Assembly (NCBI GenBank): GCA_015233785.1 | Contig: JADFWT010000007.1 | Span: 1-52,955, forward strand | DNA length: 52,955 nucleotides | Direction: 5' to 3' | From: Magnetococcales bacterium | Lineage (GTDB): Bacteria; Pseudomonadota; Magnetococcia; Magnetococcales; JADFWT01 | Part shown: in pieces, positions 1 through 52,955 of the stretch | Position numbering within the stretch: the first letter of the stretch is position 1 | How the letters are laid out: every line of letters starts with the position of its first letter | Notes under the pieces: generated by a model | Databases searched by the model: none | What the model saw: the letters and a program-made list of their open reading frames with translations, nothing else | Told to the model about the DNA's origin: nothing | Program-made: the position numbers and the translations under genes

Positions 1-475
1 TATTGATGCGCGCCTTACCCCGAACGCCATAGATGGCCGAAGAGCCGGTATCGCCGCTGGTAGCCCCCAAAATGTTGAGCTGTCCCCCGGAACGCTTCAG
101 CAGATACTCAAACAGATTGCCCAGAAACTGCAACGCGACATCCTTAAAGGCGAGGGTCGGCCCATGGAACAGTTCGAGTATGGAGAGATCTCCGACCTTC
201 ACCACCGGCGTCACCTCCGGGTGGTTGAAGGTGGCGTAGGAGCGCTGCACCATCTCCGCCAAATCGGCTTTGGGGATATCATCGCCGGTAAAGAGGTCCA
301 TCACCTCGGTAGAGAGCTGCTGAAACGACAACCCGGACCATCGGGTCAGCGTCTCAGCATCCACTTGGGGGATACGCTCTGGAAGCAGCAGGCCGCCATC
401 GGTGGCCAGGCCCATCATCACCGCTTCGGAAAAAGTCACCGGCTCCACGCCGCCACGGGTACTTATGTAACGCAC
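1..475 (-). CDS. thrC: Threonine synthase, N-terminal part (runs off left edge)
   Basis: Threonine synthase converts O-phosphohomoserine to threonine with PLP, the last step of threonine synthesis in the cytoplasm. Only the first ~158 codons are in the window, with no stop. Translation from a GTG at 475-473 begins V-R-Y-I-S-T-R-G-G, the characteristic threonine synthase opening. It continues with GGLLLPE (residues 28-34), HGPTLAFKDVALQF with the PLP-binding Lys at about residue 111, and GATSGDTGSSA of the phosphate-binding loop. The start is chosen because AGGAG (complement of 484-488) lies 8 nt upstream and because the conserved N-terminus begins there. The HGPTLAFKD form resembles the longer, E. 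coli/yeast-like class of ThrC. The recognition is secure; only the remaining two thirds cannot be assessed. Confidence 0.95.
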   Translation of the reverse strand, partial: MRYISTRGGVEPVTFSEAVMMGLATDGGLLLPERIPQVDAETLTRWSGLSFQQLSTEVMDLFTGDDIPKADLAEMVQRSYATFNHPEVTPVVKVGDLSILELFHGPTLAFKDVALQFLGNLFEYLLKRSGGQLNILGATSGDTGSSAIYGVRGKARIN

Positions 476-934
476 GAAATGCTCTCCTGATTGGAACGGA
501 ATTTAACTGGTTCAATATGCCGGAAAGGGACACTCCATGGCAAAGATCGATAAGTAAAAAAGCGTTCGGTTTCGGTTTGTGCAGCACGAAAGGGCTTTTG
601 CAGCGGCGTTTTATACGGGGTTGGGGGGGCATTGTCAGAGGCTCTTGTGTTTGTAAAGACGGATGATTAGGCCTTCTGCCCATGCCGCAATGGTTCGGCG
701 CAGAGGCAGCAAGCCGTCTCCCTCCCCCAAGAGAGGGCATTCAGCCGCAAGTGAATCTACGCGACCTTCTGGGGCGTACCAATCGGCCAAATGCATCCCG
801 TAGCCTTACGGAACATCACCCACACCCCCGGAGATCGTCCTCCTTGATAAACGTCTCACTCAGGCTACCAACCGCACCACCCCATCGTCTGCCGTAGCCG
901 TAATGGCCGCGCAAAGGTGGAAGGGAGGTGCTGA
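476..934. other. 459-nt gene-free stretch
   Basis: The stretch separates the thrC start from the end of the FkbM gene. Both strands contain only short, interrupted frames with no recognisable protein motif, and I found no tRNA-like fold. It includes a run of eight G residues near 631-640 and a purine-rich AGGGAGGTG at 922-930. The thrC promoter probably lies at its left end. It may be decayed coding sequence, but I cannot identify an ancestor. Confidence 0.4.
514..543 (-). promoter_or_regulatory. Possible sigma70 promoter for thrC
   Basis: On the minus strand TTGCCA (538-543) is followed after 18 nt by CATATT (514-519), about 40 nt upstream of the thrC GTG start. The spacing and matches are acceptable but not strong, so this is a weak prediction. 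Confidence 0.3.
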
Positions 935-1657
935 TTAGTTACCCCAGGCTTTGTTGGCACGCAGTGGACTATTTTCTTTCACATAAACAAAATCTACTGT
1001 CCAAATCGCGGAGTCTAATGGGCGACGCTTTATTTCACACAAATCATAGGGCACCCAAGATCGTTCAGTCAGCCAGGCATGGATCTCTCCAAAAAGCGCA
1101 ACATCCTGATGGATCTCAAGAAAACTGGCTTCAAAGAGAATCACTTGAATGTGGTCGAAAAGCTCTTCGGCGCCTTTCAGAACCTCGAACTCGTACCCCT
1201 GCGTATCAATTTTTAAAAATTGTGGTTTTTTCTGTATGGTTTCTGCGTGTGAAGATAACGTGCGCATCGGGTGGTCACGAACCGGAAAGTCTTGCGGAAC
1301 GCTCTCTTGAAGAATGGACGAGGCATTTTCTGCTTCATGGAAGGCGACATTTGCTTTGTTGGCGGCCCCGACAAGGCCTGGCACAACCTGGATCGACGGG
1401 TGAACTTTTGACAGTTCATTAAGATGAACGACTTTTTCCTCTAGAGGCTCAAAACAGAAAACCTGTGTTGAAGGCCAAACCTGAAGACACTCTAGTGCAA
1501 AAGAACCTTGAAATGCGCCGACATCGTAGCACACCTGTGGATCAAAGCCATTACCGGCAAGACGTTGAAGAACATGTAAAGTTCTGTTCGGTGAATAGCT
1601 GATCTTTCCTATCTTATCGAGATATATCAATAGATCTGTAACTATTTTTCTAAACAT
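935..1657 (-). CDS. FkbM-family SAM-dependent methyltransferase
   Basis: This 240-residue protein is a class I methyltransferase of the FkbM family, whose members O-methylate sugars, polyketides or other small molecules. The SAM-binding motif I is DVGAFQGSFA (about residues 46-55), followed by the acidic strand end CFEPLEE. The family signature FLKIDTQGYEFEVLKGAE lies near residues 148-165. An ATG start at 1657 gives a full-length family domain. The gene is isolated: flanking genes are unrelated and gaps on both sides exceed 200 nt. It is visibly more AT-rich than its neighbours (A/T-rich codons throughout), which suggests recent acquisition, as is common for FkbM genes of surface-polysaccharide loci. 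The substrate cannot be read from the sequence. Confidence 0.85.
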   Translation of the reverse strand: MFRKIVTDLLIYLDKIGKISYSPNRTLHVLQRLAGNGFDPQVCYDVGAFQGSFALECLQVWPSTQVFCFEPLEEKVVHLNELSKVHPSIQVVPGLVGAANKANVAFHEAENASSILQESVPQDFPVRDHPMRTLSSHAETIQKKPQFLKIDTQGYEFEVLKGAEELFDHIQVILFEASFLEIHQDVALFGEIHAWLTERSWVPYDLCEIKRRPLDSAIWTVDFVYVKENSPLRANKAWGN

Positions 1658-1868
1658 AATTGCAATAGTTCCTCAGATGTGGGGCATCCCATATCGTCAT
1701 AATTGAGCGCCCTGAAAGCGGTACAAACAGACCTCAACCTTAGATTCATCAAATGGCGTAACGATCCATGGAGGCTTTACGTAAAGACATCCGCATCACT
1801 CTCTCACAAGAAGCCTGGCAATAGCGAACACAAACGAACGGCCCCACTCTGAATCAAAAAGGCAAACG

Positions 1869-3047
1869 TTACCGTGCCAACGCCACTCCACCACGCACCA
1901 TCAGTGTAAACACTCCCGCACCAAGCCCCCAAATCCCCACAGCCACCCCCATCTCTATTCCGGTGGGCATATAGACCCCCATCTCCCCGAGGGGCGTAGG
2001 CACCAACCCCGGCACCACCAGCCCAACCCCCTTCTCCATCCAGACCCCCACCACCGCCAGCAGCGAGGCTAGATTAAGCCACACGGGTCGCCTTCTAAGA
2101 GGTGGAATAATCAACATGGCAAAGGCCACCGCATTGAGCGCCAGCGCCCCTTGCATCCACAGAGAGAGCCCCGCCGACCCTCCATAGAGATGTCGCACCA
2201 CCGCGCCATGCCCCCCACCGCCATAGAAAGCCACAAACAGCTCTGACCCAAGCAGAAAAAGATGCACCAGCATTGCGGAAGCCATGGCCACGGATAACAG
2301 CCGCACCACCGAACCGGGCAGCCGAAAACGAGTTTGCCAGTGAAGCACCTTAAAGGCCAGAATCATCACCCCGGCCCCAGCAGCAAAGGCCGAGGCGATA
2401 AAGCGCGGGGCCATGACGGCACTATTCCAGAATGGACGCGACACCACCCCGGACATCATGAAGGCGGTGACGGTATGAATACCAATCCCCAGCACCACCG
2501 CCAGCACTACCAGCAGCCAATGCCCGCGGAGCGATGACGCCCGCACCCCCCGCCAGCGGGCATGAACCATTCGATACCAAAGCCCCAGGCAGAGCCCCCC
2601 ATAGAGCATCAACACCACCATATCCCAAGCCATGATGGAAGCGGGGAAATTAAACGTACCCAGAAACGGCACCGCATGCCAGATACGCAGCGGCTGCCCC
2701 AGATCCACAAAGACAAACATCAGGCTCATCACCACCGCCGAGAAGCCCAGCGCCTCCCCATAGGGGGTGACGCGGGCCATGCCCCTATGGCCAAACAGAT
2801 AGGCCGGAACCACCAACATTACCGCCGCCGCCGCCACCCCCACCAAAAAGGTGAAGTTGCCGATATAGAGCCCCCATACGGCTCGATCATCCAGCCCGGT
2901 AGCCACCAAACCATGCGTAAACTGATGGGCATAACAGAACGCACCAAGCCCCATCAATGCCAGCAGAAAAGCCATCCATAGACCATAGCCGCGACATCCG
3001 CGAAACGGGGTGCCAATCAGCGTCAACAGGAAGGATCGGGATTGCAC
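1869..3047 (-). CDS. NrfD/PsrC-type polytopic membrane subunit
   Basis: The protein is a multi-spanning membrane subunit of the NrfD/PsrC (polysulfide reductase) superfamily. These subunits exchange electrons with the quinone pool for periplasmic or cytoplasmic iron-sulfur and molybdopterin partners. About nine to ten hydrophobic helices are visible, with features such as DLGQPLRIWH in the middle, HTVTAFMMSGVVSRPFWNS, and a C-terminal glycine-rich helix. The layout resembles DsrP/HybB-like members. I place the start at GTG 3047-3045 (392 aa) because AAGGAG (complement of 3054-3059) lies 5 nt upstream. Longer in-frame starts up to 3155 lack a ribosome binding site. No iron-sulfur or catalytic partner is adjacent, which is odd because family members usually sit in operons. 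Confidence 0.8.
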   Translation of the reverse strand: MQSRSFLLTLIGTPFRGCRGYGLWMAFLLALMGLGAFCYAHQFTHGLVATGLDDRAVWGLYIGNFTFLVGVAAAAVMLVVPAYLFGHRGMARVTPYGEALGFSAVVMSLMFVFVDLGQPLRIWHAVPFLGTFNFPASIMAWDMVVLMLYGGLCLGLWYRMVHARWRGVRASSLRGHWLLVVLAVVLGIGIHTVTAFMMSGVVSRPFWNSAVMAPRFIASAFAAGAGVMILAFKVLHWQTRFRLPGSVVRLLSVAMASAMLVHLFLLGSELFVAFYGGGGHGAVVRHLYGGSAGLSLWMQGALALNAVAFAMLIIPPLRRRPVWLNLASLLAVVGVWMEKGVGLVVPGLVPTPLGEMGVYMPTGIEMGVAVGIWGLGAGVFTLMVRGGVALAR

Positions 3048-3185
3048 GCGGAACTCCTTGTGAAGGGTGGTTCTCCTCATAAAAATAATGGCAGATGTGA
3101 CGGGAAATGAAAAGATCAGCCACAACGCATACGCGGGATTTCCTTTGCCCGACAATGGGCGTATGCTGGGCGGCGGTGATGGAAG

Positions 3186-3215
3186 TTGTTATCGGGACCA
3201 ATGACTTATCATAAT
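3186..3215 (+). promoter_or_regulatory. Possible sigma70 promoter for the CNNM-type gene
   Basis: TTGTTA (3186-3191) and CATAAT (3210-3215) are separated by 18 nt and lie about 40 nt upstream of the ATG at 3257, within an AT-rich block. The match is fair; no experiment supports it. Confidence 0.4.
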
Positions 3216-3256
3216 ATATTTAAGTTGTATTGCTGACTTGAGAAAGGCACCCCACC

Positions 3257-4525
3257 ATGGAATTGGCCATTCAGATTTTAATCATGCTTATTTTTCTTTT
3301 ATTAAAAGGCTTTTATTCCGGCTCCGAAATCGCCATGGTCAACTGCGACAAGATTAAGATGCGCCACTGGGCCAAGATGGGCAACAAAGGAGCCCAGAGG
3401 GTGCTGGATCTCTTCGAGACCCCCGATGTGATTCTCGGCACCACCCTGGTAGGCACCAACATCGCCACCGTCACCGTCTCCACCATGGGGGCGCTGATCT
3501 TTATCGATGCCTTTGGATCCATCGGCGACCCCCTCGCTGTGATGGTGATGACCCCCTTTCTGCTGATTCTCGGCGAGATCGTCCCAAAAAGCGTCTACCA
3601 ACAGAAAGCCAACGAGTTTGCCAAGGTGATTATCTACCCTTTGCAGTTTTCGTCGCTGCTGTTCTACCCGGTGATTTTTGTCTTCAGCCGCGTGGCCCGT
3701 TTCGCCACCCGCCTGGTAGGCGGTACCGCCGAAAACGAAAGCGGCGTAACCCGCGAAGGCATCCGCATGATTCTGGAGATGTCCGAAACCCAAGCCGACG
3801 TCAATGAGTTCGATAAACTTCGGGTCACCCGCATCATCCGCTTTGCCGACACCACGGTGGGTGAAGCCATGGTGCCTCTGGCCGAGGTGGTGGGCATCTA
3901 CAATGACCGCAACACCGCCGAGGCCATCAAAAAAGTGCGCCAATACGGCTACAACCGCCTCCCGACCTTTGACGACAACATCACCAACATCACCGGCATC
4001 TTTTTTCTCAGCATCTGGGACCTCATGAATAAAGAGAGCCTCGCCAACCGCCCCATGGATAGCTTTATTCATCAACCCTTCTACGTCTCGTCCAAGGAGG
4101 TCATCGACCAAGTGCTGCCCGAGCTGCACAAGCGGGATGATCACATGGCGATTGTGGTCAATGAGTTCGGCTCGGCCATTGGCCTGCTTACCGTGGATGA
4201 TATCTACGAAGAGGTGGTGGGCGACATGGGGGTGGGGTACGAGTTCTGGGATCTAAACCCACACAAGCGGCAGTTCGAGCTGATTCCTCAAGATGAGATG
4301 GGTACCGCCTTTATGGTAGATGCCCGCATTCCCCTCTCCCGCATCAACGAGCTGCTCTATGCGCACCTGCCGGTGGGCACGGCGCATACCCTGGGCGGGC
4401 TGGTGGAGCATCAACTACGGCGGATTCCTACCGTGGGTGACTCTATTAAGAACGCCGGGCTACGCATCACCGTCCAGAAAGCCGATACCCGCAAAATTCA
4501 TACGGTATTGATTGAGAGGGTCTGA
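3257..4525 (+). CDS. CNNM/CorB-type membrane protein with CBS pair (HlyC/CorC family)
   Basis: The 422-residue protein has the standard order of the CNNM (DUF21)-CBS-CBS-CorC_HlyC family, implicated in magnesium export or divalent cation homeostasis at the inner membrane. An N-terminal DUF21 region (residues 1 to about 150) contains hydrophobic helices, the early motif GFYSGSEIAMV and GEIVPKS. Two CBS domains follow (about residues 190-310, with GEAMVPLAEV at the start). The C-terminal part (about 340-422) matches the CorC/HlyC domain, with HTLGGLVEH. The ATG at 3257 is preceded by GAGAAAGG. The gene is convergent with the ydcF-like gene, with a double hairpin between them. The old annotation 'hemolysin' for this family should not be taken as function. 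Confidence 0.88.
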   Translation: MELAIQILIMLIFLLLKGFYSGSEIAMVNCDKIKMRHWAKMGNKGAQRVLDLFETPDVILGTTLVGTNIATVTVSTMGALIFIDAFGSIGDPLAVMVMTPFLLILGEIVPKSVYQQKANEFAKVIIYPLQFSSLLFYPVIFVFSRVARFATRLVGGTAENESGVTREGIRMILEMSETQADVNEFDKLRVTRIIRFADTTVGEAMVPLAEVVGIYNDRNTAEAIKKVRQYGYNRLPTFDDNITNITGIFFLSIWDLMNKESLANRPMDSFIHQPFYVSSKEVIDQVLPELHKRDDHMAIVVNEFGSAIGLLTVDDIYEEVVGDMGVGYEFWDLNPHKRQFELIPQDEMGTAFMVDARIPLSRINELLYAHLPVGTAHTLGGLVEHQLRRIPTVGDSIKNAGLRITVQKADTRKIHTVLIERV

Positions 4526-4557
4526 ACGGCGGATACACCTGGTGTATTTATTCAGAC
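4520..4557. terminator. Nested double hairpin between convergent genes, probable bidirectional terminator
   Basis: An outer stem GTCTGAA (4520-4526)/TTCAGAC (4551-4557) encloses a second perfect stem ATACACC (4533-4539)/GGTGTAT (4541-4547). The structure covers the stop codon of the plus-strand gene and ends 3 nt before the stop of the minus-strand gene. Short T/A runs flank the stems. The position suits termination in both directions; the short loop and lack of a long U tract leave doubt. Confidence 0.5.
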
Positions 4558-4559
4558 AC

Positions 4560-5315
4560 TCAATACCGAATTTTATACCAAACCCGCCCCATCATCTCAT
4601 GCAGTGCCACACGCACCCCGTACGCATTCCCCGCTTCGGGGATCCAATCCATCCACCCCAGCGCACCCTGGGTTCTAACCAGCGTCGAGGCCGGAACCAC
4701 CTCCAGTCCAACCCGTTCAAAAGCCCACACAGCACGCGGCATATCACGATGATGCGTCACCAACAGCACCCGCTTTACCCCCTCTTTGGAGAGTACAGCG
4801 GCGCTCTCCCGAGCATTTTCAAAGGTGTTACGGCTCTCCTCCTCGGTCCAGCGCACCGGTACGCCGAACTCCTCTTCAAGCACACGCTTCATCAATACCG
4901 ATTCAGGCAGCGCCTCGCCAAACTGATGACCGCCTGAGGTCAAGATCGGCAGCCCACTCTTTCGATGCAGCCACGCCCCGTATCGCGCCCGAACCAAGCC
5001 GCCGGGATTCAAGGTGTCCCCGCCATACTCAGGTGCCTTGGGATAACGGCTATGCCCTAAGATTACAATTGCCTCGGCACTGCTTTTCGTCACCATGGAC
5101 GGGCGTAGAATGGGCGCGCTCTCCAACCCGCGATGCAGCAGCTCACCCACCGCCGCCACATTGGCCAGATAGAGAAGCGCCCACCCCAACAGCAAGACAA
5201 GCGAGACCTTCGGCGCACCGCGACGCAAGCGCCAAATGGCCCACCCCATCAAGATCAACACAATCCCGGGAGGCAGCAACAGCCGCTCCACCACGATATT
5301 GAAGACCGGCCCCAT
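4560..5315 (-). CDS. YdcF/ElyC-like DUF218 membrane protein
   Basis: This 251-residue protein has two N-terminal membrane helices (about residues 8-27 and 36-56) followed by a DUF218 domain. The domain starts at AIVILGHSRYP (about 82-92) and includes LPILTSGGH, the ESRNTFENA motif and LVTHHRDMPRA. DUF218 proteins such as ElyC and SanA act in the envelope, linked to peptidoglycan or lipid carrier metabolism; a precise reaction is not established. The ATG at 5315 overlaps the xerC stop as ATGA, so the two are translationally coupled. It is the last gene of the DUF484-xerC unit. Confidence 0.82.
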   Translation of the reverse strand: MGPVFNIVVERLLLPPGIVLILMGWAIWRLRRGAPKVSLVLLLGWALLYLANVAAVGELLHRGLESAPILRPSMVTKSSAEAIVILGHSRYPKAPEYGGDTLNPGGLVRARYGAWLHRKSGLPILTSGGHQFGEALPESVLMKRVLEEEFGVPVRWTEEESRNTFENARESAAVLSKEGVKRVLLVTHHRDMPRAVWAFERVGLEVVPASTLVRTQGALGWMDWIPEAGNAYGVRVALHEMMGRVWYKIRY

Positions 5316-6298
5316 CAGGCCGCCATCTCGCGGCGCCGAGCCCCTCGGCGATGAGCGCGTGGATGGGCGGCGTCATACACCTTGGCCAACCCCATAAAAT
5401 CCAGATGCGTGTAACGCTGGGTGGTGGAGAGCGATGCGTGCCCCATCATCTCCTGGATCGAACGCAGATCGGCCCCGGATTGCAAAAGATGCGTCGCAAA
5501 CGCATGACGAAGGGCATGAGGCGTCACCTTCTCCGGCAACCCCAACTGCCTGCGCAAATCCCGCAACAGGCGCTGCACCGCACGGGGATTCAAACGACCC
5601 CCGCGAACCCCGGTAAAGAGCGGCTGATCCGATGCCATCTCCTCGCCGCTGCGCGCCTCCATGGCCTGCACATAGTCGCCAATGGCCGTTCGCGCCAAGC
5701 GTCCAAGGGGGGTGTGACGCTCTTTACCGCCCTTACCCAATACCCGCACATCCCCCGCATCCAGATCCACATCCACCCGGTCCAGACCGCACAACTCCCC
5801 CACACGAAGCCCGGAGCCGTAGAGAAGCTCCAACACCGCCGCATCCCGCAACACGACCCAGCTCTGGCGCGGTCTGATACGAGATTTCGAGGCCGTTACC
5901 TCCGCTTTATCAATAAGATGTGCTGTCTCCTCCTCGGTGGGCGCACGAGGCAGACGCTTAGGTAATTTCGGCGTAGACACCAAAACCGGTGGATTCTTCT
6001 CCACCCACCCTTCCCGCTCCATATAGCGAAACCAGGCGCGTAGCGAGGCCATGCGCCGTTGCAGCGTCGCCCTCGAAAGCCCCTCCCGCTGGCACAGCGC
6101 CAGAAAACCACGAAAATCGCGCACCTCCAGCTTCGAGAGATCACCATCCTCCATGCGACGCTCTGGATGACGGCTTCGCCAGTAGTCGGCAAAGCGCTCC
6201 AGATCCCGCAAATAGGCGGTAACGGTATTGGGGGAGAGACGACGTTCGCTCTCTAGATGGTGCCAAAACCCTTCGGCGTGAGGTAGATCAGGAATCAT
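5315..6298 (-). CDS. xerC: Tyrosine recombinase XerC
   Basis: XerC with XerD resolves chromosome dimers at dif during cell division. The 327-residue protein has an N-terminal SAM-like DNA-binding domain (about 1-100) and a catalytic domain. It carries all catalytic residues: Arg165 in GSGLRVGEL, Lys189 in GKGGKERH, His261 and Arg264 in HALRHAFATHLL, His287 in MMGHASL and Tyr296 in TQRYTHL. It starts with ATG at 6298, overlapping the DUF484 stop (ATGA), and ends overlapping the ydcF-like start. Partner order DUF484-xerC is the common proteobacterial arrangement, which supports XerC over XerD or an integrase. A short basic C-terminal tail (residues 312-327) is an add-on. Confidence 0.93.
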   Translation of the reverse strand: MIPDLPHAEGFWHHLESERRLSPNTVTAYLRDLERFADYWRSRHPERRMEDGDLSKLEVRDFRGFLALCQREGLSRATLQRRMASLRAWFRYMEREGWVEKNPPVLVSTPKLPKRLPRAPTEEETAHLIDKAEVTASKSRIRPRQSWVVLRDAAVLELLYGSGLRVGELCGLDRVDVDLDAGDVRVLGKGGKERHTPLGRLARTAIGDYVQAMEARSGEEMASDQPLFTGVRGGRLNPRAVQRLLRDLRRQLGLPEKVTPHALRHAFATHLLQSGADLRSIQEMMGHASLSTTQRYTHLDFMGLAKVYDAAHPRAHRRGARRREMAA

Positions 6299-7035
6299 GA
6301 GTGGTGAGGTACCGCCTGTTGGAGGTTAAGCGTTAGAATATCGGCCAGGTTTTGCACCAAATCCGTGGCAAAACTGGGTAGAAAACGCGACGGACTTGCC
6401 CCGCCCATGTTCAAACTACCCACAATGCGTATCCCGCCGTCGTCATCCACCAAGCGCAATGGCACCAACGCCTCCGAACGAATCATATTCTCATGAGCCC
6501 CGAAAAAGCGCCCATCCCGATCCCGCTCCAGCCCCATCCGAATCACCACCCGTCCATCTCGCCCAAACAGCTCGCTGAACTGGCGATCGCACAACAGAAA
6601 AAGTCGATCCTGCAACGCATCCGGCACGCCGCTGGCCAGCGGACCCGGCAGCATCTCCCGCGCCTCTTCAGCCAGCGCCACCGTCACGCGGCTTATCTCG
6701 AATGTCTGCTCCAGACCCTTGGCCGCCGCCTTAAGACGCCCGGCGTAATCACGCACTCGCATAAAGTCCATCTGCACCGAATGAAACGCCTGATAGATGG
6801 ACTCATTGTGCTGAATACGATGGATCATGCCATCCAGTTGCCCCTGAATCTGATTGCTCTGGTCTCGCAATCGGTTAAGCTGGCCCGCCTCCAAACTGAG
6901 AACCCGCCCAGAAGCCTGTATCGCCTCCGGCAACAGATCGCTGTGGCGCGAAAAAAAATCATCATGCGCCATCAGCCACGCCCGAACCCGCTCTTCCGTC
7001 AGGAGATTCTCCCTCTCCATCGGAACGCCTCCCAT
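6295..7035 (-). CDS. DUF484 family protein (GAF-like)
   Basis: DUF484 proteins are GAF-like cytoplasmic proteins of unknown activity, encoded next to xerC in many proteobacteria. The N-terminal part contains the family motif (V-R-A-W-L-M-A-H-D-D-F-F) followed by HSDLLPE. A coiled-coil stretch (about residues 45-110) leads into the GAF-like region with IRMGLERD and SEALVPLRL. I choose ATG 7035 because AGGAGA lies 6 nt upstream; ATG 7020 with GGAGG upstream is nearly as good. Further upstream codons lack a site. The stop overlaps the xerC start as ATGA. It is transcribed divergently from the ArsR-type gene. Confidence 0.85.
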   Translation of the reverse strand: MGGVPMERENLLTEERVRAWLMAHDDFFSRHSDLLPEAIQASGRVLSLEAGQLNRLRDQSNQIQGQLDGMIHRIQHNESIYQAFHSVQMDFMRVRDYAGRLKAAAKGLEQTFEISRVTVALAEEAREMLPGPLASGVPDALQDRLFLLCDRQFSELFGRDGRVVIRMGLERDRDGRFFGAHENMIRSEALVPLRLVDDDGGIRIVGSLNMGGASPSRFLPSFATDLVQNLADILTLNLQQAVPHHS

Positions 7036-7059
7036 CCAAACTCTCCTTTCTCCATTCAT

Positions 7060-7072
7060 CCATTAAAAATGG
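7060..7072. repeat. Perfect inverted repeat CCATT-AAA-AATGG
   Basis: The repeat lies between the divergent DUF484 and ArsR-type genes, about 50 nt upstream of the ArsR promoter -35 and just upstream of the DUF484 start. It could be an operator or promoter-region hairpin; its half-site resembles that of the palindrome at 7161-7175. Confidence 0.4.
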
Positions 7073-7120
7073 TATCCATTAAAAAAATCGGTCCTATACC
7101 TCTTCAATTTCTCACATGCG

Positions 7121-7149
7121 TTGACGAATCTTCACGCCGCACGCATAAT
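7121..7149 (+). promoter_or_regulatory. sigma70 promoter for the ArsR-rhodanese genes
   Basis: TTGACG (7121-7126) and CATAAT (7144-7149) are separated by exactly 17 nt. Transcription would start near 7156, about 47 nt before the GTG start codon of the ArsR-type gene. This is one of the best promoter matches in the window. Confidence 0.6.
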
Positions 7150-7160
7150 CCTCTCCATCA

Positions 7161-7175
7161 AATGGAACCTCCATT
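7161..7175. promoter_or_regulatory. Palindrome AATGGA-ACC-TCCATT, candidate operator
   Basis: This perfect 6-bp inverted repeat lies just downstream of the predicted start of transcription and upstream of the ribosome binding site of the ArsR-type gene. That is a usual place for an autoregulatory ArsR operator. The sequence does not match the classic ArsR/SmtB 12-2-12 consensus, so the assignment is inference. Confidence 0.4.
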
Positions 7176-7202
7176 GGATTCAACCTTTCGCCGAGGTGAT
7201 GC

Positions 7203-7541
7203 GTGGACTGCGATTTCGACGAAGAAAATATCGACAAGGTAGCCCGGTGCATGAAAGCCCTTTCGCACCCGCTGCGCCTTAAGGTAATCGCCGCACTGGC
7301 CGATGGCGAACTGAGCGTGCAGGAGCTGGTAAAAGCCGTCGGCACGACCCAATCCAACGTCTCGCAGCATCTCACCATCATGCGAGACAAAAGCATTCTC
7401 TCCTCTCGACGGGTGGCCAATCAGGTGTTCTACCGCGTCGGGGACTGCAAGGTTCTCGATCTGCTGGCGCTTACCCGTAAAATTTTCTGTCAGGTACATG
7501 GCAACGGCGGGCCGCCGCAGCCTCCTACCGATCCGAAATAG
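7203..7541 (+). CDS. ArsR/SmtB-type transcriptional regulator with four cysteines
   Basis: The 112-residue protein is a winged-helix ArsR-family repressor: ALSHPLRLKVIAAL (about 19-32), LSVQELVKAVGTTQSNVSQH as the recognition helix region (38-56), and SRRVANQVFYRV as the wing. Four Cys residues (3, 16, 82, 96) could bind metal or sense reactive sulfur; those at 16 and 96 are in the first and last helices. The start is GTG 7203, preceded by GAGG 6 nt away. The adjacent gene encodes a rhodanese 26 nt downstream, which favours a role in sulfide or persulfide response. The ligand is not shown by sequence; arsenic sensing is unlikely because no CxC or CVC pair is present in the DNA-binding helix. 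Confidence 0.85.
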   Translation: MDCDFDEENIDKVARCMKALSHPLRLKVIAALADGELSVQELVKAVGTTQSNVSQHLTIMRDKSILSSRRVANQVFYRVGDCKVLDLLALTRKIFCQVHGNGGPPQPPTDPK

Positions 7542-7567
7542 CCCCCCTTCCAGCCGAGGTATTGGAT

Positions 7568-7981
7568 ATGAGCTGGCTTCAAAACAACACGATGACCATC
7601 TTCGCCATCCTATTGGCGCTGTTTTTCTTTCGTAACCATATCCTGTCGCGGGTGCTGGGGGTCGGCGAGATGTCTGTGCATGACCTCTCTACCCAACTGG
7701 CCAGCAAACAGCCACCCGTGTTGATTGATGTCCGTACTCAGCCGGAGTTCAACGGCGGACATGTCAAACAAGCAATTCTGGTTCCACTTTCGGATCTGGG
7801 TGCCCGGATGGAGGGCCTCAAAAAGAACTATGAGGGCCGAGAAATCGCCGTGATCTGCCGTAGTGGCAATCGATCTCTGGGTGGATCCGTGACACTTAAA
7901 CGGGCTGGATTCGATAAGGTTTACAATGTGTCCGGCGGTATGCTGCATTGGCTCTCACAAGGCTATCCGGTGGCCAAATAG
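7568..7981 (+). CDS. Membrane-anchored rhodanese-like sulfurtransferase
   Basis: A short N-terminal hydrophobic helix (about residues 9-22) anchors a single rhodanese domain (about 40-135). The active-site loop reads CRSGNRS, with the catalytic Cys that carries persulfide sulfur, and the domain begins LIDVRTQPEFNGGHV. The chain ends soon after GMLHWLSQGYP, as usual. The ATG at 7568 is preceded by GAGGT 7 nt upstream; a TTG at 7562 is in frame but worse placed. It lies in one transcription unit with the ArsR-type regulator. It probably handles sulfane sulfur at the membrane; the acceptor is unknown. Confidence 0.88.
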   Translation: MSWLQNNTMTIFAILLALFFFRNHILSRVLGVGEMSVHDLSTQLASKQPPVLIDVRTQPEFNGGHVKQAILVPLSDLGARMEGLKKNYEGREIAVICRSGNRSLGGSVTLKRAGFDKVYNVSGGMLHWLSQGYPVAK

Positions 7982-7994
7982 CAAGGCTTGATCC

Positions 7995-8642
7995 ATGCCG
8001 CAAGAGCTGGAGATCAAACTCACCGCGCCCAACCAAAAGATCCTTACCGCCCTGCTCTCCGACCCGGAAGTACGGCACGCTTCGGGCGGGCAACTGCCGC
8101 AGGATCACAGCTACAGCGCCCACTACGCCGATACTAAAACCCGCCAGCTTCTCAAACAGCGCTTTGCTTTCCGAAGCTGCCGCCGCACGCCCCACGAAGT
8201 ACGGGTGGGGCTCAAAGGGGGCGGCTCCGTCGTGGAGGGCGTCGGCGCATGGGAAGAGGTGGAGCAGACCCTGCCCGCCCCGGTTAACCGACCCGATCAG
8301 CTCCCCGATGGTGCTCTGAAGCGGCGACTCTGTTCGATGATTTCTGCGGATGCCGCGCTGCTACCGCTGCTCGCCACTCACATTAAACGACAGACGCTGG
8401 TGCTGACACTTCATGATGACACCCAGGCAGAGATGGCTTTGGACTTCGGTTATGTCGAGGCCGGTGGAAAAACGCAGAGGATCTGTGAGCTGGAGCTGGA
8501 GCTTCTGACCGGAGATTTTGAAGTAATTAGGGCGTTTGCACTCGTGCTTAAAGATCGGTATGAGTTACAATTCGCCAGGGGCTCCAAGTTTAGCGCCGGA
8601 TTGGCGCTGTTGGGGATGAGCGGGGAATTTGACAAACCATGA
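7995..8642 (+). CDS. CYTH domain protein, probable inorganic triphosphatase
   Basis: The CYTH fold forms a tunnel that binds triphosphate compounds and divalent metal. The diagnostic N-terminal ExExK motif is present as ELEIK at residues 4-8. Further conserved basic and acidic residues are seen in FAFRSCRR, HEVRVGLKGGG and the late ICELELELLTGD. At 215 residues the protein covers the CYTH domain only and lacks the CHAD domain fused to it in E. coli YgiF. The ATG at 7995 follows AAGG at 8 nt and lies 13 nt after the rhodanese stop, so it is probably co-transcribed. Triphosphatase activity is inferred from the family; thiamine triphosphate or adenylate cyclase activity is less likely. Confidence 0.82.
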   Translation: MPQELEIKLTAPNQKILTALLSDPEVRHASGGQLPQDHSYSAHYADTKTRQLLKQRFAFRSCRRTPHEVRVGLKGGGSVVEGVGAWEEVEQTLPAPVNRPDQLPDGALKRRLCSMISADAALLPLLATHIKRQTLVLTLHDDTQAEMALDFGYVEAGGKTQRICELELELLTGDFEVIRAFALVLKDRYELQFARGSKFSAGLALLGMSGEFDKP

Positions 8643-8682
8643 GATAACGTTTCGCAGATAGAGTCTCTGGGAGCCTCTCCAT

Positions 8683-11199
8683 ATGTACAGACTGCTCGCT
8701 CTCATCGTGACCATCACCCTGCTGATAGCCACGACAAACGATGCCCGGACCGCCCAACAGAAGCCCCATCAACCCTCACCTCTCCAACTCACAGCCTCCG
8801 AACGTCAATGGCTCACCGACCACCCCAACCTACGTATGGCGGTGGATATCGACTGGCCACCTTTTGAGTTCATCGATGAGCAGCGCCAATATAGAGGCAT
8901 GGCGGCCGAATATATCGCTCTGATAGAAGAGCAGCTGGGCATCCGCTTCCAGATCAATAAAGATAAAAAATGGGACGAAATGGTCGAGGCCGTGAAGGCC
9001 AAAGAGCTGGATCTCTACTCCTGCGTCGTTAAAACCCCACAGCGCCAAAAGTACGTCTCCTTTACCAAGCCCTACCTCTCGTTCCCCATGGTGATCGTCA
9101 CCACCGATAAGGAGTCGTTTGTGGATGGGCTGGCGGACCTGCGTGGACGTGCCGTGACCGTGGTCAAAAGTTACGCCAGTCACGATCTTCTGCAAGGTAA
9201 TCACCCGGAACTGGACCTTAAACCCATGCCTGACGTGCGGACTGCTCTTAGTGCCGTCTCCAGCGGGCAAGCCTACGCCTATGTGGGCAATCTGGCCGTT
9301 ACCTCCCGCATCATGCGTGAAATGGGACTGGCCAATCTAAAAGTATCCGGCCAAACCCCCTACCGCTTTGAACTGGGCATGGCCGTGCGTAACGACTGGA
9401 AACCACTGCTGCCCATTCTCCAAAAAGCCCTGGACAACATCAGCGCCACAGAGAAAGACCGTATCCATAACCGCTGGATTCGTATCCGGTACGACCAGAG
9501 TACGGACTATCGCACCATCTGGATGGTCTTCTCCATCTCCCTGGCCATCATCACCCTTTTCCTTTACTGGAACAGACGACTGAAAAAAGAGATCGCCAAA
9601 CGCAAGAAGATTGAAGCCTCGCTACTGGAAAACCGTGCCAGTCTCTCCCGAGCCCAGGCCATCGCCCATGTGGGAAACTGGCAATGGGACATTTGCGATA
9701 ATACCCTTTTCTGGAGCGCAGAGGTGTACCGTATATTCGGGCTCACCCCCGGCGCCTTCGAAGCCACCTACCAAATGTTCATCGGCGGCATCCACCCCGA
9801 AGACCGCGACACCGTCGAAAACGCCGTTCAACAGGCCCTTAAACACCCCGATCAACCCTACCATATCGAACACCGTATCGTGCTGCCAAAAGGGGAAGAG
9901 CGGGTGGTGGTGGAGCGGGGCGAAGTAATCTGTAGAGAGGATGGAAAACCGATCCGCATGGCCGGCACCATCCAGGACATCACCACTCGCAAACAGGTGG
10001 AACAGCGCCTGCGTAAAGCCAAACAAGAGGCCGATATGGCCTCCCAGGCCAAAACCCTTTTTCTGGCCCACATGAGCCACGAAATCCGCACCCCCATGAA
10101 TGCCATCCTCGGTATGTCGCAACTGCTCTACGAAACACCGCTTGATATCGAACAAAAAGGGTATCTGGCCACCCTCAATCAGGCCGGTGAAGGGCTACTG
10201 GTACTCATCAACAACATTCTTGACCTCTCCAAGATTGAATCCGGCCAGATGCGCCTCGAACGTGCCCCCTTCAACTTTGAATCCCTGGTGGAGGATGTCA
10301 TCCTCCTATTGGATCTGGAGGCCCGCCGTAAAAACATCGATCTCACCTTTCGATATGCCCCGGGACTCCCGGCTAATCTGTTGGGAGATGCCCTGCGGGT
10401 GCGACAGATCCTCATCAATCTGGTGGGAAACGCCATTAAATTTACCCAGGAAGGGCGCGTGGCCGTCGATGTCACCGAGTGGCTCAGCTCGGAACAGACC
10501 ATCGTCGCCTGTGTCACCGTCACCGATAGCGGCATCGGTATCCCCAACGATAAAATCGAAGAGATCTTTCAAAGCTTCTCCCAAGCCGATATCAGCGTGA
10601 CCCGCACCCATGGCGGCTCCGGCCTGGGACTGGCCATCTGCAACCACTACGCCGATATGATGGGCGGCGACCTCTGGGTAGAGAGCACCATCGGCAAGGG
10701 AAGCACCTTTCACTTTGTGGTGCCGCTGATCAAAATCAGAGGCCAGTCCATACCCTCCGCACCCGAGTTGCAACCAGAACAGGTGGCCAAACACCTCACC
10801 CACCGTCATCGCCAGGTGAGACGCATTCTGCTGGTGGATGATGCCCCCGATAACCTGACCTTGATTCAGGCTTTCCTGAAAAAAACCCACTACGACCTGG
10901 AAACCGCCTATAATGGAGAGCAGGCCGTAGCGCGTTTTTTCACCGATGAGGCTGGATTCGACCTGGTACTGATGGATGTGCAGATGCCGGTGATGGATGG
11001 CTATCAGGCCACGCGAGAGATTCGGACGTGGGAGATTGAAAAGGGGCGCAAACCCGCCCATATTATCGCACTAACCGCCCACGCCATGAAAGAGGATGAA
11101 AGGCGGAGCCTGGATGCCGGTTGCGATATGCATCTGACCAAACCCATTAAGAAAAAAGACCTTTTGGCAATAATTGAAGGGTTGGGAAAAGCACCATAA
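8683..11199 (+). CDS. BvgS-like hybrid sensor histidine kinase
   Basis: The 838-residue protein is an inner-membrane hybrid kinase. In order: signal peptide (1-20), a periplasmic SBP_bac_3 solute-binding domain (about 45-270, starting [13 protein letters not shown]), one membrane helix (about 279-296), a PAS domain with PAC (about 330-445), HisKA with the phosphoacceptor His466 in [11 protein letters not shown], HATPase_c with DSGIGIPND and GGSGLGLAI, and a C-terminal receiver with Asp765 in [11 protein letters not shown]. There is no Hpt domain and no response regulator next door, so phosphate must pass to an unlinked partner or act within the protein. ATG 8683 is preceded by GGGAG. The ligand of the binding domain is unknown; amino acids or a similar small molecule are the family norm. 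Confidence 0.9.
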
Positions 11200-11214
11200 G
11201 GGGACTTCAATAGG

Positions 11215-11829
11215 ATGAATACGGTTCGCGACCACCTCGGCCTCAAGATGCTGTTCTGCGCCATCACGGCTCTGGCCATGCTCACCTCACCCCCCGCACT
11301 GGCCGAAGAGAGTCTGCCCTTCATGCCCCTCAAAGGGGACTTTGACCTGGAAGACGAGCAGGGTCAAAAGGTCTCCCTGAAGAGCTATCGGGGGGCATAC
11401 CTTCTGGTCTACTTCGGCTACACCTACTGCCCCGATGTCTGCCCCGCCAGCCTGGGACAGCTCAGTGAGGCCCTATGGCACATCCCCGAGCCGAAAGCCC
11501 AACGCATCACCCCCCTCTTTATCTCCGTAGATCCCCAGCGGGACAACCAGGAGCATCTGCGCATCTATACCGACGCCTTTCATCACGCCATGGTGGGGCT
11601 CACCGGAAGCCCGGATAACCTCCAACAGGCGGCTAAAATGTTCGGCGCCTACTACATCAAAGGCAAACCGGAACCCGACGACCCCGAGGACTACACCATC
11701 AGCCACTCCTCCCTCACCTATCTGGTGGGGCCGGAGGGAAACATGCTAAAACTGTTTCCCCATGCCACATCGGTCAAGGAGATTGCCATCACGCTGGATC
11801 GCATGATTCAGCTCCCAAAAGGAGAGTGA
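11215..11829 (+). CDS. SCO1/SenC family copper chaperone
   Basis: SCO proteins have a thioredoxin fold and deliver copper to the CuA site of cytochrome c oxidase, or act as thiol reductases in the periplasm. The 204-residue protein has an N-terminal signal or anchor helix (about 10-30). The copper ligands are Cys72 and Cys76 in YCPDVCP, and His164 in SHSSLTYL. The oxidase-subunit genes are not nearby. The next gene starts 1 nt after this stop, implying co-transcription and a linked role. It follows the kinase gene by 15 nt, so the kinase could be in the same transcript. Confidence 0.9.
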   Translation: MNTVRDHLGLKMLFCAITALAMLTSPPALAEESLPFMPLKGDFDLEDEQGQKVSLKSYRGAYLLVYFGYTYCPDVCPASLGQLSEALWHIPEPKAQRITPLFISVDPQRDNQEHLRIYTDAFHHAMVGLTGSPDNLQQAAKMFGAYYIKGKPEPDDPEDYTISHSSLTYLVGPEGNMLKLFPHATSVKEIAITLDRMIQLPKGE

Positions 11830-11830
11830 C

Positions 11831-12283
11831 ATGATGCGATATGTGATCATGATCCTGCTGGCGCTGGGCATGCTACTCCAGGGAGAAGCCAGAGCCGCCG
11901 CCATCCCACCTGAACCCGACAGCCCGCCGGTCGCGGCCTATAAACGGTTCGCCAACGCCTTTATCTACGGAGAGTTAAAGCTGGCTCACGCGCTCGCCCA
12001 GGGTAAGGCACAAGAGGTGGTGGAGAAGAAACGCGCGCTGGTCGAAAAAGGACTGAAAATCCCAAAGGTGAAAGAGCCGATGTTTATGATTATCGGGGAG
12101 AAACTCCATAATAAGGGCAACAAAGCCGATGTCCACGCCATGCAGATCGTGCAGCCCGATACCGGAAAATCGTTTGAACCACGCGCGCTGCACCGACAGG
12201 TGGTAACGCTGATAAAAAACAGTCAGGGACAATGGATCGTCACCAAGTTTCATGACGACCTGGAGAAGTGTTGCGATGAGTGA
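11831..12283 (+). CDS. Small secreted protein of unknown function
   Basis: I do not recognise the family. The 150-residue protein starts ATG-ATG at 11831 with AAGGAG upstream. It has a clear signal peptide (about residues 1-23, ending GEARAAA). The mature part is rich in charged residues, with FANAFIYGELKLAHALA near 41-57 and WIVTKFHDDLEKCCDE at the end. The shape, one helix pair followed by strands, recalls SnoaL/NTF2-like proteins, but this is weak. A terminal Cys-Cys pair (residues 147-148) and coupling to the SCO1 gene suggest a copper or thiol-related periplasmic partner; that is inference. It ends 4 nt from the convergent ppx-like stop. Confidence 0.7.
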   Translation: MMRYVIMILLALGMLLQGEARAAAIPPEPDSPPVAAYKRFANAFIYGELKLAHALAQGKAQEVVEKKRALVEKGLKIPKVKEPMFMIIGEKLHNKGNKADVHAMQIVQPDTGKSFEPRALHRQVVTLIKNSQGQWIVTKFHDDLEKCCDE

Positions 12284-12287
12284 CGCC

Positions 12288-13181
12288 TCAGGCGGTGGCA
12301 CTCACCCCGCGATGCTTGCGGTAAAGATAGTGAATGATGCCGTCCGCCAGACCAATCTGCGGCACATAAAGCTGCTCTATGCCCGACCATTTCATGATGT
12401 GCAGAAAAATCTTACCCGCCGGAACAATCACATCCGCACGATCCGGCCTCAACCCCAGACGCAACATGCGATCCTCGTAGGAGAGAAACTTCAGCGTCGA
12501 GTGAATCTGCCTCAGCTTATCCGCCGATAGCGGCTTGTCCCGACGCTTGCGGGTCAACTTGAAGATTTTATTGATATATCCCCCAGAACCGATCCCGGCC
12601 AGTGGACGATAGCCCACGGTGGCGCTGCGTACCCAATGCCTCATGCTCTCCCACTCGGCGTCTGCAACCAAATTCTCTTTCAGGCGCACCGTGCCGATAT
12701 CGAACGAACTGTAGTCTACCGCCTGGCCATCGGCGTAAAGCGTCAACTCAGTGGTACCGCCGCCCACATCAATATAGAGGTAAGCCCGAGCACCAAACTG
12801 GCGGGAAACCCGGTTTAAGGCAATGAGACGCGCCTCCATATCCCCTTCAGTAATACGTATGTTGATGCCGGTCTCTTTGCGGATTCGCTCCACCACACGC
12901 TGACCGTTGTTGGCCACACGCAACGCCGAAGTGGCGCAGGCCATATAATCCTCTGGGCGGCACACCTCCATAAGATTCTTGAAAGCCACCATAATCTTGA
13001 TTAAATCTTCGGTGCGGTTCTCACTGATGCGCCCATGAATAAACGCATCCTCTCCCAAACGCATGGGGGCCCGAAACATATCCACCTTGCGGATGACAGG
13101 CATCCAATCCCCCACCTCATAAACATTGGAGATGAGTAACTTGGACGAATTGGAGCCAATATCGATGGCGGCTAGCTTCAC
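12288..13181 (-). CDS. Ppx/GppA-fold phosphatase, single-domain form
   Basis: The protein has the ASKHA fold of exopolyphosphatase/guanosine pentaphosphatase. Motifs include AAIDIGSNSSKLLI (about 4-17), ACATSALRVANNG and the phosphate-binding YIDVGGGTTEL, with GIGSGGYINKI further on. At about 297 residues it has only the N-terminal two subdomains and lacks the HD-like and C-terminal domains of full-length Ppx (about 500 residues). I choose GTG 13181 because GGGAG lies 9 nt upstream and the family N-terminus begins there; an upstream TTG at 13199 is in frame. Substrate (polyphosphate or pppGpp) is unresolved. Given the unusual Rel/SpoT protein in this window, pppGpp hydrolysis would be of interest. 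Confidence 0.85.
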   Translation of the reverse strand: MKLAAIDIGSNSSKLLISNVYEVGDWMPVIRKVDMFRAPMRLGEDAFIHGRISENRTEDLIKIMVAFKNLMEVCRPEDYMACATSALRVANNGQRVVERIRKETGINIRITEGDMEARLIALNRVSRQFGARAYLYIDVGGGTTELTLYADGQAVDYSSFDIGTVRLKENLVADAEWESMRHWVRSATVGYRPLAGIGSGGYINKIFKLTRKRRDKPLSADKLRQIHSTLKFLSYEDRMLRLGLRPDRADVIVPAGKIFLHIMKWSGIEQLYVPQIGLADGIIHYLYRKHRGVSATA

Positions 13182-13258
13182 GGCAGCACTCTCCCTCAAA
13201 GCGCAGGAATGGAAGGAGAGACGATCTTAGGTTTCTTTGCTCTCAAGAGCAACCAAAC

Positions 13259-13651
13259 CTACGCCTGGACTGCAAAACCCATAACGGCTTCACGCTCCAA
13301 CGAAGCACCCTTAGGCGGCGGCTCCTCATAGCGCCACTGCTCCAGAAGCTCCCGGTGAGAAGGCTGGCCACGATGACGCCCATCAAAAAGAATCTCCATA
13401 AAGCGGCGATCCAGTGCCAGATCAACCTCTTCGGCATAAAGCAGTGTCCGCGCCTCGCGAATCCAACCGCTCTCCGACGGCGCCTCCACCTCCCGACGAG
13501 ATTTGGCCAGCGCCTCGGCAGAGATTCCTACCCGATCTCCGGCCCCCTTGTCGGCCCCCGAAACACCATCAGAACCCGATACACGTTTCGCCGCCGTCGG
13601 CCATGCCATCTGCGAGACCACACCCCGAATCAATTGATCACTGCTCACCAT
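13259..13651 (-). CDS. Hypothetical protein
   Basis: I do not recognise this 130-residue protein. ATG 13651 is chosen because GGAG lies 8 nt upstream; in-frame codons further upstream have no site. The N-terminal third (about 15-50) is Ser/Gly-rich and probably disordered, with IRGVVSQMAWPTAAKRV before it. The rest is charged and helical, including WIREARTLLYAEEVDLALD and an Arg/His-rich stretch. There is no signal peptide, no membrane helix and no Cys. A short segment (ISAEALAKSR) resembles the start of FlgM-type sequences, too little to assign. It lies 77 nt upstream of the ppx-like gene on the same strand and divergent from the ClC gene. Confidence 0.6.
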   Translation of the reverse strand: MVSSDQLIRGVVSQMAWPTAAKRVSGSDGVSGADKGAGDRVGISAEALAKSRREVEAPSESGWIREARTLLYAEEVDLALDRRFMEILFDGRHRGQPSHRELLEQWRYEEPPPKGASLEREAVMGFAVQA

Positions 13652-13781
13652 AACGTTTTCTCCAGAGATCCATCTCAGAAACTTGCTTGTCGCATTGCCC
13701 TTCTGGGGTTTACACTTGAAAATCATCATCCCCTCACAGCTCTCTTATCGGTCAACACGCCCCACAACTTGAAATGTCACG

Positions 13782-15518
13782 ATGCTGCAGTTTTTTAAAC
13801 GGAGCGATACCAACGACCACCTGACCATGTCGGCCATCGCCGTGGTTATCGGGCTGATGGTGGGCTATGGTGCCATCCTGTTTCGTACGCTCATCGAACT
13901 GTTCCAATTTCTCTTTATGGGCAGCGGCTCGGAAAACCTATTGCAGGTGGTGGCCAATCTCCACTGGTCCAACGTGCTGCTTGCACCGGTGGTGGGCGGG
14001 CTGATTATCGGGCCGCTGGTACACTTTCTGTTTCCCGGTTCCAGAGGCCACGGCGTACCCGAAGTGATGTCCGCCGTCGCCCTGCAGGGCGGAAAAATGA
14101 AGATGCGCGACGGCGTCGGCAAAATGATCGCCTGCTCGCTCTCCATCGGCTGCGGCGGCTCGGTGGGGCGTGAAGGCCCCGTGGTCCATCTGGGGGCCAC
14201 CATCGCCTCCTGGTTTGGCCAGCGCCTGCACATGTCCACCAAGCATATGCGCACCATGGTAGGATGCGGAGCCGCCGCCGGTATCGCCGCCTCCTTTAAT
14301 GCCCCCATCGCCGGGGTGATGTTTGCCCTGGAAGTGGTCCTGGCCGACTACGGACTGGCGACCTTCTCCCCCATCGTGCTCTCATCGGTGATCGCCACCA
14401 TCATCGCACGCGCCCACCTGGGAGACTTCCCCGCCTTTACCGTGCCCCATTACCAGTTGGTTTCAGTGTGGGAAATTCCCGCATATATCGGCCTGGGCGT
14501 GCTCTGTGGTCTCACTGGCATCCTCTTCATGAAAGCCCTTTTCAAGAGTGAGGATCTGTTCAAAAAAATTCCCATCCCCATCTATATGAAACCGGTGGTG
14601 GGCGGCTTTATCCTCGGCTCTGTGGCCCTGGTCTTTCCCCAGGTGCTGGGGGTGGGCTACGACGTCATGAATATGGCGCTTCTGGAAGGGATGGCCGGAC
14701 CGCTGATGATTGGCCTGATCGCCGTCAAAATTTTTGCAACCTCCGCCACCCTCGGCAGCGGCTTCTCCGGCGGCGTCTTTACCCCAAGCCTGTTTCTCGG
14801 CGCGGTCGTAGGCGGCGGTTTCGGAACCTATGCCCACGCCCTGTTTCCGGCCATCTCCGCCGGCTCCGGCGCCTATGCTCTGGTGGGTATGGGCGCTATG
14901 GCCGCAGCGGTGCTCGGTGCCCCTATCGCCTCCATCCTGATCCTCTTTGAACTCACCGGCGACTACCGCATCATGCTGCCGCTGATGGTCACCTCCATCG
15001 TCGCGACCGTGATGATCAATCAGGTCTATCGGGATTCGGTCTATACCCGAGCCTTGCGCCGTAAAAATATCGATCTGCGCTCCGGGCGGGAGACGCGCCT
15101 GATGCGTGACCTCACTGTCTCCTCCATCATGCACCACCGCTTTGAGAAAATTCCCGACAGCATGAGCATTCGGGCCCTCAAAGAGAAGATTCGCTTTACC
15201 AACGAGGACAATTTTCTTGTCGTCAACAACGAAGATCGACTCGCCGGCATCCTCTCCTTTCAGGATCTGCGCGGTATCGCCTTCGAAGAGGGACTCGAAG
15301 ATCTGGTGCTGGTGCGGGATGTGGCCACCCTCAAGGTGGTGACGGTGACACCCCTGGATAATCTGTTCGACGCCTTCTCCCGCATGAACGCCCGTAATGT
15401 CGAACAGCTCCCGGTGGTGGCGGCCAACAACCCTGCCGAGATTCTCGGTATCATCACCAACCACGACATTATCCGGGCCTACAACAAGGCCCTCCTGGAA
15501 CAGTCCCCTAGCGCCTGA
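13782..15518 (+). CDS. ClC-family chloride channel/transporter with CBS domains
   Basis: The 578-residue protein has a ClC membrane domain (about 15-430) and two cytoplasmic CBS domains (about 450-570). The ClC signatures are present: GHGVPE (residues 89-94) for helix D, GREGP with the gating Glu131, and GSGFSGGVFTPSL in helix N. The residue equivalent to the internal proton Glu203 of E. coli ClC-ec1 is Val185 (FALEVVL), as in ClC channels, and the Ser107 position is His90. These point to a passive or uncoupled anion pathway rather than 2:1 Cl/H exchange, by comparison with known members. CBS domains probably bind adenine nucleotides. It is followed after 20 nt by the helicase gene. Confidence 0.9.
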   Translation: MLQFFKRSDTNDHLTMSAIAVVIGLMVGYGAILFRTLIELFQFLFMGSGSENLLQVVANLHWSNVLLAPVVGGLIIGPLVHFLFPGSRGHGVPEVMSAVALQGGKMKMRDGVGKMIACSLSIGCGGSVGREGPVVHLGATIASWFGQRLHMSTKHMRTMVGCGAAAGIAASFNAPIAGVMFALEVVLADYGLATFSPIVLSSVIATIIARAHLGDFPAFTVPHYQLVSVWEIPAYIGLGVLCGLTGILFMKALFKSEDLFKKIPIPIYMKPVVGGFILGSVALVFPQVLGVGYDVMNMALLEGMAGPLMIGLIAVKIFATSATLGSGFSGGVFTPSLFLGAVVGGGFGTYAHALFPAISAGSGAYALVGMGAMAAAVLGAPIASILILFELTGDYRIMLPLMVTSIVATVMINQVYRDSVYTRALRRKNIDLRSGRETRLMRDLTVSSIMHHRFEKIPDSMSIRALKEKIRFTNEDNFLVVNNEDRLAGILSFQDLRGIAFEEGLEDLVLVRDVATLKVVTVTPLDNLFDAFSRMNARNVEQLPVVAANNPAEILGIITNHDIIRAYNKALLEQSPSA

Positions 15519-15538
15519 TTTGGGCGTGGAGTGCAATC

Positions 15539-17557
15539 ATGGACCCCAACGCCCTGTTCGATGCCCCGTTCGCGGCCCCCGACGCCGCCACCCTCTCGGA
15601 GACGCTCAACCCGCCGCAACTGGAAGCGGTCACCACGCTGGATGGGCCGTTAATGGTACTGGCCGGTGCCGGATCGGGAAAAACCCGCGTACTCACCCAC
15701 CGATTGGCCCACATCATCACCAGCGGCGTCGCCATGCCGGAAGAGATTCTCGCCGTAACCTTTACCAATAAGGCCGCTCGGGAGATGCATACCAGAGTGT
15801 TGGACCTTATCGGTCCTGGACAGCTCTCCGACCCACGACGGCTCTGGGTGGGCACCTTTCACAGCATGGGTGCCCGGGTACTACGCCGCCACGCCGATAG
15901 GCTGGGATATGGCTCTGACTTCACCATCCTCGACAGCTCCGATCAGGAACGACTTGTCAAACAGATCACCGAGGCGGCGGTCTTCAACCACGACTACTGG
16001 AAACCTAAACGGCTGGTGGGCGCCTTCTCCCGCTGGAAAGATGATGGTCTGGGGCCGGGAGATCTCACCGAACAGCACATTCGCTTTCGCAACGAACGGG
16101 AGCGCATCGCCGATCTCTATGCCGCCTATCAGGACGAGCTGAAACGCGCCAACTCCATGGATTTCGGCGATCTGCTGCTCAACTGCCTGCTGCTCTGGAA
16201 TCAAAATCCGGAGATTTTGGACGACTATCGAAAACGGTTTCGTCACATCCTGGTCGATGAGTATCAAGACACCAACGCCATCCAGCACCAGTGGCTTAAA
16301 TGGCTCTCCAGCCACCACGGCAACCTCTGCGTGGTGGGAGATGACGACCAATCCATCTACGGCTGGCGCGGGGCGCGGCTGGATAATATTCTCGACTTCG
16401 AGCAGGAGTATCCCGGCACCCGCATCATCCGCCTGGAGCAGAACTACCGCTCTACCGGGCATATTCTTAACGCCGCCGGGGGATTGATTCAACAAAACGC
16501 CGGTCGCATGGATAAAACCCTCTGGACCGAGGGGGACAAAGGTCACGAACTGGAGCTATACGCTGCCAGCGACGGCGACGACGAGGCGCAGTTTGTCGCC
16601 AGCGAGATCGAACGACAGGCCCAGGGCACGTATCAACGCATCGCCGTGCTGGTGCGGGCCTCCTGGCAGACCCGCACGCTGGAAGAGGCGTTTCAATCCC
16701 GACGCATCCCCTACGTAGTGGTGGGCGGCATGCGCTTCCTGGACCGGCTGGAGGTGAAAGATGCCGTGGCCTATCTGCGACTGGCCTACTCCAACCGCGA
16801 CGACATGGCCTTTACCCGCATCTACAACACCCCCAAGCGCCGACTTGGACCCGCTGTACTCGATACCCTCCACGGACGGGCGATTCAGGATGACTGCTCG
16901 CTCTTTGAAGCCTCCCGCCGAGTGCTGGCCGACGGCTCTCTGCGCAAACAGGCCCATAACCAACTGGAAAAATTCATTTACTGCATCGACGAGGGCAACG
17001 CCATGTTAAAGAGCATGCCGCCCCACGAAGCACTTAACCAGATGCTGGAAAGCTCCGGCTATCTCCACGCCATGGAGAAAGAGGAGAAACGCGCCGATAA
17101 AATGGAGAACCTCGAAGAGCTGGCCAACCAGATCTCCCGCTATGACGATACCGGTCGTTTTCTGGAAGAGGCGACCCTGGTGACCGATATGGGCAACAAG
17201 CAGGATCCCCACGCCACCGCCAACCATGTGGTGATCTCCACCCTCCACGGGGCCAAGGGGCTGGAGTTTCCCGTGGTGTTCATGGTGGGGATGGAAGAGG
17301 GCATGCTGCCCCATAAAATGGCCATCGCTGATGGGGAAGAGGGCGTGGAGGAAGAGCGCAGGCTCACCTATGTGGGCCTCACCCGCGCCAAAGAGCGACT
17401 CTTTCTCAGCTACGCCCAAAAGCGCTGGGTCTTCCGAGAAATGCAGCGCAGCAAGCCCTCCCGCTTTCTCAAAGAGATTCCCAAGGAGAGCATAAAGAAA
17501 AACCGCTCTCAGGTGTCGGTACGGCGGGGGGTCTCCCGACGGCGTATCTATTATTGA
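15539..17557 (+). CDS. UvrD/Rep/PcrA family superfamily 1 DNA helicase
   Basis: This 3'-5' DNA helicase acts in repair or replication restart. The 672 residues carry the SF1 motifs in order: motif I AGAGSGKTRVL (about 41-51), Ia TFTNKAA, II ILVDEYQDTN, III VVGDDDQSIYGWRGA, IV LEQNYRST, V TLHGAKGLEFP, and VI EERRLTYVGLTRA. The length matches Rep (about 673) more than UvrD (about 720); the C-terminal tail is short and basic. It begins at ATG 15539 with GTGGAG upstream. Rep, UvrD and PcrA cannot be separated safely from sequence reading alone, so no symbol is given. Confidence 0.92.
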   Translation: MDPNALFDAPFAAPDAATLSETLNPPQLEAVTTLDGPLMVLAGAGSGKTRVLTHRLAHIITSGVAMPEEILAVTFTNKAAREMHTRVLDLIGPGQLSDPRRLWVGTFHSMGARVLRRHADRLGYGSDFTILDSSDQERLVKQITEAAVFNHDYWKPKRLVGAFSRWKDDGLGPGDLTEQHIRFRNERERIADLYAAYQDELKRANSMDFGDLLLNCLLLWNQNPEILDDYRKRFRHILVDEYQDTNAIQHQWLKWLSSHHGNLCVVGDDDQSIYGWRGARLDNILDFEQEYPGTRIIRLEQNYRSTGHILNAAGGLIQQNAGRMDKTLWTEGDKGHELELYAASDGDDEAQFVASEIERQAQGTYQRIAVLVRASWQTRTLEEAFQSRRIPYVVVGGMRFLDRLEVKDAVAYLRLAYSNRDDMAFTRIYNTPKRRLGPAVLDTLHGRAIQDDCSLFEASRRVLADGSLRKQAHNQLEKFIYCIDEGNAMLKSMPPHEALNQMLESSGYLHAMEKEEKRADKMENLEELANQISRYDDTGRFLEEATLVTDMGNKQDPHATANHVVISTLHGAKGLEFPVVFMVGMEEGMLPHKMAIADGEEGVEEERRLTYVGLTRAKERLFLSYAQKRWVFREMQRSKPSRFLKEIPKESIKKNRSQVSVRRGVSRRRIYY

Positions 17558-17794
17558 TGACCGTCGGAAAGCCGCTACACCACGCGCCCCTCGCCAACAT
17601 AGACACAAGTACCCGCATCCGCCAATACGCGTCCCACCCGTTCCATCCCCATCCACAGCAACAATCCCGCGTTGTGCAAACAACCGAAACCGATCTCCAG
17701 CCATTTTCGGCCCGGTTGTTGCAATCTCATTTTGGTGATCGCGAGTGATCGCAAACGAACGTCAACTTTCCGACATTTTGTTGCGGGTGAGTCA

Positions 17795-19576
17795 ATGCTT
17801 TTTAGGTCCAGAAACAACAAACCAAAATCAAACACCTACAGCGCCACGTTCACCCCTTCGTCGCCCTGTGTGACCAAGAGGCCGCTGCTGGCTCTCTCTA
17901 TCATGCTGGCCGGGGCGCTGCTGGTCTCAGGAGCTACGCTCCCCTCTCAAGTTGAGGCCGCTGGCAAAAGTGGGCGACACAGCACGGTAAAAACCAACAA
18001 GGGTAAGCTGAAAAAGATTCGCGAACGGGTGCGCCGGGGCGACTCCTTTGCCCAGGTGCTGCGTCGAAACAACATTCCGCTTCTCACCTCCTTGAAGGTG
18101 GCCAAAGCCTCCAAGCGGGTGTTTGATCTTGCCAAAAAAATTCACGTTGGCAACCCCATCACCTTGGTGGTGGATAGCAAAAACCGGCTCCAGGCCCTCT
18201 ACTACCCCATTCGCAGCAAAAAGCTGCTGCGCGTGATCCGTAAGAGCAATGGCCGCTATGTCGCCAGTATCAAGCGACGTGGCGTGACCAAAAAGAGCCG
18301 GACAGCCCGTAAACGGCATCATCGGAACAGCAAAAGCGTTAAGGTTAAATCCACAGCCAACAAGCGGCGCATCGCCAAGGCATCCAGGAAAGCCAAACGC
18401 AAAGCGCGCGCCCAGCCGATGCTGACCGCCAAGTCCAAGGCGCTGTTCAATAAGAGTCGTAACACCATGACCGTCAAGGTGCGTCGTGGCGATAATCTGG
18501 CCGCCTTGCTGGCCCGTCAGAATATCTCCACCAACACGGCCATGAAGATCGCAGCCCAAGCCAGACCGGTCTATAATCTGGCCGGAAAGCTGCGCCCCGG
18601 AGCCGAGCTGCAACTCGCCTTCTCCAACAAGGGCAATCTCCAGGCGCTCACCTATCCCATGAACGATGAGAAGGTGTTCTGGATCACCCGTAAAGAGGGC
18701 GAGAAAAATTTCAAGCCCCAGGTAGAGAAAATCAAGTTTGATGTGCGCCATAAAATCGCTTCAAGCATCATCAACGGCTCACTGTTTGTCGCCGGACGCA
18801 AGGCTGGACTCTCTCGCAGCATGGCGGTGCAACTCACCAGCCTCTTTGAGTGGGATGTGGACTTTGCTCGGGATATCCGCGCTGGTGACTCCTTCTCGGT
18901 AGTCTACGAAGAGCTGACCCACAACGGTCACAAGGTGCGTGATGGCGATATCATCGCCGCCAAGTTTGTCAATCGCGGCAAAGTGCTTCAGGTAGTGCGC
19001 TACACCGATCCCAACGGCAACACCGGCTTCTACAACACCCATGGCGAGAATATTCAGAAAATGTTTATCCGCGCTCCGGTGGACTTCACCCGGATATCAT
19101 CGCACTTTGCCAAACGCCGCAAGCACCCGGTATTCGGTTTTACCCGTGCCCACAAAGGGGTCGATTATGCCGCCCCCAGCGGCACGCCAATCCGCGCCGC
19201 CGGCGATGGCAAGGTGGTCTTTGCCGGATACCGTCGCGGCTTCGGCAACCTGGTGCTGATTCGCCACAACAGCAAGTACACCACCGCCTACGCCCATCTG
19301 AGCCGCTACGGCCGTGGGATTCGCGCCGGAAAGCGCATCAAACAGGGCCACACCATCGGCAAAGTGGGCATGACCGGTGCCGCCACCGGCCCCCATCTTC
19401 ACTATGAAGTCCGGGTGTACGGCGTGCAGAAGAATCCGCTCTCGGTGCAGCTGCCGTCCGCCAACCCGGTGCCTCGGAAATTTATGGCCGACTTCCGCTC
19501 CAAGGCGGGTCAACTCACCGCCATGTTCGACAAAGCACCCACTGCCGTGGCCTCGCTTAGTCTGACGCGAAACTAG
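17795..19576 (+). CDS. M23 (LytM) peptidoglycan endopeptidase with two LysM/OapA-like repeats
   Basis: This 593-residue envelope protein resembles MepM/ShyA-type DD-endopeptidases that cleave cross-links for wall growth. It has a membrane or signal helix (about 28-48) and two related N-terminal modules starting VRRGDSFAQVL (about 79) and VRRGDNLAALL (about 229). A Lys/Arg-rich linker (about 163-215) separates them. The M23 domain has zinc ligands His453 and Asp457 (HKGVD) and His536 in HLHYE, plus catalytic His501 and His534. ATG 17795 is chosen: it precedes the signal helix closely, whereas longer frames upstream encode Cys/Pro-rich noise. The duplicated module and very basic linker are not usual. 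A strong terminator follows at once. Confidence 0.88.
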   Translation: MLFRSRNNKPKSNTYSATFTPSSPCVTKRPLLALSIMLAGALLVSGATLPSQVEAAGKSGRHSTVKTNKGKLKKIRERVRRGDSFAQVLRRNNIPLLTSLKVAKASKRVFDLAKKIHVGNPITLVVDSKNRLQALYYPIRSKKLLRVIRKSNGRYVASIKRRGVTKKSRTARKRHHRNSKSVKVKSTANKRRIAKASRKAKRKARAQPMLTAKSKALFNKSRNTMTVKVRRGDNLAALLARQNISTNTAMKIAAQARPVYNLAGKLRPGAELQLAFSNKGNLQALTYPMNDEKVFWITRKEGEKNFKPQVEKIKFDVRHKIASSIINGSLFVAGRKAGLSRSMAVQLTSLFEWDVDFARDIRAGDSFSVVYEELTHNGHKVRDGDIIAAKFVNRGKVLQVVRYTDPNGNTGFYNTHGENIQKMFIRAPVDFTRISSHFAKRRKHPVFGFTRAHKGVDYAAPSGTPIRAAGDGKVVFAGYRRGFGNLVLIRHNSKYTTAYAHLSRYGRGIRAGKRIKQGHTIGKVGMTGAATGPHLHYEVRVYGVQKNPLSVQLPSANPVPRKFMADFRSKAGQLTAMFDKAPTAVASLSLTRN

Positions 19577-19604
19577 ACTCCGCACCAATTACCGCTTCGG
19601 TTTC

Positions 19605-19640
19605 GGGCCTCTTGTCTTCTGGATAAGAGGCCCTTTTTTT
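19605..19640 (+). terminator. Rho-independent terminator after the LytM peptidase gene
   Basis: A perfect 9-bp stem GGGCCTCTT (19605-19613)/AAGAGGCCC (19625-19633) with an 11-nt loop is followed by seven T (19634-19640). It lies 29 nt after the stop codon. Confidence 0.9.
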
Positions 19641-19790
19641 ATAGGGCTACAGGGTGCTGTTGAGTTGGCGCACCAACATGACGTACACCGAATCATTGAC
19701 CCATGAATATTTAGAAGCCATTTCTCAGGCAGTGGTGATGGTAAACTGACATCACGCTCAATACCCACAACAGACGGAGCTCAATTCCCG

Positions 19791-20855
19791 ATGTCCATCC
19801 GCGACCCCCAATGCCACCACGACCCCAATAAAGACCGCCTAACCCCTCTGAAACCATTGGATCTATCGGCTATCACCACTATGGATGAACTTCTGCAAGG
19901 CTATGGCAATACCGCCTTTGGAGCCCGCCGCTTAGGCGAAGGGGCCGATGTGCTGGAAGCGATGGTCCGGGATCCCGACTGCTTTACGGTACTAACCCTC
20001 TCCGGAGCGATGACGGTGGCCAAAATGGGGCTGGTGATCTGCGAAATGATCGACCGGGGCTATATCGACGCCATCATCTCCACCGGCGCACTGATGACAC
20101 ACGGTCTGGTGGAGAGCGCCGGATACCACCACTACAAGGCTCCCGATGAGGCCAACGATAAACAGCTCTTCGAGCAGGGTTACAACCGCGTCTACGACAC
20201 CCTGGAGCCTGAGATCAATCTGGATCGGGTAGAGAAAATCGTACAGACGGTCCTGGAGGGCGATCAACTACCGGAGATTCTCAGTAGTCGCACCCTCTCA
20301 CACGCCATCGGCCAGCAGCTCCACATCACCCACCCCCACGGACGAGGGCCACTGATCTCGGCCTATCGACGTAAGGTGCCCATCTATATACCCGCTCTCA
20401 CCGACTCCGAATTGGGACTGGATATCGCCGTGCATAACCATCGCCTGCGCAAAGCTGGAAATGATCCGCTACGCTATGACCCATTTTTGGATCTGGATGA
20501 CTACGCCCGGCGCGCCCAACAGGCCAAACGGCTGGGCATCATGACCATCGGCGGCGGGGTGCCGCGCAACTACGCCCAGCAGGTGGGACCGTATCTGGAG
20601 ATTCGCGCCCATCGCAGCGGCGAGAAGAATGCCAAACCCGTGCGCTTTCAATACGGCCTGCGCATCTGCCCGGAACCAGATCATCTTGGAGGGCTCTCCG
20701 GCTGCACCTATCGAGAGGGCATCAGTTGGGGTAAATTTATCCCACCGGATGAGGGCGGACGCTTCGCCGAGATTTTTTCCGACGCCACCATCGCCTGGCC
20801 ACTACTGGTCAAGGCGGTTATGGAACGCATCCCTTTCAAGACTCAGGCAACATGA
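19791..20855 (+). CDS. Deoxyhypusine synthase-like protein
   Basis: The 354-residue protein belongs to the deoxyhypusine synthase family, which transfers the aminobutyl group of spermidine using NAD. In eukaryotes and archaea the target is eIF5A, absent from bacteria; some bacterial relatives make homospermidine from putrescine. NAD-binding features include TLSGAMTVAKMG (about 69-80), IISTGALMTHG, and GGGVPRNYAQQ. The catalytic Lys is conserved as Lys315 in ISWGKF, followed by the ATIAWPLLV strand typical of the family. ATG 19791 has GGAG 11 nt upstream. The stop overlaps the prmC start (ATGA), an unexpected pairing. I favour a polyamine role; protein modification cannot be ruled out. Confidence 0.87.
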   Translation: MSIRDPQCHHDPNKDRLTPLKPLDLSAITTMDELLQGYGNTAFGARRLGEGADVLEAMVRDPDCFTVLTLSGAMTVAKMGLVICEMIDRGYIDAIISTGALMTHGLVESAGYHHYKAPDEANDKQLFEQGYNRVYDTLEPEINLDRVEKIVQTVLEGDQLPEILSSRTLSHAIGQQLHITHPHGRGPLISAYRRKVPIYIPALTDSELGLDIAVHNHRLRKAGNDPLRYDPFLDLDDYARRAQQAKRLGIMTIGGGVPRNYAQQVGPYLEIRAHRSGEKNAKPVRFQYGLRICPEPDHLGGLSGCTYREGISWGKFIPPDEGGRFAEIFSDATIAWPLLVKAVMERIPFKTQAT

Positions 20856-21724
20856 ACGCACCCCAAATATGGACCACCCGCACGCTGCTGCAATGGTGTA
20901 CCGACTGGCTGAAGAAACGCGGTATCGAAGACTCCCCACGTCTTGATGGCGAGCTACTCCTGGCCCACGCCCTGAAGACCGAACGGCTGCAACTCTTTCT
21001 CGACCTGGACCGCCCTCTGGATAGCGATGAACTGAACCGCTTTAAGGTGCTCATTCAAAGGCGTGCCCAGCACGAGCCGGTGGCCTACATTCTGGGCCAG
21101 AGGGATTTTTGGACCCTGACGCTCAAGGTGCGCCCCGGCGTACTGATCCCAAGGCCGGAGACCGAGCATCTGGTGGAGCGCGTACTGGCGCATCTCCCAG
21201 ATGGTGAAGGTCAACCGGCGCTGCTTGAACTGGGCATCGGCAGCGGGGCCGCCATGTTGGCCCTGCTCTCCGAACGCCCCAACGCCAATGGAACCGGCAT
21301 TGATATCGCCCCAGAAGCCATTGCCTGTACCACCGAGAACGCCGAAGCGTGCGGCGTGGCGGATCGATTGACACTACTGGAGGGGGATCTTTTCGGACCA
21401 CTGGAAGAGGGCACCACCTTTGCGGCCATTCTCTCCAATCCGCCCTACATCCGCGACGATGCGCGACCTGACCTGGCCCCTGAAATCACCCTGTGGGAAC
21501 CCGAGATGGCGCTATTCTCCGGGATAGATGGCATGGAGGTGCTACGCCGCATTGTAACAAGCGCAACACCCTTTTTAGAGCCTGGCGGCGTGTTGGCGCT
21601 GGAGATTGGGGCCGACCAAGGCAGCCTTGTAACAGAACTATTACAAGGCCATGATTTCTTGGATATTCGATGCGATAAAGATCTGGCGGGCCACGATCGG
21701 GTGGTTAGCGGGGTGCGTTCCTGA
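20852..21724 (+). CDS. prmC: Peptide chain release factor N5-glutamine methyltransferase
   Basis: PrmC methylates the GGQ glutamine of RF1 and RF2 using SAM. The 290-residue protein has the N-terminal helical domain (about 1-85) with the linker RDFWTLTLKVRPGVLIPRPE (about 90-109). The methyltransferase domain has motif I LLELGIGSGA and the catalytic NPPYIRDDA. The start ATG overlaps the upstream stop by 4 nt. PrmC usually follows prfA; here it follows the deoxyhypusine synthase-like gene. The RPxTE region and NPPY together make the assignment firm against other N6 or N5 methylases. Confidence 0.93.
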   Translation: MNAPQIWTTRTLLQWCTDWLKKRGIEDSPRLDGELLLAHALKTERLQLFLDLDRPLDSDELNRFKVLIQRRAQHEPVAYILGQRDFWTLTLKVRPGVLIPRPETEHLVERVLAHLPDGEGQPALLELGIGSGAAMLALLSERPNANGTGIDIAPEAIACTTENAEACGVADRLTLLEGDLFGPLEEGTTFAAILSNPPYIRDDARPDLAPEITLWEPEMALFSGIDGMEVLRRIVTSATPFLEPGGVLALEIGADQGSLVTELLQGHDFLDIRCDKDLAGHDRVVSGVRS

Positions 21725-21846
21725 GCTAACGCCCGTATAATGGGCGCTGTGACAATCACAACCAGAGCGCAATCAAACAGACTGCCTACCCCCTGGGCAT
21801 ATGCCTCTGCCGCATGCGTATCGTTAAGATCAAGGAGCAGATCGTT

Positions 21847-22113
21847 ATGGCGAAAAAGAAGCTGAAACTCTTCGGAGCCAAGGTTAAGATTAAATATAAG
21901 AGCAAGAAAAAGCTGGATAAAAAACTGGCAAAGGTGCTTTCAAAAAAGGGCTGTATTGAACGGCTTGAGCAGGAGCTGAAAGCGGTTGAATCAGAGAAGG
22001 ATTCGTGTAAGAAATTACTGTCCCGAGTGGATGAAAAGGAGCAACGCCTGGACCGAATCATCAAAAAATTGAAAGATATACACAAGGAACGGTTGGCGGA
22101 GCTGTTCGACTAG
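21847..22113 (+). CDS. Small lysine-rich coiled-coil protein, unknown
   Basis: I do not recognise it. The 88-residue product starts at ATG 21847, 9 nt after AAGGAG (21832-21837). It is very rich in Lys in the first half (about 16 of the first 36 residues), with the second half (about 40-88) a Glu/Lys heptad-like coiled coil. There are two Cys. It is more AT-rich than the neighbours. It looks like a nucleic-acid-binding or scaffold-type small protein. TATAAT at 21736-21741 might be a -10 box, but no good -35 is placed for it. Confidence 0.6.
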   Translation: MAKKKLKLFGAKVKIKYKSKKKLDKKLAKVLSKKGCIERLEQELKAVESEKDSCKKLLSRVDEKEQRLDRIIKKLKDIHKERLAELFD

Positions 22114-22179
22114 AACAGCATCACGTTCCATCGGTTATCTGCTGCCCGGTGCATCCGATCTCAGCCGAAGACACCGAGA

Positions 22180-22716
22180 TTACAACTGCGTCCGCTCCAT
22201 CTCTTTGCGAATCCTCTTCTGCAAGGCGCTCTCCTCCTCCCCTGAGTGTTCGCCCGCGTTGTCCGTGGATTCCGCCGCCTCTGGTGCGACGCGCCGCCAG
22301 CGTCGAATGGCCATCACCAACCCAATTCCACCAGCCAGGAGCCCCACAAACGGCCCAGCCCAGATAATCCAGTTCATGCCGCTGGCGGTGGGCTCCATAT
22401 AGATGTAATCCCCGTAACGGGCATGAAAATATTGACGAATTTCATCGCCGCCATGCCCTTCACGCACCTTGCGGCGAATCACCTTCAGCATATCCACCGC
22501 CAGATCGGAGTTGGATTCGTAGACCGACTGATTCTGACACACCGCACAACGCAGACCCTTGGCAATATCCCGTACCTTGGCCTCGGTTGGATCCTCGGAC
22601 GACAAAGCCTTGGCGGGGGACACCTCCGTACCGGTTGCCGGGGAGACTCCGACCATCATCATCAAGCCCAATACGGCCCATAGCCCCCACCACACACTCA
22701 TCCATCGGTCGATCAT
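22180..22716 (-). CDS. ccmH: Cytochrome c maturation protein CcmH
   Basis: CcmH reduces apocytochrome c thiols and works in the haem ligation complex in the periplasm. The 178-residue protein has a signal or anchor helix (about 8-28) and the haem-lyase motif LRCAVCQNQ, with Cys57 and Cys60. A second membrane helix (about 113-135) follows. There is no TPR domain, so the CcmI part of the fused E. coli CcmH is not here. ATG 22716 overlaps the ccmG stop by 4 nt (ATGA). It is the last gene of the ccm operon. Confidence 0.94.
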   Translation of the reverse strand: MIDRWMSVWWGLWAVLGLMMMVGVSPATGTEVSPAKALSSEDPTEAKVRDIAKGLRCAVCQNQSVYESNSDLAVDMLKVIRRKVREGHGGDEIRQYFHARYGDYIYMEPTASGMNWIIWAGPFVGLLAGGIGLVMAIRRWRRVAPEAAESTDNAGEHSGEEESALQKRIRKEMERTQL

Positions 22717-23273
22717 TGAGTGACTCCGGCCGCCTGAGACTGAGATACGCTCATCAGAGGTGCCATGCGCTGCTCAAACCAGCCCGGATAGAGCGGCCCG
22801 GCATGTTTCAACCGCACAATGCCTTTGGGATCAATCACAAAAGTCTCCGGCGCTCCGTACACGCCCCAATCGATGGCAATGCGCTGATCAGGATCAAAGG
22901 CGTGCGCGTAACCTGTATCTCCGTGGCGCTGGAGAAAGCGACGGCCCCCTTCACGGGTATCGCGAAAATCAACCCCCACCATGGCAAAATCCTTCGCTTG
23001 AGCTATGCGGGAAAGAGTGATGAGATAGGGGTGCTCCCGGACACAACTCGCGCACCACGAACCCCAAAAATTAAGCACCACCCAGCGCCCTTCATGAGCC
23101 CTAAGAGAGACCATCTTCTGGGGGTCCTTGAGAGATGGGGCCTCGAAAGGCATGGCCGGACGGCCCGTCAATGGCGACGGAATGTGGCGTGGGTTGTTAC
23201 CAAGCCCTCTGGCGAACAGGGCCAATATACCAATCACCACACCTAACAGAATCGCTTTGGTCGCTGTATTCAT
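22713..23273 (-). CDS. ccmG: Thiol:disulfide interchange protein CcmG (DsbE)
   Basis: This periplasmic thioredoxin-like reductant delivers electrons from the membrane reductase to apocytochrome c or CcmH. It has an N-terminal anchor helix (about 5-22) and the redox motif WCASC with Cys74 and Cys77, together with VLNFWGSWC. The cis-proline loop is seen at YGAPETFVID. The 186-residue length is standard. It is 78 nt after the ccmF stop and overlaps ccmH at its end. Confidence 0.94.
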   Translation of the reverse strand: MNTATKAILLGVVIGILALFARGLGNNPRHIPSPLTGRPAMPFEAPSLKDPQKMVSLRAHEGRWVVLNFWGSWCASCVREHPYLITLSRIAQAKDFAMVGVDFRDTREGGRRFLQRHGDTGYAHAFDPDQRIAIDWGVYGAPETFVIDPKGIVRLKHAGPLYPGWFEQRMAPLMSVSQSQAAGVTQ

Positions 23274-23351
23274 CTGTTACCATCTCCTCCATAGGGCCTA
23301 TGGGCTGAATCCATCGTCTTGATACGCATCTGGGTACCAAACACGCGCACT

Positions 23352-25310
23352 CTATCCCTTGCGACGCCGCAACCGACGCCCCTGCCCCATCGCCACCATA
23401 ACACCGAATCCCATCACAGCCGCTCCCCACCAGACCCACGATACCAACGGATTCCGATAGATGCGTACGCTCCACCCCTCACCCACCGAATCCCCCAATA
23501 CAATATAGAGATCCTCCTGCCAGATGGCATGGATGGCCGCTTCAGTCATGGGTTGGGCGTGGCGCTCATAGATGCGCTTTTGGGGTGTTAAAACCACCGG
23601 TGCACCACCCGCCCGGCTGGCGATAAAGGTGCCTTGGTCCGCCACCCAGTTCTGGCGCGACACCTTTCCCAGTGAATCAAAGGTCAACTGCCACTGACCG
23701 ATGGAGGTGCGATCCCCCACCTTCAACACCACATTGCGCTCCTCCTGAAACAGCCCGGAGCCGATAAAACCCGCCGCCATCAATACCACCCCAAGGTGGA
23801 CCAGAAAGCCGCCGTAACGCCGTTTATTGCGCGTCACCAGACGCCAAGCCGAAACCGGGCCGGACTCCTGATCAAAGCGCTTGCGTCGGGCCTTCAGCGC
23901 CATGCCGATCTCCGAGATATGCGAAAAGAGCGCAAAGGCAATCAAGCCAAGGGTGGCCACGCCGTATGGGTGATTGACCTCCAGCCCAAATGCCGCCACC
24001 AGACCCACGACACCCCCCACCAACGGCCCCACCAAAGCCCGTCGCAACCGATCCGACGACATGCGCCGCCAAGCCAACCGGGGTCCGATGCCCATCAGCA
24101 GAAGCAGACCCAGCATGATGGGAATAAACACCTTGTTGTAATAGGGCGCTCCCACCGTCACCTTGGCATCGCTCAGCGTCTCCACAGCCAGGGGATAGAG
24201 CGTGCCGAGCAGCACGGTAATCATCCCTACGACCAGGAAAAGATTGTTGAAAAGAAACGCCGACTCCCGGTTCACCATCCCCTTCATGGAGATGGATCCC
24301 TTAAGCTTTTCGGAGCGAAACGCCAGTAGTCCAAAAGAGAAGAGCAGCATCACCGACATAAAGCCGAGAATATAGACCCCCCGACCGGGATCGTTGGCAA
24401 AAGCATGCACCGACGACAGCACCCCGGAACGCACCAAAAACGTCCCCAACAACGAGAGCGCAAAGGTGGCCACGATCAGGAATAGATTCCAAATCTTGAA
24501 CATCTTCAGCCGCTCCTGAACCATCACCGAATGGAGAAACGCCGTCGCCGTCAGCCACGGCATGAACGAAGCATTCTCCACCGGATCCCAGGCCCAGTAC
24601 CCACCCCACCCCAACTCATAGTAGGCCCAGTAGGCCCCCAGAATAATCCCGGTGGTGAGCATGCCCCAGGCAAACAGACTCCAGCGACGGGTGGCCAGAA
24701 TCCACTCTTCCCCAGCCTTGCCAGTGATCAGCGCCGCCATGGAGAAGGCATACGGCACCGCAAACCCCACATAGCCCAGATACAAAAACGGCGGATGAAA
24801 CACCATCCCCGGATCCTGCAACAGCGGATTGAGATCCCGCCCATCCATGGGGACCGGAAAGAGTCGCTCAAAGGGGCTGGAGAGAAACAGCACCAGCATC
24901 AAAAATCCCACCAATACCGCCCCAAGAATCACCAAAATCCACGGCATGGAGATGGGATGACTCTTCCAGTGGCGCCAAGCGGAGACTGCGGTAAAGGTGG
25001 AGAGCAACCAGGTCCAGAGCAGCAGAGAGCCCTCATGGCCGCCCCACATGGCCGTAGCCAGATAGAACACCGGCAGGTTCAATGAGGCGTGACCAGCTAC
25101 ATAACGCACCGAAAAATCGTGGGTCATGAAAGAGATCACCAGCGACGCCGTGGAGAGGGTCAACAGCAGAAACGCCGCAATGGCCGCATGACGACCTACG
25201 CGAATCCAGGCCGGTTTTCCCAGCAGCGCCCCCGCCAACGGAGCGGTGGTCTGCGTCAACGCCAACACCAAAGCCAATATGGCCGCAAAGTGACCGGTCT
25301 CAATCCACAT
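23352..25310 (-). CDS. ccmF: Haem lyase subunit CcmF
   Basis: CcmF is the large inner-membrane protein that accepts haem from CcmE and attaches it to apocytochrome c. The 652 residues form about 15 helices. The WWD domain, which binds the haem edge, is seen as GGYWAWDPVENASFMPWL (about residues 233-250). Conserved His residues occur in AMWGGHEGSLLLWTW and in PPFLYLGY-like context. ATG 25310 is 15 nt after the ccmE stop. The length matches E. coli CcmF (647). Confidence 0.95.
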   Translation of the reverse strand: MWIETGHFAAILALVLALTQTTAPLAGALLGKPAWIRVGRHAAIAAFLLLTLSTASLVISFMTHDFSVRYVAGHASLNLPVFYLATAMWGGHEGSLLLWTWLLSTFTAVSAWRHWKSHPISMPWILVILGAVLVGFLMLVLFLSSPFERLFPVPMDGRDLNPLLQDPGMVFHPPFLYLGYVGFAVPYAFSMAALITGKAGEEWILATRRWSLFAWGMLTTGIILGAYWAYYELGWGGYWAWDPVENASFMPWLTATAFLHSVMVQERLKMFKIWNLFLIVATFALSLLGTFLVRSGVLSSVHAFANDPGRGVYILGFMSVMLLFSFGLLAFRSEKLKGSISMKGMVNRESAFLFNNLFLVVGMITVLLGTLYPLAVETLSDAKVTVGAPYYNKVFIPIMLGLLLLMGIGPRLAWRRMSSDRLRRALVGPLVGGVVGLVAAFGLEVNHPYGVATLGLIAFALFSHISEIGMALKARRKRFDQESGPVSAWRLVTRNKRRYGGFLVHLGVVLMAAGFIGSGLFQEERNVVLKVGDRTSIGQWQLTFDSLGKVSRQNWVADQGTFIASRAGGAPVVLTPQKRIYERHAQPMTEAAIHAIWQEDLYIVLGDSVGEGWSVRIYRNPLVSWVWWGAAVMGFGVMVAMGQGRRLRRRKG

Positions 25311-25325
25311 AGGGTTCCCGATTGT

Positions 25326-25796
25326 CTATTTCAGTGATTTTAAAATGGAGGACTTGGCCTTGGAGATCCCCTCCTCGGTCATCTCTACCGGCAGATAATC
25401 CTCTGAATGCTTGGCAAGAATCTGACTGGCTGGAAAATCCTGACCCCCACGCCAAACCCCCTCGGCCACTACACCCTGCCCCTCACGGAACAGATCCGGC
25501 AGCATGCCGTCATAGCGCACCGGCACCAGAGAGTCACCATCGGTGATCAAAAAGCGGATCTTCTGAGTCCCCTCTACTTTGGTAAGGGAGCCCTCCTGCA
25601 CCATGCCGCCAATACGAATCTTGCGCCCCTCCAGATCCTTACTCTGGGCCTGAATCTCGGTGGGGGTAAAAAAGTAAACCAGCGCGTCATTGAACGAGGT
25701 AAAGACCAACGTTAACAACGAGCCCGCCACCAGCAGCAGCGAGACTATCAGCAGCCAGCGCCGATTCTTACGGTTATTGGACTCCTCGTTCACCAT
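25326..25796 (-). CDS. ccmE: Haem chaperone CcmE
   Basis: CcmE binds haem covalently through a histidine in the periplasm and passes it to CcmF. This 156-residue form has one N-terminal anchor helix (about 14-33) and an OB-fold domain (about 50-140). The haem-binding His130 and the nearby Tyr134 appear in the motif KHSEDYLP, at the same numbers as in E. coli. The start ATG 25796 overlaps the end of ccmD by 23 nt, showing tight packing. The next ATG would remove the anchor. Confidence 0.94.
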   Translation of the reverse strand: MVNEESNNRKNRRWLLIVSLLLVAGSLLTLVFTSFNDALVYFFTPTEIQAQSKDLEGRKIRIGGMVQEGSLTKVEGTQKIRFLITDGDSLVPVRYDGMLPDLFREGQGVVAEGVWRGGQDFPASQILAKHSEDYLPVEMTEEGISKAKSSILKSLK

Positions 25797-25941
25797 TCTG
25801 TTTCATCCCTTTCCACTGCCGGATGGCCCGGCGCTTCTGTCCCAACCAGCGCAGCAGCGCGCCGCCGTACACCACCAAAGCGACACCATAAACCGCCGCC
25901 ACATATTCACTATACCGTCCCACCTCGCCCAGCTCAGCCAT
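25774..25941 (-). CDS. ccmD: Cytochrome c maturation protein CcmD
   Basis: CcmD is a small membrane protein needed to release haem-loaded CcmE from CcmABC. The 55-residue product from ATG 25941 (MAELGEVGRY) has one helix (about 12-32) followed by a basic tail, as typical. Its start lies inside the last codons of ccmC (8-nt overlap) and its end lies within ccmE (23-nt overlap). The position between ccmC and ccmE and the topology decide the identification. Confidence 0.88.
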   Translation of the reverse strand: MAELGEVGRYSEYVAAVYGVALVVYGGALLRWLGQKRRAIRQWKGMKQNGERGVQ

Positions 25942-26641
25942 GATGCATCTCCTCGTGGCCCATCTCTTCCGCCAGCTCCAGCGCCTCAATGCGGCGTTCA
26001 TACTCAATGGCCCGTGCCTTCACCAATACCATATAGGCCCCCAAGCATATAAAAGCCACGGCCATCACCACCAGTGGTATCAACAACGGCCCGGCAATGG
26101 AGATGCCCGCCGTCTTGGAGAACGAGGCCGGCTGATGCAGTGTGCGCCACATGGTCACCGAATAGTGAATAATAGGCAGATCCACCGCGCCGATAATGGC
26201 CATCACCGCCGTGGCCTTGGCCGCCTTGCCGGGATCCAGAGCACTACGCAGCCCCATCAACCCCACATAGATAATCAGCAGCACCAACATGGAGGTAAGC
26301 CGGGCATCCCAAGCCCACCACACACCCCACATGGGCTTGCCCCAGATGGCACCCGAAGCCAACGTTACCACCGAAAAAGCCGCACCGACCGATACCGATG
26401 CCTGGGCCAGCACATCGGCGGTCTCACTCTTTTTCCACAGCACAACAATGCTGCATCCGGTAAGAAACAGATAACTCAGCAACGCCATTTTGGCCGACGG
26501 CACATGCACATAGAGGATCCGTACCGAGTAGCCCTGCTGAAAATCCGCCGGGGCGGTCATGGCCAGCCAGAGCCCGGCCCCCAGAAGAATCAGCGTCACC
26601 GCACCAAGCCATATCTCAATTTTTCCCCATCTCGCCAGCAC
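25934..26641 (-). CDS. ccmC: Haem exporter/handling protein CcmC
   Basis: CcmC presents haem to CcmE at the periplasmic face of the inner membrane. It has six helices. The WWD-type motif is seen as GKPMWGVWWAWDARLTS (about residues 102-118), flanked by conserved His residues in YVHVPSA and IIHYSV. I choose GTG 26641 (235 aa) because GGAGGA lies 6 nt upstream, inside the stop region of ccmB; a TTG at 26662 is also in frame. It overlaps ccmD at its end by 8 nt. Confidence 0.93.
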   Translation of the reverse strand: MLARWGKIEIWLGAVTLILLGAGLWLAMTAPADFQQGYSVRILYVHVPSAKMALLSYLFLTGCSIVVLWKKSETADVLAQASVSVGAAFSVVTLASGAIWGKPMWGVWWAWDARLTSMLVLLIIYVGLMGLRSALDPGKAAKATAVMAIIGAVDLPIIHYSVTMWRTLHQPASFSKTAGISIAGPLLIPLVVMAVAFICLGAYMVLVKARAIEYERRIEALELAEEMGHEEMHHG

Positions 26642-26643
26642 GC

Positions 26644-27330
26644 TCACTCCTCCACCAACCAACCAAAGGCCCAGGGGGCCATCACCAGATAGACCCCATC
26701 GAATACCAACAGCAACCGCACCCAGGGCGTGGCATCCGGCCCGTGAGAGCCCAGCACCGCTCCGGTAGCCTGCACCCCCGCCACCAACAGCGGAGCCACC
26801 AGCGGCAGCAGAAGAAGCGCCAGCAGCGTCTCCCGAGAGCGGGCCGTCTGGGTCATGGCGGCCAGCAGCACCCCAAGGGCCGTCAAGCCCAACGTTCCCA
26901 GCAGCAACACCCCAAACACCAGATGCAGCCGCATCCAGGCATCCACATTAAACAGCACCAACATCAGCGGCACCAGACACAACTCTACCAGCAGCGTCAG
27001 AAGCAGGTTACCCCACCACTTGCCAAGAAACAGCACGCCACGCGGCATGGGAGAGAGTAACAACCCTTCCAGAGCACCATCCTCCTCTTCGGCCTGAAAC
27101 ACCCGCCCAAGCCCCACCAGCGAGGTGAACAGCACGGTAATCCAGAGCAGTCCCGGCAGTAGCCGAAGCGCCTCCTGACGGGTGGGCTCAAAGGCCATCT
27201 GAAACACCACCAGCACCGAAACGGCAAAAAATATCATCGAAGAGAGGGTGGCTCGCCGACGCAAATCCCCCACCACATCTTTCCAGGCGATGCGGTAGGC
27301 CCCTCGCAGATAGCGCATCAGCTCCGTCAC
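26644..27330 (-). CDS. ccmB: Haem exporter membrane subunit CcmB
   Basis: CcmB is the membrane subunit of the CcmAB ABC transporter, which with CcmC loads CcmE. The 228 residues form six helices, with the family sequence EEEDGALEGLLLSPMPR (about 77-93) near the coupling region with CcmA. The start is a GTG at 27330 forming a GTGA overlap with the ccmA stop; GGTGGAGG lies 9 nt upstream. The earlier in-frame codons lie wholly within ccmA and are less likely. Confidence 0.92.
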   Translation of the reverse strand: MTELMRYLRGAYRIAWKDVVGDLRRRATLSSMIFFAVSVLVVFQMAFEPTRQEALRLLPGLLWITVLFTSLVGLGRVFQAEEEDGALEGLLLSPMPRGVLFLGKWWGNLLLTLLVELCLVPLMLVLFNVDAWMRLHLVFGVLLLGTLGLTALGVLLAAMTQTARSRETLLALLLLPLVAPLLVAGVQATGAVLGSHGPDATPWVRLLLVFDGVYLVMAPWAFGWLVEE

Positions 27331-28007
27331 GCTGTTGTCGCCTCCACCTTTTGGGTTCCATCCGGGGGATTCTCCCACAGCTTGCCGCCATAGAGCCACG
27401 CCACCCGATAGGTCAGCGGTGCCAGACGGGCCACATCATGACTGGCCATCACCACCGCACCCCCCTGTTCAATATACGCCCCCAGCATACCATTAAGCCA
27501 CTCGGCCCCTTGCCGATCCAATGCCGAGTGGGGCTCATCCAGCAGCAGCAGCGCCGGTGGGGCCAGAATGGTGCGCGCCAGAGCCAGCCGTTTGCGCATG
27601 CCCGCCGAAAACCCCCCGGCAGGCCGCTGGGCAAAGCGGGCCAGCCCCACCGCCTCCAGCGCTTCATGCAGCCGATCTTCCGAACGCGACACGCCCCGCA
27701 GATCTAAAAAAAAGCGCAGATTTTCGATGGGATTCAGATGGCCATAGAGATGGGTGTGGTGGCCGACGAAGATCAACTTTCCACGGGCCGACTCGCCATC
27801 GGAGAGGGCATCAAAACCCGACAGCTGATAGCGCCCGCTTCGAGGCCGCAGACGGGTAGAGAGGACGGAGAGCAAGGTGGATTTTCCGGTACCGTTACCG
27901 CCGAACAGCGCCACGCAACTCCCCGACTCCACGGTAAGATCGACCCCGCGCAGCACCACTTGACGACCAAAGCGGTGGACCACGCCACGCAGTTTCAGTA
28001 GCGCCAT
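27327..28007 (-). CDS. ccmA: Haem exporter ATPase CcmA
   Basis: CcmA is the ABC ATPase whose ATP hydrolysis releases holo-CcmE. The 226 residues show Walker A GGNGTGKST (about 36-44), Walker B LLLLDEPHSALD and the H-loop SHD. Two deviations from textbook ABC proteins are visible: the signature reads FSAGM in place of LSGGQ, and the Q-loop position reads VGHHTHLYG, with His where Gln is standard. CcmA proteins vary at both places. The gene begins 3 nt after the SPOR gene stop and ends overlapping ccmB. Confidence 0.93.
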   Translation of the reverse strand: MALLKLRGVVHRFGRQVVLRGVDLTVESGSCVALFGGNGTGKSTLLSVLSTRLRPRSGRYQLSGFDALSDGESARGKLIFVGHHTHLYGHLNPIENLRFFLDLRGVSRSEDRLHEALEAVGLARFAQRPAGGFSAGMRKRLALARTILAPPALLLLDEPHSALDRQGAEWLNGMLGAYIEQGGAVVMASHDVARLAPLTYRVAWLYGGKLWENPPDGTQKVEATTA

Positions 28008-28010
28008 GGG

Positions 28011-29069
28011 CTAACGTCCGGGGGGCATGACCCGACCGCCCGCAATCAAACCCTTGCCGCGAATCAACATCAGCACGCGCTCCGCCTCGGCCTTGGTGCT
28101 GAACGGCCCCACCCGTACCCGATGGTAGGTTTTGCCATTCACATTCACCGACGCCTTGTTGGCGGGCAGTCCCCGACCATTGAGGGACAACCCGGCCACC
28201 TTTTGAACCAACCGCCCGGCATTCTCTCCATTGCCGAAGGAGCCAAGCTGCACCGAGTAGCCATGCCCCTCACGTACCGGCGTGGTAAGACCAGCCACAC
28301 GGGTGGGTGACACATCGTTGGTCTGCTTGGTGGGCTGCACCAACACCGGCGCTTTGGGGCGTGTGGGCGGCTTGGGCTGTGGGCGATTCACGCCGGCCCG
28401 CATGCGCGGCGGCGGCGTGGTGGGAAGCGTATAGAGCGGACTCACCTGCTCGGCCGCCGGTTCCAATCCAGAGGCGGTGGCGGGGCCTGCCGTTGATTGG
28501 ACGACGGGCGCCGGTTGAGTGGCCGGGGCGGCAGTCGAGCCGGACTCAGGCTTCTTCACCACCACCGTGGGAGGTGGAAGCGGCTTAAGCGTGATGACAC
28601 CCGATGAAGCCGGGGCCTTGCGCTGAGTCGGCGGAGGGGGCGTCGGAGGAAGCGATGTCGCTTTTTTGACAGACTCCGTCACCAACCCTTCGGTGACATC
28701 GGCCACCTTTTTGGCGGGGGCATCGGTGGGCCTCTTCACCGACTGGCTCCACACCTCAGAGCGCTGTTCGGGAGGTGCCTTGGGAATCTCCGGCTTGTGC
28801 AGCTTGGCCGGCGGCTTCCGTGCAAACATGGGCGCAGGCTTGACTTCCCGGCTGCTCCACGATTTACGGGTATCGCCCTCATCCTGGTCTACATTGACCT
28901 TGATCTGGGGACGATCCTTGATTTCAATTATCTCTTTCTCGGGTTTGGGAGCCCAGAGGACATTAAACACCACCACACCAAGGATCAGCACCAGAAGAAT
29001 GCCGCCGGTGGTAAGAAAGAGCTGCTGTTCTCGATTAGGTGAGGCTTTCATAGAAGCGTTTCGGTCCAT
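28011..29069 (-). CDS. SPOR domain membrane protein
   Basis: The 352-residue protein has a short cytoplasmic N-terminus, one membrane helix (about 18-39) and a long Pro/Ala/Lys-rich periplasmic spacer (about 60-265). It ends with a SPOR domain (about 270-345, GYSVQLGSFGNGENAGRLV and YHRVRVGPFSTKAEAE). SPOR domains bind denuded glycan at the septum, so a role in division or septal wall is likely. ATG 29069 and ATG 29051 are both possible starts; neither has a good site. It stands 3 nt before ccmA, so it should share the ccm transcript, though no functional link to haem is evident. Confidence 0.85.
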   Translation of the reverse strand: MDRNASMKASPNREQQLFLTTGGILLVLILGVVVFNVLWAPKPEKEIIEIKDRPQIKVNVDQDEGDTRKSWSSREVKPAPMFARKPPAKLHKPEIPKAPPEQRSEVWSQSVKRPTDAPAKKVADVTEGLVTESVKKATSLPPTPPPPTQRKAPASSGVITLKPLPPPTVVVKKPESGSTAAPATQPAPVVQSTAGPATASGLEPAAEQVSPLYTLPTTPPPRMRAGVNRPQPKPPTRPKAPVLVQPTKQTNDVSPTRVAGLTTPVREGHGYSVQLGSFGNGENAGRLVQKVAGLSLNGRGLPANKASVNVNGKTYHRVRVGPFSTKAEAERVLMLIRGKGLIAGGRVMPPGR

Positions 29070-29157
29070 TTACGCCATAACGTAGTGATCACTAAGGTGG
29101 GCGCGGGAAGATACCCGCACGCCGTCGGGACAAAAAGGCGCACGACTGCAACTGCTT

Positions 29158-29186
29158 TTGCAAACCGTCGACAATCCGCTTAGAAT
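29158..29186 (+). promoter_or_regulatory. Possible sigma70 promoter for the GcvR-like gene
   Basis: TTGCAA (29158-29163) and TAGAAT (29181-29186) are spaced by 17 nt in the divergent region between the SPOR and GcvR-like genes, about 85 nt upstream of the ATG. Confidence 0.45.
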
Positions 29187-29272
29187 GTCCATGCACCTAA
29201 TATGCCACGCATGCCGTGGAATCCCCAGTGGAAAACAGTGGAAAAACCGGCACCGATCAATTGAGGCCCATC

Positions 29273-29818
29273 ATGAACCGATTTGCACTGCTCTCACTCA
29301 CCGGACGCGACCGCCCTGGGATTGTCTCGTGCACTGCGCGGGTACTCTTCGAGGCGGGATGCAACATTGAGGACTCCAGCATGACCCGTCTTCGGGGTCA
29401 GTTCACCTGCATGCTGGCACTGAAGCTGCCGGAAGGGCTGGAGGCCTCGAGTCTGGCGGACCGTTTCAACGAACTCTCCACGGAGATGGATCTGGCCATT
29501 CACGTCCGCGCGCTCCCCGAAGATGCCCGACCCGACCCAGAGTCGGAGGATCGAGGCTGTTTTATTCATGTATTGGGGGCCGACAAGCCGGGGATTGTCT
29601 ACCGAACGGCGCGCATTCTCGAACAACTCTCGGTGAATGTAATTGATCTTCAGACTCAGGTGATCGGCTCCAAGAGCCGACCCATCTACGCCATGAGCAT
29701 TGAAGCTGAGCTGGCGGCAGAGGGGGATCTTGAGCCACTTGGCAAGCAGCTCTCAAAGCTGGCCCACGAGCTGGGCGTGGAGATCACCGTGCGACCCAAC
29801 GAACAGTTCACCCTCTAA
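29273..29818 (+). CDS. Double-ACT-domain protein, GcvR-like regulator
   Basis: Two ACT domains, about residues 4-80 and 95-172, make up nearly the whole 181-residue protein. Each opens with the repeated motif D(R/K)PGIV-x-x-TAR, at about 13-21 and 105-113. This matches the glycine cleavage system repressor GcvR, which binds glycine and antagonises the activator GcvA. No gcv genes are in the window, so the target is not shown. ATG 29273 follows GAGG at 6 nt. It is probably co-transcribed with def, 19 nt downstream. Confidence 0.85.
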   Translation: MNRFALLSLTGRDRPGIVSCTARVLFEAGCNIEDSSMTRLRGQFTCMLALKLPEGLEASSLADRFNELSTEMDLAIHVRALPEDARPDPESEDRGCFIHVLGADKPGIVYRTARILEQLSVNVIDLQTQVIGSKSRPIYAMSIEAELAAEGDLEPLGKQLSKLAHELGVEITVRPNEQFTL

Positions 29819-29837
29819 CCGGCAGCGACCTCCACTC

Positions 29838-30362
29838 ATGGCCATACGCGATATACTCACCTATCCCGATGAGCGGCTACGTCAACCCTGCAAGCCGGTA
29901 ACCGACTTCGCCGATCCGGGGTTTCAAACCTTTGTGGATGATCTGGTGGAGACCATGGCGTCTGGTCCAGGCGCTGTCGGCATTGCCGCACCCCAGGTGG
30001 GGAAGATGGTTCAACTGCTGATTATGGATTGCAGCGTCACCCGCCGCCCTCCCAAGGGGCATCACGGCCAGGTGATCTGCGTCAACCCGGAGATTCTCTC
30101 CTGGGACGGCATGGAGACCGGGCGGGAGGGGTGTCTATCTCTGCCGGACTACACCGGCAATGTGATGCGAGCGCTGGATCTCTCCATTCAGTTTCAGGAC
30201 CGCCATGGCGAAGAGCGCGCCTTAAGCCTTACCGGTTTTGAGGCACGGGTGATGCAGCATGAGATGGATCATCTGGAGGGGCGGCTGTTTATCGACCGGC
30301 TGGTAAGTCGCAAGGCGGATCTTTTCAAGCGCAAGGTGTATCAAAAATCACGACGGGGTTGA
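29838..30362 (+). CDS. def: Peptide deformylase
   Basis: Peptide deformylase removes the formyl group from new proteins. The 174-residue protein carries all three motifs: GIAAPQVG (48-55), EGCLSLP with the metal-binding Cys99, and HEMDHLEG with His141, catalytic Glu142 and His145. The start ATG 29838 gives the usual N-terminus MAIRDILTYPDERLR. The gene stands alone, without fmt next door, behind the GcvR-like gene. It ends exactly 1 nt before the convergent radical SAM stop. Confidence 0.95.
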   Translation: MAIRDILTYPDERLRQPCKPVTDFADPGFQTFVDDLVETMASGPGAVGIAAPQVGKMVQLLIMDCSVTRRPPKGHHGQVICVNPEILSWDGMETGREGCLSLPDYTGNVMRALDLSIQFQDRHGEERALSLTGFEARVMQHEMDHLEGRLFIDRLVSRKADLFKRKVYQKSRRG

Positions 30363-32447
30363 TCACGAGGTGCGCGAGACATCCGTCGCAACGTATAGGG
30401 GAGGAGTCACCACCTCACAAACCCGCCAGAGCTGACGAATCTGATAGTGATCAAAATAGCGCGCCAATGCCAAAGCGGGATCGTGATAGAGGCGCTGCTG
30501 CTGCTGAACCAGCTCCACCGACAGGTCGGAGTTGGCCATGCGGTATTGAACATCTCCACGGTAGCTCAACAACGAATCACCGGCACCATTGGCCCCGTAC
30601 CACTCGGCCACATCGTAGGTAAAGTTCGCCAGCTCCTCCACATGATCGCCGCGCAGACCCTGGCTGAAGATGGTGCCGATATCGCGCATGGTAATGGACC
30701 AGCGCAATACATCCTCCACCGCACTCCGCCAGCGCGCACTGGGGGCCATCTCACGAAGCACCTCAAACGCCAGCTCCAGACAGGCCACATTGGCGCGGGA
30801 GATCAACAGGCCGCGATATTTGCGAATCAGATTATCCCCCGCATCCCCCGACAATAGCTCCGCATAGTGGGCCTCTACTGAGAAGTGATCGATAAGCGCC
30901 TGCTCGGTGGGAAACAGCTCCTCTTCAGTCTCGGTGACAAAGCCCTGGTAGATCTGGCCCAGCTCTCCGGCATCATCCCGAATACGCTCCCAACAAGCCA
31001 AAAACCAGTCGTACTTCTCAAGCCCCATCTCATCCAGCAGGCGATGACAGAGATCAAACTGATCCAGAGGCAGCAGCGCCAATACCAGCGAACAGCCCCG
31101 ACACTCCAAATACTCCGCATAGGACAACGTGTTGGTGGCGACACAGATCTCTTCGATCTCAAAGCACTTCTCACCGCCGTAGGTACCGAACTGGCGGGGA
31201 ATCAGGCGATAACGGGTCTCCATGGCGTAGCGCTCCCGGCTCTCTGCCGAAGCCAGCTCCGAGCCCTGCAACAACATGGTGCTGTAGACCGCAATCACCT
31301 CTACTCGGGACTCAAACAGCGTACGAATGCCGTCGAAAAAACTCTCTCTGGTCTCCTCCGGCAGCGGCACAATCGCCTCGGAACAGGTATTTAAGCCCTT
31401 CTCAATCAGATTGTCCTGAATATGGATGAACTTCTCACGGGTGGGATTGCGGCGCTTGATGGCGGTCAGGGTCTGTTCGTTCCAGGACTGCACCGAGCTG
31501 ATGACCCGAAGGCGGTTTCCGGTACGCTCGGCGATGCGCATGATGCGGTCGTGATTCTCTTTACCCAGAGAGCTTACCACCTTATCAGGCCAGCCGAACT
31601 CGTCAAACAGCGCCCGAAAGTAGTCGCCAATCTCCTCGTCCCAGGGATACATGCCGAAGTTGGTATCGCACAGCGCCAGCATCACATGGGGATGCTCCAC
31701 CATCCGCTGGGCCATATAGCGAAACTCCGCCTTCAGGCGCGCCATACTGAAGCGGTTGACCCGGTTCCATGGATCCCGCCCCTGCACGCAGAACGTACAG
31801 TGAAACGGACAGCCCCGCGCTGTCTCCAGACAGGGCACCCGGTCGCCGTCAAACCACTCATCCATCAAGCCGGTGAGGTAAGGAGAGGGAATCTCATCGA
31901 GATTTTTAAGGCGAGGCAGCTCTTCGCCCATAAGAAAGGCACCGGTTTCGGGATGCAGCGATAGAAAGCCGGCCTGAGGTTCCCGACGCAGTTGATGGGG
32001 ATCGCTCCCCTCCTCCCTGAGGGCCGCGATCTTCTCTACCAAACGCTTCAGCGGCTCCTCACCCTCCAAAATAGCGTAGTAATCCAACCAGGGGTGACGC
32101 GTCATGAACGCCTGACGCTCATCGTGTCCAAGACCAATATTGGGACCGCCGGAGAGGGTGATCAGGTGGGGAATGGCCTGCTTGGCCTGACGAAACATCA
32201 GGGAGGCTACCTGGCTGTTCCAGGCGTAGTTGGAGATACCCAATATATGGGGCCGCCACAACATGATCGCCTCATGCAGCGACTCGGGCTCATCAAAAAT
32301 GCGAATCTCCAGCGCAGCGCCCTTAAGCCGATCTTTGAGATAAGCCGCCAGATAACCCAGCCCAATCGGCATGTAGGCAGAGTGCCTGCCGATGGTGGTG
32401 TGCATCAGGTTGCCCAGGGCAATCTTCAAGGGAGAGGCGCTCTGCAT
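30363..32447 (-). CDS. B12-binding radical SAM protein, class B-like
   Basis: The 694-residue protein has an N-terminal cobalamin-binding-like domain (about 5-140, with PIGLGYLAAYLK and LSGGPNIG). The radical SAM core (about 195-420) follows, with the 4Fe-4S motif CPFHCTFC (Cys213, Cys217, Cys220). A long C-terminal region (about 440-694) has no similarity I can name; it contains a CRGCS pair and CFEIEEIC. B12-type radical SAM enzymes methylate unactivated carbons or catalyse ring rearrangements; some lie in glycan or lipid loci. The substrate here is unknown. It is the third gene after elbB and the M24 peptidase, 27 nt from the latter. Confidence 0.87.
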   Translation of the reverse strand: MQSASPLKIALGNLMHTTIGRHSAYMPIGLGYLAAYLKDRLKGAALEIRIFDEPESLHEAIMLWRPHILGISNYAWNSQVASLMFRQAKQAIPHLITLSGGPNIGLGHDERQAFMTRHPWLDYYAILEGEEPLKRLVEKIAALREEGSDPHQLRREPQAGFLSLHPETGAFLMGEELPRLKNLDEIPSPYLTGLMDEWFDGDRVPCLETARGCPFHCTFCVQGRDPWNRVNRFSMARLKAEFRYMAQRMVEHPHVMLALCDTNFGMYPWDEEIGDYFRALFDEFGWPDKVVSSLGKENHDRIMRIAERTGNRLRVISSVQSWNEQTLTAIKRRNPTREKFIHIQDNLIEKGLNTCSEAIVPLPEETRESFFDGIRTLFESRVEVIAVYSTMLLQGSELASAESRERYAMETRYRLIPRQFGTYGGEKCFEIEEICVATNTLSYAEYLECRGCSLVLALLPLDQFDLCHRLLDEMGLEKYDWFLACWERIRDDAGELGQIYQGFVTETEEELFPTEQALIDHFSVEAHYAELLSGDAGDNLIRKYRGLLISRANVACLELAFEVLREMAPSARWRSAVEDVLRWSITMRDIGTIFSQGLRGDHVEELANFTYDVAEWYGANGAGDSLLSYRGDVQYRMANSDLSVELVQQQQRLYHDPALALARYFDHYQIRQLWRVCEVVTPPLYVATDVSRTS

Positions 32448-32474
32448 GGTGATCCTTTGTGGTTGGTTATGCCC

Positions 32475-33623
32475 TCACATAGGCAGCTCCAGAAACTTGG
32501 GAACATCGGTGAGGTTGCGGCAGCCGTCCGGCTCCACAACCACCACGTCCTCCAACCGAACACCGCCCATATCCGGGTAGTAAAGCCCCGGCTCCACCGT
32601 CACCACATGGCCGCTCTTTAGGATCTGATCACGTCCGCTGATACGCGGGCTCTCGTGAATCTCCAGACCCAAGCCGTGGCCGGTGCCGTGGAAAAATCCC
32701 CCTTGCCGACCGTCAGCCTGACGCTCAGTGGGGAAACCATTTTTGGTAAACAACTCGGTGATGGCGTCGTGAATTTCCTTGCCCGACACCCCATCGCGTA
32801 TCCGCTCAAAAGCCAGCTCCTGGCCCCGAAACACCAAATCCCAAGCCCGCTTCACCCGTTCAGGTGCCTGACCGCGACACACTGTGCGAGTCATATCGCC
32901 GAAGTAGCCGCTCTTCTCCACCCGCGGGAAAATATCGATAATGATGGGCCGGTTGCCGGGTAGCGGGCCGTGCCCCTCCTCGTGAGGATCGGCCCCTTGG
33001 TCGCCGCCCGACACAATGGTATGACTGGGCATCGCCCCAAGACGGGTCAGCGTGGCGTTAATCTCGCTGCGAACCCGTTCGCTGGTAAGCAGTGTCCCCT
33101 CTAGATACAACAGGCTGTCGGCCCCTATTTCCGAAGCACGAATCACGCCAATGCCCGCGTCCATTCCCAGGCCGGTGATGCGTAACGCCTCTTCAATAGC
33201 CGCCACCTCATCCGAGCGCTTGATAGCCCGCTCAGGCCAGAACAGCCCCTCCGCCGCTGCCAGAGAGACCCCCTCACGACGCAGCTTATCCGCCAAAGCA
33301 AGCGGAAATTCCGCAGGCACCAGAAGTGATTTGACGCCATGTTCCCGAAGAAAGGTCACCATCAATGACGAAAGAAGGGCGGGCTTTTTTTGCTTCTTTT
33401 TCGATTGGGCTTTGTGCAGCTTCTGTACCGACGCCCAATCATGCACTTGATCCACACGCGCCACACGACGCGCTCGATCAATCTCCAGGCTGGAGACCAC
33501 AACGTGGGTGGTGCCGGTTGAGTCTTGCAGAAACAGAAAAGGGTCCGGGGCGAACAGGCCAGTGGCGTAATACATGTCGGCAGAGCGTTCGCTATCGGCG
33601 TAAATCAGGCGCGCTTGGGGCAT
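32475..33623 (-). CDS. M24 family Xaa-Pro aminopeptidase
   Basis: The 382-residue metalloenzyme removes N-terminal residues before proline, or is a related M24 peptidase. The N-terminal creatinase-like domain (about 1-130) contains a Lys-rich loop (about 70-80). The catalytic pita-bread domain carries the five metal ligands in context: IIDIFPR, GDMTRT, HGTGHGLGLEIHE, TVEPGLYY and RLEDVV. ATG 33623 is 1 nt after the elbB stop, so translation is probably coupled. It could be PepP- or PepQ-like; specificity cannot be told. Confidence 0.88.
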   Translation of the reverse strand: MPQARLIYADSERSADMYYATGLFAPDPFLFLQDSTGTTHVVVSSLEIDRARRVARVDQVHDWASVQKLHKAQSKKKQKKPALLSSLMVTFLREHGVKSLLVPAEFPLALADKLRREGVSLAAAEGLFWPERAIKRSDEVAAIEEALRITGLGMDAGIGVIRASEIGADSLLYLEGTLLTSERVRSEINATLTRLGAMPSHTIVSGGDQGADPHEEGHGPLPGNRPIIIDIFPRVEKSGYFGDMTRTVCRGQAPERVKRAWDLVFRGQELAFERIRDGVSGKEIHDAITELFTKNGFPTERQADGRQGGFFHGTGHGLGLEIHESPRISGRDQILKSGHVVTVEPGLYYPDMGGVRLEDVVVVEPDGCRNLTDVPKFLELPM

Positions 33624-33624
33624 A

Positions 33625-34278
33625 TCAGGCTCGTTTCAGCACTTCATTGACCAACTTTTCGATACCCGCGCCCGCCTCGCCAATGGAGGAGGCACACATA
33701 TAAGCCGCCGTGGAGATCACCCGGTTGGCCTCATCAATAACAATCTGATCCGGAGTGCTCTCCTGGTGGAGATTGCCCATGGTCTGAATGGCACCGGCAG
33801 TCCCTTGATCATCGCCGATGGTCAGGGTGATGCCCTGGTCGGCCAACACCTTGGAGACCACCGCCGGGGTGATGCAGATGGCCCCGATGGGCTTCTTCGC
33901 CGCATGCATCGCTTTGAGCAGCGCAGCCATCTCGGCGTTGAGCGTGGCGTTGGGGCCGTCAAAAGCCAGGGAGGAGAGATTTTTAGCCGCACCAAAGCCG
34001 CCGGGAAGAATGACGGCATCCAGATCGGACGCCGAGACGGTGGCCAGATCCTTGATTTCTCCACGGGCAATACGGGCGGACTCCACCAGCACGTTACGGG
34101 TTTCGCCCATTTCGTCGCCGGTAAGATGATTGATCACATGGTGTTGGTCGATGTTGGGGGCCATCATGATGGTTTGGACCCCGGCACGATCCAAAAAATA
34201 GAGGGTCAACGTCGTTTCATGGATTTCGGCACCGTCGTACACACCGCATCCAGACAGAATTACGCCTATGCGTTTCAT
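33625..34278 (-). CDS. elbB: Isoprenoid biosynthesis glyoxalase ElbB
   Basis: ElbB is a DJ-1/PfpI superfamily protein with glyoxalase activity, linked to isoprenoid synthesis in E. coli. The 217 residues begin MKRIGVILSGCGVYDGAEI and include ILPGGFGAAKNLS (about 92-104) and the nucleophile-elbow region IGAICITPAVV. ATG 34278 is preferred because GGGAGG lies 6 nt upstream; the GTG at 34281 is too close. It heads an operon with the M24 peptidase and the radical SAM gene. Confidence 0.92.
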   Translation of the reverse strand: MKRIGVILSGCGVYDGAEIHETTLTLYFLDRAGVQTIMMAPNIDQHHVINHLTGDEMGETRNVLVESARIARGEIKDLATVSASDLDAVILPGGFGAAKNLSSLAFDGPNATLNAEMAALLKAMHAAKKPIGAICITPAVVSKVLADQGITLTIGDDQGTAGAIQTMGNLHQESTPDQIVIDEANRVISTAAYMCASSIGEAGAGIEKLVNEVLKRA

Positions 34279-34310
34279 CACGAACCTCCCAAAAGAAAAT
34301 GTTGGGGAGT

Positions 34311-34381
34311 CCAGAGGGCGTCACGCCTTCTGGCGGGTCCAGGGCAGCGCCCTGGCAGGGGGGTAAGGGGGCAAAGCCCCC
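34311..34381. repeat. REP-like intergenic element of three tandem hairpins
   Basis: Three GC-rich hairpins sit in a row: 34311-34333 (CCAGAGGGCG with an imperfect partner CGCCTTCTGG), 34339-34355 (CCAGGGC-AGC-GCCCTGG) and 34367-34381 (GGGGGC-AAA-GCCCCC). It lies between elbB and a mini-gene. Such composite units occur in many proteobacterial genomes as dispersed repeats. Only one copy is in this window, so the repeat nature is inferred. It may also act as an mRNA 3' stabiliser or terminator. Confidence 0.6.
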
Positions 34382-34392
34382 AAAACAAAGAC

Positions 34393-34554
34393 TCAATCCG
34401 CGCGGGGCACACCAAACCAGTTGCAAAACTTCTTCCCAGTCTTGATTTTATTCTGAAAATAGCCGTCAGTATAGTCCCGTTTCAGGCCGTCTTTGATGGC
34501 CAGATAGAAGATCCAACCAATGGCGGCCAAGGGAATCAAATTCAGCAGTTCCAT
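34393..34554 (-). CDS. 53-residue small membrane protein, predicted
   Basis: An open frame from ATG 34554 to TGA 34393 encodes 53 residues beginning MELLNLIPLAAIGWIFYLAI. There is one strong hydrophobic segment (about 4-20) followed by an amphipathic, charged tail with GYFQNKIKTGKKFCNWF. It is the only reasonable reading in the 443 nt between groEL and elbB, and residue composition is natural for a small membrane protein. No clear ribosome binding site is seen (only TAGAGC nearby), and I know no family, so it remains a prediction. Confidence 0.5.
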   Translation of the reverse strand: MELLNLIPLAAIGWIFYLAIKDGLKRDYTDGYFQNKIKTGKKFCNWFGVPRAD

Positions 34555-34633
34555 AGTGCTCTACCCACGCAAGAGATGGTTTATTTCGGCGACATCGCAA
34601 AGCGACTCACCCAACAGTATAGCAGATTCCAGA

Positions 34634-34670
34634 CAAAAACACCCCCAATGGAATCAACCATCGGGGGTGT
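34634..34670 (-). terminator. Rho-independent terminator after groEL
   Basis: On the minus strand a 13-bp stem with one mismatch (arms 34639-34651 and 34658-34670, built on ACACCCCC/GGGGGTGT) is followed by five T. It lies about 55 nt after the groEL stop codon. Confidence 0.85.
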
Positions 34671-34724
34671 CGATGCTCTAACCCTATCCGACCGGGCCTT
34701 CAAGCGGTGTGCGATAAGGCGTGA

Positions 34725-36395
<1,671 letters not shown>

Positions 36396-36514
36396 TCACT
36401 ATCCTTATCTCAATTATATCTATTCAGTTCGCGATCTCGTACTCAGCGATTCACACCGGGTAAACCGGGAGAACAGAGGCCAAGCTCAGCCTCCAGCTCT
36501 ACAATGAATCAAGC

Positions 36515-36808
36515 TCAGTCGATAACGCCCATGATGTCGGACTCACGCATGATCAACAGCTCTTCGCCGTCCATCTTCACTTCGGTGCCGGCATATTTTG
36601 CAAACAGCACGCGATCACCCTTCTCGACGTCCAGCTTGCGAACCTTGCCGTCATCACCGACAGCACCGTTGCCCACAGCCAGAATCTCGCCCTGAATCGG
36701 CTTCTCTTTGGCGGTATCGGGAATAATGATGCCACCAGCAGTCTTGTTGTCCTGCTCAATGCGCTTGACGATGACGCGATCATGTAGGGGACGAATCTTG
36801 GTTTTCAT
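36515..36808 (-). CDS. groES: Co-chaperonin GroES (Hsp10)
   Basis: GroES caps GroEL. The 97-residue protein has [12 protein letters not shown] (about 5-16), the mobile loop [15 protein letters not shown] (about 23-37) with the GroEL-binding Ile-Ile-Ile, and ends with [12 protein letters not shown]. The ATG at 36808 is 8 nt or more after purine-rich GGAGG-AGAAGG sequence. It leads the groESL operon. Confidence 0.97.
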
Positions 36809-36911
36809 GGCCTTCTCATGCCTCCAGCGTGCGGAACCTTAGCGGCTCCATAGAAGTTCGATATATAATCAGATAGTTGCGCAAATCGCTCCCGACTTGG
36901 GCGCTCCACTG

Positions 36912-36938
36912 CTAGCACTCAAGCTGCGCAAGTGCTTA
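36912..36938 (-). promoter_or_regulatory. CIRCE operator (HrcA binding site) upstream of groESL
   Basis: The inverted repeat CTAGCACTC-N9-AAGTGCTTA matches the CIRCE consensus TTAGCACTC-N9-GAGTGCTAA at 15 of 18 arm positions. It lies just downstream of the predicted groES promoter start, about 104 nt before the groES ATG. HrcA would repress groESL here until heat or unfolded protein load. hrcA itself is not in the window. Confidence 0.85.
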
Positions 36939-36954
36939 ACGATGATTGACCCTG

Positions 36955-36982
36955 AATTTAGGGATTCTTATGGGGATGTCAA
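36955..36982 (-). promoter_or_regulatory. sigma70 promoter for groESL
   Basis: On the minus strand a perfect TTGACA (36977-36982) is followed after 16 nt by TAAATT (36955-36960). Transcription would start close to the edge of the CIRCE element, the usual arrangement for HrcA control. Confidence 0.75.
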
Positions 36983-37048
36983 GTGGTGGGATCAAAAAAA
37001 ATTACAATGCCCAATTTATTTTGATTCATATCCTGAGAAAATCAGTGA

Positions 37049-38350
37049 TCAATGATCAGAATGATCCGTACGAGCAAAACGGGTCAGCTCCGCCTGAAGA
37101 CGACCCGCCGAGGCTTCCGGCAGCGCCACATCCAGATGCATATGGTCGCCCTCTTCACGCTGGCGCACAACACGCCCCTCCTGATGCAGACGGGCCATCA
37201 ACGCCCCCTCCCACACCGGGATCGAAAGCTGAAAATGGTGCCAGCTTCGGGAGACCTCGCGCTCCAGCACCGCCAGAAACGCATCCAGCCCTTCGCCGCT
37301 CTGCGCCGAAACCACCAGCGTATTGTCTCGCTCCCGCAGACGCGCCGCCAGCGAGGCACCGTTCTCCAGAAGGTCAACTTTGTTGAACAGCGTCAACATC
37401 GGCTTGCGATGGACTTCCAACTCCTCCAGAACTTCCTGTACCGCCTCCATCTGCGATTCATGATCCGGGTCGGAGATATCCACCACCTGAATCAGAAGAT
37501 CCGCCTCACACACCTCCTCCAGCGTGGCGCGAAAGGCGGAGACCAGTGCATGGGGAAGATCACGGATAAACCCCACCGTATCGCCCAACACCACCTTGCC
37601 TCCCTGAGGCAACACCACGCCGCGCATGGTGGGATCCAACGTGGCGAACAGTTGATCCTTGACCCCCACCTCGGCCCCGGAAAGTCGATTGAACAGCGTT
37701 GATTTTCCGGCGTTGGTATACCCCACCAGAGCGGCGGTAAATAGCGGTACATCCCGACGTGGGGCACGTTGCAGAGCGCGGGTGCGTGCCACCTCCTTGA
37801 GGGCACGCTTCAGCTTGGCGATGCGCTGGCGAATCAAGCGGCGGTCAATCTCAATCTGTGCCTCGCCAGGACCACCGCGTAATCCTACACCACCCCGTTG
37901 ACGCTCCAGATGGGTCCAGGAGCGCACCAAGCGCGACTGCTGATAGATCAGAGAGGCCAGCTGCACCTGCATGCGCCCCTCACGGGTACGGGCGCGAGAT
38001 GCAAAAATCTCCAGAATCAAGCCGGTACGGTCCACCACCTTGACCTTTAAGGCACGCTCAAGATTGCGCTGCTGGACCGGCGACAGGGTGTGATTCACCA
38101 CCACCACATCCACCTCGCGATCCTGGACCACCTCCGCGATACGCTCTACCTGACCGCGTCCGAAATAGGCCCCAGGCGCAATCTGCGAGATAGAAAAGAA
38201 GAGACGGTCCAACGGCACAAGCGCTGCACTGGTGGTGAGATGGTACAACTCCTCGCAAAGGCGCTCGGCCAACTCACGACCACCCTGCTGGACCACCGCC
38301 TGCACCAACAGGGCGCGTTCCGGCGCAACATGGGTCTCAAACATGGACAT
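37049..38350 (-). CDS. hflX: GTPase HflX
   Basis: HflX is a ribosome-binding GTPase that splits stalled or heat-damaged 70S ribosomes. The 433-residue protein has the N-terminal HflX domain (about 1-185, with GRGQVERIAE and the glycine-rich GGVGLRGGPGE linker). The G domain has G1 GYTNAGKST (about 213-221), G3 DTVGFIRDLP, G4 NKVD, and a C-terminal domain. ATG 38350 or the ATG six nt later may be used. It lies downstream of hfq in the common miaA-hfq-hflX order. Confidence 0.94.
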   Translation of the reverse strand: MSMFETHVAPERALLVQAVVQQGGRELAERLCEELYHLTTSAALVPLDRLFFSISQIAPGAYFGRGQVERIAEVVQDREVDVVVVNHTLSPVQQRNLERALKVKVVDRTGLILEIFASRARTREGRMQVQLASLIYQQSRLVRSWTHLERQRGGVGLRGGPGEAQIEIDRRLIRQRIAKLKRALKEVARTRALQRAPRRDVPLFTAALVGYTNAGKSTLFNRLSGAEVGVKDQLFATLDPTMRGVVLPQGGKVVLGDTVGFIRDLPHALVSAFRATLEEVCEADLLIQVVDISDPDHESQMEAVQEVLEELEVHRKPMLTLFNKVDLLENGASLAARLRERDNTLVVSAQSGEGLDAFLAVLEREVSRSWHHFQLSIPVWEGALMARLHQEGRVVRQREEGDHMHLDVALPEASAGRLQAELTRFARTDHSDH

Positions 38351-38520
38351 GCAGGGAGATTATCAAATAGAACGGACCTGGAAGCGCCGATAAAGCGCAA
38401 AGCAAGCCGACACCACGCCGCACAGATTGCACGCCGAACATGTCAGAGACAAGTGTGGGAAGCATCGAATGGGAGCGCGTCATGACGCGGCAGACCCCAT
38501 CCGATTGCACAGCAACCGCA

Positions 38521-38805
38521 TTAATGGTCGCTCTCGTTGCTTGGCGGCTGCGCACCACTACCTGCTGCTGGGCTGCGAGCACTGGTGATGTGAACGTTGC
38601 GGGAAGGCATGACCGTGGAGATGGCATGCTTGAATACCAACTGGGTGACGCTGTTCTTCAACATCAGGCAGTAGTTGTCAAAAGAGGTGATCACCCCTTG
38701 CAACTTGATGCCATTCATTAAAAACACCGTCACCGGCACCTTTTCCCGACGCAGTGTGTTTAAAAACGGATCCTGGATATTACTGGGCCCGGTGTGATTG
38801 GCCAT
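38521..38805 (-). CDS. hfq: RNA chaperone Hfq
   Basis: Hfq forms a hexamer that pairs small RNAs with mRNAs. From ATG 38805 the product has 94 residues. Sm1 and Sm2 are intact: [20 protein letters not shown] near the start, [18 protein letters not shown] and [12 protein letters not shown]. Compared with E. coli, Tyr55 of the YKH motif is Phe and Phe39 is Tyr. The C-terminal tail (about 71-94) is short and Ser/Pro-rich with an acidic end. Longer in-frame starts upstream are not homologous. It is preceded by its own promoter and a palindrome. Confidence 0.95.
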
Positions 38806-38825
38806 TTTATTCAACCCCCATTTTG

Positions 38826-38841
38826 GTCTTACTTGTAAGAC
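38826..38841. promoter_or_regulatory. Perfect 16-nt palindrome in the hfq leader
   Basis: GTCTTAC-TT-GTAAGAC is a perfect 7-bp inverted repeat 20 nt upstream of the hfq start codon and just downstream of its predicted -10 box. It could be a repressor site at the promoter or a small RNA hairpin near the translation start. Confidence 0.5.
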
Positions 38842-38845
38842 GCTT

Positions 38846-38874
38846 AATTTATTGTTTATCCTAGCGTGATTCAA
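38846..38874 (-). promoter_or_regulatory. Possible sigma70 promoter for hfq
   Basis: On the minus strand TTGAAT (38869-38874) and TAAATT (38846-38851) are separated by 17 nt in the gap between miaA and hfq. It would give hfq-hflX a start independent of miaA. Confidence 0.5.
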
Positions 38875-38895
38875 GGATCAACGCGCACGCATTCA

Positions 38896-39870
38896 TTACT
38901 TTCCCATATCACGCTCTTTCGACAAAAATGCTTCGGTCAATTGTATGGCCTGCTCTCTCTCATCGTTTGAGAACCAGTGGACCCCCTCCACCTTACGTAA
39001 CCATGTCCCCTGCCGCTTGGCATACTGACGCGTCGCATATATACCACGCTGGATAGCCTCTTCCAGCGAACCCCTCCCATCAAGATAGTCGAAGATCTGC
39101 CGATAACCTACCGATTTCATCGCAGGTAGGGCGCGATCCAGCCCCCTATTACGCAAGGCCGTCGCCTCCTCTACCAAGCCTGACTCCACCATCTGTTTGA
39201 ATCGTTGTTCAATTCTCTCCCAAAGCTGTATCTTGGGCAAATGTATAGCCAGCTTTAAAATAGAATATTTTGGTCGAGGCGTTGGCGGTTGGTCCTGTTG
39301 CCATGCGCTCAAAATCCGCCCACTGCTCTCCGCCACCACCAAACCACGCACAATCCGCTGACGGTCTCCCGTCGTCACCTTGCGGGCAAACTGAGGATCA
39401 ACCTTCACCAACTGGGCATGCAGTCCCAGCAGGCCCTCCTTATCCGCCTGCCGCTCCAGACGCCGCCGGATCGCCTCATCCACGGGCGGGGTTGGGGCCA
39501 AACCATGCTCCACCGCTCGAAAATAGAGCCCCGTTCCACCCACCAGCATCGGCACCACCCCTCGGGAACGGCAATCCTCCGCCACCTCCACCACCGCCCG
39601 CCGAAAGCGACCCGCAGAGTATGGGTCGTCCGGTTCTGCGACATCCAGCAGGTGATGCACCACCCCACGACGCTCTTCCAAAGCGGGCTTTGCACTGCCA
39701 ATATCCATTCCACGGTAGACCTGGACCGAATCGGCGTTTACGATTTCCATAGAAAACCGTTCGGCCAGCTCCAAAGCCAGATCCGTCTTGCCGGTGGCGG
39801 TGGCTCCCATCAGAAATATCATGGGGCCACCATCTGCTGCTTCCGAGCCTTTAATCTCTTCACCCATCAT
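38896..39870 (-). CDS. miaA: tRNA dimethylallyltransferase MiaA
   Basis: MiaA adds dimethylallyl to A37 of tRNAs reading UNN codons. The P-loop is GATATGKTDLA, followed by the substrate-binding NADSVQVYRGMDIGSAKP. Further motifs are HHLLDVAEPDDPYS, GGTGLYFRA and, near the C-terminus, ATRQYAKRQGTWLRK, which grips the anticodon loop. The start is uncertain: ATG 39870 (324 aa) is reported, but ATG 39885, or an internal ATG just before the P-loop, is possible, none with a clear site. It is divergent from the SDR gene with almost no gap. Confidence 0.93.
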   Translation of the reverse strand: MMGEEIKGSEAADGGPMIFLMGATATGKTDLALELAERFSMEIVNADSVQVYRGMDIGSAKPALEERRGVVHHLLDVAEPDDPYSAGRFRRAVVEVAEDCRSRGVVPMLVGGTGLYFRAVEHGLAPTPPVDEAIRRRLERQADKEGLLGLHAQLVKVDPQFARKVTTGDRQRIVRGLVVAESSGRILSAWQQDQPPTPRPKYSILKLAIHLPKIQLWERIEQRFKQMVESGLVEEATALRNRGLDRALPAMKSVGYRQIFDYLDGRGSLEEAIQRGIYATRQYAKRQGTWLRKVEGVHWFSNDEREQAIQLTEAFLSKERDMGK

Positions 39871-39883
39871 GTTTGAGGTCGTC

Positions 39884-40636
39884 ATGCTACTGAAAAACCG
39901 TATCGCACTGGTCACCGGCGCCGGATCCGGGCTGGGACGCGCCATCGCCATCGCCTATGCCCAAGAAGGGGCCACCGTCATTCTGCTGGGACGACGCCAG
40001 GAAGCGCTGGAAGAGAGCTACGACCTCATCGCCGACCAGGGAGGAAGCGCCACCATCGTGCCGCTGGACCTGGAAAAAGAGCTGCCCCGCGTTTCCGAAC
40101 TGGCCGCCACCATTGCCCAGCGCTTCGGCCTGCTGGATATCCTGGTCAATAATGCCGCTCAACTGGGTGCCCTCACCCCCATGACCGGTTACGAACCCGC
40201 CATGTGGGAGAGCATCTTGCGGGTCAACCTCACCGCGCCGTTCTTCCTCACCAGAGAGCTGATGCCACTGCTCAAACGCAGCAACAACGCCTCGGTGATC
40301 AACCTCTCCTCCGGGGTGGCGCTCCATGGTCGGGCCTACTGGGGCGCCTACGCCGCCTCCAAAGCCGCCCTGATGAATCTCACCGAAACATGGGCCCAGG
40401 AGATGACCAACAACATAGTACGCCTTAACAGCGTTAATCCCGGCGGAACCGCTACCGACATGCGCGCCACCGCTTTTCCCGGCGAAGATCCCGCCACACT
40501 CCCCAGTCCGGAACAGGTGGTGCCGATTTTTCTCTATCTGGCCAGTCACCACGCCAAGGAGATTCAAGGACGCCATCTGGATGCCAGAGAGTGGATGCAC
40601 TGGACGCCTCCCAAAGAGAAACCGTCGATTCAATAG
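39884..40636 (+). CDS. YciK-type short-chain dehydrogenase/reductase
   Basis: A 250-residue classical SDR. The NAD(P) motif is TGAGSGLGRA (11-20), with LVNNAAQLG (88-95), catalytic Ser143 and the pair Tyr156/Lys160 in YAASK. ATG 39884 is preceded by GAGG at 5 nt, fixing the start. The sequence MLLKNRIALVTGAGSG and the region around WGAYAASKAAL match YciK-like oxidoreductases of unknown substrate. An Arg at the end of the second strand (GRRQ, residues 37-38) favours NADP. It is divergent from miaA; the start codons are within 15 nt or overlap. Confidence 0.88.
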   Translation: MLLKNRIALVTGAGSGLGRAIAIAYAQEGATVILLGRRQEALEESYDLIADQGGSATIVPLDLEKELPRVSELAATIAQRFGLLDILVNNAAQLGALTPMTGYEPAMWESILRVNLTAPFFLTRELMPLLKRSNNASVINLSSGVALHGRAYWGAYAASKAALMNLTETWAQEMTNNIVRLNSVNPGGTATDMRATAFPGEDPATLPSPEQVVPIFLYLASHHAKEIQGRHLDAREWMHWTPPKEKPSIQ

Positions 40637-40784
40637 GGCATCCCGGCCCCGTGACGGGTCCACAACACCCGCATTACACCACAAATAATAATACAAGTTA
40701 AGAAAATTATGCATGAAGATAGAGACGATACAAGCATGAATGGCCGCCTGTTTCGCCCGTTTTGGCTCCATACAACTGATAGTT

Positions 40785-42440
40785 TTATAGCTTCAAAACC
40801 ACCATGGTGGTGTCATCTTCTTGTTCTCTGCTTGCGCGATGACGGGCCAGACGCTCCCGAACCAACTCCAGTGGCGCGCCTGCGTTAAAAATACGTCCCA
40901 ACAGCTCGGTCATCCGCTCCAAACCAAACATCTGGCCCGCCGGATCCGCCGCCTCAACCGCACCATCAGAAAAAGCCGCTACACACCCGCCGGAAACCAC
41001 CTCACAAACCGTATCCATCAACCCCAGCATCTCTGCCCCCACGATGCCCAGCGGCAACCCGGTTGAGGGCAACATCTCCACAAGCGCCCCCTCTTCATCA
41101 AATATCAACACATCCGGCATGCCACTGTTCCATATCGTCAAACGACCACAGGCACGATCGAGCGCCAAACCACAGCAGGCCAGATAAAAGCCGGTGGGAA
41201 GCTTGCCGTAAAGCTTGCCGTTGATCTCCTGAAGAATCTCATCCATACCAAACCCCTTGGCGGTCATGGCGTAAAATATATCCTCCACGATGGGGCCACC
41301 GATAGCCGCCGACAGGCCATGGCCGGTAAAGTCGCCAATCAACACCTGATGCACCCCATCCGGCCGCGCCGCCGCCAACAGTAGATCGCCGTTGCTGCGC
41401 TCCACCGGATCCATCAGATAACGCAGGCCCTGGGGATCAAATCGAGAGGATTGACGCATCTTGGCAATGATGTTCTCAATCAACTCTCGCTCCTGAGAGA
41501 GGGTATCCCGATGGGCGCGAACCTCCGTCAGCGCCGCCTGCAACGCCGCATCGGTACGTTTGCGCTCGGTGATGTCCTCCTCCACCGCCACAAAATGGGT
41601 GCAGTGCCCATGGCCGTCACGAATCGCCGAAATGGCCGTCGAAGCCCAGAATAACGAACCATCCTTGCGTCGGTTGTGAAACTCGCCAAACCAGACCTTA
41701 CCCTCCAGAATGGTCTTCCACATCTTCTGGTAGTCTTTCGGTGCCTTCTCCCCCGATTTGAGAAGACGAGGATTGCGCCCCACAACCTCTTCCCGACGAT
41801 AGCCGGTCATCTCGACAAATTGTGGATTGACGTACAGAATGCGATTTTGAGCATCGGTGATCACAACCGATGTGGGGCTGTTCTCCACCGCCAGAGAGAG
41901 CGTCTGAGCCTCGGCTTCATCCCGCTCCTGCTGGGTGACATCCCGAACCACACCGGTAAACAGACGCCGACCGTTCACCTGTACCTCGGTAACCGACAGC
42001 TCCAGAGGAAACACCCGCCCCCCCCGCCGCACACCAGTCAGCCGACGCACCCGTCCAATGATGTGCGTCTGCCCGGTCTCAAGATAGTTGCGGATATAGT
42101 TGTCGTGCTGCTCTCGATGGGGCGACGGCATCAGCATGGAGATGTTGACGCCAATGAGCACCTCCTTCGGATAACCGAAGATCTCCAGCCCCGCCTTATT
42201 GATGGACTCAATGCGGCCCTGCTGGTCGATGGTCAAAATGCCATCCACCACCGAGTTGAGCACCCCCCGCCGTAGCGCCCGGTTCTCTTCCAGCTCCCGC
42301 TGGACGCGTGCGTGCTCGGCGACTTGTGTCTCAAGACGCTGACGCTGCTGCTCTGATTCCTGCCCCTGCTGGGCCAACTCACGATTGGCGGCAATCAACA
42401 ACAGAACCGCCTCGCTTAATCCGCTATCCTTGCTTTCCAT
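40785..42440 (-). CDS. PAS-PAS-SpoIIE (PP2C-type) phosphatase
   Basis: The 551-residue cytoplasmic protein begins with a coiled coil (about 15-65), followed by two PAS domains (about 60-175 and 185-310). The second has ITDAQNRILYVN and the PAC end VAVEEDITERKR. A second coiled coil precedes a SpoIIE/PP2C phosphatase domain (about 360-551). Metal-binding motifs there are IGDFTGHGLSAA, FSDGAVEA and the terminal EDDTTMVVL. Such proteins dephosphorylate anti-sigma antagonists in partner-switching systems; no antagonist gene is nearby. ATG 42440 is preceded by GGGAAAGGT. No membrane helix is present. Confidence 0.88.
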   Translation of the reverse strand: MESKDSGLSEAVLLLIAANRELAQQGQESEQQRQRLETQVAEHARVQRELEENRALRRGVLNSVVDGILTIDQQGRIESINKAGLEIFGYPKEVLIGVNISMLMPSPHREQHDNYIRNYLETGQTHIIGRVRRLTGVRRGGRVFPLELSVTEVQVNGRRLFTGVVRDVTQQERDEAEAQTLSLAVENSPTSVVITDAQNRILYVNPQFVEMTGYRREEVVGRNPRLLKSGEKAPKDYQKMWKTILEGKVWFGEFHNRRKDGSLFWASTAISAIRDGHGHCTHFVAVEEDITERKRTDAALQAALTEVRAHRDTLSQERELIENIIAKMRQSSRFDPQGLRYLMDPVERSNGDLLLAAARPDGVHQVLIGDFTGHGLSAAIGGPIVEDIFYAMTAKGFGMDEILQEINGKLYGKLPTGFYLACCGLALDRACGRLTIWNSGMPDVLIFDEEGALVEMLPSTGLPLGIVGAEMLGLMDTVCEVVSGGCVAAFSDGAVEAADPAGQMFGLERMTELLGRIFNAGAPLELVRERLARHRASREQEDDTTMVVLKL

Positions 42441-42535
42441 ACCTTTCCCATAACAATCCGAACAGCCCATCGGCCTGTTAAACTTTCATTTACATGATAA
42501 ACGATCCATGACAACAAGGCCAGCGCCAGTTGCAA

Positions 42536-43240
42536 TTAATACGCATTCAGGATGTTCTGCTCGGCAAAACTGAAATACTGCTCATCCGCCATGATGACGT
42601 GATCAAGCACCTTGACCTCAAGAGGAATCACTGTGCGCAGTAGAATCTTGGTCATGGTGATGTCGTGCTGGCTGGGTGTGGGATTGCCCGATGGATGGTT
42701 ATGAGCCAGAATGATTGATGCCGCCTTGTGGCGAATAATCGCCTCTACCACCTGGCGAGGGTGAACATCCACCTCTTTTACCGTACCCTCGTTCACCAAC
42801 GCCGGAAAGAGCAGACGGTTGCGCGGGTCCAGACAGAGCACGTAGAACATCTCTTCGGTATGGCCGCTCATGAGCGCCTTGAGATAATCCACCACCGTTC
42901 TCAGCTCATCCATGGAACGACGCTCCTGAGTGGTACGATCCAGAAGATAGCGCCGGGAGATGGCCGGAATCAGGCTCAAAAATTGGGCGGACTTGGGACC
43001 AATGCCGCTCACCTGGGCCAGATCGGTGGGGTCCGCCTCCAGCACGGCGGAGAGCGATCCAAAACGCTTGATCAACTGATGGGCCAGAGGATTGGTATCC
43101 TTGCGGGAGAAGGTGTTGAACAATAACAGCTCCAGCGCCTGATGGTCTTCGAACCCCTCCAGCCCATCCTGGAGAAAACGATTCCACAGACGTTCCCGAT
43201 GGCCGTGGTGCAGGGTATGATCTTTGGTACGCTTATCCAT
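42536..43240 (-). CDS. radC: RadC family JAMM-domain protein
   Basis: The 234-residue protein has an N-terminal helix-hairpin-helix-type part (about 45-85, with SGIGPKSAQFLSLIP) and a C-terminal JAMM/MPN metal domain. The domain motif is HNHPSGNPTPSQHD (about 179-192). RadC was linked to DNA repair, but its function is debated. The start ATG 43240 gives DHTLHHGHRERLWNRFL, a common RadC opening. It stands alone between the phosphatase and dnaB genes, on the opposite strand from dnaB. Confidence 0.9.
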   Translation of the reverse strand: MDKRTKDHTLHHGHRERLWNRFLQDGLEGFEDHQALELLLFNTFSRKDTNPLAHQLIKRFGSLSAVLEADPTDLAQVSGIGPKSAQFLSLIPAISRRYLLDRTTQERRSMDELRTVVDYLKALMSGHTEEMFYVLCLDPRNRLLFPALVNEGTVKEVDVHPRQVVEAIIRHKAASIILAHNHPSGNPTPSQHDITMTKILLRTVIPLEVKVLDHVIMADEQYFSFAEQNILNAY

Positions 43241-43347
43241 TGTGAATCACCGTCTCATGACGTTGACGCCCTATCCGGCGCGAGAATGACACGACCCATG
43301 GCAAATTTGAAGCGCAATCCAACCTCAATCCTAGGATTTCGGTGAAT

Positions 43348-44856
43348 ATGAATCAGCCGCCCGTTTCGGACAACGCCTCCGACATACCACCGGATCCCGA
43401 CCAGGGACCACCGCCCGACCAGGGACCACCGCCCGGCTTCAATGACGGACCCCCTGACGATTTCGACCAGGGGCCACCAGCGGACTTCGATCCCATGCCG
43501 CCACCACAGAGCGAAGCCCAAGCGCTGCGACGCCCCGCCTACTCCCGAGAGGCGGAACAGTCGGTGCTTGGAGCCATCATGCTGGACAACAACGTCCTGG
43601 ATCAGGTGGCTGATATTCTCTCCCCGGATGATTTCTATGTCGGTGCCCACCGAGCCACCTTTCAAGCCATTCTAACCCTCTCGGAGCGCGGAGAACCTGC
43701 CGATCCGATTATTCTGCGTCAACATCTGGAGAAACATGATGAACTCGGCGCCGTGGGCGGAGCCGCCTATCTGGCGCAACTTGCCAATACCGTGCCGACC
43801 ACCGCCAACGCACTGGCCTATGCACGCATGGTGCATGAAAAATCGGTGATGCGTGAGCTGGCCCGCCAGGCCACCGCCATCGTCGAACAGGTCCACGACG
43901 CCGACGGCCCCCTGGACGATCTGCTGGATCTGGCCGAGCAGAAAATCTTCAGCGTCGGCGAAAGTCGCGCCCAGCGCCGCTCCAGCTACTACGATCTAAA
44001 ATCCATCATCGGGCCGGTCTTTACCCAGATTAACGAACTGATGGAGCATCGGGACGAAGTGACCGGCGTCGCCTCCGGCTTTAGCGACCTGGACAATAAA
44101 CTCACCGGCATGCATCCCTCGGACCTGCTGATCCTGGCCGGACGGCCCGCCATGGGTAAAACCTCCCTGGCCATGAACATCGCCGCCAACGCCGCCCTGG
44201 GCAAACAGAAATCCGCCGTGGCAATCTTCTCGCTGGAAATGTCCAAAGAGCAGCTTGCAGCGCGCCTGCTCTCTTCCGATGCCCGCATTGATGCTCAGGG
44301 ACTCCGTACCGGGCGCATTCGCAATGAAGACTATGGCCGACTGGCCCAATCCGCCGCACGGCTCAGCGAAGCCCCCATCTATGTGGACGACACGCCGGCC
44401 CTCTCTGTGATGGCGCTGCGTTCCAAAGCACGACGACTCAAACGAGAAAAAAATATTCAACTGATTATCGTGGACTATCTGCAACTGATGCGCGCCAGCG
44501 ACTCCAGCGACAACCGCACCCATGAAATCACCCAGATCAGTCAGGGGCTTAAAGCCATCGCCAAAGAGATGGATGTGCCGGTTATCGCCCTCTCCCAGCT
44601 CTCCCGCTCGGTGGAGAGTCGTACTGACAAAAGGCCCATTCTTTCCGACCTGAGAGAGTCCGGCAGTATCGAGCAGGATGCCGATGTGGTGATGTTTGTC
44701 TTTCGCGAGGAGTACTACAAGCAAGAGGATCCCAACCTGTTCGGCAAGGCTGAGCTAATCGTCGCCAAGCAGCGTAACGGCCCCACCGGAACCATCATGT
44801 TGACCTTTCTCCATAAATTCACCCGATTTGAGAATTTTTCCGCCAGTGAACATTAA
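43348..44856 (+). CDS. dnaB: Replicative DNA helicase DnaB
   Basis: DnaB is the hexameric 5'-3' helicase of the replication fork. The 502-residue form contains the N-terminal domain (about 65-165, PAYSREAEQSVLGAIMLD) and the RecA-like C-terminal domain. Walker A reads GRPAMGKTS, followed by SLEMSKEQLAARLL and IIVDYLQLM. The first 55 residues are a Pro/Asp/Gln-rich extension with a tandem DQGPPP repeat, absent from E. coli DnaB. ATG 43348 is favoured over GTG 43342; neither has a strong site. Alr follows with overlapping frames. Confidence 0.96.
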   Translation: MNQPPVSDNASDIPPDPDQGPPPDQGPPPGFNDGPPDDFDQGPPADFDPMPPPQSEAQALRRPAYSREAEQSVLGAIMLDNNVLDQVADILSPDDFYVGAHRATFQAILTLSERGEPADPIILRQHLEKHDELGAVGGAAYLAQLANTVPTTANALAYARMVHEKSVMRELARQATAIVEQVHDADGPLDDLLDLAEQKIFSVGESRAQRRSSYYDLKSIIGPVFTQINELMEHRDEVTGVASGFSDLDNKLTGMHPSDLLILAGRPAMGKTSLAMNIAANAALGKQKSAVAIFSLEMSKEQLAARLLSSDARIDAQGLRTGRIRNEDYGRLAQSAARLSEAPIYVDDTPALSVMALRSKARRLKREKNIQLIIVDYLQLMRASDSSDNRTHEITQISQGLKAIAKEMDVPVIALSQLSRSVESRTDKRPILSDLRESGSIEQDADVVMFVFREEYYKQEDPNLFGKAELIVAKQRNGPTGTIMLTFLHKFTRFENFSASEH

Positions 44857-46027
44857 CCCTCCCAACCCCTCTGAACCACCCCAAGGTCGCCCCACTTGGG
44901 TGGATGTGGACCTGGACGCCGTGCGCCACAATTTTCATCTGGCCAAACAGGCCATGAAGGCCACCCGCCTGCCGGGACAACAGATCGCCATCTACCCGGT
45001 GGTCAAGGCGGACGGTTATGGCCTCGGGGCGACACCCATCGCCAAAGCCCTGCACCAATCCGGGGCAGACGGCTTCTGCGTCGCCACCGTAGAAGAGGCC
45101 GTCACCCTCCGGGAGGCTGGCATCCGCGCCCCCATCGTCCTCCTGGCTGGATTCTCCCGCCCACAGGCCCCAACCATCGTCAAACTGGAGCTGGAGCCGC
45201 TGCTGTTCCGGGCCGATGAGGCGCGTTATCTGGCCGAATCCGCCAACCCGAAACAGCCCATTGCCGTCCATATCCAGTTCGATACCGGCATGGCCCGCCT
45301 GGGCAGTAGCATGGATGAGGCGCTGAAAATGGTGCATATCATTCATCAGACCGCCGGGCTCAAACTGGTGGGCATCTCCTCCCATCTGGCCTGTGCCGAC
45401 CAACCTACACGACCGGAGAACCTCAAGCAGGTACAAAAACTTCGCGCCATTCTGAGCCATGAAGGCTTTGCAAACCGTACACTACGGGTCTCTCTGGCCA
45501 ATAGCGGCGGCCTGCTGGGCGTACCGGAAAGCCACTTCGACTGGGGAAGGCCTGGCATTATGCTCTACGGCGGCTCCCCCTTCTTCCCGGAGATGGGCTG
45601 GCGGGAAGCCGGTCTGCATGCAGTGGCCCGCTGGCATAGCCGTATCATCCAGATCCAGACACTGGACACCGGAACACCCATGGGCTACGGCCATACCGAA
45701 ACCACCACACGCCCCTCCCGAATCGGCCAACTGCCTGTAGGCTATGCTGATGGACTCAACCGACTTCACAGCAACCGCAAAGGGTGGGTCGCCATAGAAG
45801 GCGTTCGCGCCCCCATTGTCGGGCGGGTCTGTATGGATTTGACGGCGGTGGATGTCACCGATATCCCCGCTGCCCATATCGGCAGCGAGGCGATTCTATT
45901 GGGGGGAGATGAGGCGGGCATTGAACCCGACGTGGAAGAGATGGCAACCTGGACCGGAACCATCCCCTATGAGGTACTCTGCCGCCTGGGACAACGGGTA
46001 CCAAGGCGCTATCTACATCAAAAATAA
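44846..46027 (+). CDS. alr: Alanine racemase
   Basis: This PLP enzyme supplies D-alanine for peptidoglycan. The PLP Lys lies in YPVVKADGYGLG and the second catalytic Tyr in MGYGHTET. Other conserved parts are HIQFDTGMARLG, GRPGIMLYG and GYADGLNR, and VGRVCMDLTAVD at the C-terminal domain. I choose GTG 44846 (393 aa), which lies inside the last codons of dnaB; a TTG at 44828 is in frame. Neither has a good site. The gene overlaps the end of dnaB by 11 nt, as in many genomes where dnaB and alr are adjacent. Confidence 0.94.
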   Translation: MNINPPNPSEPPQGRPTWVDVDLDAVRHNFHLAKQAMKATRLPGQQIAIYPVVKADGYGLGATPIAKALHQSGADGFCVATVEEAVTLREAGIRAPIVLLAGFSRPQAPTIVKLELEPLLFRADEARYLAESANPKQPIAVHIQFDTGMARLGSSMDEALKMVHIIHQTAGLKLVGISSHLACADQPTRPENLKQVQKLRAILSHEGFANRTLRVSLANSGGLLGVPESHFDWGRPGIMLYGGSPFFPEMGWREAGLHAVARWHSRIIQIQTLDTGTPMGYGHTETTTRPSRIGQLPVGYADGLNRLHSNRKGWVAIEGVRAPIVGRVCMDLTAVDVTDIPAAHIGSEAILLGGDEAGIEPDVEEMATWTGTIPYEVLCRLGQRVPRRYLHQK

Positions 46028-46413
46028 TGGATTTCGTAATCCTCGAAGCTCAGGCGAATCTTGACGTTGGAGTAACTAACCCGCTCGACGTTGCCATTGT
46101 TTGTTAACTCCGCCATGCGGCAGTTGTTGAAGGTCATGGTGTAGTAGCGCTGCATCTGCTCGACATTCTTACCGCGATTGCGCGCCGACGGCTTCAAAAC
46201 GTGCAGCGTCACCGGCAGGCTCTTTTTGCTCCAGCTCTGAAACAGCTCCAGATAGCGGGAGTTCTCATACTCCAACAGCGAAATGGTCAATACATTGACC
46301 CCCAACTCATAGTCGTAGCGGTAGACATTCTCCGACATGGCCCGTTGTAAATCGTGATCGCCGAACTCCACTTCAAAATAACCGTTGGTGACCTGCTTGG
46401 GTGTGTAGTCCAT
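46018..46413 (-). CDS. Hypothetical protein, possibly with a tube/Hcp-like beta fold
   Basis: The 131-residue protein starts at ATG 46413, 10 nt after AGGAGA. I do not know its family. It has no signal peptide or membrane helix. It is rich in beta-type segments and aromatic residues: an acidic N-terminal strand (GYFEVEFGDHD), LELFQSWSKKSLPVTLHVL in the middle, then RYYTMTFNNCRM and YSNVKIRLSFEDYEIHYF at the end. The pattern of a short helix with Trp, a strand, 'F-N-N-C' and a closing strand with SFE-x-x-E-I-x-Y recalls phage tail-tube or Hcp-type proteins; this is a weak structural impression. Its stop is 10 nt inside alr on the other strand. Confidence 0.6.
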   Translation of the reverse strand: MDYTPKQVTNGYFEVEFGDHDLQRAMSENVYRYDYELGVNVLTISLLEYENSRYLELFQSWSKKSLPVTLHVLKPSARNRGKNVEQMQRYYTMTFNNCRMAELTNNGNVERVSYSNVKIRLSFEDYEIHYF

Positions 46414-46527
46414 GGAAGCTATCTCTCCTGTCCTGTGGGTCGCTCTGTGAGGCGACGTCTCAATGCATACGCCAAATCGCCCGAAACATTGCAAATTAAC
46501 AGAAAATAAAGAACAATTGATTAGAGT

Positions 46528-46545
46528 AATGGAGCTCTCTCCATT
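46528..46545. repeat. Perfect inverted repeat AATGGAG-CTCT-CTCCATT
   Basis: It lies in the divergent gap between two unknown genes, 43 nt before the ATG at 46588. Its arms share the core AATGGA/TCCATT, and the following GGA, with the palindrome in front of the ArsR-type gene. Confidence 0.4.
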
Positions 46546-46587
46546 GGACCACCAACCCGACATCCGGTTCCCGAGAACTCTGAAGAG

Positions 46588-47241
46588 ATGAACGCAAAAT
46601 CCCTTCTCCAAAACCTGACCATGCTGGTGGCACTGCTTACCCCGTTGACATGGGGTACGCCCCTTTCAGCCCAGCCCATAAACCGCCTCTCCTCCACCCA
46701 ACGGGCCATTGAGGTGGAGATCCGCTTTATGGAACTACTGTTCGAACGGGCCGGGTTTTTCCCCGACTTTCGCGCTGCAAAACGGCAGCTGACCCCCAAA
46801 CCCACCGATACCGCCATCGTCGATGAGTTCTGGAACGACACCATCAGGAATTGGCAAGAAAAGGCCAAATCCTTTACCGCTGCCCAACTCACCCAGATGG
46901 AATTCTCCAAACACAAGAGCCCGGCCAATGCAGCTCAATTCAAACGCCTGGCCTTTCCTGCCTACCGCTCCTGCGCAACGACACGGCTCTATGGGCTCTA
47001 TGGGCTATTCGGCAAACCATTCGCAGAAATCTTTCAGAACCAATTCTTTGAGAAACAAACATCACTTCTGGATGCCATCTTACAACAAGAAAACTATGTG
47101 ACCAAACACTCCGAGGATGAACCGGGACTGAATCACGCCCTTACCTTCGGGATTGATTATAATCACTGCCTGGAACAGGTGGCAGAACACTTCAAAAAAG
47201 AACTACAGGCAATGCCTGATCAGGTGACTCAGCAGTATTAA
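46588..47241 (+). CDS. Secreted protein of unknown function
   Basis: The 217-residue product has an N-terminal signal peptide (about 1-28, ending TPLSAQP). The mature part is mostly helical, with aromatic-rich segments such as FMELLFERAGFFPDFRAAK (about 47-65) and YGLYGLFGKPFAEIFQNQF (about 136-154). Two Cys residues (about 128 and 195) could form a disulfide in the periplasm. ATG 46588 has only GAAGAG directly before it. I find no family and no partner; the upstream gene is divergent. Confidence 0.65.
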   Translation: MNAKSLLQNLTMLVALLTPLTWGTPLSAQPINRLSSTQRAIEVEIRFMELLFERAGFFPDFRAAKRQLTPKPTDTAIVDEFWNDTIRNWQEKAKSFTAAQLTQMEFSKHKSPANAAQFKRLAFPAYRSCATTRLYGLYGLFGKPFAEIFQNQFFEKQTSLLDAILQQENYVTKHSEDEPGLNHALTFGIDYNHCLEQVAEHFKKELQAMPDQVTQQY

Positions 47242-47252
47242 CACCCGTTTAA

Positions 47253-47882
47253 TCAGCAGCCAGGCATGGTCGGCATCTCATCTCGCTCCGGATCGGGCTG
47301 ACGCGGACAGGCCACATACCCCTCTTCGCCGCTCCTTAGATCCAGCCAATATACCCGGCCTCCCGAAGCCGCATCCAGCTTGCACACCTCCTGGGCCGCT
47401 TTGGGCGCATCACAACGCTTCTCCCGAAGTGCCGTCATGGCGAACCAACTGCCGGAACCAATGGCCATGGGCCGCTCAGGATCCAGACCAAACTTCACCA
47501 CGCTGGCGTCCTTACCCTTGCTGAAACGCTTCTTAAAAAATCGTACCTCGCGACTCTGACGGTGGACCGCCATCAACACCGTATCCTCCGGCAGCGACCA
47601 GGATGGATCCCGCAACCTCTCCAGATCACCGTCCCGAAGCGCCTCGGATCGATCCAGTGCCTCACGAATACCCTCCCAGGCCCCCGGCGCATCACAGGCA
47701 AAAGCAAAGACCCAATCACTTCCCGTAGGCGCAATCACCTTCCCACCCTCCTCCAACATCTTACGCTGGTAGCGCAATGAGGGTGGAATCACCGCCTGTA
47801 CCTTCTCCTCATACTCGGCATCGCCAACCACCACCAACGTATCGGTGGCCAGCAGGTCTCCATATAAAACAGCAATGGACAT
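47253..47882 (-). CDS. Ntn-hydrolase/proteasome-like protein, tentative
   Basis: The 209-residue protein is not a known enzyme by plain reading, but several parts fit the HslV/proteasome fold. These are MSIAVLYGDLLATDT at the start, GGKVIAPTGSDWVFAFACDA (about 46-65), VLMAVHRQSREVRFF, and PMAIGSGSWFAMTAL near 138-152, which mirrors IGSGG-x-YA of HslV. After removal of Met, Ser would be N-terminal, with Asp14 and Lys48 in possible triad positions (Thr1/Asp17/Lys33 of HslV). ATG 47882 is 15 nt after the SQR-like stop, so it is in that operon. Activity is inference; it could be a non-catalytic relative. Confidence 0.5.
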   Translation of the reverse strand: MSIAVLYGDLLATDTLVVVGDAEYEEKVQAVIPPSLRYQRKMLEEGGKVIAPTGSDWVFAFACDAPGAWEGIREALDRSEALRDGDLERLRDPSWSLPEDTVLMAVHRQSREVRFFKKRFSKGKDASVVKFGLDPERPMAIGSGSWFAMTALREKRCDAPKAAQEVCKLDAASGGRVYWLDLRSGEEGYVACPRQPDPERDEMPTMPGC

Positions 47883-47897
47883 GGCGCTTGGGTCTCT

Positions 47898-49031
47898 CTA
47901 GCGATAGGGAATGGTACATTTCCACTCAATGGCCTTCTTGACGAAATGCATCAGGCGCAGCGGCGGTAACATGAGATTGAACTTGGGAAAACGGGAGACC
48001 ATCATGCCGCTATCCAGGGTATCGACAATGCAGACCAACTCGGTACGGAACCCGGTGCTGGGCTCGCGACCATGCAACTCCGCCCATAGATTGCTGGCCG
48101 CCGTCTTGGCCTGAATCTCCGCCATATGGGCCTGCTTGGCGCGCCAATCCGGACCGGGAAAACTACCCGCATCACCCGCCACATAGACCCGACGCCCACC
48201 AATAGCCCGACACGTTTCGTCCGCCTTGAAAAAACCACCCGGCGACAACTCCATATCACTCTCGGAGAACCATGCTCGCCCAGTCATTCCAGGAAGAAAC
48301 ACCGTCAGATCACTGGCCACATCGCCCCCTTCGGTACGAATGCGATCCGCTTCAAAGCCGACAATCTTATGGCCTAGATGGGTCTCAATATCCCGTTTAT
48401 TCATAGCCGAAAGCAGCCCGGTCACCGCCTTGGCACCAAGACGTTTACCCGGCTGCGGCATGGGCGTGAAAAACTTCAATTTAAAATGTTTGCGCCGACC
48501 TTCCCGCCGCAACTGGGTGTGCATGCCGAACAGAAATTCGAACAGTGGCCCGCCACGCACGGCTGTGGGCTCCTTGGGATTGCCGGCAAAGCCCATGGCG
48601 ATGGTGCCGCCATCCATCTTGGCCACCCGCTCCCGAATGGCCCGCGCCGCAGGATAACCGGAACAGGGATTAATGGCGTACCGCTTGATGCCAGGGGCCT
48701 TCTGCATGTAGTCGGCCCCACAGGCAATCAACAGGGCATCATTCTCAACCACACCGCCGCTGCTCTCCACTCGACGACCATGCTCGCGGATGGCTTTGAC
48801 CTCGCCAGGATGGTAACGCACATCCATCTGCCGAAAATAATCCTGTAGCGGAAAGGCGATCCCCTTACGGTCCCGCTGACCCGACGGCACCCAAATGAGA
48901 CTCGGTGAGTAGATAAATTCGGCACGCGGCGCCACCACGCTGATATCCAGCTTACGCCCGGAATCCAACAACCGCAGTTTCCGTATAGCCGCCAGAGCCG
49001 CAAAACCCGATCCAATCACCGTTACTCGCAT
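47898..49031 (-). CDS. SQR/FCC-like FAD-dependent oxidoreductase
   Basis: The 377-residue protein has the pyridine nucleotide-disulfide oxidoreductase fold. The FAD motif is VIGSGFAALAAIRKLR (5-20), and the second dinucleotide region contains IACGADYMQ. The FAD-binding end is YVAGDAGSFPGPDWRAKQAHMAE. In sulfide:quinone reductases the same layout is used with two or three redox Cys; here Cys residues occur in NPCSGYPAA (about 124) and LVCIVDTLDSG (about 333). A C-terminal amphipathic region (MHFVKKAIEW) could sit on the membrane. Sulfide or flavocytochrome c-type activity is likely; the quinone acceptor is inferred. GAGGAG lies 8 nt before ATG 49031. Confidence 0.8.
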   Translation of the reverse strand: MRVTVIGSGFAALAAIRKLRLLDSGRKLDISVVAPRAEFIYSPSLIWVPSGQRDRKGIAFPLQDYFRQMDVRYHPGEVKAIREHGRRVESSGGVVENDALLIACGADYMQKAPGIKRYAINPCSGYPAARAIRERVAKMDGGTIAMGFAGNPKEPTAVRGGPLFEFLFGMHTQLRREGRRKHFKLKFFTPMPQPGKRLGAKAVTGLLSAMNKRDIETHLGHKIVGFEADRIRTEGGDVASDLTVFLPGMTGRAWFSESDMELSPGGFFKADETCRAIGGRRVYVAGDAGSFPGPDWRAKQAHMAEIQAKTAASNLWAELHGREPSTGFRTELVCIVDTLDSGMMVSRFPKFNLMLPPLRLMHFVKKAIEWKCTIPYR

Positions 49032-49067
49032 GGCCTTAACTCCTCGCCGTCATCCATCCAATAACCA

Positions 49068-51239
49068 TCAACCGTGCATCCGTTCGGCCCCAAACACCCC
49101 CTTCAGAGCTCGAATCTTAAGTAACATCGCCTGCAACTGCTCACGACCCTCCACTTCAATATCAAGCAGATAAGAACAGGGGCTGCGATCCCGATCCTGA
49201 ATGTGCGCCTTCAAGATCTCACCTCGGGCCTCCTGAACCACATGGCTCAAAGCTGCCAAGGTCTTCCGATAGTGGGAGACGATCACCCGCACACGGGCTA
49301 CATGGTAATGCCCCGCCGCCTGAGGCCACTCCACATCCTCTACCCAACGCTCGGGCTGGTCGGCAAAACGGGCCAAATTGGTGCAATCCACCTGGTGAAT
49401 GGTAATCCCCTTGCCGGTCACCACAATACCCACGATCAGATCGCCGGGAATAGGGCTGCAACAACGCGCCGCTCGCACCACCACATCGGACAACGCATTA
49501 GGCAGGCTCAGCGACTGAACCCCCTCCTTGCGCCCAGCCGCCGGCAAACTACGGTGGGATTGGCGACCCGCCTTAAGGATGCTCTCCGGAAAAACCGCCC
49601 CCAACACATGGATGGCCGACATCTTCGAAGCCCCCACCAGGGTCAACATCTCCTCCACATCAGGTTGTTTGAGACGCTCGGCCGCCTGCTGCAATCCGGC
49701 TTCGGTCAACTTGGCACCATGACCCACCTTGCGGGTCTCACGCTCCAACATCTCCCGACCCAGAGCAATGAACTGCGTCCGCTCCTGCTTCCGATGCCAA
49801 CGGGCAATGCGGTACTTGGCCTTTCCGGTCACCACAAACTGCAACCAGTTGGGATTGGGATGCTGACGCTCCGCCGTGATGATCTCAACCGTGTCGCCGG
49901 TGGCCAGCGGTGCCTTTAAAGGGGCCATGCGGCCATTGATACGGCACCCCTGGCAGTGGTCCCCTACCTCTGAATGAACCGCATAGGCAAAATCAACCGG
50001 TGTCGCCCCCCGAGGCAAGGTGATAATCCGGCCCTGTGGCGTAAAAAGATACACCTCGTCGGGAAACAGATCCACCTTGACGTTCTGTAGAAACTGCACC
50101 GGATTGTCGGCACTCTGATGGGTCTCCAGAAGCTGCTGAAGCCAAGCATAACCCGACTCCGCCTTGGGCTTCTTGGAGGAGATGCCCCGCGCCTTGTAGA
50201 TCCAATGAGCGGCCACGCCACTCTCGGCAATGCGGTGCATCTTCTCGGTGCGGATCTGAATTTCGATGCGATTACCGAAAGGACCAAACACCACCGTATG
50301 CAGAGAGCGATAACCGTTGCTCTTGGGTAGCGCAATGTAATCCTTGAAACGGCCCGGAATGGGACTAAACTCGCTATGGATCATGCCCAACACCCGATAA
50401 CAGTCGGACTTTTTCTGCACAATGATCCGGTATGCGATAAGATCGTACAACGCATCCAGGGTGGTTTCACGACGGGCCAGCTTGTGCCAGATGGAGTAGA
50501 GATGCTTGATACGCCCAAAGACCCGCGTCACCGGAATATCATACGCCGACAGCTTCTTCTCAATAATCGCCACCACCTTGCGCACCACGTCCTCACCGCC
50601 ACGACGCATATCCTGAACCCGACGCGCCAGATCGGCATGCTCCTCAGGATGAATGAGTCGAAAGGCCAGATCCTCCAGTTCGCTCTTGATGCGATGAACA
50701 CCCAGACGGTGGGCAATCGGGGTATAAATCTCCAAAACCTCGCGGGAGAAACGTACCGACGCCTCAGAGGGTGGATACTGGACCGCACGGCGCATCTCAT
50801 GCAGCGAAAGCGCCAAGCGAACCAATATGACTCGGACATCCTGCGCCATGGCCAGAACCATTTTACAGAACTCCTCCGGCTGGGACTCAACCATACCCTG
50901 AGAGGTCAAACTCCCAAGACGATTAACCCGCTCTACCAAATCGGCCGTAGCGTCCCCAAACTCCTGACGCACCTCCTCCAGCGATACGTCACCCCCAGCC
51001 ACCAGATTAGCCAGCGCGCCCGCCGCCACCGATACCGTATCCAGACGCAACACCACCAACGACTCGGAAATAGCCTCTGGTGCCAACGCCTCGTCTGATG
51101 GCAACGCCTCAGCGTGGGCTTCAAAAAAAGCCTCAAGACGAAGACGCAGTGTGGGGTCAGCCTCCGGATGGTAGGACCGGATCTGCTTAAAAAGGCTTTT
51201 CCACGAACTCAAGGTGTGTACCCCTTTGCGAATCGGCAC
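49068..51239 (-). CDS. RelA/SpoT family (p)ppGpp synthetase with degenerate hydrolase domain
   Basis: This 723-residue protein makes (p)ppGpp, the stringent-response alarmone. The pseudo-HD domain (about 50-200) lacks the hydrolase ligands: at the HD position it reads A77-N78, E81/D82 are Ala/Gly, and D144 is Leu. The synthetase domain (about 235-345) is intact, with FGRIKHLYSI, LDALYDLIAYR, RFKD (297-300), NGYRSLHT and the catalytic Glu326 in IEIQIRT. TGS (about 385-445) and ACT (about 645-720) domains follow. The RFKD motif is that of bifunctional Rel/SpoT, not the EFDD of RelA. GTG 51239 is the start, with GGCGG before it. The gene follows rpoZ by 12 nt; the symbol is left blank because relA and spoT types are mixed. 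Confidence 0.92.
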   Translation of the reverse strand: MPIRKGVHTLSSWKSLFKQIRSYHPEADPTLRLRLEAFFEAHAEALPSDEALAPEAISESLVVLRLDTVSVAAGALANLVAGGDVSLEEVRQEFGDATADLVERVNRLGSLTSQGMVESQPEEFCKMVLAMAQDVRVILVRLALSLHEMRRAVQYPPSEASVRFSREVLEIYTPIAHRLGVHRIKSELEDLAFRLIHPEEHADLARRVQDMRRGGEDVVRKVVAIIEKKLSAYDIPVTRVFGRIKHLYSIWHKLARRETTLDALYDLIAYRIIVQKKSDCYRVLGMIHSEFSPIPGRFKDYIALPKSNGYRSLHTVVFGPFGNRIEIQIRTEKMHRIAESGVAAHWIYKARGISSKKPKAESGYAWLQQLLETHQSADNPVQFLQNVKVDLFPDEVYLFTPQGRIITLPRGATPVDFAYAVHSEVGDHCQGCRINGRMAPLKAPLATGDTVEIITAERQHPNPNWLQFVVTGKAKYRIARWHRKQERTQFIALGREMLERETRKVGHGAKLTEAGLQQAAERLKQPDVEEMLTLVGASKMSAIHVLGAVFPESILKAGRQSHRSLPAAGRKEGVQSLSLPNALSDVVVRAARCCSPIPGDLIVGIVVTGKGITIHQVDCTNLARFADQPERWVEDVEWPQAAGHYHVARVRVIVSHYRKTLAALSHVVQEARGEILKAHIQDRDRSPCSYLLDIEVEGREQLQAMLLKIRALKGVFGAERMHG

Positions 51240-51251
51240 ACAGCCGCCGAA

Positions 51252-51833
51252 TTACGAGTCGCTGTTATCTTCCGCCGCCTCGGATGCCACATCGTTGGCC
51301 GGCTCGCCTAACGCCGCGCCAGCCGAAGCCTCATCAGCAACGGCTTCTACTCCTGGGGCCGCTTCCGCTTCGGTCGTGGCGTCTGGAGCCGGTGCGGCCT
51401 CCGTCTCTGCTTCTGGAGCAGCTTCAGCGGCTGGTGCAGTTTCCGCTTCCGGCGCGACCTCGGCCTTTGGAGCGGCCTCAGCCTTTGGAGCGGCTTCCTC
51501 TTTAGAGGCAGCAGCCTTAGACTGGCCAGTTGTGGCCGTCAAGATGGCCTTCACCGCTTCCTCTTCAGCCGCCTCAGCATTGGCGGCAGCAGCCTGCTCC
51601 GCCTGACGCTCCTTATTCTCCTCCTCCAACCCAACCGTGTTCATCAGCTCCGCCAGATCCACGGTGTTGGCTCCAATCTCACGTAAAGCAAGCACCGTAT
51701 CCTTATCATTGGTCTCGCCAATGGTGGACTCTTCACCCTTGGCCAGTTGACGTGCCCGGCGGGCTGCCATAATCACCAAATCAAATCGATTCGGTACATG
51801 CTCAAGACAATCTTCAATGGTTACACGAGCCAT
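51252..51833 (-). CDS. rpoZ: RNA polymerase omega subunit with long Ala/Glu-rich tail
   Basis: Omega aids assembly and stability of RNA polymerase and contacts ppGpp in its site 1. The core is typical: [20 protein letters not shown] and [11 protein letters not shown], then [15 protein letters not shown] (about 1-75). The rest, about 110 of 193 residues, is a low-complexity tail of Ala, Glu, Pro and Asp with tandem AAPKAE/APEAE-type units. Usual omega is 70-130 residues, so the tail is very long. The gene is followed by relA/spoT in the classic gmk-rpoZ-spoT order. Confidence 0.94.
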
Positions 51834-51928
51834 GATAGAACGGATCTCCTCACATCTCTGCCAACCGCCCAGGACGGGCGATTGTCTCTCTGTTGGGATA
51901 CTCTTTCGTACGCTGCTTTATCAGCTAT

Positions 51929-52564
51929 TTAACGATCCCTACCGCCAGGTTCTGCATTCAATATGGCCTGGGCCACCTCACCAACCCGGCGGGTACGAAG
52001 CCGCTCGGCCTGGATAATGGCGATCAACTGCTGGCACGCCTGCTCCAAATCATCATTAACCACCATGTAGTCGTACTCATCCCAATGGGACATCTCGGAA
52101 CTGGCCTGATCCATGCGATGGTTGATCACCTCGGCATCATCCTGGCCACGCGCCTCCAAACGGCTACGCAAAACCTCCAACGACGGCGGTGCAATAAAAA
52201 TACTCACGACATCCTGGTCGGCCATCTTCTCACGAACCTGACGCGCGCCCTGCCAATCAATATCCAACACCACGTCAGAGCCTGAAGCCAACATCGACTC
52301 CACCGACTCCCTAGAGGTGCCGTAGCAGTTGCCAAACACCTCGGCCCACTCCAAAAAATTCTCCTGAGCCACTTCGCGCTTGAACTGCGCCATATCGGTA
52401 AAAAGGTAGTCCTTGCCATGCACTTCGCCCGGACGCGGCAAGCGGGTGGTGGTAGAGATAGAGGGTTGGATATTACGCATCCGCGACATCATGCGATGCG
52501 ATAAGGTGGTCTTGCCGGCCCCGGATGGGGCAGATAGAATCAAGGCTACTCCTCGCTTATGCAT
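51929..52564 (-). CDS. gmk: Guanylate kinase
   Basis: Guanylate kinase converts GMP to GDP. The 211-residue protein has the P-loop SAPSGAGKTTL, the GMP-binding STTTRLPRPGEVHGKDY, and LEWAEVFGNCYGTS with the DIDWQGARQV element. ATG 52564 is preceded by GGGGAG at about 8 nt; upstream codons MDRSGGVEK belong to the leader. It lies between yicC and rpoZ, and supplies the GDP substrate pool for ppGpp. Confidence 0.96.
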   Translation of the reverse strand: MHKRGVALILSAPSGAGKTTLSHRMMSRMRNIQPSISTTTRLPRPGEVHGKDYLFTDMAQFKREVAQENFLEWAEVFGNCYGTSRESVESMLASGSDVVLDIDWQGARQVREKMADQDVVSIFIAPPSLEVLRSRLEARGQDDAEVINHRMDQASSEMSHWDEYDYMVVNDDLEQACQQLIAIIQAERLRTRRVGEVAQAILNAEPGGRDR

Positions 52565-52594
52565 TTTCTCTACTCCCCCCGATCTATCCATTCG

Positions 52595-52955
52595 TTACTC
52601 AATATTCTGCACCTGCTCGCGCAATTTTTCCACCAACACTTTGATCTCTACACCCAAACGAGACACCCGCGCATCCTGGGACTTGGAACAGAGGGTATTG
52701 GCCTCGCGGTTGAGCTCCTGACAAAGAAAATCCAACCGCCGCCCCACCGGTTGATGTTGATCCAACACCCCACTCACCTCACCCAGATGGACACGCAGTC
52801 GATCCAACTCTTCGCTGAGATCAAGCCGATTGAGCAGATAGACCTGTTCCTGGGCCAATCGATTGTCATCCAGCGTCGACTCCTCCACCAACATTTTCAA
52901 ACGGGTACGCAGTCGCTCCTCCACCGCCTTCTGTACCTGAGGCAGACGATCGATC
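52595..52955 (-). CDS. YicC/YloC family endoribonuclease, C-terminal part (runs off right edge)
   Basis: Only the last 120 or so codons are in the window, open at the right edge. The sequence carries the family's C-terminal features: RLDLSEELDRLRVHL, a glutamine-rich turn DQHQPVGRRLDFLCQELNRE, and SRLGVEIKVLVEKLREQVQNIE at the end. YicC proteins are RNases acting on small RNA or as stress-induced ribonucleases. The position before gmk-rpoZ-rel is conserved. The stop is 30 nt from the gmk start. Confidence 0.93.
   Translation of the reverse strand, partial: IDRLPQVQKAVEERLRTRLKMLVEESTLDDNRLAQEQVYLLNRLDLSEELDRLRVHLGEVSGVLDQHQPVGRRLDFLCQELNREANTLCSKSQDARVSRLGVEIKVLVEKLREQVQNIE

Follow-up and report, generated by a model that had tools for sequence, protein, structure and literature searches.

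Introduction

The stringent response is commonly presented as the work of one bifunctional Rel, or of RelA together with a bifunctional SpoT. RelA of beta- and gammaproteobacteria is a long RSH with a pseudo-hydrolase (HD) domain, an intact synthetase (SYNTH) domain, TGS and ACT; it is characterized by an ExDD motif and a longer H-loop, and is usually accompanied by a bifunctional SpoT. In E. coli, the dead HD domain of RelA regulates synthesis (PMC8012599). A full division of labour is already known from the Moraxellaceae, in which Acinetobacter combines RelA[hS] with SpoT[Hs], the hydrolase-only SpoT having a shortened linker (PMC9974481). Atkinson et al. 2011 (PMC3153485) list Rel[HS], RshD[HS], divRel and pbcSpo for Magnetococcus MC-1, RshD being the second long RSH of deltaproteobacteria and of this strain. 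No description of a split outside the Moraxellaceae, Magnetococcales included, was found in the open-licence literature searched.

The window analysed here, a stretch of 52,955 nucleotides from a Magnetococcales bacterium (contig JADFWT010000007.1), encodes a long RSH which, judged by its residues, is very probably the synthetase-competent, hydrolase-dead [hS] half of a divided long-RSH system, with (p)ppGpp being removed by a separate [Hs] long RSH. The system resembles that of the Moraxellaceae in its pair of long RSHs, of which one combines a dead HD with a live SYNTH and the other a live HD with a dead SYNTH (activities here being read from residues), and in the shortened linker/Core of the hydrolase-only copy. 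It differs in belonging to another clade with independent losses, in a synthetase with RxKD, no extended H-loop and a place at the rpoZ locus (that of spoT in E. coli), and in a hydrolase devoid of the AH/helical domain.

Domain architecture and residue states of the window protein

The gene (49068..51239, minus strand) has a GTG start and codes for 723 amino acids, and its product scores 603 bits against the NCBIfam model spoT_relA (TIGR00691) over residues 54-716, the cut-off being 499. Together with Pfam, this identifies a long RSH with the order HD-SYNTH-TGS-AH/RIS-ACT: an HD_4 domain at residues 56-181 (50697..51074; 94 bits), a RelA_SpoT synthetase domain at 242-351 (50187..50516; 142 bits), a TGS domain at 396-455 (49875..50054), a helical AH/RIS domain at 467-561 (49557..49841) and an ACT/RRM domain at 647-720 (49080..49301), all on the minus strand.

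Residue states were called from alignments with RSHs of the PDB (solved Rel/RelA structures), relatives, and SpoT and RelA of E. coli. The initial annotation held that all alignable HD ligands are replaced and that the N-terminal Arg/His positions are absent, and the alignments bear out both statements. H53 and H77 are replaced by A, D78 by N, E81 by A, D82 by G, D144 by L and N148 by E, and R44 is missing; the HDxxED motif has degenerated to A-N-L-V-A-G at residues 77-82 (50994..51011, minus strand). A displaced set of HD ligands was looked for elsewhere in the protein by alignment and Pfam and was not found, HD_4 being matched once, at residues 56-181. All 12 catalytic or substrate residues checked in the synthetase domain are present, namely R243, K245, D266, those of RFKD at 297-300 (50340..50351, minus strand), K306, Y310, H314, E326, Q328 and R330. 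The catalytic Glu, equivalent to E323 of RelSeq, lies in the EIQIR motif at residues 326-330 (50250..50264, minus strand). The retention of RFKD, a bifunctional-type RxKD, had been annotated correctly. The protein agrees with bifunctional Rel[HS]/SpoT[HS] in domain architecture, RxKD and gmk-rpoZ synteny, but its HD active site is lost; it agrees with RelA[hS] in the dead HD and intact SYNTH, but has RFKD instead of ExDD.

The structure model of the window protein (pLDDT 84) retains the fold of the Rel NTD (7oiw; TM 0.89 on target, rmsd 2.5), which suggests that the dead HD domain is retained as structure. By analogy with E. coli RelA, a regulatory role of the dead domain may be inferred for Magnetococcales.

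Loss of hydrolase ligands across Magnetococcales

An orthologue of the window gene was obtained from 44 of the 48 Magnetococcales genomes sampled. H77, D82, D144 and N148 are lost in all 44, while the 12 synthetase residues are intact in 43, the remaining orthologue (the one without RxKD) differing only by a change of the R of this motif to C. As the HD losses are common to all orthologues, whose reading frames are open and whose synthetase is conserved, an effect of chance or sequencing can be set aside, and the predicted loss of the hydrolase is an order-wide trait rather than a peculiarity of the window gene. The identity within the group is 0.51 for the pseudo-HD domain and 0.74 for SYNTH. 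This profile is the signature of RelA (0.46 and 0.72) and is unlike that of bifunctional Rels (0.56 and 0.54).

Upstream of the gene and on the same minus strand lie rpoZ, for RNA polymerase omega (51252..51833), gmk, for guanylate kinase (51929..52591), and, at the edge of the window, part of a yicC-like gene (52595..52924). The order yicC-gmk-rpoZ precedes the gene in most genomes whose contig extends far enough. The order in E. coli is gmk-rpoZ-spoT, and the Magnetococcales gene thus occupies the ancestral rel/spoT locus, as the initial annotation had recognized. The rpoZ frame of the window codes for 193 amino acids, which makes this omega about double the size of its E. coli counterpart; its C-terminal tail is long and rich in Ala and Glu.

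A Rel with both HD and SYNTH intact was met on a contig of about 4 kb in one Magnetococcales MAG (G041:C185; L008/L198). It groups with sequences of Bacillota and Spirochaetota, and the contig is probably a contaminant.

A predicted hydrolase-only partner

Profile searching revealed another long RSH, about 640 amino acids in length, at full length in 40 and as contig-edge fragments in 2 of the 48 genomes. All 27 genomes with a completeness of 90% or more and a contamination of 5% or less have it, G041 contributing just a contig-edge fragment. The HD residues H53, H77, D78, E81, D82, D144 and N148 are present in 40/40 partners. In an alignment of 17 sequences these residues and an eighth, the loop Arg, do not vary; the Arg shifts by one column in a larger alignment. 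The synthetase site is altered in all 40, with D264 replaced by P, RxKD by HxRD, K304 by R and E323 by N, S, T or K. The architecture is HD-pseudoSYNTH-TGS-CTD, without the AH/RIS helical domain that the window protein possesses, and the SYNTH-TGS linker measures 37 amino acids as compared to about 50, a change in the same direction as that reported for the hydrolase-only Acinetobacter SpoT (PMC9974481). The partner was not found in about 351 other sampled Pseudomonadota genomes, where the next best match scored 275 bits against at least 1036 for the partners. Both halves occur in G010, a genome assembled as a single contig, where they lie at 285 kb and 3149 kb. A comparison of the neighbours of the partner gene gave no informative conserved cluster.

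Conservation is strong in the partner's dead synthetase domain as well (identity 0.65), which has invariant residues of its own, e.g. PxPRHxRDYxNAPRxNG (L145-L185). This conservation suggests that the domain still binds something.

The initial annotation called for a separate ppGpp hydrolase, either a second RSH or a MESH1-like enzyme. For the order this need is answered by a dedicated hydrolase-only long RSH in 42/48 genomes, which is not a MESH1-like protein; in the window's own assembly no such gene was found. Small HD proteins are also scattered among the Magnetococcales genomes, and in some relatives these could hydrolyse ppGpp too.

The assembly of the window (G000) is 72% complete, and at this completeness it yielded neither the hydrolase-only partner in the profile search nor any HD_4 protein besides the window gene. 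The weak match of the partner profile to G000:C65 (E 0.035) proved to be a homoserine dehydrogenase, matched via its ACT domain. The partner is likewise missing from G014, G025, G030, G047 and G044. Five of these six genomes are 57-76% complete and the sixth, G044, is 96% complete with 6% contamination, which makes incomplete assembly the simplest reason for the missing gene; the window species is inferred to carry the partner in its unassembled 28%. Another reading is that the window lineage has no long hydrolase and that its gene is a stand-alone synthetase, with the alarmone being removed by a small alarmone hydrolase, a Nudix-type enzyme or dilution. The empty searches of G000, the HD proteins of about 200 amino acids in several relatives, and the HD protein of the partner-less G044 agree with it. 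It is improbable nevertheless, as the assemblies without a partner are, but for one, at most 76% complete, and the partner is present in all genomes of good quality in the order.

G000 further encodes a protein of 372 amino acids (C298; L002:934-2052, minus strand) that has a RelA_SpoT domain but lacks HD and may also make alarmone. Similar proteins of about 360-430 amino acids occur in many genomes of the order and are possibly the divRel of Atkinson et al. 2011.

Independence from beta/gammaproteobacterial RelA

The RSH tree was built without the HD columns. In this tree, the synthetase-only proteins of Magnetococcales form one clade (support 100) within the proteobacterial Rel/SpoT half, apart from beta/gamma RelA, and constraining them to group with RelA costs 109 log-likelihood units and is rejected (AU p = 9e-6). 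The α6-α7 H-loop has a median length of 12 amino acids, as in Rel, against 17 in RelA; the exception within the order is the presumed MC-1 orthologue (G010; L022/L187), whose pseudo-HD H-loop carries an insertion of about 43 amino acids, unlike the remaining Magnetococcales. A single clade at yicC-gmk-rpoZ, separate from RelA, indicates that the hydrolase was lost independently, and the independent route to a synthetase-only enzyme proposed in the initial annotation is thereby supported.

That the window gene is a true beta/gammaproteobacterial RelA, inherited or transferred, with the HD loss already known, is consequently very improbable: the domain order and the decay of HD beside a strongly conserved SYNTH are alike, but the tree rejects a common origin of the loss, the motif is RxKD and not ExDD, the H-loop is not extended, the gene occupies the rel/spoT rpoZ locus, and its companion is hydrolase-only instead of SpoT[HS]. 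Hardly to be expected, either, is a degenerate HD domain that still hydrolyses ppGpp or another nucleotide through a rebuilt metal site, since the kept fold of the model and the D at position 78 in 21/44 orthologues stand against the absence of H77, D82, D144 and N148 from all of them, and the wide range of replacements at position 77 (A, V, L, I, S, T, M) speaks for drift and not for a new conserved site.

RxKD fails as a reliable mark of hydrolase activity. The converse rule, by which ExDD would mark a lost HD, is rejected by a Chloroflexi Rel (L079) with ExDD and an intact HD. This Rel is the nearest neighbour of beta/gamma RelA in several trees (support 98-99), a placement that bears on the origin of RelA and rests on one long-branched sequence.

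Complementary pairs beyond Magnetococcales

A Deferrisomatales genome contains a dead-HD Rel with RxKD at gmk-rpoZ (L046) and, besides it, another long RSH in which the loss is reversed. In Deferrisomatia, the hydrolase-only copy is found in 11/12 genomes, always with intact HD residues, and the HD domain of the resident Rel is decayed to graded extents, with a single change in L241 (N148D) and in L242 (D82E), 2-6 changed positions in others, and 7/8 in L251. In eight further genomes of Desulfobacterota, each with two long RSHs, the site losses are likewise complementary, the HD changes being partial. When Desulfobacterota are added to the tree, at least 5 changes of HD state are needed, a count that is approximate because some Deferrisomatia scored as having lost the site have just 1-2 changed positions.

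That duplication of long RSHs would always end in a complete split is contradicted by two genomes, G447 pairing [HS] with a SYNTH-mutated copy and G453 pairing [HS] with [hS]. The second long RSH of the former (L305, Lachnospiraceae) has an intact HD, E323K and an altered G-loop Arg, and that of the latter (L307, Peregrinibacteria) has a dead HD with RxKD.

The hydrolase-only copies magH and defH are grouped with support 99 in one tree. This grouping disappears on addition of the Desulfobacterota copies, where a single clade of hydrolase-only copies is not rejected (AU p = 0.285); on account of the long branches, neither a one-clade nor a several-clade reading of these copies is safe.

Conclusions

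In the division of labour proposed here, the RSH of the rpoZ locus would synthesize (p)ppGpp, as homology suggests on starved ribosomes, and its HD domain would persist as a folded, catalytically dead and regulatory part. Removal of (p)ppGpp in Magnetococcales would have passed to the separate [Hs] long RSH, which has all the hydrolase ligands and has lost the synthetase site. A single two-way enzyme would in this manner have given way to one that makes the signal and one that breaks it down, a split separate from the E. coli case. The activities of both RSHs and the dependence on ribosomes are predictions from residues and homology.

The [Hs] partner is probably RshD, to judge by copy number and taxon. 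For MC-1, Atkinson et al. 2011 (PMC3153485) give both copies as [HS], whereas the residues examined here favour Rel[hS] and RshD[Hs]; [hS]/[Hs] would accordingly seem the better labels for Magnetococcus than the published [HS]/[HS].

In Magnetococcales the proposed division extends through the whole order, and it is met again in Desulfobacterota, where hydrolase sites stand at successive stages of decay. By comparison one can test in what order the events took place, whether an inactive HD domain has to be kept, and what part RxKD and ExDD play. It is proposed, tentatively and at somewhat less than even chances, that hydrolase-only long RSHs of the RshD type are one ancient lineage which several phyla acquired or kept, and that the resident Rel of the rpoZ locus then lost its hydrolase independently each time; the loss would be complete in Magnetococcales, in progress in Deferrisomatia and partial in other Desulfobacterota, a staging put forward with the same reserve. 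If true, the division into maker and breaker would be a repeated outcome with living intermediates, to which the RxKD/ExDD switch would be irrelevant.
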